Origin: an uncultured Brachyspira sp.
GTDB lineage: Bacteria; Spirochaetota; Brachyspiria; Brachyspirales; Brachyspiraceae
NCBI RefSeq assembly: GCF_944388875.1
Contig: NZ_CALXKQ010000014.1
Coordinates: 1-64,000 of the forward strand
DNA: 64,000 bases
Direction of reading: 5' to 3'
Shown here: positions 1 through 64,000 of the stretch, piece after piece
How positions within the stretch are numbered: position 1 is the first letter of the stretch
How the letters are laid out: each line of letters begins with the position of its first letter
Notes under the pieces: generated by a model
The model's database searches: none
Told to the model about the DNA's origin: nothing
Seen by the model: the letters and a program-made list of their open reading frames with translations, nothing else
Made by a program: the position numbers and the translations under genes

Positions 1-77
1 AGAGTTTAGAGTTTAGAGTTTAGAGTTTAGAGTTTAGAGTTTAGAGTTTAGAGTTTAGAGTTTAGAGTTTAGAGTTT
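1..77. repeat. Heptamer tandem repeat (AGAGTTT)x11
   Basis: Eleven perfect AGAGTTT copies run from the first base of the window, so the true tract may be longer. Every reading frame on both strands meets TAG or TAA within a few units, so the tract cannot be translated. It may sit upstream of, or behind, a gene lying left of the window. A 7-bp unit is prone to slippage; any regulatory role is inference. Confidence 0.95.
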
Positions 78-125
78 CTCTTTAACCTATTTTACATAAT
101 ATCATTAAAAATATATTTTGTCAAA

Positions 126-370
126 TAGACTCGTTTCAAAACTATTTTTATTTATTAATTGTGAGGAACTACACAGTTGTACCGAGGAAGTACACAGCTC
201 CCCGCTTCTTTTGATGCCCTCACGCAGTGTGCCTTTGTAAGACATACAACCTTTTTCTAATGACTGCATATTTATATACCAAACAACAATTTATACAATA
301 TATAAAACATTATATAAAATTAAATAATTTTAATAATTAATCTTGTTAAGTAATTTTAAAACAAGTCTAA
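126..370 (+). repeat. Dispersed repeat element, copy 1 (TIR-bounded)
   Basis: The left end reads AGACTCGTTTCAAAAC and the right end TTTTAAAACAAGTCT, which are imperfect inverted repeats. Inside is an unusually GC-rich stretch (about 160-250) with GTGAGG...CCTCAC ends and two degenerate ~20-bp repeats containing TACACAG. The right part (GCATATTTATATA ... AATCTTGT.AAGTA) matches elements at 41449 and, inverted, 45259. It resembles a non-autonomous MITE or an intergenic repeat; no coding capacity was seen. Confidence 0.7.
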
Positions 371-540
371 TGTAAAATTAAGTATAATTTTTATATAAAC
401 TTCATAAATATGATGTTTTATTTCTATACACTATTAATTTTTTTGTCTATAAAATTTATACATATTATGAAATAATAAATAAAAATATATACATGAATAT
501 AATTTAAATGTATAAAAATATGACATTAAAGCAATTATAT

Positions 541-557
541 TTGGCATGATTTTTGCA
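541..557 (+). promoter_or_regulatory. Sigma-54 (-24/-12) promoter candidate for clpB
   Basis: TTGGCATGATTTTTGCA matches the RpoN consensus TGGCAC-N5-TTGCA at nearly every position. The invariant GG (543-544) and GC (555-556) are exactly 10 bases apart. Transcription would start near 568, about 100 bases before clpB. The rpoN gene lies in this window at 28910. No enhancer-binding site or activator was identified. Confidence 0.6.
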
Positions 558-624
558 TACATATAAATATAGCAATTAAATGCTCAGAACAAATTATTTA
601 ATTAAACTTAAATAATTAATTTAT

Positions 625-664
625 AAAGGAGTAAGGCGGTATTAAAAAGCCGTCTATTAATTAG
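625..664 (+). promoter_or_regulatory. Misplaced Shine-Dalgarno with possible ATT mini-ORF before clpB
   Basis: A perfect AAAGGAG (625-631) lies 36 bases before the clpB ATG, too far to serve it directly. Nine bases after it is ATT (641), opening seven codons that end in TAG (662-664), three bases before the clpB ATG. Translation of this mini-ORF could deliver ribosomes to clpB, whose own ATG lacks a good Shine-Dalgarno. Use of ATT as a start is inference. Confidence 0.3.
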
Positions 665-667
665 AAT

Positions 668-3247
668 ATGGATTATAATAAATATACAATAAAAGCCCAA
701 GAAGCTATAAATGAAGCTGCAAATATAGCAAATGGTGAAGATCATAATGAAATAAAAAGCGAACACTTACTTCTAGCATTGTTAAAACAAGAAGACGGAC
801 TTATTCAGCCTTTAGTAGAGAGAATAGGTGTTCCTATAAATACATTAATAGATAAAACTCAGAGATTAGTTGATGAAAATGTCAAAGTAACAGGTGAAAA
901 TGTTCAATTACATTTATCATCTAATGCTGGTAAAATTTTGGCAAAAGCAGAAAAAGAAGCCAATGCTTTAAAAGATCAGTATGTATCTACAGAGCATATA
1001 TTCTTAGCACTTGTAGAAGCTGACAATAAAGCAGGAGATATGCTAAGAAAAAGCGGAATATCTAAAAAAGAAGTTTTAAGTGCATTAAAAGTATTAAGAA
1101 ACGGTCAAAGAGTTAACAGCCAAGACCCAGAAGCAAAAATGCAGGCACTTGATAAATACTGCCGCGATTTAACAGAATTGGCTAAAGAAGGAAAAATAGA
1201 CCCTGTTATAGGACGTGATGAAGAGATAAGACGCGTTATGCAGGTATTATCAAGAAGAACAAAAAATAATCCTGTACTTATAGGTGAGCCTGGAGTTGGT
1301 AAAACAGCTATTGTTGAGGGACTTGCTAGGAGAATAGTTTCTCAAGATGTACCTGAAGGACTTAAAGATAAAAGACTATTATCTTTAGATTTAGGAGCAT
1401 TAGTAGCTGGTGCTAAATTCAGAGGGGAGTTTGAAGAGAGATTAAAAGCTGTCATTACTGAAATAGAAAAATCAGAAGGTAACATAATATTATTTATAGA
1501 TGAGCTTCATACTTTGGTTGGAGCTGGTGCTACTGAAGGGGCAATGGACGCTTCTAATTTATTAAAACCTGCATTAGCAAGAGGTGAATTAAGAGCAATA
1601 GGTGCTACTACTTTAGATGAATACAGAAAATATATAGAAAAAGATAAAGCCCTTGAAAGAAGATTCCAGCAGGTTTATTGTAAAGAGCCTAGCGTTGAAG
1701 ATACTATTTCAATATTAAGAGGATTAAAAGATAAATACGAAGTTCATCATGGTGTAAGAATAAAAGATGATGCCTTAGTTGCTGCTGCTGTATTGTCAAA
1801 TAGATATATAACAAATAGATTCTTACCAGACAAAGCTATTGACTTGGTAGATGAAGCTGCAAGCCAATTAAAAATAGAAATAGACAGTCAGCCTACTGAA
1901 CTTGATAAATTGGAAAGAAAAATATTACAGCTTAATATAGAAAAACAAGCTCTTTCAAAAGAAAATGACGCTGCTTCTAAAGAAAGATTAGAAAAACTTG
2001 AAAAAGAATTATCCGAGCTTTCTGAAGAACGCAATGCTATGAAGCTTCAATGGGACAATGAAAAAGGAAGAATTGAAGAAACTAGAAAATTAAAAGAAGA
2101 ACTTGAAGAGTTAAATATAAAAGAAACTCAATATACAAGAGAAGGAAATTTAGCAAAAGCTGCTGAGATAAAATACGGTAAAATTCCAGAACTTCAGAAA
2201 AAACTTGAAGAAGCTTCTAAAGTAATGGAAGATGCCAAAAACTCAGATAAAAAAAGACTTTTAAGAGAAGAGATTTCTGAAGATGATATAGCTAGAGTTA
2301 TATCCGTATGGACTGGAATACCTGTAAGTAAAATGCTTGCTAGTGAAAAACAAAAATACTTGCAGCTTGAAGAAGTATTACATAAGAGAGTTGTAGGACA
2401 AGATGAGGCTATTACTTCCGTTGCTGATGCTATTAGAAGAAACAGAGCTGGACTTTCTGATGAAAATAAACCGCTTGGAAGTTTCTTGTTTATAGGACCT
2501 ACTGGTGTTGGTAAAACTGAGCTTGCTAAAACTCTTGCGGACTTCTTGTTCAGTGATGAGAAAGCATTAACAAGAATAGATATGAGTGAGTATATGGAGA
2601 AATTCTCAGTTACTAGACTTATAGGAGCTCCTCCTGGATATGTTGGTTACGATGAAGGCGGACAATTAACAGAGGCTGTAAGAAGAAGACCTTATTCTGT
2701 TATACTTTTTGATGAGATAGAAAAAGCTCATCCAGATGTATTTAATGTTCTTCTTCAAGTATTAGATGACGGAAGACTCACAGACGGACAAGGAAGAATA
2801 GTAGATTTTAAAAATGCTATTATCATAATGACTAGTAATTTGGGTTCTGATTTGATTCTTGAGGCTAATGATATAAAAGACATAAAAGAAAAAATTCAGG
2901 AACTATTAAAAATGTCATTCAGACCAGAGTTCTTAAACAGAATAGATGAGATAATAACATTTACTAGACTTGATAAAAAATACATTGCTGAGATAGTAAG
3001 AAATCAAATAGCAAGAGTTGCTAACAGACTTAAAGACAGAAGAATAACTTTAGATGTAAGCGATGAAGCTATAGATTATATTGCTGATATTGGTTATGAT
3101 CCTCAATTTGGGGCAAGACCATTGAAAAGAGCTATACAAAACTATATAGAAAATCCTCTAGCTAAAGAAATGCTTGCAGGCAAATATTTAGAAGGAGATA
3201 CTATAAAAGTAAAAAAATCTGGAGATAGTTTAGTATTTGAAAAATAA
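668..3247 (+). CDS. clpB: ATP-dependent disaggregase ClpB
   Basis: ClpB is a cytoplasmic hexameric AAA+ chaperone that pulls polypeptides out of aggregates together with DnaK. The 859-residue length is normal for the family. In order: Clp-N repeats (about 1-145), AAA+ module 1 with Walker A GEPGVGKT at 206-213 and Walker B IILFIDE near 273-279, a long charged coiled-coil M domain (about 405-530) that separates ClpB from ClpA and ClpC, AAA+ module 2 with Walker A GPTGVGKT at 610-617, and the C-terminal small domain. The start is fixed by the family-typical N-terminus [14 protein letters not shown] sigma-54-like promoter lies upstream and a strong hairpin terminator follows. Confidence 0.98.
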
Positions 3248-3260
3248 TTTATAATAATAA

Positions 3261-3298
3261 AAAAGGCTATATAATTTCTTATATAGCCTTTTGTTTTT
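3261..3298. terminator. Bidirectional terminator between clpB and floA
   Basis: There is a perfect 14-bp stem (3261-3274 with 3279-3292) and a 4-base loop. T-rich sequence follows on the plus strand and the A run at its foot provides a U-tract on the minus strand. It serves the convergent clpB and floA. Confidence 0.9.
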
Positions 3299-3314
3299 AT
3301 TAACATAATATCAA

Positions 3315-4331
3315 TTACTGTTTAGTGCTTGAAGAATTATTATTTTTACTTGAAGAATCCATACCTGAAATACTGTAACGCATCTCTGTATCAGCCATAA
3401 CATTTTTCATATTATAATAATCTAACACACCAATATTGCCTTTTTTAAGTGCTTCAGCAATAGCTAAAGGCAATTGTGATTCTGCTTCTACTACTTTAGC
3501 TTTCATCTCTTCTACCATAGCACGCATTTCCTGTTCTCTAGCAATAGCCATAACTCTTCTCTCTTCTGCTTTAGCCTGAGCAATTTTTTTATCAGCTTCA
3601 GCTTGGTCAATCTGTAAGAAAGCACCAATATTACTTCCAACATCAACATCAGCAATATCTATAGAAAGTATTTCAAAAGCAGTACCTGAATCCAATCCTT
3701 TCGCAAGAACAACCTGAGAAATTCTATCAGGATTTTCCAAAACTTCCTTATGAGATGATGAACTTCCTATTGTAGTAACTATACCCTCTCCTACTCTTGC
3801 AATAATTGTTTCCTCTCCTGCTCCTCCTACAAGTCTGTTAATATTAGTTCTAACAGTAACTCTCGCAGTAGCTTTAACCTGAATACCATCTTTAGCAACG
3901 GCAGCAATTAAAGGAGTGGCAATTACTCTAGGAGAAACTGAAGTTCTTATAGCATCAACTAAATCCCTTCCAGCCAAATCAATAGCAGCAGCACGCTCAA
4001 AACTCAAATCTAAAGAAGCCTTGTCAGCAGCTATCAAAGCATCAGCAACCGCAGTAGGATTGCCGCCTGCTAAATAATGTGCCTCAAGTTCATTGCTTCC
4101 TATTTTTAAACCAGCTTTCCATAATTTTATTTGATTTAAAACTATTAAAGACGGATTAACTCTTCTTAAACGCATTGTAAGTAATGTTATCATATTTATC
4201 CTTACGCCTGAAAATAAAGCCGTTACCCAAAGACCTATAGGGAAAAAGCGTAAGAAGATAAGTAAAAATATAAATATTATTACTATACCTACAAACATTG
4301 GAATAATAGGCATATAACCAAAATCAAACAT
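3315..4331 (-). CDS. floA: Flotillin-like membrane scaffold FloA
   Basis: This 338-residue protein has the FloA/YqfA layout. A hydrophobic hairpin-like segment (about 5-40) anchors it on the inner face of the membrane. A PHB/SPFH domain follows, then an Ala/Glu-rich C-terminal coiled coil (about 235-300, [19 protein letters not shown]). FloA organises ordered membrane microdomains and affects secretion and signalling. The start has a strong Shine-Dalgarno (AAGGAGG). The gene lies 30 bases downstream of pyrH on the same strand and probably shares its transcript. The Ser/Asn-rich tail is ordinary low-complexity sequence. Confidence 0.93.
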
Positions 4332-4361
4332 AAAAAACCTCCTTAAAATTAAATAAATATA

Positions 4362-5066
4362 TTAATTATGAACATAAGTTCCTATAGCCTCACCTGAAAT
4401 AGCTTTTGTAATATTGCCCATTTTATTCATATTGAATACTCTTATAGGCATGCCGTTATCATTAGCCATAGCAAAAGCTGTCATATCCATAACACGCAAA
4501 TTATTATTAATAGCTTCTTTAAATGTTATTTCATCATACATTTTAGCATCTTTATTAGTTTTAGGGTCTTTATCGTATACCCCATCAACATTAGTTCCTT
4601 TTAATACTATAGATGCCCCTATTTCTAATGCTCTTAATATAGCAGTACTGTCTGTTGTAAAATAAGGATTTGAAGTGCCTCCTGCTATAATCAAAACATT
4701 TCCGCGTTCTAATATACGAATAGCTTTATCCCTCTCAAAACCTTCTATCATTCCTTCTATATTAAAAGCAGAGAGTATCTGAGTAGGAGTCCCAGCAGCC
4801 ATAAATCTATCTTTCAAAGCTATAGCATTCATTATTGTAGCAAGCATACCCATAGAATCAGCAGTAGCTCTAACCATTCCAGTTTTATCAGAAAGCTGCA
4901 TACCCCTGAAAATATTACCGCCTCCAACTACTACAGCTATTTGAGTATTATTTCCAGATTCTTTCATTTCTAATGCTATTCTATCAACAACATTATTATC
5001 TATACCGTAATTTTTCTGACCAAGTAAAGCCTCTCCAGATATTTTAAGCAATACTGTTTTTTTCAT
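4362..5066 (-). CDS. pyrH: UMP kinase PyrH
   Basis: PyrH phosphorylates UMP to UDP, the committed step to UTP and CTP, as a cytoplasmic hexamer of the amino-acid-kinase fold. The 234 residues cover the whole family length: LKISGEAL phosphate-binding N-terminus, GGGNIFRG, TADSMGMLATIMNAIALKD and the C-terminal RVFNM region. Upstream on the minus strand are the acetyltransferase (5213) and the lipoprotein (5723). PyrH is usually beside tsf and frr; neither is present here. Confidence 0.96.
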   Translation of the reverse strand: MKKTVLLKISGEALLGQKNYGIDNNVVDRIALEMKESGNNTQIAVVVGGGNIFRGMQLSDKTGMVRATADSMGMLATIMNAIALKDRFMAAGTPTQILSAFNIEGMIEGFERDKAIRILERGNVLIIAGGTSNPYFTTDSTAILRALEIGASIVLKGTNVDGVYDKDPKTNKDAKMYDEITFKEAINNNLRVMDMTAFAMANDNGMPIRVFNMNKMGNITKAISGEAIGTYVHN

Positions 5067-5212
5067 TTATTATAACCTCTTCATTCTTTATGAATTAAAA
5101 TTATTTGCTATTATACTATTTTTTTCTATATTATCAATATTAAACTATTTTCAATAATAAAATTTTTTCAGTTATTAAATAATTAAAGCGATTTTTTATA
5201 TATTATTATAAA

Positions 5213-5716
5213 TCATTCTTCAGCAAATTTTTTCAAATTATTATGGCTTAACCTATATGTAGTCCATTCTTTCATCTGAGAAGCATTTAATGATAAATAA
5301 AAATCAATACTCGGTTTATTCCAATCTAAACACTGCCAATCAAGTCTTTCGCATCCTCTTTCTACTGTAATTTCAGCTAATTTTTTTAATAAAGACTTAC
5401 CATATCCTAAACCTCTGTAATTTGGACTTATATATAAATCTTCTAAATATATGCCAGCTTTTCCTAAAAAAGTTGAAAAATTATGAAAGAATAAAGCGTA
5501 TCCTATTTCAATATCATCTTCTAAAGCTATTAAAACTTCTGCCTTTTTCTTTTCAAATATCCACTCTTTCAATATATCTTCAGTTGCTGTAACCTCATGC
5601 TCTAATTTCTCATAAGCAGCAAGCTCTTTTATAAATCTTAATATTGCAGGTATATCTTTTACTTCAGCAAATCTAATACTAAATTTTTTTTCTTTACTCA
5701 TATTTTCTTGTACCAT
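5213..5716 (-). CDS. GNAT acetyltransferase, SSAT-like
   Basis: This is a GCN5-related N-acetyltransferase. The acetyl-CoA loop RGLGYGK follows YISPNYR, and the C-terminus WNKPSIDFYLSLNA resembles spermidine/spermine and diamine acetyltransferases, so a polyamine or thialysine substrate is possible. The 167-residue length is typical. It starts 6 bases after the upstream lipoprotein stop with no clear Shine-Dalgarno, which suggests translational coupling. An internal Met at 5701 is an alternative start. The substrate is not decided by sequence. Confidence 0.85.
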   Translation of the reverse strand: MVQENMSKEKKFSIRFAEVKDIPAILRFIKELAAYEKLEHEVTATEDILKEWIFEKKKAEVLIALEDDIEIGYALFFHNFSTFLGKAGIYLEDLYISPNYRGLGYGKSLLKKLAEITVERGCERLDWQCLDWNKPSIDFYLSLNASQMKEWTTYRLSHNNLKKFAEE

Positions 5717-5722
5717 AAATTA

Positions 5723-7204
5723 TTATTTTTCAATCAGCCATTCATCACCATATTTTTTAACCTCTAAAATTACAGACTCTCCTGCCTCATTACTTATGCA
5801 TAGAGAATCTTCATTATAATTTACTACATTTTTAAGCGTAATTTCATTAGTTATAATATTAAGATAATAATCAATTTCCTGAGTAGCTAAAAACCAGTCT
5901 GCTTCCATACCCTCAACAGCTCCGTCATTTTGTTTATTTTCTTCCAAATTATTTTTTATATCTTCAAAACTATTTTCTAAATTTTTAATATAATTGTCAG
6001 AAAAATATCCTGAATTTTTAAATTTAGCTATATATAGATATACATTTTCCATATTAATCTCATAATATCCGCCGCCCTCAAAATCAAAATCTACAATTTT
6101 ATTAAAAATATCATTTAATTCACTGTAATTTTCAGCATACCATCTGCAGGCATTATAATATGCTTTTTCTTTAGTGCTTTTATCATTAGCATCTACAGCA
6201 TCTGCCATTTCAGTAGATTTTTTATATATACCAATAAACCCATAGCTTCCGTTAGGCTCTGTTACCATAATAGTATCATAACTTATGGGCTGAATAGATA
6301 TAATATAACCTCCATCAGCACCTACAACCTCTTCATAATCTAAAGTCTGAGAACCTATACCGCAATTAGGTTCAACATACTGATTCTCTTCTAATACCAT
6401 TTTACTAACATCTGTACTTTGAATATTAGTTATTGTTTGTCCGTTTTCATCTGTAGTTACATTGATAGCATAGAAATAGAATGTTCCGTCATCATTTTTC
6501 TTTAATTCAATAGAAGCATTATAACCATTTGTATACACATTATCAAAATTATAATTATTAATATCACCTACTTCTTCTGGTTTGTAATCTGATTCTGATA
6601 TCAATATACCTTCCAGTCTTTCATTATATTCCTGAAAAGTTACATCTTCTTTATTCTCATAAGGAAAATTATCAAAGTTAGGATTTTCTTTTACTTCTCT
6701 GTAATAGTAATTAGAATAATAATTTTCCTTTTCCCATTTACTCATTATAGTTTCATTAGGATCGCTTTCATATCCTTCATAATTATCTTCATAAAGAATT
6801 CCATCTTTTACAGAAAAACCTTTATAATTTGTAGCTATATTACTTGGTCCTTTTTCGTACTTATCCTGTATATTATAAAGTTCATAATAATAAGCATTAG
6901 TTGAGTCTTTTGAAGATTCAAATATATAATTTTTATCTTCTCTATAACTTCCATACTCGAATACATATTCTATATCACCGTTATCTTTGAAAGTGTATTT
7001 AGCACTGCCGCTTATAATTATTTTATTTTTTACCTTTTCTAAAAATGCTGAATCTTCTTTTGATAATATTTTTTCTGCTTGCATAGTTTCATTTGACTGT
7101 ACTGCTTCATTTGTATTAGCAGTATTAGCTTGATTATCAGTTTTATTATTGCATTGAATTATAATTAAAGACATTATTGTAATTAATAAAAATATTTTCT
7201 TCAT
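5723..7204 (-). CDS. Lipoprotein of unknown function
   Basis: The N-terminus is a lipoprotein signal: KK, a hydrophobic stretch and Cys18 after IIIQ (a relaxed spirochaetal lipobox), followed by an Asn/Thr/Glu-rich tether. The 493-residue body is rich in Tyr, Asn, Glu and Asp and has no motif I recognise. Pairs of aromatic residues within short polar segments suggest a beta-rich extracytoplasmic fold. It is first in a minus-strand run with the GNAT gene and probably carries the promoter. It is likely membrane-anchored, in the periplasm or at the surface. Confidence 0.8.
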   Translation of the reverse strand: MKKIFLLITIMSLIIIQCNNKTDNQANTANTNEAVQSNETMQAEKILSKEDSAFLEKVKNKIIISGSAKYTFKDNGDIEYVFEYGSYREDKNYIFESSKDSTNAYYYELYNIQDKYEKGPSNIATNYKGFSVKDGILYEDNYEGYESDPNETIMSKWEKENYYSNYYYREVKENPNFDNFPYENKEDVTFQEYNERLEGILISESDYKPEEVGDINNYNFDNVYTNGYNASIELKKNDDGTFYFYAINVTTDENGQTITNIQSTDVSKMVLEENQYVEPNCGIGSQTLDYEEVVGADGGYIISIQPISYDTIMVTEPNGSYGFIGIYKKSTEMADAVDANDKSTKEKAYYNACRWYAENYSELNDIFNKIVDFDFEGGGYYEINMENVYLYIAKFKNSGYFSDNYIKNLENSFEDIKNNLEENKQNDGAVEGMEADWFLATQEIDYYLNIITNEITLKNVVNYNEDSLCISNEAGESVILEVKKYGDEWLIEK

Positions 7205-7464
7205 ATATCTTTCCTTAATACTATTAAAATAAGTATACTATATAGACGTATTTATTTCAATATATAATTATTCCAACTATATTAGACAGTTTGTTTATAA
7301 AAAACATTTAGCATGTTAATATTTTTATATAATTTTTTGTGCGGATTAATCAAAAGTATTAAATGTTTATAAAAATAAAAACAATAATATCTTTATATAA
7401 GATTATCGCTTTTATAATTTATAGTATTTTACTTATTAAAAATCTGCAAAATTTTAAAAAAGTG

Positions 7465-7496
7465 TTGAATTATTTACTTTAATAGTATACTATAAT
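7465..7496 (+). promoter_or_regulatory. Promoter abutting the first pentamer leader ORF
   Basis: TTGAAT (7465-7470) is followed by overlapping -10 candidates TATACT (7486-7491, 15-base spacer) and TATAAT (7491-7496, 20-base spacer). Either places the transcript start within a few bases of the ATG at 7503, giving an almost leaderless mRNA. Confidence 0.5.
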
Positions 7497-7502
7497 TTAG
7501 AA

Positions 7503-7700
7503 ATGAATATTAATTACATATATGATACTTTGGGCTTAATCTTTACAAGCCAAGCCAAGCCAAGCCAAGCCAAGCCAAGCCAAGCCAAGCCAAGCCAAGC
7601 CAAGCCAAGCCAAGCCAAGCCAACTAATATAATAATCTTTATTTTAAAAAATTACATAAACCTAACAATCAGTGTTAGATATTTTTGTTTGAAAAAATAG
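7503..7700 (+). CDS. Phase-variable leader peptide (CAAGC repeat), putative
   Basis: This is a 65-codon ORF whose ATG lies about 6 bases after a -10 box and has no Shine-Dalgarno. The repeat is read as SQAKP pentapeptides. Past the tract this frame stays open for 78 bases and ends in TAG (7698-7700), which is itself part of the Shine-Dalgarno (TAGGAG) of the methyltransferase gene. The other two frames stop at once (TAA 7625-7627 and 7630-7632). The arrangement suggests that a leader in phase couples translation to the next gene. It could be a chance ORF, but the same layout recurs at 17724. Confidence 0.4.
   Translation: MNINYIYDTLGLIFTSQAKPSQAKPSQAKPSQAKPSQAKPTNIIIFILKNYINLTISVRYFCLKK
7546..7620 (+). 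repeat. Pentanucleotide tract (CAAGC)x15
   Basis: There are 15 perfect CAAGC units followed by a partial CAAC. The unit length is not a multiple of 3, so slippage by one unit changes the reading frame. It lies inside the 7503-7700 leader ORF, about 90 bases before the methyltransferase start. Confidence 0.98.
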
Positions 7701-7708
7701 GAGCAATA

Positions 7709-8467
7709 ATGGATATAAAAACTATCAATAATTTTTTATGGTGGGTACCATTTAAAGAAATAAGAAATTATCTAAAAAATGCTGTCAATGAAAATATTTA
7801 TTTAAATAATAAATATTCATTTTTAAAAAATATTATAGAAATAAATAATGATATAAAATTTAAAAGCCAATATGATCAAGATTTTTTGGTATATGAGTAT
7901 TTTAATGGTAAAAAAAATGGATTTTTTATAGATATAGGAGCTCATAATGGTGAATGGATTAATAATACTTATATATTTGAAAAATTAGGGTGGAATGGTA
8001 TTTGTATAGAAGCAGATCCTGATAATTTTGAACTTTTAAAAAAGAATAGAAAATGTTATACATATAATTTTGCTATTAATAGTGAAAATTCAGATAGTAT
8101 TAAATTTATTAAATCTAAAGTAGATGCTTTAAATGTTTTAGAAAAACATTGCTCTGATGAGCATGCCAAAAGAATAAAATCTGAAGCAAAAATAGATAAT
8201 TTAGAATATATAAATATTAAATCTATTACTTTTAATGATTTAATGAAGAATTATCATAGTGAAATAAAATATATAGATTTTTTATCTCTTGATATTGAAG
8301 GAGGAGAGTTAGATATATTGAAGACTATAGATTTTAATACTTATAGCTTTGGGCTTTTAACAATTGAAAATAATGAAAAAGAAAATACACTAATTGACTT
8401 TATGAAAACTAAAGGATATAAAGTTTTAATTGATATAGGCTGTGATATTTTATTTGTAAAAGAATAA
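7709..8467 (+). CDS. FkbM-family methyltransferase
   Basis: This is a SAM-dependent O-methyltransferase of the FkbM type, a family that commonly methylates surface sugars. FIDIGAHNGEW (73-83) is the SAM-binding motif I, EADPDN (101-106) the acidic motif II, and LDIEGGELDIL the FkbM hallmark. The start is the ATG with AGGAG 5 bases upstream; a TTG at 7685 is less likely. The 252 residues begin with FLWWVPFKEIRN (9-20), a tag also seen in the glycosyltransferase at 17905. The upstream pentamer leader suggests phase-variable expression. It is monocistronic with its own terminator. Confidence 0.85.
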   Translation: MDIKTINNFLWWVPFKEIRNYLKNAVNENIYLNNKYSFLKNIIEINNDIKFKSQYDQDFLVYEYFNGKKNGFFIDIGAHNGEWINNTYIFEKLGWNGICIEADPDNFELLKKNRKCYTYNFAINSENSDSIKFIKSKVDALNVLEKHCSDEHAKRIKSEAKIDNLEYINIKSITFNDLMKNYHSEIKYIDFLSLDIEGGELDILKTIDFNTYSFGLLTIENNEKENTLIDFMKTKGYKVLIDIGCDILFVKE

Positions 8468-8486
8468 TATTAACAATTTTATTATA

Positions 8487-8524
8487 AAAGCTGCAGTATT
8501 TACTCAAAACTGCAGCTTTCTTTT
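8487..8524. terminator. Terminator between FkbM gene and purL
   Basis: A perfect 11-bp stem AAAGCTGCAGT/ACTGCAGCTTT (8487-8497 and 8509-8519) is followed by CTTTTT. It lies between convergent genes and is probably used from both sides. Confidence 0.88.
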
Positions 8525-8547
8525 TATATTATATATTTAATAATTGT

Positions 8548-11500
8548 TTATTTAAAATAGTTCACACCATTTGCAAAAATATTGTAAATATCTTTTGTGA
8601 TGATGTTTTTGTATAAATTATTTGAGTATCTTTCGCTATGTCCCATTTTACCTAAAACTTTTCCATCTTCTGAAATTATACCTTCTATAGCATAGGCTGA
8701 ACCATTTGGATTGAATCTAAACTCATTAGTAGGCTCTGATTCAAAGTTAACATATTGTGTAACAACTTGACCTTTTTTAATTAACTCTTTTATAATATTT
8801 TCATCAGCAAAGAATCTGCCCTCTCCATGTGAAACAGGAACTACTAATTCGCTTCCTACAGGTATATTGTAAAGCCAAGGAGAATTATTTGACACTACTT
8901 TTGTTGTTACCATTTGAGAAATATGCCTTCCTATTTTATTGAATGTTAGAGTTGGGGAGTTTTCTGTAATGTTTCCTATTTTTCCATAGGGAAGAAGTCC
9001 GGATTTTATTAATGCCTGAAAACCATTACATATACCTAAAACAAGTCCGTCGCGTTCTAATAATTTATGTATAGAAGCTTTTATTTTTTCATTTGTAAGT
9101 ATTGCAGAAATAAACTTTCCAGAACCGTCTGGTTCATCGGCTGCACTAAATCCTCCAGGTATCATAAATATTTGAGAGTTATCTATTTTTTTTGACATTT
9201 CTTCAATGGACTCTTTTATGTACTCGGGTTTTATATTTCTAAATACAAATATGTCAGTATAGGCTCCTGCATCAGAAAACGCTTTTTGAGTATCATATTC
9301 GCAGTTTGTACCTAAAAATGAAGCTATTAAAACATTAGGTTTAGCTTTTTTGTTTTTGCATATAAAAGGAGTTTTTCTCTCATAAGTTGCTAGAGGATAA
9401 GTTTCTATATCTTCATTAGTTTTGTATGGGAATACGCTTGATAATTTGTCAAGCCATGATTTTTCTATTTCTTCTAAGTCTGCAACTTCACCGCATACTT
9501 TTATTTTGTATTCATTGATAGTTTTTCCTATTAAGAGAGCATTTTTATAATTTAATTCTTCTTTAGCTTCTATTATAAATGAAGCAGGCATAAGATTAAA
9601 GAAGTAAAGCTCATCTTTTATATCAACACCTATTCTGTTTCCAAAAGACATTTTTGTAATAGCCTCAGCAATACCTCCAAATTTAATAGTATATGCTGAT
9701 AATACTTTTTTGTTTTTTATATTATGATGTAAAAAGTCAAAGTTTTCTTTTATCTCTTCTATATTAGGCATATAATTTTCTTTCATGTTATGCTTTATTA
9801 AGTAAACATAATTATTAGCAGATTTGAACTCCGGAGATATAACATCATTGCTGTTAATAGCTGCTACTGCAAATGATATTAAAGTAGAAGGTACAGATAT
9901 ATTATTAAAAGTTCCGCTCATAGAGTCTTTTCCGCCTATAGCTGGTATATCAAACTCTGTCTGAGCATATATTGTACCTAAAAGTGCCGAATAAACCTTT
10001 CCCCATTTTTTAGCATCTTGTCCTAATTTTTCAAAATATTCTTGGAAAGATAATCTTATATTTTTATAATCTACTCCTACAGAAACAAGTTTTGACATAG
10101 ATTCTATTACAGAGTATATTCCTCCATGAAACTCTGACCATTTCATAATAGCAGGATTATACCCCCAAGTAATAGCGGAAGCCGTATTTATTTCTTTGGC
10201 ATTATTATCGAATATAGGTATTTTCTGAATACTAACATCAATTGGAGTCATTTGGTATTTTCCTCCGAAAGGCATTAATACTGTAGAAGCTCCTATTGAT
10301 GAGTCAAACATTTCAATTAACCCTTTTTGTGAGGCAACATTTAAATCTTCTGCCATATTAAACCAATGCGATTTTAAGGAGCATGCATTTTTTGTACTGA
10401 AAGGATTATTTTCAAAGTCAATATTTTTTAATACTGCATTAGTTTCCTGTTTAGCTCCGTTGGTATCTAAAAACTTACGGCTTATATCTACAATCTTTTT
10501 GCCTTTTAAGTACATTACAAGTCTGTTAGTATCAGTTATTACAGCAACCTTTGTAGCTTCAATATTTTCTTCATTAGCAAGTCTTATAAATGTATCGGCA
10601 TCTTTACTTTCAACAACAACAGCCATTCTCTCCTGAGATTCTGATATTGCAAGCTCAGTGCCGTTTAATCCTAAATATTTAACAGGCAAAACATCAAGAT
10701 TAATATCAATTCCTTCTGATAATTCGCCTATAGCAACAGAAACACCGCCAGCACCGAAGTCATTACATTTTTTTATTAATTTTGTAACCTCTTTATTTCT
10801 AAATAGTCTTTGTATTTTTCTCTCCTCTGGTGCATTACCTTTCTGCACTTCAGCCCCGCAAAGTCTTAAAGATGTATCAGTATGGCTTTTTGATGAACCT
10901 GTAGCTCCGCCGCAGCCATCTCTTCCTGTTCTTCCGCCAAGCACTATAACTATATCGCCTGCTTTTGGCTTTTCTCTTCTTACATAACTCACAGGAACAG
11001 CTCCTACAACAGCACCTACTTCAAGTCTTTTTGCCTTATATCCTTCATCATATATTTCATTAACTAAACAAGTTGTAAGTCCTATTTGGTTACCGTAAGA
11101 AGAATATCCTGCTGCTGCAGTAGTAGTAATTTTCTTTTGAGGTAGTTTTCCTGCTAAAGTATCTTCCAATTTTTCTAATGGATTAGCACTTCCTGTAACC
11201 CTTATCGCTTGATACACATAGCTTCTTCCTGAAAGCGGGTCTCTTATAGCTCCGCCCAAACATGTAGAAGCACCCCCAAAAGGCTCAATTTCTGTAGGGT
11301 GATTATGAGTTTCATTTTTAAACATTAATAAATATTTTTCTGTTTTATTTTTTCCGTTTTCATCTATAGCATCAACATCTATATAGATAGAACATGCATT
11401 TATCTCATCTGAAATCTCTAAATCTTCAAGTTTACCTTTTTTCTTTATATATTTTGCTGATACCGTAGCCATATCCATTAAGTTAATATCTCTTTTTTTA

Positions 11501-12306
11501 TCAACATCTTCTCCATAAAGTTCTTTTCTCATGTCATAGTATTTATTAATAGCATTAAGAATAACTTCTGCAAAATTATTTTTATTGTTTTTTAATGCAT
11601 CTTCTAACTGCACATCATTAATTTTTGTCATAAATGTTGTGTGTCGGCAGTGATCTGACCAATATGTATCAAGAACTTTTATTTCTGTTTCTGTTGGATT
11701 TCTTTTCTCTTCGTTTTTAAAATAATTCTGTACGAACTCTATATCTTTGTATGTCATAGCCAAATCAAGATTATTTCTATACTCTGCTAGTTCATCACTA
11801 TTAAAATTAATAAAGTTTTCTACTTCTTTTATATCATCAGCTTTTTGAGATTCTTCTATTTCTAATTTACTTAAATCTTTTTCTCTGCTTTCTACTGGGT
11901 TAATATAGAATTTTTTTATTTTCTCTATAGTGCTTTCATCAATATTGCCGTCAAAAACTATAACCTTACCGCTTACTATAGAAACATTTTCAATATCATT
12001 ATATATTAATTTAAGGCATTGAACTGCTGAATCTGCCCTTTGGTCAAATTGTCCTGGTAAGTACTCTACTGCAAAATGTTTTAAGTTTTCAAAATCTATC
12101 TTTTCAATTATTTTATCAGTAGGAGGTTCTGAAAATATTACTTTAATAGAGTTTTGTAACTGACTTTCTTCTATATTAAAAATATCATAAACATTGAGAA
12201 GTCTTATACTAGATTTTATTTTAAAATTTTCTTTTAATTGATTTTCTAACCTTTTAGCTTCCAAATTAAAGCCGTCTTTTTTTTCTATAAAGATACGATA
12301 ATTCAT
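8548..12306 (-). CDS. purL: Phosphoribosylformylglycinamidine synthase (single-chain)
   Basis: This enzyme catalyses the fourth step of purine synthesis: FGAR + Gln + ATP to FGAM. At 1252 residues it is the large fused form, resembling the clostridial-type clade more than E. coli PurL. Seen in order: a short N-terminal PurS-like region, a linker containing YWSDHCRHTTF, two AIRS-type halves (NETHNHPTEIEPFGGASTC and GGRTGRDGCGGATGSS), and a C-terminal glutamine amidotransferase with nucleophile Cys in GLVLGICNGFQ and His in VSHGEGRFF. No other pur genes are adjacent. It lies 155 bases downstream of mutL, with a relic of the dispersed repeat between them. Confidence 0.97.
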   Translation of the reverse strand: MNYRIFIEKKDGFNLEAKRLENQLKENFKIKSSIRLLNVYDIFNIEESQLQNSIKVIFSEPPTDKIIEKIDFENLKHFAVEYLPGQFDQRADSAVQCLKLIYNDIENVSIVSGKVIVFDGNIDESTIEKIKKFYINPVESREKDLSKLEIEESQKADDIKEVENFINFNSDELAEYRNNLDLAMTYKDIEFVQNYFKNEEKRNPTETEIKVLDTYWSDHCRHTTFMTKINDVQLEDALKNNKNNFAEVILNAINKYYDMRKELYGEDVDKKRDINLMDMATVSAKYIKKKGKLEDLEISDEINACSIYIDVDAIDENGKNKTEKYLLMFKNETHNHPTEIEPFGGASTCLGGAIRDPLSGRSYVYQAIRVTGSANPLEKLEDTLAGKLPQKKITTTAAAGYSSYGNQIGLTTCLVNEIYDEGYKAKRLEVGAVVGAVPVSYVRREKPKAGDIVIVLGGRTGRDGCGGATGSSKSHTDTSLRLCGAEVQKGNAPEERKIQRLFRNKEVTKLIKKCNDFGAGGVSVAIGELSEGIDINLDVLPVKYLGLNGTELAISESQERMAVVVESKDADTFIRLANEENIEATKVAVITDTNRLVMYLKGKKIVDISRKFLDTNGAKQETNAVLKNIDFENNPFSTKNACSLKSHWFNMAEDLNVASQKGLIEMFDSSIGASTVLMPFGGKYQMTPIDVSIQKIPIFDNNAKEINTASAITWGYNPAIMKWSEFHGGIYSVIESMSKLVSVGVDYKNIRLSFQEYFEKLGQDAKKWGKVYSALLGTIYAQTEFDIPAIGGKDSMSGTFNNISVPSTLISFAVAAINSNDVISPEFKSANNYVYLIKHNMKENYMPNIEEIKENFDFLHHNIKNKKVLSAYTIKFGGIAEAITKMSFGNRIGVDIKDELYFFNLMPASFIIEAKEELNYKNALLIGKTINEYKIKVCGEVADLEEIEKSWLDKLSSVFPYKTNEDIETYPLATYERKTPFICKNKKAKPNVLIASFLGTNCEYDTQKAFSDAGAYTDIFVFRNIKPEYIKESIEEMSKKIDNSQIFMIPGGFSAADEPDGSGKFISAILTNEKIKASIHKLLERDGLVLGICNGFQALIKSGLLPYGKIGNITENSPTLTFNKIGRHISQMVTTKVVSNNSPWLYNIPVGSELVVPVSHGEGRFFADENIIKELIKKGQVVTQYVNFESEPTNEFRFNPNGSAYAIEGIISEDGKVLGKMGHSERYSNNLYKNIITKDIYNIFANGVNYFK

Positions 12307-12391
12307 TGATACTATTTCCTAATTAATTTTTTTGATACAGCAATTATATATGCAATAGTTATTATATCAATAGTTTTGAAAAGTGATTTTT

Positions 12392-12440
12392 ATTATAATA
12401 GACTTGTTTCAAAACTTAATCTATATTTAAAACAATAAAT
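12392..12440. repeat. Solitary terminus of the dispersed repeat family
   Basis: TAGACTTGTTTCAAAACTTAAT between mutL and purL matches the left terminus of the elements at 126 and 41449. No partner end was found nearby, so this is probably a relic. Confidence 0.5.
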
Positions 12441-12461
12441 AGAAACTTTTAATATTTTATA

Positions 12462-14279
12462 TCATCTAAAAAATTTTTTATCTAAATAATCTTTTGAAAG
12501 CCTTAATACAAAAGGTCTTCCATGAGGACAATTTGTAAGTATATTCTCTTCTTCAAGCAAATCTAATAATGTCTGCATATCAGAGTTGGAAAGTCTGTCC
12601 CCTGCTTTAGGAGAATATTTGCATGATATAGTTGAGCATGCATGCTTAATGACTTTCTCTAAATTATTATTATCTCCTTTGGAAATATATATATCTAATA
12701 TGTCTTTTATTATTTTTTCTATTTTTTGATTTCTTGGTATATATATTGGCACATCTTCTATTATAATGCTGTGTTTGGAGTTTGCTTCAAATTTTATACC
12801 TATTTCTTCAATAGATTTTTTAGATGCATTTAGAATATCTATTTCATAATCTCTGTATTCTATTTCTATTGGTATTAATAATTTTTCATACTCTATTTTT
12901 TTTGATGTCAGAGTTTTGTATATTCTTTCATAATTAAGTCTTTCATAGGCGGCATGCTGATCTATTATATACATTTCATTTCCGCGTTCTGCTACTATAT
13001 ATGAAGAAAATACTTGTCCTACGGCTTTTATATATTCTCCGAATTCTATATTTTTATTATAATTATCTGTATTATGGTTAATATTTTCATCAATTAAAGT
13101 TTTTTCTTCTATTTCTGCTATTGCTTTTATCGGCTCCTCTTCTGCTGATACTTCTTTTTTTACTGTTTCAGAACTATATATATTATTAGTACTTGTATTA
13201 TTATAATTATTATTCTGCAATGGAAATGTAGGAGTAATATCTTTATCAATATCAATTTCTATATTAACAGAATCAAAATTATTTACCGTGTTGATATTGT
13301 TTGCTATTGCATTATAAAGTATTCCAGAAATCTCTCTCTCATTTTTTATACGTACTTCTTTTTTACTTGGATGAACATTAACATCTATTTTACTGCTGTC
13401 AATATTGATGTATAAGAAAAAGAACGGATAACGCTCTTTAGGTATTGCATTAGAATATGCATTTTTTATAGCATAAGCAAGAACTCTATTTTCTATGGGT
13501 CTGTTATTTAGAAATATATAATTATTTTTCCTTATTGACTGACTTATTTTAGAATTTGAAAATAATCCGTATATTGATACATCCTCTTTTTCTATTTCAA
13601 TTTCTATTAAGTTTCTAAATACATTGCTGTCGGATAAATAATTTTCAATTCTTTCTTTTAGGCTGTCAGCTTTTATATATGAACTTACAGTTTTTCCGTT
13701 ATTTCTTAGCTTCATAGATATTTTAGGCTGAACTAATGCTTCCATATCAAAAACTTCTTTAACAAGGAAAAATTCTCTTGAAATATGTTTTAAGAATTTG
13801 TACCTAGCTGGTATATTAAAAAATAAATTTTTAGCAATAACTTTAGTTCCTTGTGAAGCAGCAGCAGGTTTATGTTCTATTATTTTACCGCCTTCAATTA
13901 TTATTTTACCGCCATTATCTTCATCTATATTTTTGGATACAATTTCTAAATTTGTAACATCAGATATAGAAGCCAAAGCCTCTCCTCTGAATCCTAAAGT
14001 ATATATTGAATCTAAATCTTCTATAGAATGTATCTTGCTTGTAGCATGATGAGTAACTGCCAAAGGAAGTTCACTAAAATGTATACCGCTTCCATTATCT
14101 TCAACTATCATAGATTTAATACCAGCTTCTTCTACGGATACTTCTATATTATCTGCCCCTGAATCTACAGCATTTTCAAGCAGTTCCTTAAGCATAGATG
14201 AAGGACGCTCTATAACTTCTCCAGCAGCTATGCGGTTAGCTACGGACTGCGGTAATTTCATTATATTTTTATTATTCAT
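12462..14279 (-). CDS. mutL: DNA mismatch repair protein MutL
   Basis: MutL links mismatch recognition by MutS to strand incision. The 605 residues contain the GHKL ATPase (ELLENAVDSGAD, DNGSGI, GFRGEALASI), a poorly conserved Asn/Thr-rich linker (about 330-400), and the C-terminal dimerisation/endonuclease domain. The metal-binding nickase motif DQHAAYERLNYE and CPHGRPF near the C-terminus are both present, so this MutL probably nicks DNA itself, as in bacteria without MutH. MutS is not in this window. Mismatch repair activity would influence slippage at the repeat tracts described here. Confidence 0.96.
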   Translation of the reverse strand: MNNKNIMKLPQSVANRIAAGEVIERPSSMLKELLENAVDSGADNIEVSVEEAGIKSMIVEDNGSGIHFSELPLAVTHHATSKIHSIEDLDSIYTLGFRGEALASISDVTNLEIVSKNIDEDNGGKIIIEGGKIIEHKPAAASQGTKVIAKNLFFNIPARYKFLKHISREFFLVKEVFDMEALVQPKISMKLRNNGKTVSSYIKADSLKERIENYLSDSNVFRNLIEIEIEKEDVSIYGLFSNSKISQSIRKNNYIFLNNRPIENRVLAYAIKNAYSNAIPKERYPFFFLYINIDSSKIDVNVHPSKKEVRIKNEREISGILYNAIANNINTVNNFDSVNIEIDIDKDITPTFPLQNNNYNNTSTNNIYSSETVKKEVSAEEEPIKAIAEIEEKTLIDENINHNTDNYNKNIEFGEYIKAVGQVFSSYIVAERGNEMYIIDQHAAYERLNYERIYKTLTSKKIEYEKLLIPIEIEYRDYEIDILNASKKSIEEIGIKFEANSKHSIIIEDVPIYIPRNQKIEKIIKDILDIYISKGDNNNLEKVIKHACSTISCKYSPKAGDRLSNSDMQTLLDLLEEENILTNCPHGRPFVLRLSKDYLDKKFFR

Positions 14280-14418
14280 ATTTCAAAATCTTGTAATTTT
14301 TTTTAATATATTATCATATAAACGGATAAAAATGAATACCATGATATTATATACAGTAATTTTAAATTTCTTATATTCTATACTATAGTTAGGTATAATA
14401 AAAAAGTATAATATTTGA

Positions 14419-14447
14419 TTGAATTTGTAAAAAAAATGTACTATACT
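14419..14447 (+). promoter_or_regulatory. Promoter of the thl-crt-hbd cluster
   Basis: TTGAAT (14419-14424), a 17-base spacer and TATACT (14442-14447) form a good housekeeping promoter. The start would be near 14454. The 5' UTR then contains a small stem CGCATT/AATGCG (14457-14462 and 14477-14482) before a TGGAG Shine-Dalgarno. Confidence 0.7.
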
Positions 14448-14513
14448 AAAAGCAACGCATTAATATTATAAATAGAAATGCGAAGAAATTAATAATTCTT
14501 TGGAGATTAAAAT

Positions 14514-15701
14514 ATGTCTAGAAAAATAGTAATAGCAAGTGCCTGCCGTACAGCAATAGGAAGTATGGGTGGAGCTTTAAGCACAGTTCCAGCAGCTGAA
14601 CTTGGTGCAATAGTTATAAAAGAGGCTTTGAATAGGGCAAAAGTTGCTCCTAATCAAGTAGACATGGTATATATGGGTTGTGTTATACAGGCTTCTCAAG
14701 GTCAGAATGTTGCTCGTCAATGTTCTATAAAAGCAGGCTTACCTGTTGAAGTTCCTGCTATGACTCTTAATGTAGTTTGCGGTTCTGGATTAGATGCAGT
14801 TAATGTTGCTGCTAATATGATAGCTGCAGGAAATGCTGATATAGTAGTAGCAGGCGGTACAGAAAATATGTCATTAGCTCCTTATGCTCTTAAAAAAGCA
14901 CGCTACGGTTATAGAATGGGCAATGATACTGTAATAGATACTATGGTTAATGATGCTCTTTGGGATGCCTTCAATAATTATCACATGGGTATAACAGCAG
15001 AAAATATTTGCGATGATTGGAAACTTACAAGAGAAGAATTAGATGCATTTGCTGCTAATTCTCAGCAAAAAGCTGTTAAAGCTCAGGAAGAAGGTGCTTT
15101 CAAAAAAGAAATAGTACCTGTTACTATCAAAACAAAAAAAGGCGATGTTGTAGTAGATAAAGATGAAGGTCCAAGACCTGGTACTACAGTAGAAACTTTA
15201 GCTAAATTAAAACCAGCTTTCAAACCAGACGGCGGAAGAGTAACTGCAGGAAATGCTTCTAGTATTAATGACGGAGCTGCTGCTGTAGTAGTTATGAGCG
15301 AAGAAAAAGCTAAAGAATTAGGCATTAAACCTATGGCTACTTGGATTGCAGGCGGTTTAGGAGGTGTAGAACCTAGAATTATGGGTATAGGACCAGTTGC
15401 TGCTACTAAAAAATTAATGGCTAAAACAGGATTGACTATTAAAGACTTTGATATTATTGAATCTAATGAAGCTTTTGCAGCTCAGTCAGTTGCTGTTGGT
15501 AAAGAATTAGGTATTGACGTAGAAAAACAGCTTAATCCTAATGGAGGAGCTATAGCTTTAGGACACCCAGTAGGTGCTTCAGGATGCAGAATTTTAGTTA
15601 CTTTATTACATGAAATGGAAGCTAAAAATGCTAAGAGAGGTCTTGCTACTCTTTGTATCGGCGGCGGTATGGGATGTGCTACTATTGTAGAAAGAGAATA
15701 G
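14514..15701 (+). CDS. thl: Acetyl-CoA C-acetyltransferase (thiolase)
   Basis: Condenses two acetyl-CoA to acetoacetyl-CoA. The 395-residue length and all catalytic residues of biosynthetic thiolase are present: nucleophile Cys89 in [11 protein letters not shown], His in GHPVGASG (near 351) and Cys381 in CIGGGMGCA. It is first in a plus-strand cluster with crotonase and 3-hydroxybutyryl-CoA dehydrogenase, which fits a butyrate or butanol-type fermentation branch. The Shine-Dalgarno TGGAG is 8 bases upstream. A long wobble-containing hairpin follows the stop and may partly terminate or stabilise the message. Confidence 0.97.
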
Positions 15702-15707
15702 TATATA

Positions 15708-15743
15708 AATAGGCAGGTTTGGATTTTTCTGAGCTTGTCTATT
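15708..15743 (+). terminator. Intercistronic hairpin after thl
   Basis: A 12-bp stem (15708-15719 with 15732-15743), including G-T pairs, with a 12-base loop and AT-rich sequence after it. It may act as a partial terminator or an RNA-processing/stability element between thl and crt. Confidence 0.45.
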
Positions 15744-15813
15744 TTAATATAATAATAGTGTTTTGATTTGATTATGTAATGAGAAAAGAGCCTTATTTGA
15801 ATTAAGGTAATCA

Positions 15814-15867
15814 ATTTTATATTGCCTTTGTGTTTATGTTTTTTTAATGCAAAGGCTAATATAAAAT
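15814..15867 (+). promoter_or_regulatory. Large stem-loop upstream of crt
   Basis: ATTTTATATTGCCTTTG (15814-15830) pairs with CAAAGGCTAATATAAAAT (15850-15867) with one small internal mismatch. It ends 50 bases before the crt start. It is likely an mRNA-stability or attenuation structure; it matches no riboswitch class I know. Confidence 0.45.
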
Positions 15868-15917
15868 TAAAAATTAATATTTTTTTGGCAATAAGAATTT
15901 TTATTAAGGAGATAGAG

Positions 15918-16694
15918 ATGGAATTCATAAAGTATGAAGAAAAAGGCATGATTGCTGTTATTACCATCAGCAGAGAAAAAGCCCTTAATGCTTTAAACTC
16001 TCAAGTTTTGGATGAAATTGAAAAAACTTTTGATTCTGTTGATACAAATAAAATAAGATGCTTAATATTAACAGGTGCAGGCGATAAATCATTTGTTGCA
16101 GGTGCTGATATTTCTCAAATGAGTACAGCTTCCAAAGCAGAAGGCGAGGCTTTTGGTAAAAAAGGTAATGATGTATTTAGAAAAATAGAAACTTTCCCTA
16201 TACCTGTAATAGCTGCTATTAATGGTTTTGCTTTAGGCGGCGGATGTGAAATAGCTATGAGCTGTGATATACGTATTTGTTCTGATAATGCTGTATTTGG
16301 TCAGCCTGAAGTTGGTCTTGGTATTACTCCTGGTTTCGGCGGTACTCAAAGACTTCCTAGAATAGTAGGTATTGGTATGGCTAAACAGATGATATATTCT
16401 GGAAAAAACATTAAGGCTGATGAAGCTTTAAGAATAGGACTTGTTAATGCTGTTTATCCTCAAGCTGAACTTATGGCAGCTGCTGAAAAATTAGCTTCTG
16501 CTATAGCTTCTGCTGCTCCTATAGCTGTACGCAATAGTAAAAAAGCTATTAATGACGGATTGCAAGTAGATATGGATAAAGCTATTGCTATAGAAGAAAA
16601 ATTATTTGGTGATTGTTTTGAAACAGAGGATCAAAAAGAAGGTATGAAAGCTTTCTTAGAAAAAAGAAAAGTAGAAAAATTTGTTAATAAATAA
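15918..16694 (+). CDS. crt: Enoyl-CoA hydratase (crotonase)
   Basis: Interconverts 3-hydroxybutyryl-CoA and crotonyl-CoA. The 258 residues form a complete crotonase fold: GAGDKSFVAGADISQM and GFALGGGCEIAMSCDIRI form the oxyanion hole, and FGQPEVGLGITPGFGGTQRLPR carries the catalytic Glu region. The start is the ATG after AAGGAGATAGAG; the frame is open upstream to 15822, but that part looks like non-coding leader and would add an unnatural N-terminus. It lies between thl and hbd. Confidence 0.96.
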   Translation: MEFIKYEEKGMIAVITISREKALNALNSQVLDEIEKTFDSVDTNKIRCLILTGAGDKSFVAGADISQMSTASKAEGEAFGKKGNDVFRKIETFPIPVIAAINGFALGGGCEIAMSCDIRICSDNAVFGQPEVGLGITPGFGGTQRLPRIVGIGMAKQMIYSGKNIKADEALRIGLVNAVYPQAELMAAAEKLASAIASAAPIAVRNSKKAINDGLQVDMDKAIAIEEKLFGDCFETEDQKEGMKAFLEKRKVEKFVNK

Positions 16695-16740
16695 TAAAAA
16701 ATTAATATTATAAAATAATAAAATTTTAAGGAGTATCAAA

Positions 16741-17583
16741 ATGAAAGTAGGTGTAATTGGTGCTGGTGCTATGGGTTCTGGTATAGCACAGGCTTTTGCT
16801 CAAACAGAAGGATATGAAGTTTGCTTATGCGATATAAAAGAAGAGTTTGCTGCTGGCGGTAAAGAAAGAATTGCTAAAAGTTTTGCTGGAAGAGTTGCTA
16901 AAGGTAAAATGGAACAAGCTCAGGCTGATAAAATTTTAGCTAAAATCACTACTGGTCTTAAAGATATATGTAAAGACTGCGATTTAATAGTAGAAGCTGC
17001 TTTTGAAAATTTAGAAGTTAAGAAAACAACTTTCAAAGAACTTCATGCTATATGCAAACCAGATTGTGTATTCTCTTCTAACACTTCTTCTCTTTCTATT
17101 ACAGAAATAGGTGCAGGAGTAGGAAGACCTGTTATTGGTATGCACTTCTTTAACCCAGCTCCTGTTATGAAATTGGTAGAAGTTATTTCAGGACTTAATA
17201 CTCCTAGAGAAGTTGCTGAAAAGATCATTAAAATATCTCAGGAAATAGGAAAAACTCCTGTAGAAGTTAATGAAACTGCTGGTTTCGTTGTTAACCGTAT
17301 ACTTGTACCGATGATTAATGAAGCTATAGATTTATATTCTATGGGAGTAGCTTCAGTTGAAGGTATTGACAATGCTATGAAATTAGGTGCTAATCATCCA
17401 ATGGGACCTCTTGCTTTAGGTGATTTAATAGGACTTGATATAGTTCTTGCTATTATGGAAGTCTTACAAAAAGAAACTGGAGATCCTAAATACAGACCTA
17501 GTGCTTTGCTTAGAAAAATGGTTCGCGGCGGAATGCTTGGACAAAAAACTGGCAAAGGTTTCTACGATTATTCTAAAAAATAA
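16741..17583 (+). CDS. hbd: 3-hydroxybutyryl-CoA dehydrogenase
   Basis: Reduces acetoacetyl-CoA to (S)-3-hydroxybutyryl-CoA with NAD(P)H. The 280 residues include the Rossmann motif [13 protein letters not shown] at the N-terminus, SNTSSLSI, the catalytic His in [16 protein letters not shown], and [11 protein letters not shown] before the C-terminal helical domain. A Shine-Dalgarno AAGGAG is 7 bases before ATG. It is the last gene of the cluster. The next enzymes to butyryl-CoA (bcd, etfBA) are not in this window. Confidence 0.97.
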
Positions 17584-17605
17584 TAGTATTAATGTTGTTT
17601 GATAA

Positions 17606-17641
17606 AAATACGGGGAGGGTAAAATCTCCCCATATTTTTTA
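17606..17641 (+). terminator. Terminator after hbd
   Basis: Stem GGGGAG/CTCCCC (17612-17617 and 17626-17631), extended by ATA/TAT, followed by a run of T residues. Confidence 0.85.
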
Positions 17642-17686
17642 ATAAAATAATTTATATAATATTATATCTTTGATATAGTATTTCTA

Positions 17687-17714
17687 TTGACAAAAAAATT
17701 ATATATAATATAAT
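17687..17714 (+). promoter_or_regulatory. Strong promoter abutting the second pentamer leader ORF
   Basis: Perfect TTGACA (17687-17692), a 16-base spacer and perfect TATAAT (17709-17714). Transcription should start near 17721, three bases before the ATG at 17724, giving a nearly leaderless transcript. Confidence 0.75.
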
Positions 17715-17723
17715 TATTTTTAA

Positions 17724-17912
17724 ATGATTATTAGTCTATTAAGATATATTAGCTTGAAGTCAAGTCAAGTCAAGTCAAGTCAAGTCAAGTCAAGTCAAGT
17801 CAAGTCAAGTCAAGTCAAGTCAAGTCAAGTTTTTATTTTAATTAAAATTAATTTAATTTATATCTATATTATTTTTATAAGTTTTATTTTTAGGAGCTTT
17901 TTTTATGGATAA
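17724..17912 (+). CDS. Phase-variable leader peptide (CAAGT repeat), putative
   Basis: A 62-codon ORF whose ATG lies 9 bases after a consensus -10 box, without a Shine-Dalgarno. The repeat reads as SQVKS units. After the tract this frame runs on for about 80 bases and stops at TAA 17910-17912, overlapping the start of the glycosyltransferase gene (ATGGATAA, 17905-17912). The other two exit frames stop at TAA 17839-17841 and 17843-17845. Layout and phase match the leader at 7503. Stop-start overlap is typical of translational coupling. Expression of the peptide itself is unproven. Confidence 0.45.
   Translation: MIISLLRYISLKSSQVKSSQVKSSQVKSSQVKSSQVFILIKINLIYIYIIFISFIFRSFFYG
17761..17830 (+). 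repeat. Pentanucleotide tract (CAAGT)x14
   Basis: There are 14 perfect CAAGT units preceded by a degenerate GAAGT. The unit differs by one base from the CAAGC tract at 7546. It lies inside the 17724-17912 leader ORF. Confidence 0.98.
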
Positions 17913-19002
17913 AATTATAAAAAAAGCTATAAATGATTTAGTTTGGTTTATTCCATTTAAAAGATTTAGAAATAGTATTAGGGTATTACTGCATTATTTT
18001 TTTAACAAATTGGATAAATTAGATAAGTTAGATAAATTAGGAATTTTAGATAAGATAGATTATATTATAGCTGAATATGATAATAGTGGATTTGATGATT
18101 GTGTAATAATCCAATGTGATGGGGGCTTTGCAGATCAAATTAATACATTTATTACTGGGAAATATATAGAATTGAATTATAATAAGAAAGTTAAATATGA
18201 TTTGGAATGGTATGACTATAACGGTCTTGATTGGAATAAGAAATTCAGAAGGAATTTTGAATTATTAAATATTTTTCCTGATATAGATTTTAATCTTGCT
18301 TCTAAAGAAGAAATTTATAGATACAAGTCTTTATATCATATGGATAACATAGAAATAGATTATAAAAGTCTTTACATTATTTCTAATTTAAAAAAGCTTC
18401 ATTTGTTTTCTAGATATAAAGAAATATATTTTTATAATTCATATAAAGATTTATTTGATGAAATTCTTGACTTTGATAAATATTTATATCCAAAATTAGA
18501 CAATAATAATTTGGAAGTTTATAATAATATAAAATCATCTGATTGCCCTATTGCTATTCACATACGTCTTGGCGATTTAGAAGATTGGGGAAAAGAAATT
18601 CTAAGTACTGATTATTTAAAAAAATCTGTAAAATTTATTACTGAAAAGATAAAGCCTTCTACCCCTAAATTTTTTATTTTTTCTAATGATATAAACTATG
18701 TAAAAGAAATGATCTGGAAAGATGAACTTTGTAAATATCAATATGAATTTGTAGTTAATAATGATAATGATAAAGGCTATATAGATTTTTATCTTATTAG
18801 TAAATGTAAGCATGTTATAGGTTCTGTTGGTAGGTTTGCTCTTACTTCTTATAATTTTATAAAATATGATCATAAGACTTTATTATTACCTAATAATATT
18901 AACAAAGATATTATAGAAGATTTTAGAAATACTAATTTTTACGATATCGAAGAAAATGAAAATTTATTTATTATAAGTTATAACAAAAATATTAAAAATT
19001 AA
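17905..19002 (+). CDS. Glycosyltransferase, GT11 (alpha-1,2-fucosyltransferase-like)
   Basis: The HIRLGD motif (219-224) is the HxRxGD donor-binding signature of GT11 and related fucosyltransferases, and QCDGGFADQIN (70-80) resembles the family's N-terminal GGLGNQ region. The C-terminus DFYLISKCKHVIGSVGRFALTSY fits as well. The 365-residue length is somewhat longer than usual. The N-terminus begins with DLVWFIPFKRFRN (11-23), shared in kind with the FkbM protein at 7709, then LDK triplets from 9-bp DNA repeats. AGGAG lies 8 bases before ATG. It probably modifies a surface glycan and is predicted to be phase-variable. Confidence 0.75.
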   Translation: MDKIIKKAINDLVWFIPFKRFRNSIRVLLHYFFNKLDKLDKLDKLGILDKIDYIIAEYDNSGFDDCVIIQCDGGFADQINTFITGKYIELNYNKKVKYDLEWYDYNGLDWNKKFRRNFELLNIFPDIDFNLASKEEIYRYKSLYHMDNIEIDYKSLYIISNLKKLHLFSRYKEIYFYNSYKDLFDEILDFDKYLYPKLDNNNLEVYNNIKSSDCPIAIHIRLGDLEDWGKEILSTDYLKKSVKFITEKIKPSTPKFFIFSNDINYVKEMIWKDELCKYQYEFVVNNDNDKGYIDFYLISKCKHVIGSVGRFALTSYNFIKYDHKTLLLPNNINKDIIEDFRNTNFYDIEENENLFIISYNKNIKN

Positions 19003-19122
19003 TTTTGTATTGATTATACATATTATAATATTGCTTATTAGATTTTTATATTTTTAATTCAGTTGTAATTAATTTTATTTTATAATATAATATAATAAAA
19101 AAATAATATAAGTAAAATAATT

Positions 19123-19497
19123 ATGAAATATTCAGAAATAAATGATGAAGGCATAGAAAAATTAATGAATATTTTTTATGCTAAAATAAGAGTTCATGAA
19201 GAATTAGGTCCAATATTTAATGGGGCAGTTGGTATTGATGATGAATCTTGGGAAAGACATAAAGAGAAAATAGCTAAATTTTGGAAAACTATACTTCTAA
19301 ATGAAAATCTTTATATGGGTAATCCTGTTCAGCCTCATATTAATTTACTTCCTTTTGATATTAAATTATTTGATGTTTGGCTTGGTTTATTCAAAGAATG
19401 CCTAAATGAAGTTTTTGAAGAAAAAGCTGCTAATCAATATTATCAAGTTGCTGAAAATATAGGAAGAAACTTTAAAGCCGTATTATTTCAGCAATAA
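19123..19497 (+). CDS. Group III truncated haemoglobin
   Basis: A 124-residue 2-on-2 globin, closely patterned on Campylobacter Ctb. Visible haem-pocket residues: Tyr19 (B10), His46 (E7), proximal His72 in QPHINLLPF, and Trp86 (G8). Group III globins bind O2 very tightly and are linked to oxygen or nitrosative stress rather than O2 transport, which would suit an oxygen-exposed gut anaerobe. It is a single gene with a strong terminator and no NO-detoxification partners next to it. Confidence 0.9.
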   Translation: MKYSEINDEGIEKLMNIFYAKIRVHEELGPIFNGAVGIDDESWERHKEKIAKFWKTILLNENLYMGNPVQPHINLLPFDIKLFDVWLGLFKECLNEVFEEKAANQYYQVAENIGRNFKAVLFQQ

Positions 19498-19512
19498 ATA
19501 TATAATAAAATT

Positions 19513-19549
19513 AAGCAAAGAATGATTATTTTATTCTTTGCTTTTTTAC
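19513..19549. terminator. Terminator between globin and MarR genes
   Basis: Perfect 11-bp stem AAGCAAAGAAT/ATTCTTTGCTT (19513-19523 and 19533-19543) running into TTTTT. It lies between convergent genes. Confidence 0.88.
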
Positions 19550-19553
19550 TATT

Positions 19554-19967
19554 TTAATTTGACATATTTTTTCTTATTTTTTTTAAGATTCTAATTAAAT
19601 TATCAGTACTCTCTTCATCAATACCATTAATCAATTTTTCTAAAAAATTTTTTTCGTATTCTTCTATTATTGGTAATTCATTTTTAGCTTTTTCAGTAAG
19701 GAATAATGAGAATGCTCTTTTATCAGATTCATTTTCTTTTCTTTTTATAAGAGACTTTTTCTCTAATTTATCTATAATAGCTTTTACAGTATTTTGATCC
19801 TTATCCAATTTTGATGCGAGCTGTTTTTGAGATACGCCTTCCTCTTTTAAAAGTTCTTTCAGAATTACCAGCTGTTCTGGTGTAATATTAAAATTATTTA
19901 TTTGTTTGCCTACATACTGATATATTTTTCTTGCTGTATAGCAAATATCATATCCTATATTCTTAAT
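19554..19967 (-). CDS. MarR-family transcriptional regulator
   Basis: A winged-helix repressor of the MarR/SlyA type: TPEQLVILKELLKEEGVSQKQLASKLDKDQNTVKAIIDKLEKKSLIKRKENESDKRAFSLFLT spans the recognition helix and wing. The first ATG in frame (20030) would add a hydrophobic 21-residue stretch alien to MarR proteins. A perfect GGAGG (19974-19978) lies 6 bases before an in-frame ATT (19967), giving 137 residues and a normal N-terminal helix, so I place the start there. A promoter with an operator-like palindrome lies at 20252-20280. The target is unknown; the ankyrin gene is divergent. Confidence 0.75.
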   Translation of the reverse strand: MKNIGYDICYTARKIYQYVGKQINNFNITPEQLVILKELLKEEGVSQKQLASKLDKDQNTVKAIIDKLEKKSLIKRKENESDKRAFSLFLTEKAKNELPIIEEYEKNFLEKLINGIDEESTDNLIRILKKIRKNMSN

Positions 19968-20251
19968 ACAAAACCTCCAAATATATAATAATAATGCTAT
20001 CATAAATATATACTTTATGATAGCATGCATTTTGTTTTTTGTTAATGTATATTTATATTTTATTGAACCTGCTTAACTTTTTCTATCAATATATTTAAAT
20101 ATTTTCCATACTGTCTTTTGACATTATAAACGTATTTTTGCCTTCTTTTAAGTTTGAAACTTTTTACAAATAAGTATATCTTAAAAAGATAATAAATATG
20201 TTTATTAGTATTTTAATCAAGTTTATACTCATTATAAAGTATTATATTTAT

Positions 20252-20280
20252 AATATAATACGCATACGTATGATTGTCAA
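20252..20280 (-). promoter_or_regulatory. Minus-strand promoter with palindrome CATACGTATG in its spacer
   Basis: On the minus strand TTGACA (20280-20275), a 17-base spacer and TATATT (20257-20252). The perfect 10-bp palindrome CATACGTATG (20263-20272) lies inside the spacer, a classic repressor-operator position. It points toward the MarR gene, but the leader would be over 200 bases. The 20031-20396 gap otherwise holds AT-rich sequence and the ankyrin gene's promoter. Confidence 0.45.
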
Positions 20281-20396
20281 TACTAAAATCATATTTTTTT
20301 TAGTATTAATTACAAAAATTTAAAAAGTTATGAAAATATTATACAAATGCTTAGTTAATATGTTATAATATAATATATTTTAGTTTGGAATTTACT

Positions 20397-21542
20397 ATGT
20401 TAAGAAATATATTTTTCGTACTTTTATTATCAACTGTATTTTTATATACTCAGGAAAATCAGGAATTACCAGTTAATATACCAATGATAAAGGCTGTTGC
20501 TGATAATAATATAAATGCTTTAAAAGATTTAATAAAAAAAGGCAGTGATGTGAATGTGAAAGACAGTGAAGGAAATACTCCTCTGATATGGGCTTCATTG
20601 CTGGGATATCAGGATATAGTAAAAGAGCTTATATCAAGCGGGGCAGATATAAATGCATGCAATAATTTTGGAAATACTCCTATAATGGGGGCTATATTGG
20701 AAGGCAATAATTCTACTATAAGAGAACTCATATCAAATGGGGCTGATTTGAATGCCAAGAATAATGATGGATGGACTTCTGTTATGTGGGCTTCTGTTAA
20801 TGGCAATTTATCTGTTTTAAAGATGCTTGTTAATGCTAGGGCTAAAATTGATGTTGAGGATGTTAATGGAAATACGCCGCTTATGATAGCAGCCGACAGC
20901 GGATATATTGATGTAATAAAGGAGCTTATAGAATTAGGTGCTGATGTAAATGCCAAGAATAAGTCAGGCGACACTGCTATAATGATAGCTTCTGTAAATG
21001 GGGATTTGGACAGTGTGCAGGAACTTATTAAATCTGGTGCTGATATAAATGCAAAGGGTTCAAATGGAGGATGTGCTATTATATATGCCTGCAGATTTGG
21101 AAGAGCTGAGGTGGCTGAAGAGCTTATAAAAAATGATGCTGATATTAATATAGCTGCTGATGACGGTACTACGCCTATATTAGCTGCTTGTATAGATGGT
21201 TATTCAAGTATAGTAAAAATGTTAATAAATGCTGGTGCTGATGTTGATATAGCTGATAATAAAGGCTATACTCCTTTAATAGTTTCGTCTGTAGAGGATC
21301 ATATTGCCATAGTTGAAACTTTGCTTAATTCGGGTGCTGATATTAATGCTTCTACCAAAGAAGGTTATAATGCATTAATGGGTGCTGCTGTAAAAGGCAA
21401 TCTTGAAATGGCTCAGGTTTTGATTGATGCGGGGGCTGATGTAAATAGTAAGGCACGAAATGGAAAAACAGCATTAAGCCTTGCTGAAGAAAAAGAGAAT
21501 CAAGAAATGATAGATTTATTAAAAGCTAATGGGGCAAAATAA
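20397..21542 (+). CDS. Exported ankyrin-repeat protein
   Basis: An N-terminal signal peptide (MLRNIFFVLLLSTVFLYTQ) is followed by about 10-11 ankyrin repeats of 33 residues (for example GNTPLIWASLLGYQDIVKELISSGADINA) filling residues 30-381. The repeats probably bind a protein partner in the periplasm or at the surface. The ATG at 20397 is chosen over a TTG at 20385 because it gives a clean signal peptide. A second ankyrin gene lies at 23826. The partner cannot be read from the sequence. Confidence 0.9.
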   Translation: MLRNIFFVLLLSTVFLYTQENQELPVNIPMIKAVADNNINALKDLIKKGSDVNVKDSEGNTPLIWASLLGYQDIVKELISSGADINACNNFGNTPIMGAILEGNNSTIRELISNGADLNAKNNDGWTSVMWASVNGNLSVLKMLVNARAKIDVEDVNGNTPLMIAADSGYIDVIKELIELGADVNAKNKSGDTAIMIASVNGDLDSVQELIKSGADINAKGSNGGCAIIYACRFGRAEVAEELIKNDADINIAADDGTTPILAACIDGYSSIVKMLINAGADVDIADNKGYTPLIVSSVEDHIAIVETLLNSGADINASTKEGYNALMGAAVKGNLEMAQVLIDAGADVNSKARNGKTALSLAEEKENQEMIDLLKANGAK

Positions 21543-21780
21543 CTAAACCCAATATAAAACATTATTTTATAATTAAACCATTCTATTAAGTACTTTTTAA
21601 ACTAGTATATTATTTTGTACAGCATTTTATAAAATATTAGTATAAATAAGTTTTCTATTAATTATATTTTTCAATTTTTTGTTTTTTAATCAAATATAAA
21701 TATATATTTTATTTATTTTTTATTATAAAATTATTTTTTAAACATCAATATAATTTGTAAAAACAATGTGTTATTTATCT

Positions 21781-21808
21781 TTGACAATTTATGTTCTTCT
21801 GTTATAAT
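21781..21808 (+). promoter_or_regulatory. Consensus promoter, leaderless for the Rpn-like gene
   Basis: TTGACA (21781-21786), a 16-base spacer and TATAAT (21803-21808), both perfect. The ATG at 21815 begins 6 bases after the -10 box, so the transcript should start at or next to the start codon. There is no Shine-Dalgarno. Confidence 0.75.
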
Positions 21809-21814
21809 TCAAGT

Positions 21815-22792
21815 ATGAAAGAGATTAACAGACTTAATGATTTATTTATGCGGTATCTAATCGGTAAAGAAGGCGACGAGGATATATTAGAAAATATTGT
21901 TAATGCTGTTTTAAATAATGCTGGTTTTGAATCAGTAAGCAACCTTGAAATTATTAATCCATATAATCTGCCTGAAAATGAAAATTTAAAAGAATCAATT
22001 CTTGACGTTAAAGCAAAAACAAAAGATGGAAAGAAAATAATTATTGAAATACAGCTTGTAGGAAATAATAATTTTGTAAAAAGAATTTTATATTATATAG
22101 CAAAGAATATAGTTTTAGATTTAAAAGAAAATGAAGATTATATTAATGTAAGCCAAATGATAAGCATTAGTTTCATAAATTTTAATTTAAATATTGGAAG
22201 CGAAACTGATATAAAGCGAGAACATAAATGTTTTACTCCGACTGATATTAATAATCATAATCTTAGATTGGATGTATTTCAAATGCATTTTATAGAGATA
22301 AAAAGGTTTATAGATATATTAAAAAACATTAGTATAGATGAATATAATAAAAATAAACTTTTATCTTGGATAGATTTTTTAACGACAAAAGATTTAGAAA
22401 AAGATATTGATAAGTTAATAGGAGGTAATGAAATTATGAGTAAAGTAATAGATAAATATAAAAGATTTGTAGCAGATGAAAAAGAGATGGAAGCATATAA
22501 CGAGAGAGATACTTTTCTTTACGGACAGGCTGTAATGCTTCAGTATGAAAGAGAGGAAGGAAAAAAAGAGGGAATAGAAATAGGTTTTCAGCATGGTATA
22601 GAAAAAGGTATAGAAAAAGGTATAGAAAAAGGTATAGAAAAAGGTATAGAAAAAGGCAGACAGGAAGGTATAGAACAAGGTAAAAAATATGAGCAAATTG
22701 CTATAGCTAAGGGAATGAAAAACAAAAATATGGATTTAAACCTAATAAGTGAATTAACAGGCTTGAGTATAGAAGAAATAGAAAAGATTTAA
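21815..22792 (+). CDS. Rpn/PD-(D/E)XK nuclease-family protein
   Basis: This belongs to the Rpn/PDDEXK_2 group, often labelled recombination-promoting nuclease or putative transposase. The opening KEINRLNDLFMRYLIG is typical; the nuclease core has Asp64 in SILDVKAKT and Glu78-x-Gln80 in IIIEIQ. A Lys/Glu-rich C-terminal region contains five perfect GIEK units encoded by a 12-bp DNA repeat, then a short helical end. The frame is also open 24 bases upstream, but the promoter fixes the ATG at 21815 (325 residues). Rpn-like proteins promote recA-independent recombination in E. coli; phage defence has been proposed for some. Its role here is open. Confidence 0.8.
   Translation: MKEINRLNDLFMRYLIGKEGDEDILENIVNAVLNNAGFESVSNLEIINPYNLPENENLKESILDVKAKTKDGKKIIIEIQLVGNNNFVKRILYYIAKNIVLDLKENEDYINVSQMISISFINFNLNIGSETDIKREHKCFTPTDINNHNLRLDVFQMHFIEIKRFIDILKNISIDEYNKNKLLSWIDFLTTKDLEKDIDKLIGGNEIMSKVIDKYKRFVADEKEMEAYNERDTFLYGQAVMLQYEREEGKKEGIEIGFQHGIEKGIEKGIEKGIEKGIEKGRQEGIEQGKKYEQIAIAKGMKNKNMDLNLISELTGLSIEEIEKI
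22595..22654 (+). repeat. In-frame 12-bp repeat (GGTATAGAAAAA)x5
   Basis: Five identical 12-bp units encode GIEK in the Rpn-like protein. Because 12 is a multiple of 3, copy-number change alters protein length, not frame. Confidence 0.97.
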
Positions 22793-22933
22793 ATTATTTT
22801 TATTTCCAGCATAACTTCATATTATTATAATAATTCTAATAAATAAACTTTAATATAAAATTTTTTGTAAATTAATTTTTTATTATATAATATCTATATA
22901 TGTTTTAAATAATAATATTTAGGATTTATTAAT

Positions 22934-23674
22934 ATGAATAAAATAGAAGAGTATTTTTTGCAGCAAAATAAAATAAAGTTTTCAAATATTGTATGCAATT
23001 CTCATAATAAAAAAATAATATTAAGAAACCCCAAAAAAAATACTAATAAAGGCATCAAGATAATGAAAGAAATAAAAAATGAAGAATTAAAAAAAATATA
23101 CAGTGAAGTTGAGAAATGCATGAAATGTGAGGCATTATGCAATAGCAGGTTAAATGTAGTATTTGGACGCGGAAATGAAGAGCCTGATATAGTATTCGTT
23201 GGAGAAGCCCCTGGAGCAGATGAAGATAAACAAGGACTTCCATTTGTAGGAAGAGGAGGAAAACTGCTTGATAAATGGATTGAGCAGCTTAATATAAGTA
23301 AAGAAAAATATTATATTATGAATGCCTTAAAATGCCGCCCTCCTGAAAATAGAGATCCTTTGCCTGAAGAAAAAGCAAACTGCAGAGATTTCTTTGTAAG
23401 GCAGCTTCAAATACTCAACCCTAAAATAATATGTGCATTGGGAAGGCATGGTTTTGGTAATTTAATAGATTTTGATTTGAAAACTCCATTTGGAAAGGCA
23501 AGAAATAAAGTTCATTATTATAATAACAATGGAAAAGATGTAGCTGTTATAGCAACTTATCATCCTGCTTATATTTTAAGGAATCAGAAAGAAGAACAAA
23601 AAGTAATAGATGATTTAAACTTCATGCTTAGCGAATTGGAAAAAGTTAGAAATAGATTAAAAAATAATTTTTGA
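22934..23674 (+). CDS. Family 4 uracil-DNA glycosylase
   Basis: Removes uracil from DNA; the family carries a 4Fe-4S cluster. Cluster ligands are Cys62-x2-Cys65, Cys134 and Cys150 (15 residues apart). Motif A is [17 protein letters not shown] (90-106) and the C-terminal motif is HPAYILR. The first 43 residues are unusual; an ATG at 23063 would give the family-typical start [19 protein letters not shown] (203 residues), so the upstream start is uncertain. It probably prevents C-to-U mutations in base-excision repair. Confidence 0.9.
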
Positions 23675-23825
23675 AGTTATAATGAACATTTAATATTAGA
23701 ATTTATGATATAGTTTAAATTGAGTTTATAGATAGAAAACATAAAACAATTTTATTAGCAGTAATAAAAAATTATAATTTCTAATATTTTTTGTTATTTA
23801 AATATATATAATTGAGAGTGTATGA

Positions 23826-24632
23826 TTGAGAGTGTATAATAGAAAAAAAATATGTTTAATTTTGATATTTATAATGCATATTTATATGATTCCTAACCTA
23901 TTCAGTGAAGATATGGATTATGAAAACAATATATTAAACAATTCAAACATTCCTAAAAAACCAAGCATATTTGATTATATAACGCATGATAATAAATTAA
24001 TACATATCATAGAAAAAATAGATAAATATTTGGAAAATGGCGGTGATATTAATATAACAAATCAAAATGGAAATACTTTACTCATGGAAGCAGTTTCAAT
24101 AGGCTATTATGACTTGACTGATTATTTGATAGAAAAAAATGCTGATGTATCAATAACTAATGCAAAAGGTGAAAATGCATTAATATTGTCTGCTAATTAT
24201 CCATACATAATGAATCTTCTTATAAATAATAAAGCTGATATTAATGCTGCTGATAATAATGGAAAAACAGCCCTGCACTATTCATGCGAATGCGGAGATT
24301 TATATTCTGTTAAACTTCTTATAAAAAATAGTGCTGATATACATAAAAGAGATATATTAGGTAAAACAATACTTATGTATGCAGTTGAAAATGAAAATTT
24401 AAATCTTATAAAATATTTAGTAGAAGAATTAAATGTTGATATCAATGAAAAAGATGATTGGGGACAAAATGCCATATTTTATGCTACAAAGATAGAAATA
24501 GCTAGATATTTAATTTATAATAATATAGACTACAAAGAAGCCAATTCAATAGGATTAAAGGCTTATGAAGTTATGAAATATAACGGATATATTAATGTAT
24601 CTACATATTTAAGGAAATTGGAAAAAAGATAA
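23826..24632 (+). CDS. Exported ankyrin-repeat protein 2
   Basis: A basic, hydrophobic N-terminus (RKKICLILIFIMHIYMIPNLFS) acts as signal sequence, then about six ankyrin repeats (GDINITNQNGNTLLMEAVSIG...). No ATG is available: the start is TTG at 23826 or GTG at 23832, within a tandem duplication of ATTGAGAGTGTATG (from 23811). The 268 residues diverge from the 20397 protein outside the ankyrin consensus. Probably periplasmic; partner unknown. Confidence 0.8.
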   Translation: MRVYNRKKICLILIFIMHIYMIPNLFSEDMDYENNILNNSNIPKKPSIFDYITHDNKLIHIIEKIDKYLENGGDINITNQNGNTLLMEAVSIGYYDLTDYLIEKNADVSITNAKGENALILSANYPYIMNLLINNKADINAADNNGKTALHYSCECGDLYSVKLLIKNSADIHKRDILGKTILMYAVENENLNLIKYLVEELNVDINEKDDWGQNAIFYATKIEIARYLIYNNIDYKEANSIGLKAYEVMKYNGYINVSTYLRKLEKR

Positions 24633-24704
24633 TGCTGATTATAAAAAATATCTTTAAGTATTTTTTTTATAAACCGAGAATATTTACAGCATATTGGAGT
24701 TTAT

Positions 24705-25541
24705 ATGAATATCAAGGTTATTTTACTCTTTGTTACTATAAATATATTGCTTTTCGCTCAATATACATCCGTAACTAATAATAATATATTAGTTAATACA
24801 GGAGAAGGAAGGGTTGATTATACAACATATACAATATATGCTGATGCTACAGCAGATTTTATTACAGATACCCGCCTTCACCCAGAAGCATTGTTAATAT
24901 TACAGCAGCAGGCTGAAGAAGAAACAGTAAAAACATTGTATGATACATTAGGAAATATACCTATAGACAGTGATGATACTATATATAATATCATAGAAAA
25001 CAATATAATATTAAAAGAAAAAGTTGTAAGTTCTATAAATAATGCCAGACTTGTAGGGATATCCTACCCTAGCAGAACAAGTGTAAAAGTTCTTATGGCT
25101 TTAGATATGACAACAAATAATTTAATGGCAGACCTTGTAAATAACATAAATGTATATAAAACTGACCCAATAATAACATATTTTGATACTGGTACAGATT
25201 ATGACAGCCTTGTAATAGATGCAAGAAATATAGGATTTACACCATCATTATTCCCAACAGTATATGATGAAAATGGTAATGAAATATACAGTATAGCTTA
25301 TATAAATAAAGCTATAGCAGCTACTAATGGCTATATTACATATTCTACAAATTCTTTCCTAACTAATGGAAATATTACTAATATAGTAGGTCAAAATCCA
25401 TATAATATAGTTGCTTGGAGAGCTAGAGGAAGACTTGCAAGCGATTTAGTTATAGGAAATGAAGATGCAAGCATTATAATGAGTAGTACTAAGTTAAAAA
25501 ATGCTATAAAAAATTGCAAAGTTGTATTCATAATTGACTAA
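24705..25541 (+). CDS. Exported protein of unknown function
   Basis: A signal peptide (MNIKVILLFVTINILLFA) precedes a 260-residue body. The N-terminal half (GEGRVDYTTYTIYADATADF ... QQQAEEETVKTLYDTLGNI) looks like the repeated LPP20-type pattern of secreted spirochaetal proteins, but I cannot name a family. No lipobox Cys. The start has GGAG 7 bases upstream. It follows the ankyrin gene by 72 bases and may share its transcript. Confidence 0.75.
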   Translation: MNIKVILLFVTINILLFAQYTSVTNNNILVNTGEGRVDYTTYTIYADATADFITDTRLHPEALLILQQQAEEETVKTLYDTLGNIPIDSDDTIYNIIENNIILKEKVVSSINNARLVGISYPSRTSVKVLMALDMTTNNLMADLVNNINVYKTDPIITYFDTGTDYDSLVIDARNIGFTPSLFPTVYDENGNEIYSIAYINKAIAATNGYITYSTNSFLTNGNITNIVGQNPYNIVAWRARGRLASDLVIGNEDASIIMSSTKLKNAIKNCKVVFIID

Positions 25542-25607
25542 TTTTCTATTCATTTTTTTTAAAAATATGGTATATTATCAATAAGTAATATATTAAGGCA
25601 TTTTTAA

Positions 25608-28600
25608 ATGTGTGTTAGGGAAAACTATATAGATGATATTTTTAAAAATCATTCTTATAAAGAAAATATAAAAAAATACGTATTCAATGAAATTGAGAAT
25701 ATAGATTTCAATCCGAATGAAATATCATACAGTATATCAAATGATCATAGTATATATTCAAAATTATTGGAAATTTATTTGGAAAATAAAAATGATGAAT
25801 CTTTACTAAGATTATTCAAAGTAATATCTATGCATAACATAGAAAATATATATATCTTTGAAATACTGATAATAAATATAATATCAGGTATTAGTGTAAA
25901 AGAAGCTATGTTAAAATGTATATCATTAGAGAAAATAGTAAATTGGAATAGAGAATATAAAAAACATTCATACAGAGTAAATCCTATATCGAATGAAATT
26001 ATGAATGCCAAGATGCATATATCTATTTATTATTACTATGCCAAAAAATATTTCCCAAATGAAACTGAAGAATATATGGAAAGCGTATGCAATTCTAATG
26101 CTGATGAAATAATAGAAGAGTATAAAGATAATATATTAATTGCTTTGATGGCAATATCTGTAAAAATATACTATGGCGATTATACTAAAATAGATAAAAT
26201 ATTAGAATATTCTGATAAAATTGATTATTTAGATTATATGCTCTCTTTAATGCTGATAATAGATTTGGATGACAGGCTAAAAAATAAATTTATAGAACTA
26301 TTTGAAAATAATCTTCCTAACAAAAATAATGATCTGCTTATAAATTTGGCTTATTTAATAAGAATATTTTTCCTAATAAGAAAGAGCTTCAGCAAAAAGT
26401 TAGAAAGTAAAAACTTCAATGAATTTTTAAATTATTTGGATGAGCTTAATATAGCTAAATACTTTATATTCCTAATTAAATACCTAGATTATAATGTATT
26501 AATGAATTCAAATAAAATATTTGAAGGAGTAAAACATTTATATGAAAACGATAAATCATCATTTTATGAGCTGTATGAAATATTAAAACATGTTCATATA
26601 CCATATATAATAGAATTAAAAGTGGTACTAACATGTACTCTTTTAAGTATGAATGATGAAAAGGCTGATATAACTATATTAAATAATAATGTAAATTATT
26701 TTATTTTTAATATAAAAAGAGAATTGGAAAAAATATATAATATAAAAGGTAATGATATATTTGAGGTATTATCAAACGAAAATATAGACAAATATAATAT
26801 ATCCATTGAATTAAGTAATGAATTAATATTTTCAGTAAAAATTATAGTTATAATGTATGATTATAATGAAAATGCAAGAAAGGTTGTAAGAGCATTATTA
26901 AAATCTCTGCCTTATAATTTAGCTATACCAATAATGATAAAGGAAAGAAAACAATTCTTTAATATCAAGCTTAAAGATATACTGGAGTATTTACAAGGAT
27001 ACGAATTAGATTTAAAAGATTTGATAATTACGTATTTATATACCTACCCTATATACATATTCAATCCGAAATACATATTAAACATAGTTAATAAAAATAC
27101 TGATTATATAGTTAATATGTTTAATGATAAGGTATTTCTAAAGGCTGTATCTCATAAAAGTTATGCATTAATAGATTTTTTAGAGCTTTTATACAGAAAA
27201 GATAAGGCAGGGTTAACTAATTATTCTATACTTTGTTATGTACTGCATTTGAAAAATAAAGATATTATAAAATGTGCCTTAGATTTAATAGAAAAAGACG
27301 AGTACAATTCAAGAAGCTATGTAGAAAACAGTATACATGCCTATAGAGAAGATGTACAATTCGAATTAAAACGTATCATAAAAAAATGGAATTATAACAG
27401 AAAAGGATTTAAATTTCATTCCATAGACGAAATAAATCAGTATATAGATGATTATTATGAAGATAAATACGAATACTTAATTGACTTTATAGATGAAGCC
27501 TTAATAAGCAATGTTACCTTAAAAAAGGATGATAATACAAAAGTTCCTGTAAAAGTATTAAAATATATATTATTAGAATATATGCTTCTTAAAGAGCCTT
27601 ACAGAATAAAAGATGCAGACAGTATGATAGCTTTATTTAATATAGATTCTGTTAGAAATACTTTTGAAAATATATACAGATATTGGATAGACAGCGGTTC
27701 AAAAGAAGAAAATAAAAATATAATTATACCATATTGTATTTATGGTAATTATAATCAGATAGTAAGCATGTATGATAGAATAGAATATTGGCATGATAAT
27801 TTCAAATCATCTTTAGCTTCGTATATAGTGCCTGCAATAGCTATGAATGGGGATAAATTTGCTTTGATGATAATAAATAATATCATATACATGTCCAAAA
27901 ACAAACAGCTAAAAACCGCCGCAAAAGAATCATTCAAAAAAGCGGCAGAATGTTTGGGTGTTCCTGTGGATAATCTATTTGATAAAGTTCTTCCTAATTT
28001 GGGTTTTAATATAGAGAGAAATAAAATAATAGACTATGGAAACAGAAGTTTTACACTTCAGCTTTTAAGCGATGCATATTTAGAAATTATAGATGATGAT
28101 AATCATAAAATATTAAAAGAACTTCCTGAAGCAGAAGAAAGCGATGATAAGCTAAAAGTAGAAGAAGCTAAAAGAAAATTTACAGAAACAAAAAATGCAC
28201 TTGAAGCCATTATATCATATCAAACTCAAAAATTAAAAAAAGTACTTTTAAATGGAAGGAAATGGGATTATCAAACATTTTTTGAAGTTTTCGTAGAAAA
28301 TCCAGTTATGCAGTATTTTACTTTAGCATTTGTTTGGGGAGTATATGATGAAGAAGGTAAATTAATAGATACTTTCAGATATATGGAAGACGGTTCATTA
28401 TCTTCTATAGATGAAGATTTATATGAACTTCCAAAAGAAGTACATTCTAAAAACTATATAACATTATTTCATCCTGTAGATGCTGAAGAAGAGTATGTAA
28501 AAAAATGGATAAACCAATTAGAGTTATACGAGATAAATCAGCCTATAGAACAAATAAAATTGGAAAGATATATTTTAGAAGAAAGACATGTTGAAAATAA

Positions 28601-28904
28601 TGCTGTGATGGTATTTCATGGTAAAAAGATATCAGAGAAATATATAGAAGAATTGTCTAAGGATTTAGATATAAAAACTAATTATTATGATGAAAATGTA
28701 TCCTATTATATATTAGATGATATATTAAAAATAGTATGCGAAATTAATTGTGTAGCTTATGATGAAGACATAATAATAGACAATATAAAATTTTATAAAC
28801 TTGAAGAACATAATTCATTTAAAACATTAATAAATCCTTTTGCAATAACACCTAGATTTATAAGTACTATTTTGCATTATTTAGAACTTGGATTTTATGA
28901 TTAA
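25608..28904 (+). CDS. Large DUF4132-like protein
   Basis: A 1098-residue cytoplasmic protein without signal or membrane segments. The N-terminal two thirds are helical and HEAT-like. The C-terminal part (about 865-1000), with KVLLNGRKWDYQTFFEVFVENPVMQYFTLAFVWG and LFHPVDAEEEYVKKWINQLELYEINQP, resembles the DUF4132/MolR-YehI family, whose function is not established. It ends 5 bases before rpoN, so it is likely the first gene of the sigma-54 cluster or at least cotranscribed with it. Family assignment is from recalled motif resemblance. Confidence 0.65.
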   Translation: MCVRENYIDDIFKNHSYKENIKKYVFNEIENIDFNPNEISYSISNDHSIYSKLLEIYLENKNDESLLRLFKVISMHNIENIYIFEILIINIISGISVKEAMLKCISLEKIVNWNREYKKHSYRVNPISNEIMNAKMHISIYYYYAKKYFPNETEEYMESVCNSNADEIIEEYKDNILIALMAISVKIYYGDYTKIDKILEYSDKIDYLDYMLSLMLIIDLDDRLKNKFIELFENNLPNKNNDLLINLAYLIRIFFLIRKSFSKKLESKNFNEFLNYLDELNIAKYFIFLIKYLDYNVLMNSNKIFEGVKHLYENDKSSFYELYEILKHVHIPYIIELKVVLTCTLLSMNDEKADITILNNNVNYFIFNIKRELEKIYNIKGNDIFEVLSNENIDKYNISIELSNELIFSVKIIVIMYDYNENARKVVRALLKSLPYNLAIPIMIKERKQFFNIKLKDILEYLQGYELDLKDLIITYLYTYPIYIFNPKYILNIVNKNTDYIVNMFNDKVFLKAVSHKSYALIDFLELLYRKDKAGLTNYSILCYVLHLKNKDIIKCALDLIEKDEYNSRSYVENSIHAYREDVQFELKRIIKKWNYNRKGFKFHSIDEINQYIDDYYEDKYEYLIDFIDEALISNVTLKKDDNTKVPVKVLKYILLEYMLLKEPYRIKDADSMIALFNIDSVRNTFENIYRYWIDSGSKEENKNIIIPYCIYGNYNQIVSMYDRIEYWHDNFKSSLASYIVPAIAMNGDKFALMIINNIIYMSKNKQLKTAAKESFKKAAECLGVPVDNLFDKVLPNLGFNIERNKIIDYGNRSFTLQLLSDAYLEIIDDDNHKILKELPEAEESDDKLKVEEAKRKFTETKNALEAIISYQTQKLKKVLLNGRKWDYQTFFEVFVENPVMQYFTLAFVWGVYDEEGKLIDTFRYMEDGSLSSIDEDLYELPKEVHSKNYITLFHPVDAEEEYVKKWINQLELYEINQPIEQIKLERYILEERHVENNAVMVFHGKKISEKYIEELSKDLDIKTNYYDENVSYYILDDILKIVCEINCVAYDEDIIIDNIKFYKLEEHNSFKTLINPFAITPRFISTILHYLELGFYD

Positions 28905-28909
28905 TAATT

Positions 28910-30208
28910 ATGGCATTATCAACTAATACATCAATAAGAACAGCTATAAGAAATGATTTAAGACTTAACAGCCAGACTAGACTTTGGCTTGATGTAATAT
29001 CAATGCCTGCAATAGAACTGAAAGAAAAAATAGAAAAGGCTATGGAAGAAAATCCATTTTTGGAATATGATGTAAAAGATTTTAAAAGTTCAAAATCATC
29101 ATCTTTAGATATAGATTCCATAATAGAAAATACAGCACAAAATGAAAAAGAAAGCCTATTTTCTCATTTAAAAAGCCAATTAGATATAATACTTGATAAT
29201 AAAAAGGATATAGACCTAGCAGAACATATATGCAGCTTTATAAATCAAGACGGATATTTAACTAATAGTTCCGATGAAATATCAAACATATTGAATGCCG
29301 ATATACAGAAAGTAGAAAAAATAATATCAATAATAAAAACATTAGACCCTATAGGAGTGGCAGCGAAAAATATAAATGAATGCCTATCAACTCAATTAAA
29401 ATTTAAGAAGCAGGAAAGCGAAGAAAAAGATAAAATCATATTCGATATAGCCATACAAATAGTAGAAAATTATTTAGATGATCTCTCCAAAAAAAACTAT
29501 AAATATATAGCATCAAGTATGGAAATAGATGAAAGTACTGTATTAAAAGCTCTTAAATTGATACAAACTTTAGAACCGTATCCAGCAAGAGAATATGATA
29601 CAGCCATGACTAAATATATAGTTCCAGAATTATTTATTTTTAAAGAAAATGATGTGTGGCTAGTAAAAACTGATGAAACTTTTATAGCCCCCTTGAAAAT
29701 TAGTAAAAAATATATTAAACTATTAAATAGAGAAACAAATAAAGATAGTGTAAACTTTTTGAAAGAAAAGAAAAAAGAGGCTGAGAGTTTAATTAATGCT
29801 TCAAATGAAAGAAAAAAGACATTATTAAAAATAGGAGAAAATCTGCTAAAGCTTCAAATTGATTTTTTTGAGTATGGAAAAGAGTTTATAAAGCCATTAA
29901 CTTTAAAAGATATGTCTTTGGAAGTTAATTTAAGCGAATCTACTATAAGTAGAATAGCTAACGGCAAATATCTTAATACTGTATGGGGTACTTTTTCTAT
30001 AAAATATTTTTTCTCTAGAGCTGTAAATGGCGGGCTTGGTTCTAGGTCTGTAAAAGAAATTATTAAAAGAATTATAGAAAACTCTCCAGCAAAATTGAGT
30101 GATGAAAAGATTAGATTAATACTTAAAAGCGAGGGAATAGAAATTTCCAGAAGAACGGTAGCTAAATACAGAAAAAGTATGAATCTTCTTTCATCAAGAT
30201 TTAGATAA
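28910..30208 (+). CDS. rpoN: RNA polymerase sigma-54 factor RpoN
   Basis: Sigma-54 recognises -24/-12 promoters and needs AAA+ activators. The 432 residues show region I (RLNSQTRLWLDVISMPAIELKEKIEKAMEENPFLEYD), the core-binding region (DPIGVAAKNINECL ... LEPYPAREY), the helix-turn-helix (LTLKDMSLEVNLSESTISRIANGKYLNTVWG) and the RpoN box SRRTVAKYRKSM near the C-terminus. It lies upstream of hpf, ptsN and hprK, an arrangement known from many bacteria. No bacterial enhancer-binding protein is in this window. Confidence 0.96.
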   Translation: MALSTNTSIRTAIRNDLRLNSQTRLWLDVISMPAIELKEKIEKAMEENPFLEYDVKDFKSSKSSSLDIDSIIENTAQNEKESLFSHLKSQLDIILDNKKDIDLAEHICSFINQDGYLTNSSDEISNILNADIQKVEKIISIIKTLDPIGVAAKNINECLSTQLKFKKQESEEKDKIIFDIAIQIVENYLDDLSKKNYKYIASSMEIDESTVLKALKLIQTLEPYPAREYDTAMTKYIVPELFIFKENDVWLVKTDETFIAPLKISKKYIKLLNRETNKDSVNFLKEKKKEAESLINASNERKKTLLKIGENLLKLQIDFFEYGKEFIKPLTLKDMSLEVNLSESTISRIANGKYLNTVWGTFSIKYFFSRAVNGGLGSRSVKEIIKRIIENSPAKLSDEKIRLILKSEGIEISRRTVAKYRKSMNLLSSRFR

Positions 30209-30222
30209 TTAAAGGAGAATTT

Positions 30223-30999
30223 ATGCATCAAAATATTATTGGAAAGAATGTAAGAATTACTAAAAACGTTAAAGAACATATAGCAAACAAGATGCAAAAT
30301 ATAAAAATTCATGCTGACAGAATAATAGATGCTAATATTATATGTGAGCACATGCATGGAGAATATACAGTGCAAGGAACTATAGCTTTTGGAAAAAAAG
30401 TTTTCCATGATAAAGAAAAAGAAAAAGATTTATATGTGGCAATAGATGCTATGTTTCAAAAAATAGAAAGAGAAATAAGAAAATCTAAAGAAAGAAACAT
30501 AGACAGAAGTCAAAGAGCTGTTGTAGATAAAGGAGTTCAGCCTGATGACGGCGATGAAAATGCTTATTCTATTAACTCTGTAGGAATATATGAAAAACCA
30601 TTGGATGAATTAGATGCTGTACTTCATTTTAATGCTGATAAAAAGCCATATATGGCATATTTGCCTATTAAACAAGGAGATGATTTATACAGCATAAAAA
30701 TAGGAAAACATCCCGTATTCCTATTTAAAGGTGATAACAATAAAGTATTGGAAGTGTATTATAATGATGAATCTTGGAATATAGATGAAGTAAGCGTAAC
30801 TGCTGATAACAATATTGATGCTAGTAAAAGCGAAGATTACATCATCAAAGAATACAATGTCAGTGAAGCTGTTACATATTTAACAGATAATCCTGATAAA
30901 AAATTTGTTGTTTATATCAGCAGCATCACAGACAGAGCAGAAGCTATATATAAAGAATCTGATAGTTCTTTTGTATTAATAAGAATGTTTGATATTTAA
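30223..30999 (+). CDS. hpf: Long ribosome hibernation-promoting factor, extended
   Basis: The N-terminal domain (1-100) is the HPF/YfiA ribosome-binding fold (GKNVRITKNVKEHIANKMQNI ... YVAIDAMFQKIEREIRKSKER). The C-terminal segment (206-256, EYNVSEAVTYLTDNPDKKFVVY) matches the dimerisation domain used to form 100S ribosomes. Between them (about 120-200, KPLDELDAVLHFNADKKPYMAYLP) is an extra segment that looks like a diverged second copy of that domain. At 258 residues it is longer than typical long HPF (about 180-200). It is 14 bases after rpoN with GGAG before ATG. Confidence 0.88.
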   Translation: MHQNIIGKNVRITKNVKEHIANKMQNIKIHADRIIDANIICEHMHGEYTVQGTIAFGKKVFHDKEKEKDLYVAIDAMFQKIEREIRKSKERNIDRSQRAVVDKGVQPDDGDENAYSINSVGIYEKPLDELDAVLHFNADKKPYMAYLPIKQGDDLYSIKIGKHPVFLFKGDNNKVLEVYYNDESWNIDEVSVTADNNIDASKSEDYIIKEYNVSEAVTYLTDNPDKKFVVYISSITDRAEAIYKESDSSFVLIRMFDI

Positions 31000-31037
31000 T
31001 AAAATATAATGATAAAACCATTTTGGAGGGATATAAT

Positions 31038-31502
31038 ATGAGTTTAATAGATTACATAGATAAAGAATCTATAATGATAGATGTGCAAGAAACGGAAAAA
31101 GAAAACCTTCTCTCTAAAATGGTTGAAAGGTTAAATAGCTGCGGTCTTCTTTTAAATAAAGATGAGGCTGAACATGCTATCATGGCTAGAGAACAGCTAA
31201 TGAGTACTGGGGTTGGAAACGGGATTGCTATACCGCATGCTAAAACAGATGCTGTAAAATCTATCATTCTAAGTGTTGCTACCATAAAAAATGGTATTAA
31301 CTATAAATCCGTTGATAAGAAAAAAGTATTTGCTGTATTTATGCTGCTTGCTCCTAGAGATTCAGCTAGTGAAAATTTAAAAGTTCTTACAGCAATAGCA
31401 AAAATATTAAGAGATAATCCGCATTTCTTGGAAAAACTTATAAATGCTGAAAAAGCGGATGAAGTAATGGAACTTATCGCTAAAGAGGAAATAAAAATAT
31501 AA
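31038..31502 (+). CDS. ptsN: PTS EIIA-like nitrogen-regulatory protein PtsN
   Basis: A 154-residue EIIA-fructose/mannitol-type domain. The phosphorylatable His67 lies in GNGIAIPHAKT. In other bacteria it takes phosphate from NPr or HPr and regulates K+, nitrogen and stress functions rather than sugar uptake. The ATG is preceded by GGAGGG; an in-frame TTG at 31023 is not needed. Its stop shares the last base with the hprK start (TAATG), indicating coupled translation. Confidence 0.93.
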   Translation: MSLIDYIDKESIMIDVQETEKENLLSKMVERLNSCGLLLNKDEAEHAIMAREQLMSTGVGNGIAIPHAKTDAVKSIILSVATIKNGINYKSVDKKKVFAVFMLLAPRDSASENLKVLTAIAKILRDNPHFLEKLINAEKADEVMELIAKEEIKI

Positions 31503-32467
31503 TGCCTAAAATATCTGTAAAAAAATTTCTTGACCTTAATGAAACAAAAAATAACTTCCTGAAAATAAGGCGTTTGACTGGATTAGTTGGAATGGAAAAT
31601 GAAATAGTTGGTTATGAAATTAACAGACCAGGTATGGCATTATTCAAATATTTTAAAGATTTTGCATATAATAGGATACAAATATTCGGAAAAGGTGAAG
31701 GAAACTATGTTGTAACTCTTGATGAGGAAAACAAAATAGATGTATTTGAAGATATGCTAAGCTACCATATTCCTATATGTATATTTACCTATAATCTTAC
31801 TCCGCCTGAATCATTTTTAGAAATAGCGAAAAGAAATAATATATGCGTTATAATAAGCGAATTAACCACTTCTGAAATGATTAGATCTATAGAAGCATTG
31901 ATTGAAGATGAGTTTGTAGAATCATTTACTATCCATGGAGGTCTTGTAGAAGTATTCGGAGTGGGAGTTTTAATATTAGGAAAAAGCGGAGTAGGAAAAA
32001 GCGAGGCTACATTAGAACTTATATCAAAGGGGCATAGATTAATATCTGATGATACTGTTGAGTTTAGAAAATTAAAAGACGGCAGAATTATAGGAAAGAA
32101 AAATGAGTTTATAAAGCATAATATGGAAGTGAGAGGAATCGGAGTAGTAGATATAAGCAGGCTGTCTGGAATGAGTGCAATAAGAGATAAGAAAAGACTT
32201 GATTTGGTTATAGAGCTTGAACATTGGAAAGATGATGAACAGTATGACAGAATGGGGTTATTTGATAAAACTTATAATATATTAAATACTGAAGTTCCTT
32301 ATCTCAAAATACCTGTACGTTCTGGAAGAAATATATGTATTTTGATAGAAACTGCTGCTAAAAACTTCCGTTTAAAAGAGATGGGTTATAATAGTGCAAA
32401 AGAATTGGATAAAGCATTAATAGCACAAATCGAAAAGAAAAAAGAAGACAATAAATCAAAGCAGTAA
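31502..32467 (+). CDS. hprK: HPr kinase/phosphorylase
   Basis: Phosphorylates and dephosphorylates HPr on Ser46 according to energy state. The 321 residues show the family layout: an N-terminal receptor-like domain, Walker A GKSGVGKS (160-167), LISDDTVEFRK, EVRGIGVVDI and the K3 loop RSGRNICILIETAAKNFRL. The gene is last in the rpoN cluster and its 3' end overlaps the convergent ABC ATPase gene by 12 bases. HPr itself is not in the window. Confidence 0.95.
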   Translation: MPKISVKKFLDLNETKNNFLKIRRLTGLVGMENEIVGYEINRPGMALFKYFKDFAYNRIQIFGKGEGNYVVTLDEENKIDVFEDMLSYHIPICIFTYNLTPPESFLEIAKRNNICVIISELTTSEMIRSIEALIEDEFVESFTIHGGLVEVFGVGVLILGKSGVGKSEATLELISKGHRLISDDTVEFRKLKDGRIIGKKNEFIKHNMEVRGIGVVDISRLSGMSAIRDKKRLDLVIELEHWKDDEQYDRMGLFDKTYNILNTEVPYLKIPVRSGRNICILIETAAKNFRLKEMGYNSAKELDKALIAQIEKKKEDNKSKQ

Positions 32468-33448
32468 ACAAGACGCACTATGATTATCATTCACATTTTC
32501 TAACTTAGGAACAATATTTTTGCATTCTTCTTTAGCATATATGCATCTTGTATGAAATCTGCATCCTGACGGAATATCGGAAGCATTAGGTATTTCTCCT
32601 TTAATAGGAAGCTCTTTTATTATGTTAACTCTTCCTGATGAAGCATCTGGAACTGCAGCAATTAAAGCCTTTGTGTATGGGTGTTTAGGATTATCTATTA
32701 TTTCATCAGCATCCCCTATTTCAACTATACTGCCTAAATACATAACGGCTATTCTATCGGCAAAATATCTGGCAGTTGATAAATCATGTGTAATATATAT
32801 ATAACTTAAATTCTTTTCTATTTGAAGTTCTTTCATCATATAAAGAATTTCTGCTCTGGTAGATAAATCTATCATTGATACAGGCTCATCAGCAACAACC
32901 AATTTAGGATTAAGTATTAAAGCCCTTGCAGTAGCTATTCTCTGACGCTGTCCACCTGAAAGCATGTGAGGATAACGATCCATAAACTCTTCAGGCGGAT
33001 TAATCTTAACATCTTTTAATGCCTTTATAACCATTTCATCATAAACTTTTTCATCGCCGTCAATATTATGAATATAAAGAGGTTCTTTTAATACATCTTT
33101 TATCTTAAATCTTGGATTCATAGAAGCATAAGGGTCTTGAAATATCATTTGAACATTTCTTCTGTATGCCGCTGTTTCTTCCTTATTAAAATCATTTATA
33201 TTTTCATTTTCAAATATTATACTTCCTGATGTAGGCTCTATCAATTTCATTACGAGTTTTCCTATAGTGGTTTTACCGCTTCCTGATTCGCCTATTAAAG
33301 CAAGTATCTCTCCCCTTTTTACTTCAATACTCACATCATCAACGGCCTTAATATCTTTAGTTTTTTTCATTAAGGATTCTATGATATTTGCATGAGGATG
33401 AAAGTATTTCTTTACATTTTCTAATTTTAATATAATATTTTCATTCAT
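32456..33448 (-). CDS. oppF: Peptide ABC transporter ATPase, OppF/DppF type
   Basis: An ABC ATPase of a di/oligopeptide importer: Walker A GESGSGKTT, signature LSGGQRQRI, Walker B LVVADEPVSMID, and the C-terminal oligopeptide-type extension with GCRFHTRCIYAKEEC. Length 330 residues is typical. It pairs with the OppD-like ATPase 21 bases upstream; both would act on the cytoplasmic face of one transporter. Permeases and the binding protein are not adjacent, so substrate is not known. Confidence 0.92.
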   Translation of the reverse strand: MNENIILKLENVKKYFHPHANIIESLMKKTKDIKAVDDVSIEVKRGEILALIGESGSGKTTIGKLVMKLIEPTSGSIIFENENINDFNKEETAAYRRNVQMIFQDPYASMNPRFKIKDVLKEPLYIHNIDGDEKVYDEMVIKALKDVKINPPEEFMDRYPHMLSGGQRQRIATARALILNPKLVVADEPVSMIDLSTRAEILYMMKELQIEKNLSYIYITHDLSTARYFADRIAVMYLGSIVEIGDADEIIDNPKHPYTKALIAAVPDASSGRVNIIKELPIKGEIPNASDIPSGCRFHTRCIYAKEECKNIVPKLENVNDNHSASCLLL

Positions 33449-33469
33449 AATATTTATTTTCCCATTCTA

Positions 33470-34429
33470 TTAATTAACTAAATGACAAGCACATAAATGA
33501 CCGTTTCCAGTATCTTTTATTATAGGCTCTTCATTTTTGCATTTATCTATGCGTTCTTTGCATCTGTCATAAAACATACATCCGCTTGGAGGATTTATCA
33601 AGTCTGGAGGAGTACCCTCTATAAACTCCAATTTACTTACAGCCTTATTTAATCTAGGAGTGGCTGCTAATAATCTTTTAGTGTATGGATGTTTTGCATT
33701 TTTATATATTTGCTCATTGTCGGCAAGCTCTGCAATTTTTCCTGCATACATTACGCATACTCTGTCTGAAATTTCAGCCTCTAATGCCAAGTCATGAGTT
33801 ATAAAAATAAATGATAAATTAAAATCTTTCTTCAATTTTTTAAGCAGATTAATTATTTGTGCCTGAACTATAACGTCCAAAGCAGTTGTAGGCTCATCCA
33901 ATATTATAAGTTTAGGTTTCAAGAATAAAGCAGCAGCTATAACAACTCTCTGCTTCATACCTCCTGAAAGTTCATGAGGATATCTGTCTGCAGCACTATA
34001 ATGAAGTCCAACATAACCTAAATACTCTTCTATGAGTTTATTAGCTTCTGATTTGCTCATATTGGTATGTCTGTTAATAGTTTCTATCATTTGGTTTCTT
34101 ATGGTGTATACTGGAGTGAGAGAATTCATAGCTCCCTGAAAAACCATAGATATTTTTGCCCATCTTATATTCTTTCTAATATATTCTTCCTTAAGCGGTA
34201 TAATATCTTCATCGTCAAGTATGATTTTTCCGCCATTATATTTACCTGGGGCAGAAGGCATTCTCAATAAAGAAGTTCCAAGACTAGTTTTTCCGCATCC
34301 AGACTCCCCTACTATACCCAAAGTTTCTCCGCCTTTTATATCAAAACTTATATCATTAATAGCTTTTACAATACCTTTTGAAGTATGATAGTACATTTTT
34401 AAATTTTCTACTTTTAATATGCTGTTCAT
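33470..34429 (-). CDS. oppD: Peptide ABC transporter ATPase, OppD/DppD type
   Basis: The partner ATPase: Walker A GESGCGKTS, signature LSGGMKQRV, Walker B LIILDEPTTALD, and a C-terminal GCMFYDRCKERIDKC motif of the oligopeptide family. 319 residues. It starts the two-gene unit. The Shine-Dalgarno is GCGGGTAATAAT. The absence of permease genes suggests that they lie elsewhere or that several transporters share the ATPases. Confidence 0.92.
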   Translation of the reverse strand: MNSILKVENLKMYYHTSKGIVKAINDISFDIKGGETLGIVGESGCGKTSLGTSLLRMPSAPGKYNGGKIILDDEDIIPLKEEYIRKNIRWAKISMVFQGAMNSLTPVYTIRNQMIETINRHTNMSKSEANKLIEEYLGYVGLHYSAADRYPHELSGGMKQRVVIAAALFLKPKLIILDEPTTALDVIVQAQIINLLKKLKKDFNLSFIFITHDLALEAEISDRVCVMYAGKIAELADNEQIYKNAKHPYTKRLLAATPRLNKAVSKLEFIEGTPPDLINPPSGCMFYDRCKERIDKCKNEEPIIKDTGNGHLCACHLVN

Positions 34430-34519
34430 ATTATTACCCGCTTAAAACAAATATATTATGTTAATTATAATATAATATTAATATTTTTACAATTAACATA
34501 ATATAAAAACTTAATAAAT

Positions 34520-34969
34520 CTAATAAATCATAGAATAAAAATGAACGCCGTTTTCTGTTTGAATATCATTGAATAATTGAACAAAACCTAATTTTTTATA
34601 AAACTCCAAAGCATAATTGCTGGATTTAACAGTATATTTATCAGATTTTAGTATATTTTTTGCCTCTTCAAATAACTGTGCCGCTATTCCCAATTTGAAA
34701 TATTTATCATCTACAAAAAGAAGCGATATATGATCATAATTAGTAATTTCAATCATACCTATTACAGCATCTTTATCATCTTTAGCAGCAAGTATTAATG
34801 ATCCTTCCATAAAAAACCTTAAACGCATGCTTTCAAATGATATAAACTTCAAAACATTATCAATACCTTCTTTAGTATCAAAACTGGAATTATATTTCAA
34901 ATATATATTTTTGGCGAGAAGTGAAATATCTTCAAGATTTTCAATCCCCGCCTTTTCAATTTTAAACAT
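34520..34969 (-). CDS. GNAT-like acetyltransferase
   Basis: A 149-residue GNAT fold: the central SLLFVDDKYFKLGIAAQLFEEAKNIL carries a degenerate acetyl-CoA loop (KLGIA in place of RGxGxG), and ALEFYKKLGFVQLF is the typical C-terminal strand. Substrate not recognised. It starts 9 bases after the thioredoxin-like gene and is probably in the same operon. Confidence 0.75.
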   Translation of the reverse strand: MFKIEKAGIENLEDISLLAKNIYLKYNSSFDTKEGIDNVLKFISFESMRLRFFMEGSLILAAKDDKDAVIGMIEITNYDHISLLFVDDKYFKLGIAAQLFEEAKNILKSDKYTVKSSNYALEFYKKLGFVQLFNDIQTENGVHFYSMIY

Positions 34970-34978
34970 AAATTAATT

Positions 34979-35338
34979 TTACTCAAATGCTTTTATTAAT
35001 CTTTGGAATGGCAAATGATTCGTATCTTTCACAAATGAACCGTTTTTATAATATCTTAAATATGGTATCAATCCATTATTCCATACAGTTTCTTTAAAAT
35101 TCATAAATGGTTCATATAATGGGCTTTGATTATACATACATATAAAAATTGTAATATCTATAGGAGATTTCTCCTCATTGGCTTTTAATTCTCTCTCTAA
35201 ACCTTTCCAATCTCCGCACCAATCCTGAGTAAATACAGCAAGAACATTTTCAGAAGCATTTTTTATATTATCGCTTACTTCTTTATTATCTATAATATAC
35301 TGCATTTCTTTTTCATTAATGTCTTTAAAAGTTATCAT
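34979..35338 (-). CDS. Thioredoxin-fold protein with single active-site Cys
   Basis: A 119-residue protein. LAVFTQDWCGDWKGLERELKANEEKSPIDITIFICMYNQ resembles the strand-helix of thioredoxins, but the CxxC is WCGDW, keeping only one Cys of the motif; a cis-Pro-like GLIPYLRYY follows. It would act as a monothiol protein or through another Cys, not as ordinary thioredoxin. It has its own promoter with an operator-like palindrome at 35367-35405. Function unknown. Confidence 0.65.
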   Translation of the reverse strand: MITFKDINEKEMQYIIDNKEVSDNIKNASENVLAVFTQDWCGDWKGLERELKANEEKSPIDITIFICMYNQSPLYEPFMNFKETVWNNGLIPYLRYYKNGSFVKDTNHLPFQRLIKAFE

Positions 35339-35366
35339 TAAATCCTCCGTTTAAATATATGTTAGA

Positions 35367-35405
35367 ATGTACGTACATCATACTATAAAAAATACTTTTT
35401 ATCAA
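35367..35405 (-). promoter_or_regulatory. Promoter and palindromic operator candidate of the thioredoxin-like gene
   Basis: On the minus strand TTGATA (35405-35400), a 17-base spacer and TATGAT (35382-35377). A perfect 12-bp palindrome ATGTACGTACAT (35367-35378) overlaps the end of the -10 box, positioned to block transcription. A GGAGG Shine-Dalgarno follows downstream. Confidence 0.55.
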
Positions 35406-35443
35406 GAAAATATTTACGATAATTATGTTAATATGGAGGTTTT

Positions 35444-36186
35444 ATGAAAAAAATAATATTTTGCATTATAATAATTTTCAATATGGTAAATTCAATACTG
35501 TTAGCAGACGATTTTTTAGAAGACCAAAAAAGATACAGCAGAGTAAGAACAGCAATCAAAGAAAAAGATGAATTAGTTAAAAATAACTTAAAAAATAATA
35601 ATATAAAATTAAATGAATTAAATATATTAATAACAGCATACAAACAAGAAGACATATTAGAAATATATGCTAAAAATGAAAATGACAAAACATATAAAAA
35701 ATAGCATCATACAATATAGCATCAAAGTCTGGGGTATTAGGTCCTAAAAGAATGGAAGGAGATTTGCAGGTGCCTGAAGGTTTTTATTATATAGACAGAT
35801 TCAATCCTGCAAGCAGCTATTATCTTTCTCTTGGAATAAATTATCCAAATGAATCTGACAAAAAGAAAAGTGATAAGCCAAAACTTGGAGGAGATATATT
35901 TATTCATGGCTCTACAGTTACTATAGGATGCATGCCTATGACTGATGATAAAATAAAAGAAATTTATTTATATGCTGTATACGCAAAAGATAGCGGACAA
36001 AATAAAATACCAGTTTATATATTCCCTTTCAAAATGAATGATTCCAATTTTGATTATTATAAAAAACAATATGGAAAATCATTAATAGACTTTTGGAGCA
36101 ATATAAAAGAAGGGCATGATATATTTCAAAATACGAAAAAAGAGCTTAATATAAAAATAGATTCAAATGGAAACTATATATTTTAA
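35444..36186 (+). pseudogene. L,D-transpeptidase gene with -1 frameshift in an A6 run
   Basis: The first frame gives a signal peptide (MKKIIFCIIIIFNMVNSILLA) and runs to TAG at 35702-35704. From there the +1-shifted frame continues YNIASKSGVLGPKRMEGDLQVPEGFYYIDRF and ends at 36186 with the catalytic HGSTVTIGC and MPMTDDKIKEIY. This is a YkuD/YafK-type L,D-transpeptidase that cross-links or anchors to peptidoglycan. One extra A in the run at 35696-35701 would restore a 247-residue protein. It may be a broken gene, a slippage-switched gene, or a sequencing error. Confidence 0.85.
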
Positions 36187-36251
36187 ATCCTTGCAATTTT
36201 TTTATAATGATATTACTATATAACATACATAAATAATCGGATAGTAAGTTA

Positions 36252-37232
36252 ATGATTCAGTTAAGCAAAAATACATCTTTTGTCGGCAGGTATAATTTTT
36301 GGTCTTATATATTGACTGTCATTGTATTATTTAATTATTTGCTGTTTAGAGCCATCGTTATTGATAATAATTCTTTTCTATATTTTATTACTTTTATTCT
36401 TGACTATGCGGTATTAATAATATTTTTTTTATTAGTATTTTATAAATTTTATAATTATATATTTACATCAGATTTAATGCTTGCAGCATTGGGAATACTA
36501 TTTTTAATATTCGGTACTCTAAAATTGTATATTATGGAAATTAGTTTACATAATATTACAGAGCTATTATTTTTCATAATAATGCTTATTCTTACCGTAA
36601 AAATAATGCTTAATATAATTTTATCAAAAGATATAAATGAATTGGAAAGAGGAATATATATATTTATTTTATTATCTCTATTATCATCTAATATAAACTA
36701 TCTTATAATATCAGCAAATAAAATCATAGATGCCGATATTTTTCATTATATATCAACATATATTTCAAATTATATGACAAAATTATCATCATTTTCTTTC
36801 ACAATATTAATAATAGCATATACTTTTCTATTTATAAAATATATAGTTATGCAGAATATTAGTAAATCATTCATATTAGCAGTAATATCAATAATACTTG
36901 CATCAATAGCAATATTTGTATTTGGAAGCAATTTTTTCTTAATTATAATATCATTTTTAAGTGCTTTAGGTATTGTAATGTATCTGCCTTTTATAGTTTA
37001 TATGGTAATAATTATAATGTTTTTTATGACTTTATTTACATCATTTATGACATCAATTTTGGTAAAAATTTATTATCCGAAACTAATAATATTTACGCTA
37101 TTCATACTCGCTGGTATCGATATGAGCAGCTTTTCATTAAGACTGATATCAATATTTGCAATTATGGAAATGATGAGTATGCAAAACCTGCAAAAAGATG
37201 ATAATGTATATTTGACAAATAATGACCTATAA
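36252..37232 (+). CDS. Polytopic membrane protein of unknown function
   Basis: A 326-residue, extremely hydrophobic protein with about 8-10 transmembrane segments separated by short loops (for example YILTVIVLFNYLLF and LIIISFLSALGIVMYLPFIVYMVIIIMFF). No motif recognised. Strong Ile/Phe/Leu bias follows the genome composition. It ends 39 bases before tsaE and may be cotranscribed with tsaE-lipoprotein-mnmE. Confidence 0.7.
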   Translation: MIQLSKNTSFVGRYNFWSYILTVIVLFNYLLFRAIVIDNNSFLYFITFILDYAVLIIFFLLVFYKFYNYIFTSDLMLAALGILFLIFGTLKLYIMEISLHNITELLFFIIMLILTVKIMLNIILSKDINELERGIYIFILLSLLSSNINYLIISANKIIDADIFHYISTYISNYMTKLSSFSFTILIIAYTFLFIKYIVMQNISKSFILAVISIILASIAIFVFGSNFFLIIISFLSALGIVMYLPFIVYMVIIIMFFMTLFTSFMTSILVKIYYPKLIIFTLFILAGIDMSSFSLRLISIFAIMEMMSMQNLQKDDNVYLTNNDL

Positions 37233-37271
37233 TATATTATTTTTCTATTATTTATTTTGAAAATAAAAACT

Positions 37272-37721
37272 ATGAAAAAAGAAATTCTTAAAGAAGAAAA
37301 AAATATAAAGATTGAAAACATAAAGGATATTGCCGAATATCTAAAAAGCATATTGAAAGATGGTGATATTATAATAATGGAAGGCGATTTAGGATTTGGA
37401 AAAACCACATTTGTAAGAATATTATCAAGGCTATTGGAAAGCGAGGATATTGTAAGCAGTCCTTCTTTCACATTAATAAATGAGTATGATATAATTCTTA
37501 ATGAAGAGGAAAGCATTTTAAGACATGCTGATTTATACAGACTTGAAAATAAGGAAGAGCTTGATGATATAGGATTTAAAGATAAAATTAGAGAAAAAGG
37601 CATTACTATGATAGAATGGGGAAATAAATTTAAAGATTATTTTGAACCGCCGTATTATATATTTGAAATATGCCGAGAAGAAGATGAAAGCAGATTATAT
37701 AGGATAAGTTTAGTTTCATGA
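37272..37721 (+). CDS. tsaE: tRNA t6A biosynthesis ATPase TsaE
   Basis: Helps TsaB and TsaD to make N6-threonylcarbamoyladenosine at position 37 of ANN-decoding tRNAs. The Walker A GDLGFGKT (38-45) with the following FVRIL, SSPSFTLINEY and HADLYRLENKEELDDIG are diagnostic. The ATG at 37272 gives 149 residues; a TTG at 37257 is less likely. The stop overlaps the next start (ATGA). It shares a unit with another tRNA-modification gene, mnmE. Confidence 0.93.
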   Translation: MKKEILKEEKNIKIENIKDIAEYLKSILKDGDIIIMEGDLGFGKTTFVRILSRLLESEDIVSSPSFTLINEYDIILNEEESILRHADLYRLENKEELDDIGFKDKIREKGITMIEWGNKFKDYFEPPYYIFEICREEDESRLYRISLVS

Positions 37722-38743
37722 AGAAAATTTTGTTATTATTTTTAGTACTATTTATATTATTGATTTCCTGTTCAAAAAGAATAGAAAAAGATACTGTAAT
37801 GTATGCTAAAACAAGCGTATCATCTGTAAACACTATAATAGGAGATACAATAGAATATGAGGTACGCATAGTATCAAAAAAAAATATAGAATATAAATTT
37901 GAAGATGTTTCATTTGACGATAGAAATAATAAATGCAGAATTATATCTGTAGAAAATAAGAATAAAGATATAGGAGAATATAAAGAGAGAATAATAAAAT
38001 ATCAAATTGGTTTTTATGATGTAGGTCAGTTTGTTATATATCCTTTTAAGGTATCATATAATTATAATAATAAATATGAAGAGCTGTACGGAGAAGATGT
38101 TGCTGTATTGGTTTATCCTTTCTCAGACGGTGAAATACTGCCTCCTATGAAAAGCACCATTGGATTAAAAATGCCTAAATATGTATGGGCTATTATGGTA
38201 TTAATTGCTTTTGCTGTTGTTGGAATAATAATATTAATTTTTGCTGTAGTAAAATATATAGAAAAGAAATTCAATGAAAAAATTAATATAAAAGAAGATA
38301 CCGAAGCATTGAATGCTCTAAAAAATATTGATTGTAATGCTTTTTATAATGAAAACAGATATGCTGAATATTATTTTGAATTAACATTCATATTTAAGAG
38401 ATACCTTACTAAAAGATTTAAATTCAATATAGAAGATATGACTACAAGCGAAATTAATCAATTATTCAAAGAAAATAATTTTGAAGAAAGCGAATATATA
38501 ATAAATATGTTCTCTCAAGCTGATTATGTAAAATTTGCTAAACAAATTCCAGAGCTTAATATAATGCAGAAAGATTATAATTTCTGTGTTGACTACATAA
38601 TAAAAAATGGTAATTTACAAACAGCCTTGAAGCTTGAAGAAAAAGAAAATAAAAAAAGAAGAAAAGAAGAAATTAAAAACTTAAAAAAAGAAAGAAAAAA
38701 ATTGAAAAAAACAATGAAAAAATTAGAAGAAAACTCATTATAA
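37718..38743 (+). CDS. Membrane-anchored lipoprotein, BatD-like layout
   Basis: An N-terminal lipoprotein signal with Cys18 after LLIS, an extracytoplasmic beta-rich domain (about 25-150, with DTIEYEVRIVSKKN), one transmembrane segment (about 154-178, YVWAIMVLIAFAVVGIIILIFAVV) and a cytoplasmic Lys/Glu-rich helical tail. This resembles BatD/oxygen-tolerance-type proteins in architecture only; I am not sure of the family. It sits between tsaE (overlapping 4 bases) and mnmE (4-base gap), so it is translationally linked to both. Confidence 0.7.
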   Translation: MKKILLLFLVLFILLISCSKRIEKDTVMYAKTSVSSVNTIIGDTIEYEVRIVSKKNIEYKFEDVSFDDRNNKCRIISVENKNKDIGEYKERIIKYQIGFYDVGQFVIYPFKVSYNYNNKYEELYGEDVAVLVYPFSDGEILPPMKSTIGLKMPKYVWAIMVLIAFAVVGIIILIFAVVKYIEKKFNEKINIKEDTEALNALKNIDCNAFYNENRYAEYYFELTFIFKRYLTKRFKFNIEDMTTSEINQLFKENNFEESEYIINMFSQADYVKFAKQIPELNIMQKDYNFCVDYIIKNGNLQTALKLEEKENKKRRKEEIKNLKKERKKLKKTMKKLEENSL

Positions 38744-38747
38744 AACT

Positions 38748-40145
38748 ATGAATAATATATACGATATAAAAGATACTATAGTGGCATTATCCAGTCCGTA
38801 TTCAAAAAGTGCATTAGCTATTATAAGAATGTCTGGAAATAAAGCATTGGAAATTGCATCAAAGATATGTTTTTATGCTGGCGATGAAAATAAAAATATA
38901 AAAAACTTTGAACATAGAAAAAGTTATTATGCCTTAATAAAGGATGAAAATAATACGCCTATAGATGAGCTTATAGTACTTTCTACCCTATCGCCAAATA
39001 CATTCACTTCTGAAGATACTATAGAATTTATATCGCATGGAAGCATAGTGGTAATAGATTCTTTAATAAACCTTATAATAAGAAATGGAGCAAGGGCTGC
39101 TAACAGAGGAGAGTTTACATACAGGGCCTACATCAACGGACGCATAGGTATAAGTGAAGCTGAAGCTATACATGATTTAATTGATTCTAATAATAAACTT
39201 ATGGCAGAGGCTAGCATATATAAGATGAGGGGCAGACTTACAAGGGAAATAGATAAACTTAGAGAAAATATCAAAAACTCTCTTATGCTTGTTTACGGAG
39301 AATTAGATTTTCCTGAAGATGATACTGAAAGTTTTTCTTATGACAAATTAATAGAAAATTTCTATGAATTAAAAAAAGATATAGAAAATATTTTATCTAA
39401 TTCTAAAAGAGTTGAAAATCTTATTAACGGCATAAAGGTTGCTATACTTGGAAGGGTTAATGCGGGAAAAAGCAGTATATTTAATATGATATTAAATAGA
39501 GAAAGAGCAATAGTTTCAAATATTGCAGGTACTACCAGAGATTTTTTAAGCGAAAATATTTATATTGATAATATACCTTTTTATTTGATGGATACAGCTG
39601 GATTTCATAAAGAGGCGGACAATGATATAGAGCTTGAGGGAATTGAAAGAGCCAAAAAATGTGCTTATGAATCTAATATTATAATTGCTGTTTTTGATAT
39701 AAGTGATAAAGCAAATGAGGATGATATTAACTTAATAGACTTTTTAAAAACATTAAATAATAAAAATATAATATACATTCTAAATAAAACTGATTCAGGA
39801 AATAAATTCGATTATAAAATAGAAGCAGAAAATATTATAAATATAAGCACAAAAACAAAAGAAGGCAAAGAAAAGTTAATAGAGGTATTAAAAAACTATG
39901 TTTCTGATTCGGATATTAATATATTTAATAAAGAAAGTTATGTTAATAGCAGAGAAAGAGGATATTTAGAACATGGTCTTAAACAGCTTGATGTATGCAT
40001 AGAAAAATCTAAGCTGTCATTCTCTTTGGATGAAGTTGCTGAGGAGATGAATATATTAAATAATATACTTGGAAATGTAAGCGGAAAAATTGATGCTGAA
40101 GAAGTAATAAATGAAATATTCGCTAATTTCTGTATAGGCAAATAA
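38748..40145 (+). CDS. mnmE: tRNA modification GTPase MnmE
   Basis: With MnmG it installs the aminomethyl-type group at U34 of certain tRNAs. The 465 residues contain the folate-binding N-terminal domain (DTIVALSSPYSKSALAIIRMSG), a helical domain, the GTPase insertion with G1 GRVNAGKS (235-242), G3 DTAGFH and G4 NKTD, and the C-terminal FCIGK with the catalytic Cys462. Complete and typical. Confidence 0.96.
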   Translation: MNNIYDIKDTIVALSSPYSKSALAIIRMSGNKALEIASKICFYAGDENKNIKNFEHRKSYYALIKDENNTPIDELIVLSTLSPNTFTSEDTIEFISHGSIVVIDSLINLIIRNGARAANRGEFTYRAYINGRIGISEAEAIHDLIDSNNKLMAEASIYKMRGRLTREIDKLRENIKNSLMLVYGELDFPEDDTESFSYDKLIENFYELKKDIENILSNSKRVENLINGIKVAILGRVNAGKSSIFNMILNRERAIVSNIAGTTRDFLSENIYIDNIPFYLMDTAGFHKEADNDIELEGIERAKKCAYESNIIIAVFDISDKANEDDINLIDFLKTLNNKNIIYILNKTDSGNKFDYKIEAENIINISTKTKEGKEKLIEVLKNYVSDSDINIFNKESYVNSRERGYLEHGLKQLDVCIEKSKLSFSLDEVAEEMNILNNILGNVSGKIDAEEVINEIFANFCIGK

Positions 40146-40163
40146 TTAAGCAGAATTTATATT

Positions 40164-41360
40164 TTAATTATGATGACTTTTTATAGAAATAACTTTTTTA
40201 TGTGTTTCATATTCTCTTATAATGCTTGCTATATTTCCTGCATGTATATAATCATCATCATCTATAGTTAAAGAATGTATTTTTTTCAATTCATTTCTTA
40301 TTACTGTAGTATTATCATATCCAATTATGGCTGCTATATCGCTTATCTTATATAATAAATCCACTGAATTTGTTTCTTTACTGAATAAAGTTTCAGTTCT
40401 TAATATATAGTAAATAGTGATAAGAAGTTTTATTGATATATCATTGGTATTAAGTGCCATAACTTTTAATACATTATTTCTTATTTTGGTAGAAACTATT
40501 TTTAAATAATAAGGTCTTAAAGAATTGACATTCGTTATTATTGGTATAAACTCTTCTTTTTTTAATAATCTTATTTTGGAATCTTCTAGTACAACAGTTG
40601 TAGTTGATAGCGGCTGATAGTTAATATAAGGTGCTGATCCGTCTATAACATTATTACTTGAATAAATAGCTCTTGTAACTAATTTTGAATTTACTATATT
40701 ATAAATACCTACTTTTCCAGAATTAATAATATATAAATAATCACTTGACATAAGCTCAGTATATAAACAGTATCCCTTTTTATAATAAAATACATTATCC
40801 TCAATTTTAATAGGATTTTCTATATTGTATTCACTCATTGAAGAAATCATACCCTTAACAGTTTCTATATTATTACTGTTAGGGAATAATTCCAAATATT
40901 GATTATAAATTTTATAAGAAACAGTAGGCAAAGAATTATTAATATATATTTTTCCCATATCTAAAATATATTCTTCCGTAAAATTATATTTGCTAATAGA
41001 ATTATTATGAGATAATCTCATATAATATATACTAAGCCATGCTTCCAAAGTATTATATAAATAATTATGAATCTTTATCATTATATCTTTATTGTATATA
41101 TTAATAATATCATTTACATTTATTTCTAATGCTTCAATATCTTCTTCAGCCTTTACATTAAAAAAATACGGTTCATTCAAAACTGAATTTACTAAACCTA
41201 ATATATCTCCTTTGGCATATTGAGTATCATTATCAAAATATCTTCCATACGATATGGATTTTCCTTTAATAATTATATAAAAAGAATTTTTTGGACACTG
41301 ATCCTCTATAAATATTAAAGAAGATTTTTTAAAATGTACAATGTTATTATAGTTAATCAT
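40164..41360 (-). CDS. Cyclic-nucleotide-binding regulator-like protein
   Basis: The N-terminal region (about 10-110: SFYIIIKGKSISYGRYFDNDTQYAKGDILGLVNSVLNEPYFFNVKAEEDIEALEI) is a cNMP-binding beta-barrel as in Crp/Fnr. A second such barrel appears at about 190-280 (YIINSGKVGIYNIV...TTVVLEDSKIRLL). The C-terminal part (KISDIAAIIGYDNTTVIRNELKKI) resembles a winged helix. At 398 residues it is longer than a Crp monomer. Probable signal-responsive transcription factor; ligand unknown. It is convergent with mnmE. Confidence 0.7.
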   Translation of the reverse strand: MINYNNIVHFKKSSLIFIEDQCPKNSFYIIIKGKSISYGRYFDNDTQYAKGDILGLVNSVLNEPYFFNVKAEEDIEALEINVNDIINIYNKDIMIKIHNYLYNTLEAWLSIYYMRLSHNNSISKYNFTEEYILDMGKIYINNSLPTVSYKIYNQYLELFPNSNNIETVKGMISSMSEYNIENPIKIEDNVFYYKKGYCLYTELMSSDYLYIINSGKVGIYNIVNSKLVTRAIYSSNNVIDGSAPYINYQPLSTTTVVLEDSKIRLLKKEEFIPIITNVNSLRPYYLKIVSTKIRNNVLKVMALNTNDISIKLLITIYYILRTETLFSKETNSVDLLYKISDIAAIIGYDNTTVIRNELKKIHSLTIDDDDYIHAGNIASIIREYETHKKVISIKSHHN

Positions 41361-41448
41361 TATAAAATCCTCAAACTATTATATTATAATGTTACATCAT
41401 TAATATTATAAGTCAATACAATAATGATTTTTTATTCTGATATAAATT

Positions 41449-41643
41449 AAACTTGTTTAAAAACTAATTTTATTTATAATTGCAACTCCATGCGTGCAGT
41501 AAGAAGGTGTTTGCATGCAAAACACTGCATGTTTATATATTAAAATAACAAAATTACACAACATATAAAACATTGCTTTTATAATTGATAAATTACTAAA
41601 ATTGCATATATAATCTTGTCAAGTACTTTCAAAACAAGTATAT
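41449..41643 (+). repeat. Dispersed repeat element, copy 2 (TIR-bounded)
   Basis: Left end AAACTTGTTTAAAAACTAATTTT, right end CTTTCAAAACAAGTATATT. The interior carries a palindromic core (GTGTTTGCATGCAAAACAC, about 41509-41527) and the conserved tail GCATGTTTATATATTAAA ... TAATCTTGTCAAGTA, matching copies at 126 and 45259. It occupies most of the 41361-41885 gap, which otherwise holds nothing I can name. Confidence 0.7.
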
Positions 41644-41885
41644 TATATAACCTATTTAGTTTTTGTAAATAAAATATTAGTCTAAAATATATCTAATCTA
41701 AGATTATTAATATCAGTTTCGATTACTATATTTAGATTAAAATTTATGAAAATAATCATCTAACTTACATTAATATAATTTTCATTTAAATGCAATTATA
41801 AAAGTGCCGTAAAAATAAGTACAGCATGCACAATCATAAATATAAATTAATTATGACAAGTATAATAAAATAAAACTGACAAGAA

Positions 41886-42674
41886 TTAAGAAAGCAATAA
41901 TTTATCGCTTAAAGCTCCTTCTTCAGTTTCAAATTTCTTAAGCAAATCAGATATCTCTAAAGATTTTTTTTCTTCTCCCGAAACATCATATATAATATGC
42001 CCATCATTCATCATTATAAGTCTGTTTCCGTAATGAATAGCATCTTTTATATTATGAGTAACCATAAAAGCTGTAAGTTTATCCTCTCTAATAATCTCTT
42101 CTGTAAGGTCCAATACTCTTTTAGCCGTTTTAGGATCAAGTGCTGCGGTATGTTCATCCAATAATAAAAGTCTAGGTTTTTTAAGAGTAGCCATAAGAAG
42201 TGTTAAGGCCTGCCTCTGTCCTCCTGATAAAAGCCCAACTTTTGACTGAAGTCTTGTTTCAAGTCCTAAATCAAGTCTTTTTAATTTTTCAACATACTCC
42301 TCTCTTTCTGCTTTGGTTATACCCCATTTTAATGTTCTAGGTTTTCCTTTTCTTTTAGCAAGAGCAAGATTTTCTTCTATACCCATATTAGAAGCAGTAC
42401 CAACCATAGGGTCTTGAAAAACCCTTCCAAAAAGTCCAGCTCTAGCATATTCCTTTTTATCTGTTATATCAACTCCATCAACTGATATAGTACCGTAATC
42501 AACTTCATAAACACCAGCTATTAAATTAAGGAGAGTAGATTTTCCCGCACCGTTTCCTCCTATAACCGTAACAAAATCTCCGTCATTAAGTTTAAGATTG
42601 ACACCTTTAATAGCTTTTTTTTCTGTGATAGTACCTTTATTGAATGTTTTATAAACTTCTTTTAATTCCAACAT
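41886..42674 (-). CDS. ABC transporter ATPase (ABC_sub_bind-type system)
   Basis: A 262-residue ABC ATPase: Walker A GGNGAGKST, signature LSGGQRQAL, Walker B LLLLDEHTAALD. It is last of three minus-strand genes with the permease and lipoprotein. Systems of this gene order are annotated as possible tryptophan or other amino-acid importers in firmicutes; the substrate cannot be read here. Confidence 0.9.
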   Translation of the reverse strand: MLELKEVYKTFNKGTITEKKAIKGVNLKLNDGDFVTVIGGNGAGKSTLLNLIAGVYEVDYGTISVDGVDITDKKEYARAGLFGRVFQDPMVGTASNMGIEENLALAKRKGKPRTLKWGITKAEREEYVEKLKRLDLGLETRLQSKVGLLSGGQRQALTLLMATLKKPRLLLLDEHTAALDPKTAKRVLDLTEEIIREDKLTAFMVTHNIKDAIHYGNRLIMMNDGHIIYDVSGEEKKSLEISDLLKKFETEEGALSDKLLLS

Positions 42675-42690
42675 AACAGACTCTCCATAA

Positions 42691-43599
42691 TTATCCTTTT
42701 CTTTTACCGCCTACAACTCTAGTAACTTTTCTATTTAATACAGGCACAGAAAGAGCAATAGCAACTATTATAGCTGTAAGAAGTTTTAAGTCGGTAGCTT
42801 TAAGTCCCAATTGAAGAACTATAGCAATTATTATTCTGTATATAATAGAACCAAGCACTACAGAAGCAAGTTTGTACCAGAAAGAAAATCTATTTCCAAA
42901 TACAACCTCCCCTATTATAACAGAAGCAAGTCCTATAACTATGGTTCCTGTACCCATACCCACATCAGCATATCCCTGACTTTGAGTAACTAAAGCACCT
43001 GATAAAGCAACCAAAGCATTGGATATCATAAGACCTATTATTTTCATAATATTAGTATCAACCCCTAATGCTCTAATCATTCTTTCATTATTACCTGTTG
43101 CCCTTATAGCACATCCCATTTCTGTACCGAAAAACCAATACATTATAATTATTATAATTACAGAGAATATAAACCCTACAAGCAAATCGGATAATACTTT
43201 ATTAAGAGATAAAATATTTTGTATTATGGTTAATGAAGTGGACATTCCTAAAAGAGGTATATTTGGTCTGTTTCCCATTACTCTGATATTAATAGAATAT
43301 AAAGCTATCATTGTAAGAATACCCGCCAAAATACCCGGAATCTGCAATTTTGTATTTAAAAATCCAGTGGCAAATCCAGCTAAACCTCCTGCTAAAAAAG
43401 CAAAAAATAAAGTAATAAAAGGATTCATACCATTAGATATAAGTACCGCACTTACAGCACCACCCAAAGCAAAACTTCCATCAACTGTTAAATCTGGAAA
43501 ATCTAAAACCTTAAATGTTATATAAACACCAAGCGTCATTACACCCCAAATTATCCCCTGCGATGCTGCCCCTTGTATAGCTAATAAAACACCTTCCAT
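42691..43599 (-). CDS. ABC transporter permease
   Basis: A 302-residue inner-membrane permease of the branched-chain amino-acid/LivH-like fold, with about 8-9 transmembrane segments (GVMTLGVYITFKVLDFPDLTVDGSFALGGAVSAVLI; MGCAIRATGNNERMIRALGVDTN is the cytoplasmic EAA-type loop). It is 16 bases upstream of the ATPase and 30 downstream of the binding lipoprotein. Confidence 0.9.
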   Translation of the reverse strand: MEGVLLAIQGAASQGIIWGVMTLGVYITFKVLDFPDLTVDGSFALGGAVSAVLISNGMNPFITLFFAFLAGGLAGFATGFLNTKLQIPGILAGILTMIALYSINIRVMGNRPNIPLLGMSTSLTIIQNILSLNKVLSDLLVGFIFSVIIIIIMYWFFGTEMGCAIRATGNNERMIRALGVDTNIMKIIGLMISNALVALSGALVTQSQGYADVGMGTGTIVIGLASVIIGEVVFGNRFSFWYKLASVVLGSIIYRIIIAIVLQLGLKATDLKLLTAIIVAIALSVPVLNRKVTRVVGGKRKG

Positions 43600-43629
43600 A
43601 CAAAATAAATCCTCTTAAAACCTATTATA

Positions 43630-44586
43630 TTATTTATTGTATAGTGATTCGGGTATCTTAATTCCTATACTATTAACCATGTTAGTATTAACCACTAAAT
43701 CAAAAGTTTTTAATGTTTCTATAGGCATTTCAGCTGGTTTTTTGACGCCTTTTAATATAATAACCGCCTGAGCAGCAGTTAATTTTCCAAGTTCATAATA
43801 GCTTATAGCATAAGTAGCAGTACCGCCTAGCATAGTCATACCGCCCTCTCCGCAAACTACAGGAATTTTTGCAGGTTCAGCAACCAAAGCAACTGTAGCC
43901 ATACCTGCTGCTATCATATTGTCTGTAGGAGTATAAATAGCTTCTACCTTTCCTATTAAACTTTGAACAACCTGCTGTATTTCATTAGCACTTGTAACTG
44001 TAGCATCTATATATTTTATTCCCATAGAATCTAATTTTTTCTTAGCTATATCTATTTGAAAAACTGAGTTCTGCTCGCTTGAACAGTATAGAAGACCTAC
44101 CGTTTTCAAATTAGGTGTAATCTCATTTAATAATCCTATTTGTGCTTCCACTGGAGTTAAATCAGAAGTACCTGAAACATTGCCTCCTGGAGCTTTATTA
44201 TCTGCAACCAATTTAGCCGCTGCTGGGTCTGTAACTGCTGTAACAAGTATAGGTATATCTTTGGTCATATTAGCTACTGCCTGTGCTGCAGGTGTTGCTA
44301 TTGCTAATATTAAATCACTTTTATCATTAACAAACTTCTGACCTATAGTAACACAGTTAGCCTGCTCTCCCTGAGCATTTTGATAATCTATTATAATATT
44401 TTCACCGTCAATATAGCCTGCTTCTCTAAGTCCATCAACAAAACCTCTGTAAGAAGCATCTAAAGCATCATGTTCTATTAATTGTAAAACACCTATTTTA
44501 AATACTTTATCTTCTTTTGAAGAATTAGATGAACAAGAAACAAAAATTAATGATAATATAATTAGAAAATAATGTATATACTTCAT
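43630..44586 (-). CDS. ABC transporter substrate-binding lipoprotein
   Basis: A lipoprotein signal ends with Cys18 (IFVSC) of MKYIHYFLIILSL. The body (KIGVLQLIEHDALDASYRGFVDGLREAGYIDGENIIIDYQNAQG) is the ABC_sub_bind periplasmic family often paired with LivH-like permeases. A GGAG Shine-Dalgarno selects the ATG at 44586 over one 21 bases upstream. First gene of the operon. Confidence 0.9.
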   Translation of the reverse strand: MKYIHYFLIILSLIFVSCSSNSSKEDKVFKIGVLQLIEHDALDASYRGFVDGLREAGYIDGENIIIDYQNAQGEQANCVTIGQKFVNDKSDLILAIATPAAQAVANMTKDIPILVTAVTDPAAAKLVADNKAPGGNVSGTSDLTPVEAQIGLLNEITPNLKTVGLLYCSSEQNSVFQIDIAKKKLDSMGIKYIDATVTSANEIQQVVQSLIGKVEAIYTPTDNMIAAGMATVALVAEPAKIPVVCGEGGMTMLGGTATYAISYYELGKLTAAQAVIILKGVKKPAEMPIETLKTFDLVVNTNMVNSIGIKIPESLYNK

Positions 44587-44876
44587 AAATAAACTCCAAA
44601 CAAGCATATTTAAAATTATTAAAAACTACATAGAGTAATTATAATATATATATCAATAATGTCAATTAATAATTAAATAGAAATTTTAATAATACAATCA
44701 TTATAAAAAATCATGCAAAAGTAAACTTAACAAATGCTCACAATTTTATAATTTTATTTCTAAAAATATATTTAAAATAATAGGATGTTTTAAAACTCAA
44801 TCAATAAGTTATCATAATGCAAAAGCATGAAACACAACACTTTCTATTAATAATAAAAAAAATTTATATTCTATTA

Positions 44877-44957
44877 ATATACTTGTTTCACGACTAAATT
44901 AATATATAATTATACCATTTTAATTTTTAGTATTTTTGAAACAAGTTTAATATTTTA
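44877..44957. repeat. Short inverted-repeat element of the dispersed family
   Basis: ATACTTGTTTCACGACTAAATTAA at one end and TTTTTGAAACAAGTTTAAT at the other face each other across about 40 bases. It looks like the two element termini brought together by internal deletion. Confidence 0.5.
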
Positions 44958-45258
44958 TCAAAGTTAATATTAGAAAAATAAAGCTTATAAATTTATAAAG
45001 TGTGTATTTAAATAATACTTAATAAATATCCAAAATTATGTACAAAAATATAAATTTTACAACTTCACCTAATAAAAATATTTAAAACTATTACTAAAAA
45101 TATAGAAACAATAATTCATTAAAATTAGGTATTAAAGATTTTAAGTAATGTAATATCAATATCACAATATGCAATTTCAAAACTAATACAAAATAATAAT
45201 TATAGTAATACATTTAATTATAAAATTACATCCTATCATTATTTATAAACAAACCAGC

Positions 45259-45956
45259 ATTAGATTTGTTTCAAAACTACTTGACAAGATTGTATATAAA
45301 ATTTTTATGATTTATAAATTATCATTTTAATATATAAATATGCGTCTTTTTTATTCTAAAGAGTACCGCCAATCATAAATAAAATTAGTTTTTAATATAT
45401 CCATTAATTCCTGATGTTTTTCTTTGGTTTTAAAGCAATGTATTTTGTAGAGTTTATCTGTTTTAGTGTCTAAAAAACTGAGAGAGAGTTCATTTACAAA
45501 TAAATCAAATTCTCTATTATTTTTTATATTAAATTTATTATTATCTTTGACTTTTTTACTTATACCCCCTTAATTATTTTGACAATACCTCTTTATCAAT
45601 TTTGTTAATACCACAACAGTATATTTGAGAATATTTTTTTCGATGTTATTATTTTTTATTTCATAGTACCATTCTCTTTTAACCAAAATATGCATCTTGC
45701 TCGGCAAAGCAGACATTTGACCTTTATAATTATATTTTTTGTTATTTATTATTACAGCACCTTAAAAAACTTTATACTATACTAATATTTTATAAGTTTG
45801 GAATATGGGCTTATAATCACTTATATTTTTTGCTTTATATATAAGGGAGTACTTGCTGCAAATATTATTAAAAAAATAATTAGAGGCTACTGCAAAGCCC
45901 CAACTATAATTAAAAAATATTAAATTAGAAATTTAGTTTTGAAACGAGTTTAATGT
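45259..45956 (-). mobile_element. Dispersed element copy 3, long inverted form with decayed ORF
   Basis: Bounded by ATTAGATTTGTTTCAAAAC (left) and GTTTTGAAACGAGTTTAAT (right), inverted copies of the family termini. The left inner part is the reverse complement of the AATCTTGTCAAGTA tail seen in copies 1 and 2. Unlike them it carries about 400 bases of former coding sequence. No transposase motif is recognised, so mobility by its own means is not supported. Confidence 0.5.
45351..45716 (-). pseudogene. Interrupted ORF remnant, family not recognised
   Basis: One minus-strand frame reads MSALPSKMHILVKREWYYEI and on to TAA at 45572-45570, then continues without another stop through FDLFVNELSLSFLDTKTDKLY to TAA at 45353-45351. 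The second part (about 72 codons) follows GGGGG but has no start codon. It is either one gene with an in-frame stop or two remnants. The start after AAAGG is ATG 45716. Product unknown. Confidence 0.4.
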
Positions 45957-46055
45957 ATAAAAATTATTAATTTAGTTTTAAAATAAGTCCATTACTATGA
46001 TAAAACTAAAAATGTCATATTGTAAAGCAAATATTGAGTTTGTCAATTATAAAAT

Positions 46056-46090
46056 AAGAGAGGACTCATAATCTAATTATAAGCCCTCTT
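46056..46090 (-). terminator. Terminator of the symporter gene
   Basis: On the minus strand AAGAGGGCTTATAAT pairs with ATTATGAGTCCTCTCTT across a 3-base loop, followed by ATTTTAT. Confidence 0.75.
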
Positions 46091-46122
46091 TTTATTATAA
46101 GTTATATAATATTATTATGTTT

Positions 46123-47550
46123 TTATTTCTCTTTACTGTCTCTTTCTTTTTTAAAGTCTTGATAACCTTTAGATAAAACGGCAACAGTACCACTTAAAGC
46201 CAATACACCTATAATGTTAGGAATAACCATCATAGCATTGAAACAGTCAGCTAAAGACCATACTAAATCAACTTTTAAAGTAGAACCTATGAATATAAAT
46301 ATTATAGCAAGTAAAGAATATACCCTTACAGCTTTTTCACCAAATAAATATCTTATATTTTGTTCGCCAAAGAAATACCAAGCAATGATTGTAGAGAAAG
46401 CAAAGAAGAACAAAGATACTGCCACAAATTTAACACCTATATCCCCAAATAAAGTTTTGAAAGATTCCTGTGCCAAACCTATGCCTTTAAGATTTTCAGG
46501 AATAGTAGATTGAGTTACATTACTGTTATATACTTGATCCAAAACTCCAGAAGTAAGCATTACTAAAGCAGTTAAAGTTACTATTAAAAATACAGTAAAT
46601 ACACCCATCATAGCAACAGCACCTTGTTCGCATGGATGCTCAACATCAGCCAAAGCATGGGCATGAGGAGTAGAACCCATACCAGCCTCATTAGAGAATA
46701 AACCTCTTGCAATACCTAAACGTACAGCATTCATTACAGCGATACCTATAGTACCTCCTACTACAGCCTCAGGATTAAAAGCACCTACAAATATCATTCT
46801 GAAAGCTTCAGGAATTTTGCCTGCATTAACAACTAAGAAAGCAACCGCTCCAAGTATATACAATATACCCATTATAGGTACAATTTTCTCTGTAGTTTTA
46901 GCTATTCTTCCTATACCGCCCAAGAATATAAATCCTGAAAGTAAAGCTACTACTATACCAACAGCAAAAGTAGGAGCTCCAAAAGCATTATTAAAAGCAA
47001 CGCCTATAGAGTTTGACTGAACCATATTACCCATAAATCCTAAAGCAAGAATTATTAATATAGAAAATAATCCTGCTAAAAATTTACCAAAACTATTTTT
47101 AAATGCCTGTCTTATATAATATGAAGGACCACCTATCCATTTACCTTCTTTAGTTTTTTCTCTAAAATGAATAGCCAAACTAGCTTCAGCAAATATAGTA
47201 GCCATACCCAAAAATGAAGAAACCCATAGCCAAAATACTGCACCAGGTCCTCCTGCCAATAAAGCTGTAGCTGTACCTGTTAAGTTACCAGTACCAACTT
47301 GACCTGCTATAGAAGTAGCTAATGATTGGAAAGAACTAATTTTTCCTTCTTCAGTACCTGTTTTTTTTGATGTTTTTGTGAAACTGCGTTTAACACTATA
47401 AACAAATTCTCTTACTTGAACAAATTTCAATCTAAAAGTAAGAAATAGACCTGTACCTACTAATAAGATAATTAGTAAAGGATCCCACAAAAACCCGGCA
47501 ACCTTGTTAACTATTACTAATAATTGATCATTAAATTGTTCAAATGTCAT
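46123..47550 (-). CDS. Sodium:alanine/glycine symporter (AGCS family)
   Basis: A 475-residue, about 10-12-span inner-membrane carrier. The AGCS signature GTGNLTGTATALLAGGPGAVFWLWVSSFLGMATIFAEA is complete, and GLFSNEAGMGSTPHAHA is the other hallmark. It probably imports alanine or glycine with Na+. It lies directly downstream of the glycine reductase operon but beyond a terminator, so glycine uptake for that pathway is a reasonable inference. SD: AGAGG before ATG. Confidence 0.93.
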   Translation of the reverse strand: MTFEQFNDQLLVIVNKVAGFLWDPLLIILLVGTGLFLTFRLKFVQVREFVYSVKRSFTKTSKKTGTEEGKISSFQSLATSIAGQVGTGNLTGTATALLAGGPGAVFWLWVSSFLGMATIFAEASLAIHFREKTKEGKWIGGPSYYIRQAFKNSFGKFLAGLFSILIILALGFMGNMVQSNSIGVAFNNAFGAPTFAVGIVVALLSGFIFLGGIGRIAKTTEKIVPIMGILYILGAVAFLVVNAGKIPEAFRMIFVGAFNPEAVVGGTIGIAVMNAVRLGIARGLFSNEAGMGSTPHAHALADVEHPCEQGAVAMMGVFTVFLIVTLTALVMLTSGVLDQVYNSNVTQSTIPENLKGIGLAQESFKTLFGDIGVKFVAVSLFFFAFSTIIAWYFFGEQNIRYLFGEKAVRVYSLLAIIFIFIGSTLKVDLVWSLADCFNAMMVIPNIIGVLALSGTVAVLSKGYQDFKKERDSKEK

Positions 47551-47760
47551 AACTTTTACCTCTTAATTTTTAGATTTTTTAATAAACAAAACTTCATTGA
47601 ATGTCTAAAATAGACAAAAAAATGAATAACCCAAACTTAAACTAATAACTAATTTCTAATAAAAATTAGAAATACCAATGAATACTTATATTGAATAAGC
47701 TGCATGATAAAGTACAAGCATAATAAACTCCTATAATGTTAATATTTTAATGAAAATAAA

Positions 47761-47805
47761 AAATGGAAATACTAGATACTATTCTGTATCCTAATATTCC
47801 CATTT
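47761..47805 (-). terminator. Terminator of the glycine reductase operon
   Basis: AAATGGGAATATTAGGATAC pairs with GTATCTAGTATTTCCATTT on the minus strand with few mismatches, followed by TTTTATTTT. It separates grdD from the symporter gene. The rest of 47551-47862 is AT-rich and presumably holds the symporter promoter. Confidence 0.8.
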
Positions 47806-47862
47806 ATTTGCAAAATTAGTAACAAGACTACTAAATTATAATTAGAAGCCGATAATCTTAAC

Positions 47863-49038
47863 CTAAGATATAAATCCGCCTTTCTTCAAAATATTCTCTG
47901 CATTTTCTTTATTCTTATCACTTACTAATATGATAGGTCCAGTACATCCCATACCAGACTCAGCATATATACCATTTTCCATAACTAATTCTACAGCTGC
48001 ATCCAAATCCATAACTTCTACGCCAGGTATTTGAGCAGTTACAACTTCTTTTGCTACTGTAGGTTTAGCTTTCTCTCCACTGCCGGCAGCAGCAGCTTTA
48101 GGTTTTAAACTATCTAATATAGCATCAAAACCATATTTTTTAACTTCTTGTTCTTCTTTATTCATAACATCTATTAAGTTACCGCTAATACATTGATATG
48201 CATATTCAATAGCACCAGCAATAACATTAGAACCAGAAGCTCTTGAAATAATGAATATAGGAGTTTTAAATCCAAATCCTATACCAGGACCATAACCGTA
48301 TCCTATAGCTTCATAACTTCCTCCGCTGTTAAATGATGAGAACATTTTTATAAGAATATTTCCAGTAAGAGAATCGCAAACTACAACATCAACAGCACCA
48401 GTAATAAGGTCATTACCTCTTAATACTGCTCCTCCGTCAGCACGATTAGAAGCACCGAATTTTATGTTATATCCGTTGGATGCTAGTTCTTTTAAAGCTC
48501 TTTCTACAGTTCTAGCAGAATCTATATTTAATATACCAACAGTTGGTTCTTTAATACCGCATGCTTTAGCAGTAATAATACCATATATTGCATTTTTAAA
48601 CATAGCCTGATCTCTTACAGTAGCTGAAGTACCTGTAGTTGTAGCAATAAAAGCCTCTTTACCATTAGCCTGAGAAATAACTCTTCCAACAGTAGATACT
48701 CCTATAGGGAAAGGATAATGCATAGTAACACAAGCATCTAATTCCCCTTTAGCAAGCATTTCTTCCATTATCTTATGAGCTTTTTCATCACAATCAGTTT
48801 CTATTGTTTGTAATCCTGTAGAATTTTTTTCACCGATTAAAACAACTTCAACATTTTTATTTCTGCTCATAGCTATAACGCCGCCAAGAGATACTGCCTC
48901 TGCACCATGCTCAGAACCTCTGTTTGTAATACCAACTCTTACTTTTTTACCAAACTGGCCAGTTTCTAAAGCATTAGCTAATGAGAGAAAAGTCTCTCCT
49001 ATCATAGATTTTATAGCTGAATTAGAAGCATCACTCAT
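47863..49038 (-). CDS. grdD: Glycine reductase protein C, alpha subunit GrdD
   Basis: Protein C transfers the carboxymethyl group from GrdA selenocysteine onto an enzyme thiol and releases acetyl phosphate. GrdD has a PlsX-like fold; GEKNSTGLQTIETDCDEKAHKIMEEML and the C-terminal GMGCTGPIILVSDKNKENA are typical of the 391-residue protein. It follows grdC by 11 bases and closes the operon. Confidence 0.93.
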   Translation of the reverse strand: MSDASNSAIKSMIGETFLSLANALETGQFGKKVRVGITNRGSEHGAEAVSLGGVIAMSRNKNVEVVLIGEKNSTGLQTIETDCDEKAHKIMEEMLAKGELDACVTMHYPFPIGVSTVGRVISQANGKEAFIATTTGTSATVRDQAMFKNAIYGIITAKACGIKEPTVGILNIDSARTVERALKELASNGYNIKFGASNRADGGAVLRGNDLITGAVDVVVCDSLTGNILIKMFSSFNSGGSYEAIGYGYGPGIGFGFKTPIFIISRASGSNVIAGAIEYAYQCISGNLIDVMNKEEQEVKKYGFDAILDSLKPKAAAAGSGEKAKPTVAKEVVTAQIPGVEVMDLDAAVELVMENGIYAESGMGCTGPIILVSDKNKENAENILKKGGFIS

Positions 49039-49049
49039 CTAATACCCCC

Positions 49050-50636
49050 TTACTCACCTAACATAGATTTAGCGAAATCTCTCATAGCATTAGCAATAAG
49101 TTTATTAACTTCTTCTTTTGAAACGCCTTCGCTTGAACTCTTATCTCCGCTATTTTTTTCTATAATAACTGATATACCATCAAAAAGGTTAGTCATTCTT
49201 CCCAAGAATAATGAACCTTTACCTACTAACATTATACGATTTATTTTACCAGACATAATATCATCTATAGCGAAACCTAAATAAGGTACTCCAGAAGGAA
49301 TATGTCCTTGAGTTGGAGCCCATCCAGACATACCATGTTTTTCAACGAATTCAGCTAACTGACTCCTATCTAAATCACCTTTTTTTACACCAATAGCAGC
49401 TATCATTTTGTAGTTAGCTTCTGGAACATCACCAGCACCAGCAGGTTTAGTTACATCAGGGTTTTGCATTTCTACAGTATATTTATCTATATCAGTAACT
49501 TTCAAATTAGCTTTTTCTAAAGGATTAACAATTAATGAAGTCATAACAGCCTGAGGAGCAGAACCAGTAGCAACAGTGTGAGTACCAAGAGCATCAGTTC
49601 TTATTATTGGATGTACTCCGTCATTTTCACTAATAAGTATAGCAAAAGCACCCAAAATATCTTCAATAATAGGAAGTTTTTTACCTACATGGCTTTTACC
49701 ATTCATACCTAATTTAGCAGTAGCACCGCCTGCAACCATTACAACATTTTTGTAAGAACCAGCTTTAACTAATGAAGCAGCTGTTACCAAAGTATGAGCA
49801 GGAGCAGCACAGAATCCTCTGATATCGAAACCTGTTGCATTAGGTATTCCAGCGATTTCTGCAATACTTTTAGCAAAGTTTCCGCCGCCTCTTTGGTTCA
49901 TATCACCGCAAGCCTCTTCAGAACATTCTATAACTAAATCAATAGATTTAGGGTCTATATTTTTCTTTCTGATAAGTTCTTTCAAAGCCATAACACCAGA
50001 AGCTTTAACTGCTAGGTTTTCAAACATAACATGTGCACTTAAATTGATATCAACATCATGTGCTCTTTTTATACATCCAATTACTTTATCATTGAAATAT
50101 AAAGGCTCTGCATGTTCTTCTTTAATTAATTTTTCTATATCAGCTATTTTAGTTTCACACTTAACATTTTCTAATTCTTTTTTTAAATCTTCTTCGCTTT
50201 TGAATTTTGATTCTCTTGCAACATAAGCATCTTTCATTTTTTTCTCAAATTCAGCTTCCAAATATACCAATTCAAAAACGTCGCATATTTTCATCATAAA
50301 TATAAATTCATCTTCTGGAAATATTTCACCGAATTTACCATTTCTATCACCTTTACAAGGAACACCTATCCAACTTCCTCCAGCTTTTTTTACATCATCA
50401 GAAACTTGAGAAGCCAATTTTTTTAATTCTTCAGGATGCATATTACCAATATAAGTTTGGTTAGGAGCATAATTAACAGCATCTTCAAAAGGTCTAAGAT
50501 ATTTTTTTATCTCCTTTAAATATTCCGAATTAGGATTAACTTCCCTTTCAACTGTTTGTGTAGTACCATTGTGTATAACCATGTCAGGTGCATGCACTAT
50601 AGCATAAGCAGCAGCTTTTAATACAGCATAACTCAT
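49050..50636 (-). CDS. grdC: Glycine reductase protein C, beta subunit GrdC
   Basis: The acetyl-transferring subunit, related to FabH-type condensing enzymes: GGGNFAKSIAEIAGIPNATGFDIRGFCAAPAHTLVTAASLVKAGSYKNVVMVAGGATAKLGMNG holds the active-site Cys in FCAAPAH. The ATG at 50636 (MSYAVLKAAAYAIVH) follows GGAG; an upstream Met at 50690 would only add non-conserved residues. 528 residues, as expected. A long hairpin lies between grdB and grdC. Confidence 0.93.
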   Translation of the reverse strand: MSYAVLKAAAYAIVHAPDMVIHNGTTQTVEREVNPNSEYLKEIKKYLRPFEDAVNYAPNQTYIGNMHPEELKKLASQVSDDVKKAGGSWIGVPCKGDRNGKFGEIFPEDEFIFMMKICDVFELVYLEAEFEKKMKDAYVARESKFKSEEDLKKELENVKCETKIADIEKLIKEEHAEPLYFNDKVIGCIKRAHDVDINLSAHVMFENLAVKASGVMALKELIRKKNIDPKSIDLVIECSEEACGDMNQRGGGNFAKSIAEIAGIPNATGFDIRGFCAAPAHTLVTAASLVKAGSYKNVVMVAGGATAKLGMNGKSHVGKKLPIIEDILGAFAILISENDGVHPIIRTDALGTHTVATGSAPQAVMTSLIVNPLEKANLKVTDIDKYTVEMQNPDVTKPAGAGDVPEANYKMIAAIGVKKGDLDRSQLAEFVEKHGMSGWAPTQGHIPSGVPYLGFAIDDIMSGKINRIMLVGKGSLFLGRMTNLFDGISVIIEKNSGDKSSSEGVSKEEVNKLIANAMRDFAKSMLGE

Positions 50637-50677
50637 TTTTACATCTCCATTTCTTATTTTAATTTTTACAAAAATTA

Positions 50678-50716
50678 GGGGGATATACAACTATAATTAA
50701 ATATTTGTACTCCCCC
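50678..50716 (-). terminator. Intercistronic hairpin between grdB and grdC
   Basis: On the minus strand GGGGGAGTACAA pairs with TTGTATATCCCCC around an AT loop, then TAATTTTTG. It is terminator-like but inside the operon, so it may attenuate transcription or set RNA-processing boundaries. Confidence 0.6.
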
Positions 50717-50777
50717 ATTTTTACAAATACTTATATATCTTAGTATATATAAATATTTTCATTTTTCAATAAAATTA

Positions 50778-52076
50778 TTATTTTTCAAATACAGTCTGTG
50801 AATCTACAGGAGTTGTTAAAGCTTTCAAAGCTCTTTCAACTAATTCACGTCTAAGTTTTTTCTCATCCTCTTTAGATAAATTTGGATTACCTAGTGGGTG
50901 AGGTATAGCAACTGCTGGAACTATTCTATTAGCACCAACTGTCAAAGATATAGGAACAATAGTACAAATATGAACTACAGGTATTCCAGTAGCTTCTATT
51001 GCTTTAACCATCGTTGCACCGCAACGAGTACAAGTTCCTCAGGTTGATGTCAATATAACAGCCTGAACTCCATCTTTAACTAAAGTTTGAGCAAACTCTG
51101 TAGCAAATGCTTTTGAATTTTTAACTGATGTACCATTACCAACTGTAGTATAATAGTAAGGATAAAGTTCACCTATCTTACCTTCTTTTTGTATTTCTTT
51201 CAATACATCAACAGGCAATACTCTGTTAGGGTCTTGGTTAGCATAAGTAGGGTCATAACCTCCATGTGCAGTTTCTCCCATATCATCTATAGAATATCTT
51301 CCATATTTAGAAGCTGAAGAAGATTCTATGTGGTCTGGGTTTCCTGATGGAACTATACCGCCGCTTGTTACTAATGCTATTTTAGCTTTAGTTAAGTCTT
51401 TAATAGGCTCGCCAGGAGTTACTCTGTCGAAGTCTGGCATTGGATATTCTGTAGTAAATGCCTCACCTTTAAGTTTGCTAACAAGCATATCAACAGCTCT
51501 TTCAGCACCAACTTTATCTCTAAATAAAGGAACACGTACGCCTCTAGGTATATAACCTTCAGCATCTGGAGTACCTATTTCTTCTTTTTTAAGAAGTTTA
51601 GAAGCTAATTTAGCTATATGAGGCAAAGCGTCTCTCATACCAGCAGCAGAATCTTTAGTAGAAATGATATAAACATCTTTCTTAAACATATCTGCACCTG
51701 GGTTTTCAATGTACATACCAGTAACAGCAGGGATTTTTAATTCATCTTGAACCATTTTAGCAACAGTACCGCAAGCTGTACCATAACGTCCAGCATTAAA
51801 AGCAGGACCTGCTATAACTAAATCAGGACTTAGGCTTTTAATCATGTCTAAAACTTCTTTTTTAGCTTTATCCAAATTTTCATTGAAATAAGAGTCACCG
51901 CATATAACTGTGCCTACTACTTCAGCATCAAGACCTAATTTTTTTAACTCACCTTGAAGTCCTGCACCTGGACCTACAACTCCATCTCTTTTCTCTGGAG
52001 CTATGTCAGCTTTTTCCTCTCCGCCGATATTAGCGAAGAACTGATTTATATAATGAACTATTTTATATTGTGGCAT
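50778..52076 (-). CDS. grdB: Glycine reductase protein B, selenoprotein GrdB (in-frame TGA = Sec)
   Basis: GrdB is the selenocysteine subunit of protein B, which binds the substrate amine as a Schiff base and passes the carboxymethyl group to GrdA. The frame runs from ATG 52076 to TGA at 51041-51039 (codon 346), then continues GTCTRCGATMVKAIEATGIPVV to 50778. The residue is Sec in the UxxCxxC motif (TSTUGTCTRCG). Total 432 residues, normal for GrdB. A perfect 7-bp hairpin follows the UGA (see SECIS). A gene-finder would split this gene in two. Confidence 0.95.
51011..51027 (-). promoter_or_regulatory. SECIS-like hairpin of grdB
   Basis: Downstream of the Sec UGA on the minus strand, TCGTTGC-GGT-GCAACGA forms a 7-bp stem with a GGT loop. 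The loop begins about 20 bases after UGA, within the range reported for bacterial SECIS elements. It is coding sequence at the same time. Confidence 0.6.
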
Positions 52077-52101
52077 TTAAGCCTCCTAATTTTTTAATTT
52101 A

Positions 52102-52153
52102 GGCAACCCCCTAATTGAGGCTGCCGGATATTTTTTAAAACCAAACTGGTTTT
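52102..52153 (-). promoter_or_regulatory. Two hairpins between grdA and grdB
   Basis: On the minus strand, AAAACCA-GTT-TGGTTTT (52153-52137) is followed by GGCAGCCTC/GGGGGTTGCC (52125-52102). Neither has a clean U-tract, so RNA stability or attenuation is more likely than full termination. Confidence 0.45.
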
Positions 52154-52223
52154 TACTACAATGGATTTTTATTTTTTATAGAGAATTTATTTTTATTAAA
52201 ATTTAAGTTTTATATAGTTTCTA

Positions 52224-52700
52224 TTATTTATATTGGCAGTTTTCATCACGCATTTTTTTAATTTCTGCGATGATTTCATCTACATTTAATGTCATTTCTG
52301 CCATACCAACCTGTTCATCATAAACAGCAGGATCAACTGCTTCTTTGAATTCAGGTTCTACAGCATGGTAAGCAGCTAAGCCTAATGCAACTCCAGCTAA
52401 AGCACCAGCATAAGTAGGGTCTCCTATCATTACTGTTTCAGCTGCTAATCCAGTAGCTTCTGCTTCTGCTGCACCTAATAATATTACTATATTTTCTCCT
52501 CCAAATTTTTCTGTAAATTCTTTAATTCTCTTTTGATTCTCTAAATCCATCGCTCCTGCGGCTGTTCAAACAAAACACTCCGTAGCAGCAAACAAAACTT
52601 CTGCGTCTTTCACTGTTTCAACGCATGCTTTGATAGCTTCTCCAGGAATGCCGTCTCTATCGCCAATGATAATAACTTTTTTACCATTTAAAATGCTCAT
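52224..52700 (-). CDS. grdA: Glycine reductase protein A, selenoprotein GrdA (in-frame TGA = Sec)
   Basis: GrdA carries the carboxymethyl-selenoether between proteins B and C. Starting at ATG 52700 after AGGAGG, the protein reads [20 protein letters not shown] ... AATECFV, then TGA (52568-52566, residue 45), then [17 protein letters not shown]. CxxU followed by TAAGAMDLE is the diagnostic GrdA active site. Total 158 residues, as in other GrdA. The TGA must be read as selenocysteine; a call starting at MDLENQ (52550) would lose the catalytic region. Confidence 0.97.
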
Positions 52701-52756
52701 GGCTTTCCTCCTAAAATTTTGTTTATATTTTAAAAACTCAGTATCACAATACTAGA

Positions 52757-54043
52757 TTATAGTCCTGTAGCACTAAATTTGTTAAAACCTAATTCGTTTG
52801 TAGCACCAGTAATAACTTGTATCTCTGCTTCTATAGAGCCGTCTGGTTTTAATGATCCGTCAAATCCGCCAGCTATTTTATCTGTAAAGTCTAACATACC
52901 TATTACTTTATCCATTTTTGGTAAATTAATAATAACGTTAGCATTACCGCCTGATACAACAGCATTAGCAGATACATCAGCATCAGCCAATGATTGTGAA
53001 GATCCATCTCTTCCTGCATATTCATCTGTTACAAGACAAGTTTTTATACCAAGTGCTTCAATTTTCTTACAATTCATTATCAAGTCTGTATCTGGGTTAC
53101 CAAATCCTTCTTCTGATACTATTACACCATCTAAGCCAAAATATTTAGCTAATTTAGATGACCAATCTGATGAACGCATCTTATCAGCTAAGAATACGTT
53201 TTCATTTGTAATAATAACACCCATAAAGTTATAATCTTTACCATGTCTTTCATATAAAGCTTTAATTATAGGGTTATTTAAATGGTGGTAAGTTGTGTTT
53301 TTATCGCAAGCTGATACACAGTTACCGCTTACTATAGCTCCATCCATAACTTCTGTTGGATAAACAAATGTTGGAACTATTTTTTTAGCATCAACACCAT
53401 AAACATAAGTATCATGTAATAAACCTTGTGTTTGAAGCATATATACATAACCTACTTTTGGCAAATTAGGATACATTGCTGCTTGTTCAAATATAGGTTT
53501 AGTTTCATAACTGAAAGTTTTATCTGGTGTTAAATCTTTAGCTAATTTACCTAAGTAAGTAGCTACTCTTAAACCAGCACCTCTTACTGCTGCTTCATAA
53601 TCATGTTTTTCTATAGGCTCTACAGGCTCTATAACAAGACATAGATTATTAAGTTTTGAGAATGGTGTATAATCAGCACCAGGTCCTGTCATATCAATGA
53701 TACCTTCTTGGAATCCAACTATTTTACCGCAAGTAATAACAGCTGCACCTTTTAAAACATGTGTCTTACCTTCTCCAACTGTATCAACTTTAGCAATCAT
53801 TCCAGGAAATACTCCGCCTCTGCCTTCAACCTTTACTCTTGGTTCGATTACATCTTTTACAGGTGTAATACGTACTGATTCACCAGGATGAGCTACATCA
53901 ACTTTTACACTCTTTAACTTATCGTCTTCAAGTACAATTTTTGTAACCTCTTCCTCGTTTACATAAAGTACTCCATTCTCGACTCTTGAAATTTTGTCAA
54001 GCTTTATATCTTTAATATAAATCTCGCCTACTTCTAACTTCAT
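52757..54043 (-). CDS. grdE: Glycine reductase protein B proprotein GrdE
   Basis: GrdE is cleaved into alpha and beta subunits, making a pyruvoyl group that binds glycine as a Schiff base. Cys242 in VSGNCVSACDKNTTYHH is at the position known for cleavage in the clostridial enzyme. The 428-residue length is typical. The ATG at 54043 is preceded by AAGGAG; upstream reading to 54172 adds non-conserved hydrophobic residues. First gene of the grdE-A-B-C-D unit. Confidence 0.95.
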   Translation of the reverse strand: MKLEVGEIYIKDIKLDKISRVENGVLYVNEEEVTKIVLEDDKLKSVKVDVAHPGESVRITPVKDVIEPRVKVEGRGGVFPGMIAKVDTVGEGKTHVLKGAAVITCGKIVGFQEGIIDMTGPGADYTPFSKLNNLCLVIEPVEPIEKHDYEAAVRGAGLRVATYLGKLAKDLTPDKTFSYETKPIFEQAAMYPNLPKVGYVYMLQTQGLLHDTYVYGVDAKKIVPTFVYPTEVMDGAIVSGNCVSACDKNTTYHHLNNPIIKALYERHGKDYNFMGVIITNENVFLADKMRSSDWSSKLAKYFGLDGVIVSEEGFGNPDTDLIMNCKKIEALGIKTCLVTDEYAGRDGSSQSLADADVSANAVVSGGNANVIINLPKMDKVIGMLDFTDKIAGGFDGSLKPDGSIEAEIQVITGATNELGFNKFSATGL

Positions 54044-54102
54044 ATAGTCTCCTTTTTTTAAAGTTTTTTTTATAAATAATATATTAATTATAAACCAACA
54101 AA

Positions 54103-54145
54103 AAAGAGCAACAAGTATATCATAAAATATACCTATTACTCTTAT
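54103..54145 (-). terminator. Terminator after trxB
   Basis: On the minus strand AAGAG...GGTATAT and ATATAC...CTCTT form a nested stem, then TTTTTTGTT. It separates grdX-trxB from grdE. The surrounding 54044-54375 gap has no ORF, and in particular no thioredoxin gene; a promoter for grdE must lie in it, but no confident match was seen. Confidence 0.65.
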
Positions 54146-54375
54146 AACTCGTAAATAACAAATAAGAAACAAAAGATTTAACGTTTAAAAAATTCCCAGC
54201 TTGTAAATTATGCAATTCTAATTTACTAAAAATATTCTTAATAAAAATATTATTATTAATTGCACCGCAATATATAGCTTTTACTCAAACATTAAATCTA
54301 ATCATTTTCTTCCTCTTAATATTTATTTTAAATATAACATTCTTTTGAAATAAAACAACAATTTTTTATTTCTAA

Positions 54376-55332
54376 TTAAGAAAATTTTTCCTCAATATAT
54401 TTATTAGCAGAAATCGCAGCTATAGCACCATCAGCTGTAGCAGTAATAACCTGTTTCAACATTTTTGGTCTTAAATCTCCGCAAGCAAATACACCTTCAA
54501 CATTTGTTTTCATCTCTTCATCTGTAAGAATATATCCATCCTGCATAGCTACTTTACCTTCAAACAATTTTGTCAAAGGAACATAACCAACAAAAATAAA
54601 TACACCAAATGTTCCGTCATTTTCATCTGCTTTATATTCATATTGTTCACCTGTTTCATTATTCAAGAATATAGCAGATTCAACTATACCATCACCTTTA
54701 ACCTCTAAAAGCTCTGTTCTAAATTTTATTTCAACTTTTGGATTAGCTTTTGCCTTCTCTTCTATAGAGTTAGCACAGCGTACATAATCTTTTCTAACTA
54801 TCAATGTTACTTTTCTAGCAAATTTAGACAAATACATTGCTTCTTCAACAGCTGTATCTCCTCCGCCAACACAGAATACTTCCAAACCTTCAAAGAAGTT
54901 AGCATCACATGTAGCACAGTATGAAACACCTTTACCAGTATATTCAACTTCACCTTTACATCCCAATTTTCTAGGCTGAGCACCTGTTGCTATTATAACA
55001 ACTTTAGATTCATAAGTAGTACCATCCGAAGTTTTTACCTCTTTTGTTTTACCATCTAATTTAACATCTACAACTTCTTTATGTTCTATTTCAGCTCCAA
55101 ATGTTTTTGCCTGCTCTATCATTTTATTGATAAGATTTTTAGGATGTCTTCCCTCTTCTGATTCCTCAAAAAATCCAGGATAGTTAGCTATTTCATCAGT
55201 TATACTAATCTGACCTCCGAAACTTCCTTTTTCAAAAAGAACTGTTTTTAATCTAGCTCTAGCAGAATATATAGTAGCAGCTAAACCAGAAGGACCGCCG
55301 CCTATTATAATACAATCATATAAATTACCCAT
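54376..55332 (-). CDS. trxB: Thioredoxin reductase TrxB
   Basis: An FAD/NADPH disulfide reductase of 318 residues. FAD motif GGGPSG (11-16), active-site CATC (139-142), NADPH-binding GGGDTAVEEA and the C-terminal GVFACGDLR are present. In amino-acid-reductase clusters it re-reduces the thioredoxin that recycles GrdA. No trxA lies next to it here, unlike many clostridial grd clusters. Confidence 0.95.
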   Translation of the reverse strand: MGNLYDCIIIGGGPSGLAATIYSARARLKTVLFEKGSFGGQISITDEIANYPGFFEESEEGRHPKNLINKMIEQAKTFGAEIEHKEVVDVKLDGKTKEVKTSDGTTYESKVVIIATGAQPRKLGCKGEVEYTGKGVSYCATCDANFFEGLEVFCVGGGDTAVEEAMYLSKFARKVTLIVRKDYVRCANSIEEKAKANPKVEIKFRTELLEVKGDGIVESAIFLNNETGEQYEYKADENDGTFGVFIFVGYVPLTKLFEGKVAMQDGYILTDEEMKTNVEGVFACGDLRPKMLKQVITATADGAIAAISANKYIEEKFS

Positions 55333-55358
55333 AATATCTCCCCTTCTATTATTCGTTT

Positions 55359-55751
55359 TTATAAAATACCATCTATAGCTCCAACTACAAGTTTATAATC
55401 TATTAACTTAAAGTCTTCATCTATAGCTTCTGTTAATTTCCTTCTAGGCTTATCTAAAAAATTTCTAGTCAAAGCAATAGAGCCTTCTATCAACTCTAAT
55501 GATTCTATATCAACATTACCCTCATCATTATTAGCTAAAACTATACTCTTATAAGGAGTTTCATAAGGCTTTATGCTACTTACTATTGGATGAGTCAAAA
55601 GTTTATAGCATGAATGTATATAATCCCTAGCCTTACAAAGTATATCCATAAAATCTGAATCTGGAAAGTACATTACTTCTACATTTTTACTATGCACCTC
55701 TTCAGCTATTTTTGGATTATTAGTTATCAATATAGTCTTTTTACTAATCAT
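55359..55751 (-). CDS. grdX: GrdX-family protein
   Basis: ISKKTILITNNPKIAEEVHSKNVEVMYFPDSDFMDILCKARDYIHSCYKLLTHP is the pattern of the small GrdX proteins that head glycine reductase clusters; function unknown. The frame is open to ATG 55814, but a TTGACA box (55790-55785) with a -10 candidate lies inside that stretch, so the ATG at 55751 (130 residues) is chosen. No Shine-Dalgarno is seen. It precedes trxB by 26 bases. Confidence 0.8.
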   Translation of the reverse strand: MISKKTILITNNPKIAEEVHSKNVEVMYFPDSDFMDILCKARDYIHSCYKLLTHPIVSSIKPYETPYKSIVLANNDEGNVDIESLELIEGSIALTRNFLDKPRRKLTEAIDEDFKLIDYKLVVGAIDGIL

Positions 55752-55762
55752 ATTACATATAT

Positions 55763-55790
55763 ATGTTATATTATTTTCAATATTTGTCAA
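55763..55790 (-). promoter_or_regulatory. Promoter of grdX-trxB
   Basis: On the minus strand TTGACA (55790-55785), a 16-base spacer and TAACAT (55768-55763). The start would fall about 5 bases before the grdX ATG, giving a near-leaderless message. The upstream gap to 56125 is AT-rich and holds nothing else that I recognise. Confidence 0.5.
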
Positions 55791-56125
55791 GTTATTATTA
55801 CGATAATATTTCATTTTATTAAAAAAATATTTGTATAAAACAAACTATTACTACTTATAATATTACGCTATAAAGTTATTTAATATTAAAAAACATATTT
55901 ATTATGTATAAAACTAATTATATTATACGATATATATAATTTATATAACTAAAAATATAACAAAATCATGTATATACTATTTAATTTAAAAAATATTATT
56001 AAAATTACAACTTATAATACATATACATTATTAAAAAAAATTAATTTTTTAAATAATTATAAATAAATAATTTTATACATTTTTATCATTTTACTATTAA
56101 AATAATTAAAATTAATTTTAAAAAA

Positions 56126-56860
56126 TTATAAACTATTTAATGAAACGTATATCAATCTTTTAAAAATATTCAAAGCAAAATTATGATGTGCATGCATCAT
56201 TTCAGGATGAAACTGCACACCAAGAACAAAACTGCCGTTTTCCATATATTCTATACTTTCAATTATATCGTCCTCAGAATATCCAGTAGCTTTTAAATTG
56301 CTTCCCAAATCTTTTATAGCCAAATGATGATATGAATTAACTCTAACCTTTTCACCTACTATATCTCTTATTACACTTCCTTCTTCGGTTATAAAACTAT
56401 GCGTAGCTTCATAAGGTTTAGCACTTTGATTATGCTTTATATAGCAATTTTCTATAAGTGACAAATCCTGATATAAACTTCCGCCAAAATATACATTTAA
56501 AATTTGAAGTCCTCGGCATATTCCAAGTATAGGCTTTTTCATTTCCAAAGCATACTTTATCAGTTTTAATTCATATTCATCTCTTCTAGGAAATATTCTG
56601 CCTAATTTATGATGCAGCTCTTCATTCCAGTATATAGGATCAATATCATAACCGCCTGATAATATTATTCCATTTACATGAGAAAGCTGTATTCGTATAT
56701 CTTCTTCATCATCTACAATAGGCATTATATAAGGAACGCCTCCTGATCTTGTTACAGAAAATACATAATCATCATTTACATAGGCCCTCTCATAACCAGC
56801 AAATTCATCATTACTTTGAATACTCAATAAACTTCCGCTTATTCCTATTATAGGTTTCAT
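56126..56860 (-). CDS. Class I glutamine amidotransferase-like hydrolase (PuuD type)
   Basis: A peptidase C26/gamma-glutamyl hydrolase-like protein: oxyanion GGYDIDP, nucleophile Cys in ILGICRGLQILNVYFGGSLYQD and the catalytic HPE in VQFHPEMM. Closest in layout to PuuD, which releases GABA from gamma-glutamyl-GABA, but putrescine genes are absent, so the substrate is open. The ATG at 56860 has GGAG upstream. 244 residues. Confidence 0.88.
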   Translation of the reverse strand: MKPIIGISGSLLSIQSNDEFAGYERAYVNDDYVFSVTRSGGVPYIMPIVDDEEDIRIQLSHVNGIILSGGYDIDPIYWNEELHHKLGRIFPRRDEYELKLIKYALEMKKPILGICRGLQILNVYFGGSLYQDLSLIENCYIKHNQSAKPYEATHSFITEEGSVIRDIVGEKVRVNSYHHLAIKDLGSNLKATGYSEDDIIESIEYMENGSFVLGVQFHPEMMHAHHNFALNIFKRLIYVSLNSL

Positions 56861-56950
56861 ATAAAACTCCAATATTCTTGATATAAAACCTATTATTATA
56901 TATTAAAAAATTAATTAATATAATAGTATTTTATAATTTTTAATTGAATA

Positions 56951-58024
56951 TCAATTTCTTATAAAAATTGATTTAATTTTAGATATAACTTTTAAAATAT
57001 AAGCTTTTTTATTATTGCTGACTTTATCAAAATAATAAAAAGCATCTCTATAGCATGATAATTTATAATGAGCAAGCCCTATGGCAAAATTAATATCATC
57101 ATTCGAGCTTCCCAATTCTATGGATTTATTATAATCTTCTATCGCCTCTTTATAATGTTTTAATTTAAGCTTTGCTTCACCTCTTTTATAATAAGAAAAT
57201 GAATATTCAGGTTCTAATTCTATACTCTTATTAAAGTCTTCAACAGCATCATTATAAAATTTTAATTTTAGCTTTGATAATCCTCTATTGTAATATGCCT
57301 TTGGATAATTTGAATATAATTCTATAGCTTTATCAAAATATTTTACAGCCTCTTCATGCATACCTAAATCCTGTTTAATTATACCTATATTATTATAAGC
57401 ATAAACATAATTGCTATCCATTCTTATAACTTTATTGAAATACTCTAGAGCCTCTTGATAATTTTTTAAATTGTATTTAGATAATCCAATATTATAATAT
57501 GCTTTAAAATAATTTCTATCCAATTCTATAGCTTTATTGAAATATTCTATAGCCTCTTCATACATTCCCAAATCATTTTTAACTAATCCAATATTATTAT
57601 ATGTATGTGCATTCGGAGATATTTCTATTGTTCTGTTATAATATTTAATAGCCTCATCATAATTACCTAAATTATAATTGGATAATCCTATATTATTATA
57701 AGCTTGAATACAATTAACATCTATTTCTAAAGCCTTATTATAATATTTTATAGCTTCTTCATAATTGCATAAATTGTGCTTAACTAAACCTATATTATTA
57801 TAGGCATGTACATAGTTAGGGTCTATATTTATAACCATTTCAAAATCCTTAATGGCTTCTTCATACATTCCTATGCTATTTTTGGCTAATCCCCTATTAT
57901 TGTAAAGCTCTACAACATCTCCATAATAAAAAATTAATTTATCAAAATATTCTATGGATTTATTATAATCTTGTTTATTAAAAGCTTCATCAGCCAATTT
58001 TAATAAATACTCAAGATTATTCAT
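56951..58024 (-). CDS. TPR-repeat protein
   Basis: About nine tetratricopeptide repeats of 34 residues (for example YNNIGLVKHNLCNYEEAIKYYNKALEID) cover residues 5-335. There is no signal peptide or other domain; the C-terminal tail ends with a basic stretch. Probable protein-protein scaffold in the cytoplasm. The start has GGAG. It is similar to many expanded TPR proteins in spirochaetes. Confidence 0.9.
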   Translation of the reverse strand: MNNLEYLLKLADEAFNKQDYNKSIEYFDKLIFYYGDVVELYNNRGLAKNSIGMYEEAIKDFEMVINIDPNYVHAYNNIGLVKHNLCNYEEAIKYYNKALEIDVNCIQAYNNIGLSNYNLGNYDEAIKYYNRTIEISPNAHTYNNIGLVKNDLGMYEEAIEYFNKAIELDRNYFKAYYNIGLSKYNLKNYQEALEYFNKVIRMDSNYVYAYNNIGIIKQDLGMHEEAVKYFDKAIELYSNYPKAYYNRGLSKLKLKFYNDAVEDFNKSIELEPEYSFSYYKRGEAKLKLKHYKEAIEDYNKSIELGSSNDDINFAIGLAHYKLSCYRDAFYYFDKVSNNKKAYILKVISKIKSIFIRN

Positions 58025-58145
58025 AAATAAGCTCCAAAAATAAATGACAAATCAATATACATATCCTGAGATTATGATATATTTATGAATATGTAAAAAA
58101 TACTTATTCATTGTAAAATTATATAGCAGTTCATATATTTTTCAA

Positions 58146-58649
58146 CTATTTTATCCTGTTATATTCTATAATGTTTACATCTATATCATTATATGTAAAA
58201 TTTTCTAATTTATTTGAATTAAAGATATCTTTATCAATATTTGGAAAAAATCTATCGCAGTTATAATCTTTATTTATATGAGTTAGATATATTTTATCAG
58301 CATAGCATAAAGATTTTCTATAAATTGATTCTCCTCCTATTATAAATATTTGATTATGTTTTTCTAATAATAGTTTACAAATAGTATCTTCAAATGATTT
58401 TTCATAAAATAGATTATCATACTGATTTGAAATATCATCATTAGTATTAGATGATATAACAATATTTTTTCTTTTAGGCAGAGGCTTACACCCTAAAGAC
58501 TCAAATGTTATACGCCCCATAACAACTGGATATCCTGTGGTTGTACTCCTAAAAAAATGCATATCTTCCTTAATGTGTCCCCAAGGCATAACACCATTTA
58601 ACCCTATTCCATTCTTTGAATCAACTGCCGCAATTAATGAGATTATCAT
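58146..58649 (-). CDS. folA: Dihydrofolate reductase
   Basis: Regenerates tetrahydrofolate consumed by ThyA. MIISLIAAVDSKNGIGLNGVMPWGHIKEDMHFFRSTTTGYPVVMGRITFESLG is a complete DHFR N-terminus with the catalytic acidic residue in the DMHFF helix, and FIIGGESIYRKSL is the cofactor-site GGxxxY. 167 residues. Its ATG overlaps the stop of the restriction endonuclease gene (ATGA). Last gene of the thyA operon. Confidence 0.95.
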   Translation of the reverse strand: MIISLIAAVDSKNGIGLNGVMPWGHIKEDMHFFRSTTTGYPVVMGRITFESLGCKPLPKRKNIVISSNTNDDISNQYDNLFYEKSFEDTICKLLLEKHNQIFIIGGESIYRKSLCYADKIYLTHINKDYNCDRFFPNIDKDIFNSNKLENFTYNDIDVNIIEYNRIK

Positions 58650-59437
58650 TTATTATCCTTATGCAAAAAATTATAAAAATATTCATCTATCTCTTTCCTC
58701 ATATCAAGTCCTACTTCCTCAAAACATAATAAAATATCATTATATACATTATCACCGCCTATAAAATTCCAAAGATCTTCAGCTACCTTTAATTCCTTTT
58801 CTAAATCAAGCATTCCTGCAATAGTCCATCTTTCATAAGGTTTTGGTTCATAAGGATTATATGGTATTCCTATCATAGTATGAACATTATTATCACTATT
58901 ATAATACAAACTAACTGCAGCCCATTCTAATAAAGTTCTTTTAAAATCTTTAAATTCACCTTTATTAGGTTTTGCTGTTTTTAAATCTATTAAATATATA
59001 TTATTATTATAATCTTCAATATAAATATCTATCTTTGTCGGCTTTATTTTTTTGGCTTCACCTATTTTGCATACTTTTTTTATTAATTTTATTTCTTCAT
59101 CCTTATTCGGACTTTTATTAGCAGATCTCAAATCATCCATTATATTTTGTATTACTATTTGTGCTTCTGATGTTATTATATCTTTTGCTGCAACCTGTTT
59201 ATCAATAATCTTAAATCTATCTTTTCCTAATTCAACAGCTAAAGGCTCGAATATAGAAGTACCAAAATTGGTATTTAATGACTGTATAAAAGAATATAAA
59301 GCCATTCTATCTTTACCAAGAAGACGAGTATGAAAAGGCATTGAAGTTGTTTCTGGCTTGTAATCCCTAAATTTATTTCTTAAAACTGTGTACAATTTTT
59401 CTTTTATAGAATCTTTTTGTTTTTTAGTTAATGGCAT
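58646..59437 (-). CDS. Type II restriction endonuclease, TdeIII-like
   Basis: A 263-residue protein with YKPETTSMPFHTRLLGKDRMALYSFIQSLNTNFGTSIFEPLA, the opening pattern I associate with the TdeIII family from Treponema denticola. The PD-(D/E)XK core is Asp137 with Asp151-Leu-Lys153 (IYLIDLKTAK). It starts 8 bases after the methyltransferase gene and overlaps folA by 4 bases. As I recall, TdeIII cuts GGNCC; this enzyme's site is an inference. Confidence 0.8.
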   Translation of the reverse strand: MPLTKKQKDSIKEKLYTVLRNKFRDYKPETTSMPFHTRLLGKDRMALYSFIQSLNTNFGTSIFEPLAVELGKDRFKIIDKQVAAKDIITSEAQIVIQNIMDDLRSANKSPNKDEEIKLIKKVCKIGEAKKIKPTKIDIYIEDYNNNIYLIDLKTAKPNKGEFKDFKRTLLEWAAVSLYYNSDNNVHTMIGIPYNPYEPKPYERWTIAGMLDLEKELKVAEDLWNFIGGDNVYNDILLCFEEVGLDMRKEIDEYFYNFLHKDNK

Positions 59438-59445
59438 AATAACTC

Positions 59446-61020
59446 CTATAATTCTTTTAGGTGAAATATTATTTCTGAATATGCTGACTTATCTTTTTCA
59501 ACTCTATTTAATACAGGTCTTTTAAAAGTATTAACTATTTTCATATTAGATTTATATGCTATTTCAGGATACAAATTATATTTATCATTAGCAACAATAA
59601 ATACATCATAATTATCCATCATATATTTTTTAGAATTTATTAAAACTTTCGATATGTCATTTATGTATTCATTTTTGGCATTTAAACTCTGACCTTTAGA
59701 TAATGCCCCTATTTCAAAATTATCATTCCTTCCAAAACCAAATAAATCATAAGCATAAGCATGCTGTTCATGATAATCTATTAAGCCTATATATGGAGGA
59801 CTTGTGAATATGCCATTTATTCTTTTATTGTTTAAAAAATTATAAAATTTATTATTGATACTTTTTACTTCATTGAAAATATCTATATCCCTAGAATCTC
59901 CTGTTATGCATAATTGATAAGTATTAGTTCTTAATTTATTGAATTCATACAAACGCTTTATAGTATCAACTGAATATTTTCTCCACCATTTAATTATTGA
60001 AAATAAAGGCTTACATATTTTATAATGTTTACGGCAATAATATGTTGTTGTTACAGGCTTTAATAAAGTACCTAAATCAGAATGAGTAGTTGCTCTGCAA
60101 GAACGCATTGTCCTGCTTAAAATTACTTGTAAAATATTTCTTATTTTTATATCATCTATATATTTTATCAAATTATTCATATATTCTAATTCATCAATTA
60201 TACTTGGTATAAACCATTTATATATGAATGAATCATTATCCATGTTATTATATAATTTTATATGATATTTTTCTATCAAATTATTATAAGTTATTAAAAA
60301 TTCACTCTCTTTTTCTTTTCCATATATCTTAGAATCTATTTCTTTATTTCTAACTTTCTTTTTATAATCTAATGAATTAAAATATATATTATTAAATTCA
60401 GATAATTTATCATTAAGCTCATTTTCAAACTCTATATTATTTTTTATATAATCCTCTAACTTATCTGTAAATATATTTATAATATTTTCAAGATTTATTA
60501 AATCAACTTCATTTATTTTGCAATTTGAAATCAAAGTATTAAATTCAGAAATATCTATTCCTATAGCATTAATTCCCAATTCATTAGCTTGAACAAGTGT
60601 TGTACCGCTTCCGCAAAAAGGGTCTAATATTATATCATTTTCTCTAAAATATATGTCTTTTTTAAATTCGTCCGTATGATTATCAATAAAATATTCTACA
60701 AGCTGCGGAATAAACTTTCCTTTATAAGGATGAAGCCTATGAACATGTTTTGTGGTATCAGATTCTCTCAAATTATCAAAAGAAAGTTTCCAATTTAAAT
60801 CATTTCCAAGTTTATTTTTCCAATCAATTTCTCTTTTATTTTTATCATAATATTTTTTTAAATCTGACTGCGATATATAAGTAATTCCATTATTTATTAT
60901 CTTATCTATTAAAGCATACTGAATTAAGTAACTAATATTGGATATGGTTACTAATTTATTGGTATATTCTGAAGCCCAAACGGCTGCATCATTTATAGTT
61001 ATTAAATCAGATTTATTCAT
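59446..61020 (-). CDS. DNA methyltransferase (SPPY-type, N4C/N6A)
   Basis: The cognate modification enzyme. The SAM motif DPFCGSGT (133-140) precedes the catalytic SPPY (407-410), which marks N4-cytosine or N6-adenine exocyclic amino methylation. An N-terminal helix-turn-helix-like part (about 8-58, TINDAAVWASEYTNKLVTIS) may bind DNA or regulate. Long, Asn/Ile-rich spacer between motifs. 524 residues. It lies between thyA (21 bases upstream) and the endonuclease (8 bases downstream). Confidence 0.88.
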   Translation of the reverse strand: MNKSDLITINDAAVWASEYTNKLVTISNISYLIQYALIDKIINNGITYISQSDLKKYYDKNKREIDWKNKLGNDLNWKLSFDNLRESDTTKHVHRLHPYKGKFIPQLVEYFIDNHTDEFKKDIYFRENDIILDPFCGSGTTLVQANELGINAIGIDISEFNTLISNCKINEVDLINLENIINIFTDKLEDYIKNNIEFENELNDKLSEFNNIYFNSLDYKKKVRNKEIDSKIYGKEKESEFLITYNNLIEKYHIKLYNNMDNDSFIYKWFIPSIIDELEYMNNLIKYIDDIKIRNILQVILSRTMRSCRATTHSDLGTLLKPVTTTYYCRKHYKICKPLFSIIKWWRKYSVDTIKRLYEFNKLRTNTYQLCITGDSRDIDIFNEVKSINNKFYNFLNNKRINGIFTSPPYIGLIDYHEQHAYAYDLFGFGRNDNFEIGALSKGQSLNAKNEYINDISKVLINSKKYMMDNYDVFIVANDKYNLYPEIAYKSNMKIVNTFKRPVLNRVEKDKSAYSEIIFHLKEL

Positions 61021-61041
61021 AATATATAAAACCCAGTAATA

Positions 61042-61842
61042 TTATACAGCTACCTCCGCTTTTATAGTAGGATGGTATTTATATCCTTCCAATTTAAAAT
61101 CTTCATAAACATGGCTGAATATATTAGGGCGCTGCTGTATAAATAATTCTGTTGTCTGTTCATAAGGCTCTCTTGAAAGCTGAGTATTTACTTGCTCTAT
61201 ATGATTATTATAAATATGGGCATCTCCGAATGTCATAATAAGTTCTGAAGCATGAAGTCCGCTATGCATAGCCAAAAGCCTTGTAAGTATGGCATAAGAA
61301 CTTATATTAAAAGGAACTCCCAAAAATAAATCGGCAGAACGCTGATATAAATGCGTAATTATACCGCCTTTATTGTTCACGGAAAACTGGCACATCATGT
61401 GGCATGGAGGTAAATGCATCTTATCAATCTCTCCTACATTCCAAGCATTTAAAATATTTCTCCTGCTTGTAGGGTTGTTTCTTAAAGTATTCACTACATT
61501 GGATATTTGATCTATTTTATTTCCCTCTTTAGTTTCCCAAGCTCTCCACTGCTTGCCGTATACAGGTCCAAGTTCTCCCATATCATCCGCCCATTCATCC
61601 CATATATGCACATTATTTTCAAGTAAGAATTTTATATTAGTTGAGCCTTGCAAAAACCATAATAATTCTATAATAACGCCTTTCATAAAAACTCTTTTAG
61701 TTGTTATAATTGGTATTTTATTTCCATCAAATTTAAATCTTAATTGCGGTCCGAATATTCTTCTTGTTCCAACTCCAGTTCTATCTAAACTCTCTTCTCC
61801 TTCTTCTAATACTTTTTTTAATAATTCCAAATAGTTTTTCAT
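61042..61842 (-). CDS. thyA: Thymidylate synthase ThyA
   Basis: Methylates dUMP with methylene-tetrahydrofolate. All key parts are present: RTGVGTRRIFGPQLRF, the nucleophile Cys in LPPCHMMCQF, QRSADLFLGVPFNISSYA and the Asp/His region FGDAHIYNNH. 266 residues from ATG 61842, chosen because GAGG lies 10 bases upstream; the ATG three codons earlier is too close. First gene of thyA-methyltransferase-endonuclease-folA. Confidence 0.96.
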   Translation of the reverse strand: MKNYLELLKKVLEEGEESLDRTGVGTRRIFGPQLRFKFDGNKIPIITTKRVFMKGVIIELLWFLQGSTNIKFLLENNVHIWDEWADDMGELGPVYGKQWRAWETKEGNKIDQISNVVNTLRNNPTSRRNILNAWNVGEIDKMHLPPCHMMCQFSVNNKGGIITHLYQRSADLFLGVPFNISSYAILTRLLAMHSGLHASELIMTFGDAHIYNNHIEQVNTQLSREPYEQTTELFIQQRPNIFSHVYEDFKLEGYKYHPTIKAEVAV

Positions 61843-62064
61843 AAATTTCATACCTCAATAATGATTAATTTAATAAAGAAATATTATATATGCTTAAAAT
61901 ATTTTTATCAATAGAAACATACAATATATATCAACTAAAAAATATGATTTATTGCAAACTAACTACGAATATGAATTAATTATACTTTATGGTATTTTAA
62001 TTAAATAAATTTATATAAGCTTCATTTTAAAATTTATAAAACTAATTTTTATATATAGATTATA

Positions 62065-64000
62065 CTAAATATTAACAGCATAAGAAACTACTCCATTAAC
62101 AATTTCTTCTCTAACCTTTCCAGACTCCGTTAATTTTTTTAATAATTCATTTACACTCTTTTCATCTTCATTAAAACTTATCGCTATCATGTGAACAGTA
62201 TCAGGCTGTCTTATTAAAAAATTTACTATATCTTCTTCTGTAATTTTTTTAGTATTTCCTTTAGCATTGTCAGAAACGCTAGGAACATCTATTTCAATGC
62301 CGCATTTAGAATTAAAATATCTTTTTATTTTTTCTAACTCTTCATCATTCAATGCCTTAGCCTTTTCATCAGCAGTTCTTCTAGTAGCTGTAACAAGCTG
62401 AACCTTATCTGGTTTTATTTTATTTACTATTTTTATTATATCATCAAGCTCCTCTTCGCTGTCATTAATACCTTTAAGCAAAAATACCTCAAGCCAGTAT
62501 TCACCTTTAAACACTCTTCTAAACTCTATAAGTCCATTAACCATTTTATCAAAATCAATATCCTTATTAGGCTGATCTATTATCTTAAAAGTATCAATAT
62601 TTCCAGCATCAAGAGAAGGTATAACCAAATCAGCCATAAGCAAATTGGAACGCATTTCCTGTTTATAAAGTAAAGAACCATTTGTTATAATGCATACTGG
62701 AATATCAGTTATCTGCTTTATTTCATAAATAAGTTTTTTTAAATCTTTATATAAAGTAGGCTCACCGGAACCAGCGAATGTTATATAATCAATATTTTTA
62801 TTATTAAGCAAAGACTCTTTTAATTCATAAATTATCTCATCAACAGAATAATAATTTCCAAGTTCAGTTTTAGTATTCTCTTCAGAACCTAGCTGACAAT
62901 ATATGCAATTATAACTGCATGTTTTATGAGGTATAACATCTATTCCTAAAGAGTTGCCTAGTCTTTTTGATATAACAGGTCCAAATACCCTTTTTGTTTT
63001 AAGTTTTGATTTATTTTTATTCTGATTAAGAAGCAAAGGCTCTCTCGTTTGTTTCACTGTATTATCATATCTCTCCTCATTTGCTTTATAAAATGAACTT
63101 ATAACATTTTCAAGCATTTCCCCTTCCAAACTAAATACAGATAAGGCAAATATTTCAGGCTCTTCATAATGGGTTTCTTTATTATTTTTGTATTCTTTTT
63201 TTACTGCTTTTTTTATTTCTTTTAACTTTTCTTTTATCTCATCTTCTTCAAGCATATCTGTTTTATTTAGTACTATAATAGACTTTTTCTTTATTAATTC
63301 CTTACTGTAAAGCTTTAATTCATTTCTAAGTTTTTTATAAGTATCGACAATATCTTCATCAGTCAAATCTATAACAAAACATAAAGCCCCAGTTCTTTCA
63401 ATATGCCTTAAAAAAGTAAGACCAAGTCCAGCACCTTCGCTTGCACCTTCAATAATACCAGGAATATCAGCAATAACAAAACTTCTTTCATAATCCAAAT
63501 AGCATACACCCAAATTTGGAGTGAGCGTAGTAAAAGGATATGATGCAATTTTCGGATTGGCACGAGTAAGTCTAGCAAGCAGACTAGATTTTCCAGCATT
63601 AGGCATGCCCACAAGCCCAATATCAGCTATTAATTTAACTTCAAGTCTTATATTTAATTTATCTCCATCCAAACCATGCTGTGCATAATCAGGTGCCTGA
63701 TTTGTGGCAGTAGCATAAAACTTATTTCCTTTTCCTCCTTTTCCTCCCCTAGCAACAGTATAGCTTTGTCCGTCTTCAAGCAAATCAGCTAATATATTTT
63801 CCGTATCCTCATTATAAATAACAGTACCAATAGGAACTCTTATAACAACATCATCACCCTTTTTACCATCACTAAGTCTGGCTCTGCCAGGTTCTCCATC
63901 TCTTGCCCTAAACCTCTTTCTGCTTTTTATCTTTCCGAAACTATTTATTCTAGCATCAACAGTAACAATAACATCTCCTCCGTCCCCTCCATTGCCTCCG
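62065..64000 (-). CDS. obg: Obg GTPase fused to radical SAM protein (partial, 5' end outside)
   Basis: A single minus-strand frame is open from the window edge (first codon 63999) to 62065. The first part is Obg: glycine-rich GGNGGDGGDV N-domain, KGGKGN, G1 GMPNAGKSS, G3 DIPGII and NKTD. After FSLEGEMLENVISSFYKANEERYD and a linker, a second domain begins near 62990: VFGPVISKRLGNSLGIDVIPHKTCSYNCIYCQ with the radical SAM CxxxCxxC (first Cys codon 62919-62917), AGSGEPTLY, ITNGSLLY and a C-terminal winged helix. Obg acts in 50S ribosome maturation; the radical SAM half resembles COG0731. The start lies beyond the window. Confidence 0.9.
   Translation of the reverse strand, partial: GGNGGDGGDVIVTVDARINSFGKIKSRKRFRARDGEPGRARLSDGKKGDDVVIRVPIGTVIYNEDTENILADLLEDGQSYTVARGGKGGKGNKFYATATNQAPDYAQHGLDGDKLNIRLEVKLIADIGLVGMPNAGKSSLLARLTRANPKIASYPFTTLTPNLGVCYLDYERSFVIADIPGIIEGASEGAGLGLTFLRHIERTGALCFVIDLTDEDIVDTYKKLRNELKLYSKELIKKKSIIVLNKTDMLEEDEIKEKLKEIKKAVKKEYKNNKETHYEEPEIFALSVFSLEGEMLENVISSFYKANEERYDNTVKQTREPLLLNQNKNKSKLKTKRVFGPVISKRLGNSLGIDVIPHKTCSYNCIYCQLGSEENTKTELGNYYSVDEIIYELKESLLNNKNIDYITFAGSGEPTLYKDLKKLIYEIKQITDIPVCIITNGSLLYKQEMRSNLLMADLVIPSLDAGNIDTFKIIDQPNKDIDFDKMVNGLIEFRRVFKGEYWLEVFLLKGINDSEEELDDIIKIVNKIKPDKVQLVTATRRTADEKAKALNDEELEKIKRYFNSKCGIEIDVPSVSDNAKGNTKKITEEDIVNFLIRQPDTVHMIAISFNEDEKSVNELLKKLTESGKVREEIVNGVVSYAVNI

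Follow-up and report, generated by a model that had tools for sequence, protein, structure and literature searches.

A probable phase-variable leader reading frame upstream of a GT11-family glycosyltransferase gene in Brachyspira, and related tandem-repeat leaders across the genus

The leader locus and its downstream gene

The window analysed here is a stretch of 64,000 nucleotides (G+C content 28%) from contig 14 (65,589 bases) of the 3.11-Mb genome of an uncultured Brachyspira sp. All features described at this locus lie on the forward strand. A 3-hydroxyacyl-CoA dehydrogenase gene (16741-17583, identified by Pfam) is followed by an intrinsic terminator at 17612-17631 (GGGGAGGGTAAAATCTCCCC with ATATTTTTTA), which separates it from the unit downstream. 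This unit begins with a sigma-70-type promoter at 17687-17714, made up of TTGACA (17687-17692), a spacer of 16 nt and TATAAT (17709-17714). Its 12/12 match is the only one within the 10.8 kb scanned, and the promoter is conserved in two orthologous leaders, L238 and L239. The ATG at 17724-17726, 9 nt past the -10 box and without a Shine-Dalgarno (SD) sequence, opens a leader ORF (17724-17912) that encodes 62 amino acids at the present repeat number (MIISLLRYISLKSSQV...RSFFYG*).

The leader ORF contains a pentanucleotide tract at 17757-17830, which can be read as 14.8 units of AAGTC and includes 14 perfect CAAGT units (17761-17830). The tract is located neither between nor directly upstream of the promoter boxes; its start is 43 nt past the -10 box. 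A tandem unit whose length is not a multiple of three is thus found inside a leader ORF behind a promoter. The three frames in which the tract can be left stop 11, 15 and 82 nt from its end. Two of them are closed just past the tract (17839-17845) by stop codons at 17839-17841 and 17843-17845. The third ends at the TAA at 17910-17912, which overlaps the glycosyltransferase ATG at 17905 (ATGGATAA), so that, depending on the frame, the leader ends either short of the control point or within or past it. The preliminary description of this locus had listed the promoter, the ATG at 9 nt, the 14 repeat units, the overlapping TAA and the two early stops, and all of them are present in the sequence. 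Note that the copy number of this tract is known from a single assembly, in which contigs are interrupted at tracts of this kind. In this assembly (G000), contig C8 ends inside a tract and contigs C42, C37 and C14 start inside one. Tracts are therefore probably under-counted, and repeat numbers are uncertain.

The gene at 17905-19002 encodes a GT11-family glycosyltransferase (PF01531, Glyco_transf_11; E = 3.6e-8, 33.5 bits against a gathering cut-off of 23.9). GT11 is the family of alpha-1,2-fucosyltransferases. The N terminus of the protein carries the motif VWFIPFKRFR, which is matched by the motif HMM described below with E = 1.8e-12. The gene has its own SD sequence, AGGAG, at 17892-17896. 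Minimum free energy (MFE) folding predicts a 13-bp stem at 17895-17928, in which 17895-17907 pairs with 17916-17928, enclosing part of the SD sequence and the entire start codon. The 60-nt region has an MFE of -13.0 kcal/mol (z = -3.2) and ranks second in stability among the start regions of the 42 window genes compared. A ribosome translating the long leader ORF would open this predicted stem. The stem is significant here but is not conserved in the orthologue L238 (-5.0, z = -0.8), and it is therefore taken as a supporting detail only. No intrinsic terminator was found between the tract and the gene, where the best hairpin reaches -1.4 kcal/mol. A search against Rfam, covering the window stretch and five further loci, gave no match to any known RNA family.

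L238 is the nearest tract-bearing orthologue. Its glycosyltransferase is 49% identical and has the same chromosomal neighbour. The promoter, an ATG (6 nt past TATAAT), a frame open into the tract and the ORF design are all retained, and the leader stop lies in the same ATGGATAA context. Most of the other leader bases differ between the two loci. The L238 tract has 17 units, three more than the 14 found here, and L238 is therefore in the same frame state. No terminator-like hairpin was found in its leader. In L239, which precedes a second orthologue of the glycosyltransferase, the promoter is kept and the tract and the leader ATG are both missing; this is possibly a locked-on form. The loss of the ATG from homologous leaders had been named as evidence against a functional leader ORF. 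The ATG is kept in L238, and the leader from which it is missing has no tract either.

Taken alone, this locus proves little. Shuffling of the spacer gives an open exit frame by chance with p of about 0.25, and an ATG located 6-10 nt past the -10 box with a frame open to the tract has a chance of about 0.07. The weight of the evidence is therefore carried by the genus-wide set of leaders.

Other repeats in the window

A sister leader is found at 7503-7700 on the forward strand, upstream of an FkbM methyltransferase gene (7709-8467). It starts with an ATG at 7503, 6 nt past a TATAAT, and contains the tract (CAAGC)15.6 at 7546-7623, followed by a weak hairpin (CTAACA-ATCAG-TGTTAG, 7662-7678) with a T-rich tail. 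The preliminary description had attributed the same promoter spacing and the same link to the downstream start to both leaders, and neither similarity holds. The sister leader has a good -10 box but no good -35 box at standard spacing, and its ORF ends 8 nt before the methyltransferase gene.

A third tract, (AGAGTTT)11, occupies positions 1-77. On the minus strand, which reads off the contig start, it is preceded by TTGACA and a TATTAT-like -10 box, like other leaders. The controlled gene would lie past the contig end, and no leader ATG can be assigned. A 12-nt repeat (GGTATAGAAAAA) at 22595-22656 is located inside an ORF. Unlike the units of the leader tracts, its unit is a multiple of three, and it encodes in-frame protein repeats.

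Tandem-repeat tracts and motif genes in the genus

CAAGN tracts are found in 21 of 26 Brachyspira genomes. In the genome that includes the window they occur at nine places, and for eight of these the gene is on the same contig. The eight genes encode GT11 glycosyltransferases, FkbM and other methyltransferases, and polysaccharide pyruvyl transferase, consistent with the earlier suggestion that the switch serves several glycan genes. The products of all eight carry a short common motif, VWWIPFRKLRDxxR, at one terminus, either N or C. The corresponding HMM identifies 22 places in the same genome and has matches in 25 of the 26 genomes.

In its 25-amino-acid form, INxIVWWIPFRKLRDxxR, the motif is located at the N or C terminus of glycan enzymes that are otherwise unrelated (GT11, FkbM and pyruvyl transferase). 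It is encoded at 7709-7792 and 17905-17991 in the window. Within the class, it was found only in the Brachyspira family and not in the two other genomes of the order. It is perhaps a shared targeting or membrane-contact element.

Tracts were located by pattern and motif searches, which gave 127 stretches around tract or motif places, to which loci returned by the searches were added. The loci fetched contain 139 tracts, and in 137 of them the unit is 4, 5 or 7 nt long. After removal of redundancy by flanking sequence, 54 tracts with a motif gene downstream were retained, all with units of 4, 5 or 7 nt. The counts given below are to be read with the composition of this set in mind: its leaders share ancestry, its tracts were found partly via the motif and the CAAGN pattern, the thresholds for -10 boxes, hairpins and ribosome reach are the analyst's choice, and the repeat numbers are taken from assemblies that often break at tracts. 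When genome contigs were scanned with the glycosyltransferase as the query, no named relative was found, and the leader pattern matched once, by chance, within coding sequence of an Elusimicrobiota MAG. A plasmid search with a methyltransferase as the query returned only a distant Streptomyces match.

Exit frames, terminators and leader starts

The arrangement of stop codons downstream of the tracts is not random. In 52 of the 54 leaders the first stop follows the tract by no more than 12 nt, and the last frame stays open for at least 40 nt in 50 of them. Both features occur together in 48/54, compared with 25 on average and at most 34 in shuffled sequences. In 29/54 leaders, a hairpin with a T-run at -8 kcal/mol or lower is located between the tract and the gene; at the same threshold such hairpins appear in 4 of 162 shuffles and in 6 of 150 similar regions located upstream of other genes.

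Among the 31 hairpin leaders, every one has one or two frames that lead into the hairpin, and none (0/31) has zero or three. From shuffles, 8.3 leaders with zero such frames and 2.8 with three would be expected. The probability is 6e-8 if all leaders are independent but only 0.015 on 12 clusters, where one leader is kept per cluster of related spacers. In the leaders without a strong hairpin, one or two frames reach, without a stop, a point 20 nt or less from the gene start in 18 of 20, while 10.5 of 20 would be expected to have no such frame. Random exit frames at other tracts had been proposed as evidence against the switch, and this is not what is found. The question of whether the open exit frame exceeds chance, raised in the preliminary description, thus has two answers: it is weak evidence at the single locus and non-random in the genus-wide set. 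The frame of the gene itself is not open from the tract to the start in any leader (0/54). Because shuffles also give few such cases (mean 3.8), the value of this count lies in exclusion, not in significance.

Leader starts were compared in the 44 short leaders, which are those members of the 54 without a long ORF entering the tract. An ATG open into the tract is found 6-10 nt past a -10 hexamer in 22 of these 44, the commonest distance being 6 nt. The same arrangement is found on the antisense strand in 4/44 (9%) and in 400 shuffles with a mean of 3.8 and a maximum of 10. No SD sequence precedes the leader ATG in these 22 leaders (0/22), and one precedes the downstream gene in 46/54. Transcription begins about 7 nt after a -10 box. 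An ATG 6-10 nt past this box therefore implies that the leader ATGs are probably leaderless starts, as far as their spacing indicates. At the glycosyltransferase locus, the distance of 9 nt would give a leader of 2-3 nt, not zero. Exit frames and leader starts across the genus thus support the repeat switch with a leader ORF that had been suggested from sequence features. The terminators of sister leaders, the leaderless-looking starts and the published precedent discussed below go beyond that suggestion.

Tracts in operons and on plasmids

In another arrangement, the tract follows the C-terminal motif of a preceding complete gene and a terminator and then the next gene come after it (e.g., L193, L150, L217, L221, L157 and L156). 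In such operons, each glycan gene may gate transcription into the next. In L157 (6334-6621), and also in L081, (CAGAC)10 after the end of the motif gene is followed by a new promoter and by (GACAA)16 before the next gene.

In plasmids of B. hyodysenteriae (L259-L266), the tract forms the end of an annotated alpha-1,2-fucosyltransferase gene. It has 10 units in four records and 9 in another, and is shorter or interrupted in others. As the number of units differs between strains, the length of the annotated protein differs too. No strong terminator is visible in the plasmid tract stretch. Over the 801 bases compared, a contig of another genome of the genus (G007) is 100% identical to pBhyoB78, a plasmid from Brachyspira hyodysenteriae ATCC 27164.

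Proposed switch and alternative explanations

The locus is probably a phase-variable leader-ORF switch for the GT11 glycosyltransferase, one of many in Brachyspira. The anatomy, the exit frames, the recurrence across the genus and the copy-number difference among B. hyodysenteriae plasmids are read directly from the sequences; the steps of the switch are proposed from them. Transcription would start about 7 nt past the -10 box, at or just before the ATG at 17724, and the leader ORF would probably be translated as a leaderless message. When slipped-strand events add or remove 5-nt units, the exit frame would shift. In two of the three frames the ribosome would halt 11-15 nt past the tract. The remaining frame is that of the present assembly; here the ribosome would cross the AU-rich spacer, the SD sequence of the gene and the start-codon stem, and end 5 nt past the start, where glycosyltransferase initiation would be raised by translational coupling. 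In about half of the sister leaders, the same choice of frame would act on an intrinsic terminator, as in pil1 of S. gallolyticus.

Since the leader has no terminator and its ORF runs through the start-codon stem, translational coupling appears to be the likeliest link to the gene. With moderate confidence, the locus can be assigned to a form of the switch that works by translational coupling; the chief alternative is attenuation. The good SD sequence of the glycosyltransferase gene may mean that coupling adds little. Under attenuation, untranslated leader RNA would be terminated early, by Rho or at a weak AU hairpin, a ribosome in the long frame would prevent this, and the output would be the level of mRNA. 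About half of the sister leaders carry intrinsic terminators, and pil1 works in this way, but the best terminator-like hairpin here has only the -1.4 kcal/mol given above and L238 has none. The spacer is AU-rich and C-poor, and such RNA is a poor target for Rho. Attenuation is thus rather unlikely at this locus, although it ranks above the other alternatives.

Some repeats in 5'-UTRs and promoters are known to act through their length, and the tract could likewise alter promoter strength or the folding or stability of the mRNA, the leader ORF being incidental. No result of the analysis favours this, and it is improbable, because the tract is downstream of a complete promoter and because length alone does not predict the non-triplet units, the non-random exit frames or the non-random position of the start ATG. 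That the ORF runs over a neutral repeat by chance is compatible with the single-locus value for the open exit frame, but it is contradicted by all genus-wide tests and by the design kept in L238; it is very improbable at this locus and effectively excluded for the genus-wide set. In-frame phase variation, in which the tract lies within the 5' portion of the coding sequence and the frame decides whether the glycosyltransferase is made, is the most frequent role known for tetra- and pentanucleotide tracts, and glycosyltransferases are its usual targets. It was rejected, and its probability here is close to nil: the gene has its own SD sequence and start, and its frame is closed between the tract and the start here and throughout the 54 leaders.

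A wider and more tentative reading, which takes in this locus, has somewhat less than an even chance of being correct. Brachyspira may possess genome-wide, frame-selecting tandem-repeat modules outside the controlled coding sequences in three forms: a leaderless ORF with a terminator, a coupled leader ORF as at this locus, and a 3'-end tract gating the next gene. Operons would then be chains of independent on/off switches.

Significance and comparison with known systems

If the interpretation is correct, the presence of many such switches in a spirochaete genus would point to a general device that evolved independently. It would also offer a possible origin for surface variability among intestinal spirochaetes, the targets being genes of surface-glycan type. 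The leaders would further provide a natural set for the study of leaderless translation and of transcription-translation coupling, because each locus carries its own three-frame control. In the open literature searched, no such switch is reported for Brachyspira, and the Brachyspira genome papers checked mention neither phase variation nor tandem repeats. The only cases of repeat-in-leader attenuation described there are two pilus operons in a single Streptococcus species.

In the lic genes of Haemophilus and the lgt genes of Neisseria, glycan genes undergo phase variation by in-frame simple sequence repeats. The Brachyspira loci also combine short tandem repeats with glycan genes, but their tracts lie outside the gene frame in 54/54. 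In attenuation of the E. coli pyrBI type, a leader ORF crosses the attenuator, and ribosomes close to RNA polymerase block formation of the terminator. Leader ORFs crossing an attenuator are found in Brachyspira as well; the input, however, would be the repeat number, not the level of UTP. The overlap of leader stop and gene start (ATGGATAA) and the stem over the start codon resemble translational coupling in general. Unlike in ordinary coupling, the repeat tract would make it heritable and reversible.

The closest parallel is pil1 of S. gallolyticus, in which the number of GCAGA repeats determines how long a leader peptide is, and transcription increases when the leader is translated into a terminator hairpin (Danne et al. 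2014, PMC3894217). The mechanism was proven by mutation: deletion of the terminator and loss of the start codon behaved as predicted (PMC3894217). Like pil1 and pil3, the Brachyspira leaders have pentanucleotide repeats in a short ORF behind a promoter, with the repeat number setting the ORF stop, surface genes downstream, and an intrinsic terminator in about half of the cases (29/54). Unlike them, they have starts that look leaderless and no RBS, occur at many loci with several unit lengths, would control glycan-modifying genes and, in operons, include tracts located where the preceding gene ends. The leader of the GT11 gene differs further in having no terminator and in ending over the start of the gene. 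It lacks two of the features that define pil1, the terminator and the RBS of the leader, and is therefore a variant rather than a member of that type, while the terminator-bearing leaders of Brachyspira, judged by their anatomy, would work like pil1.
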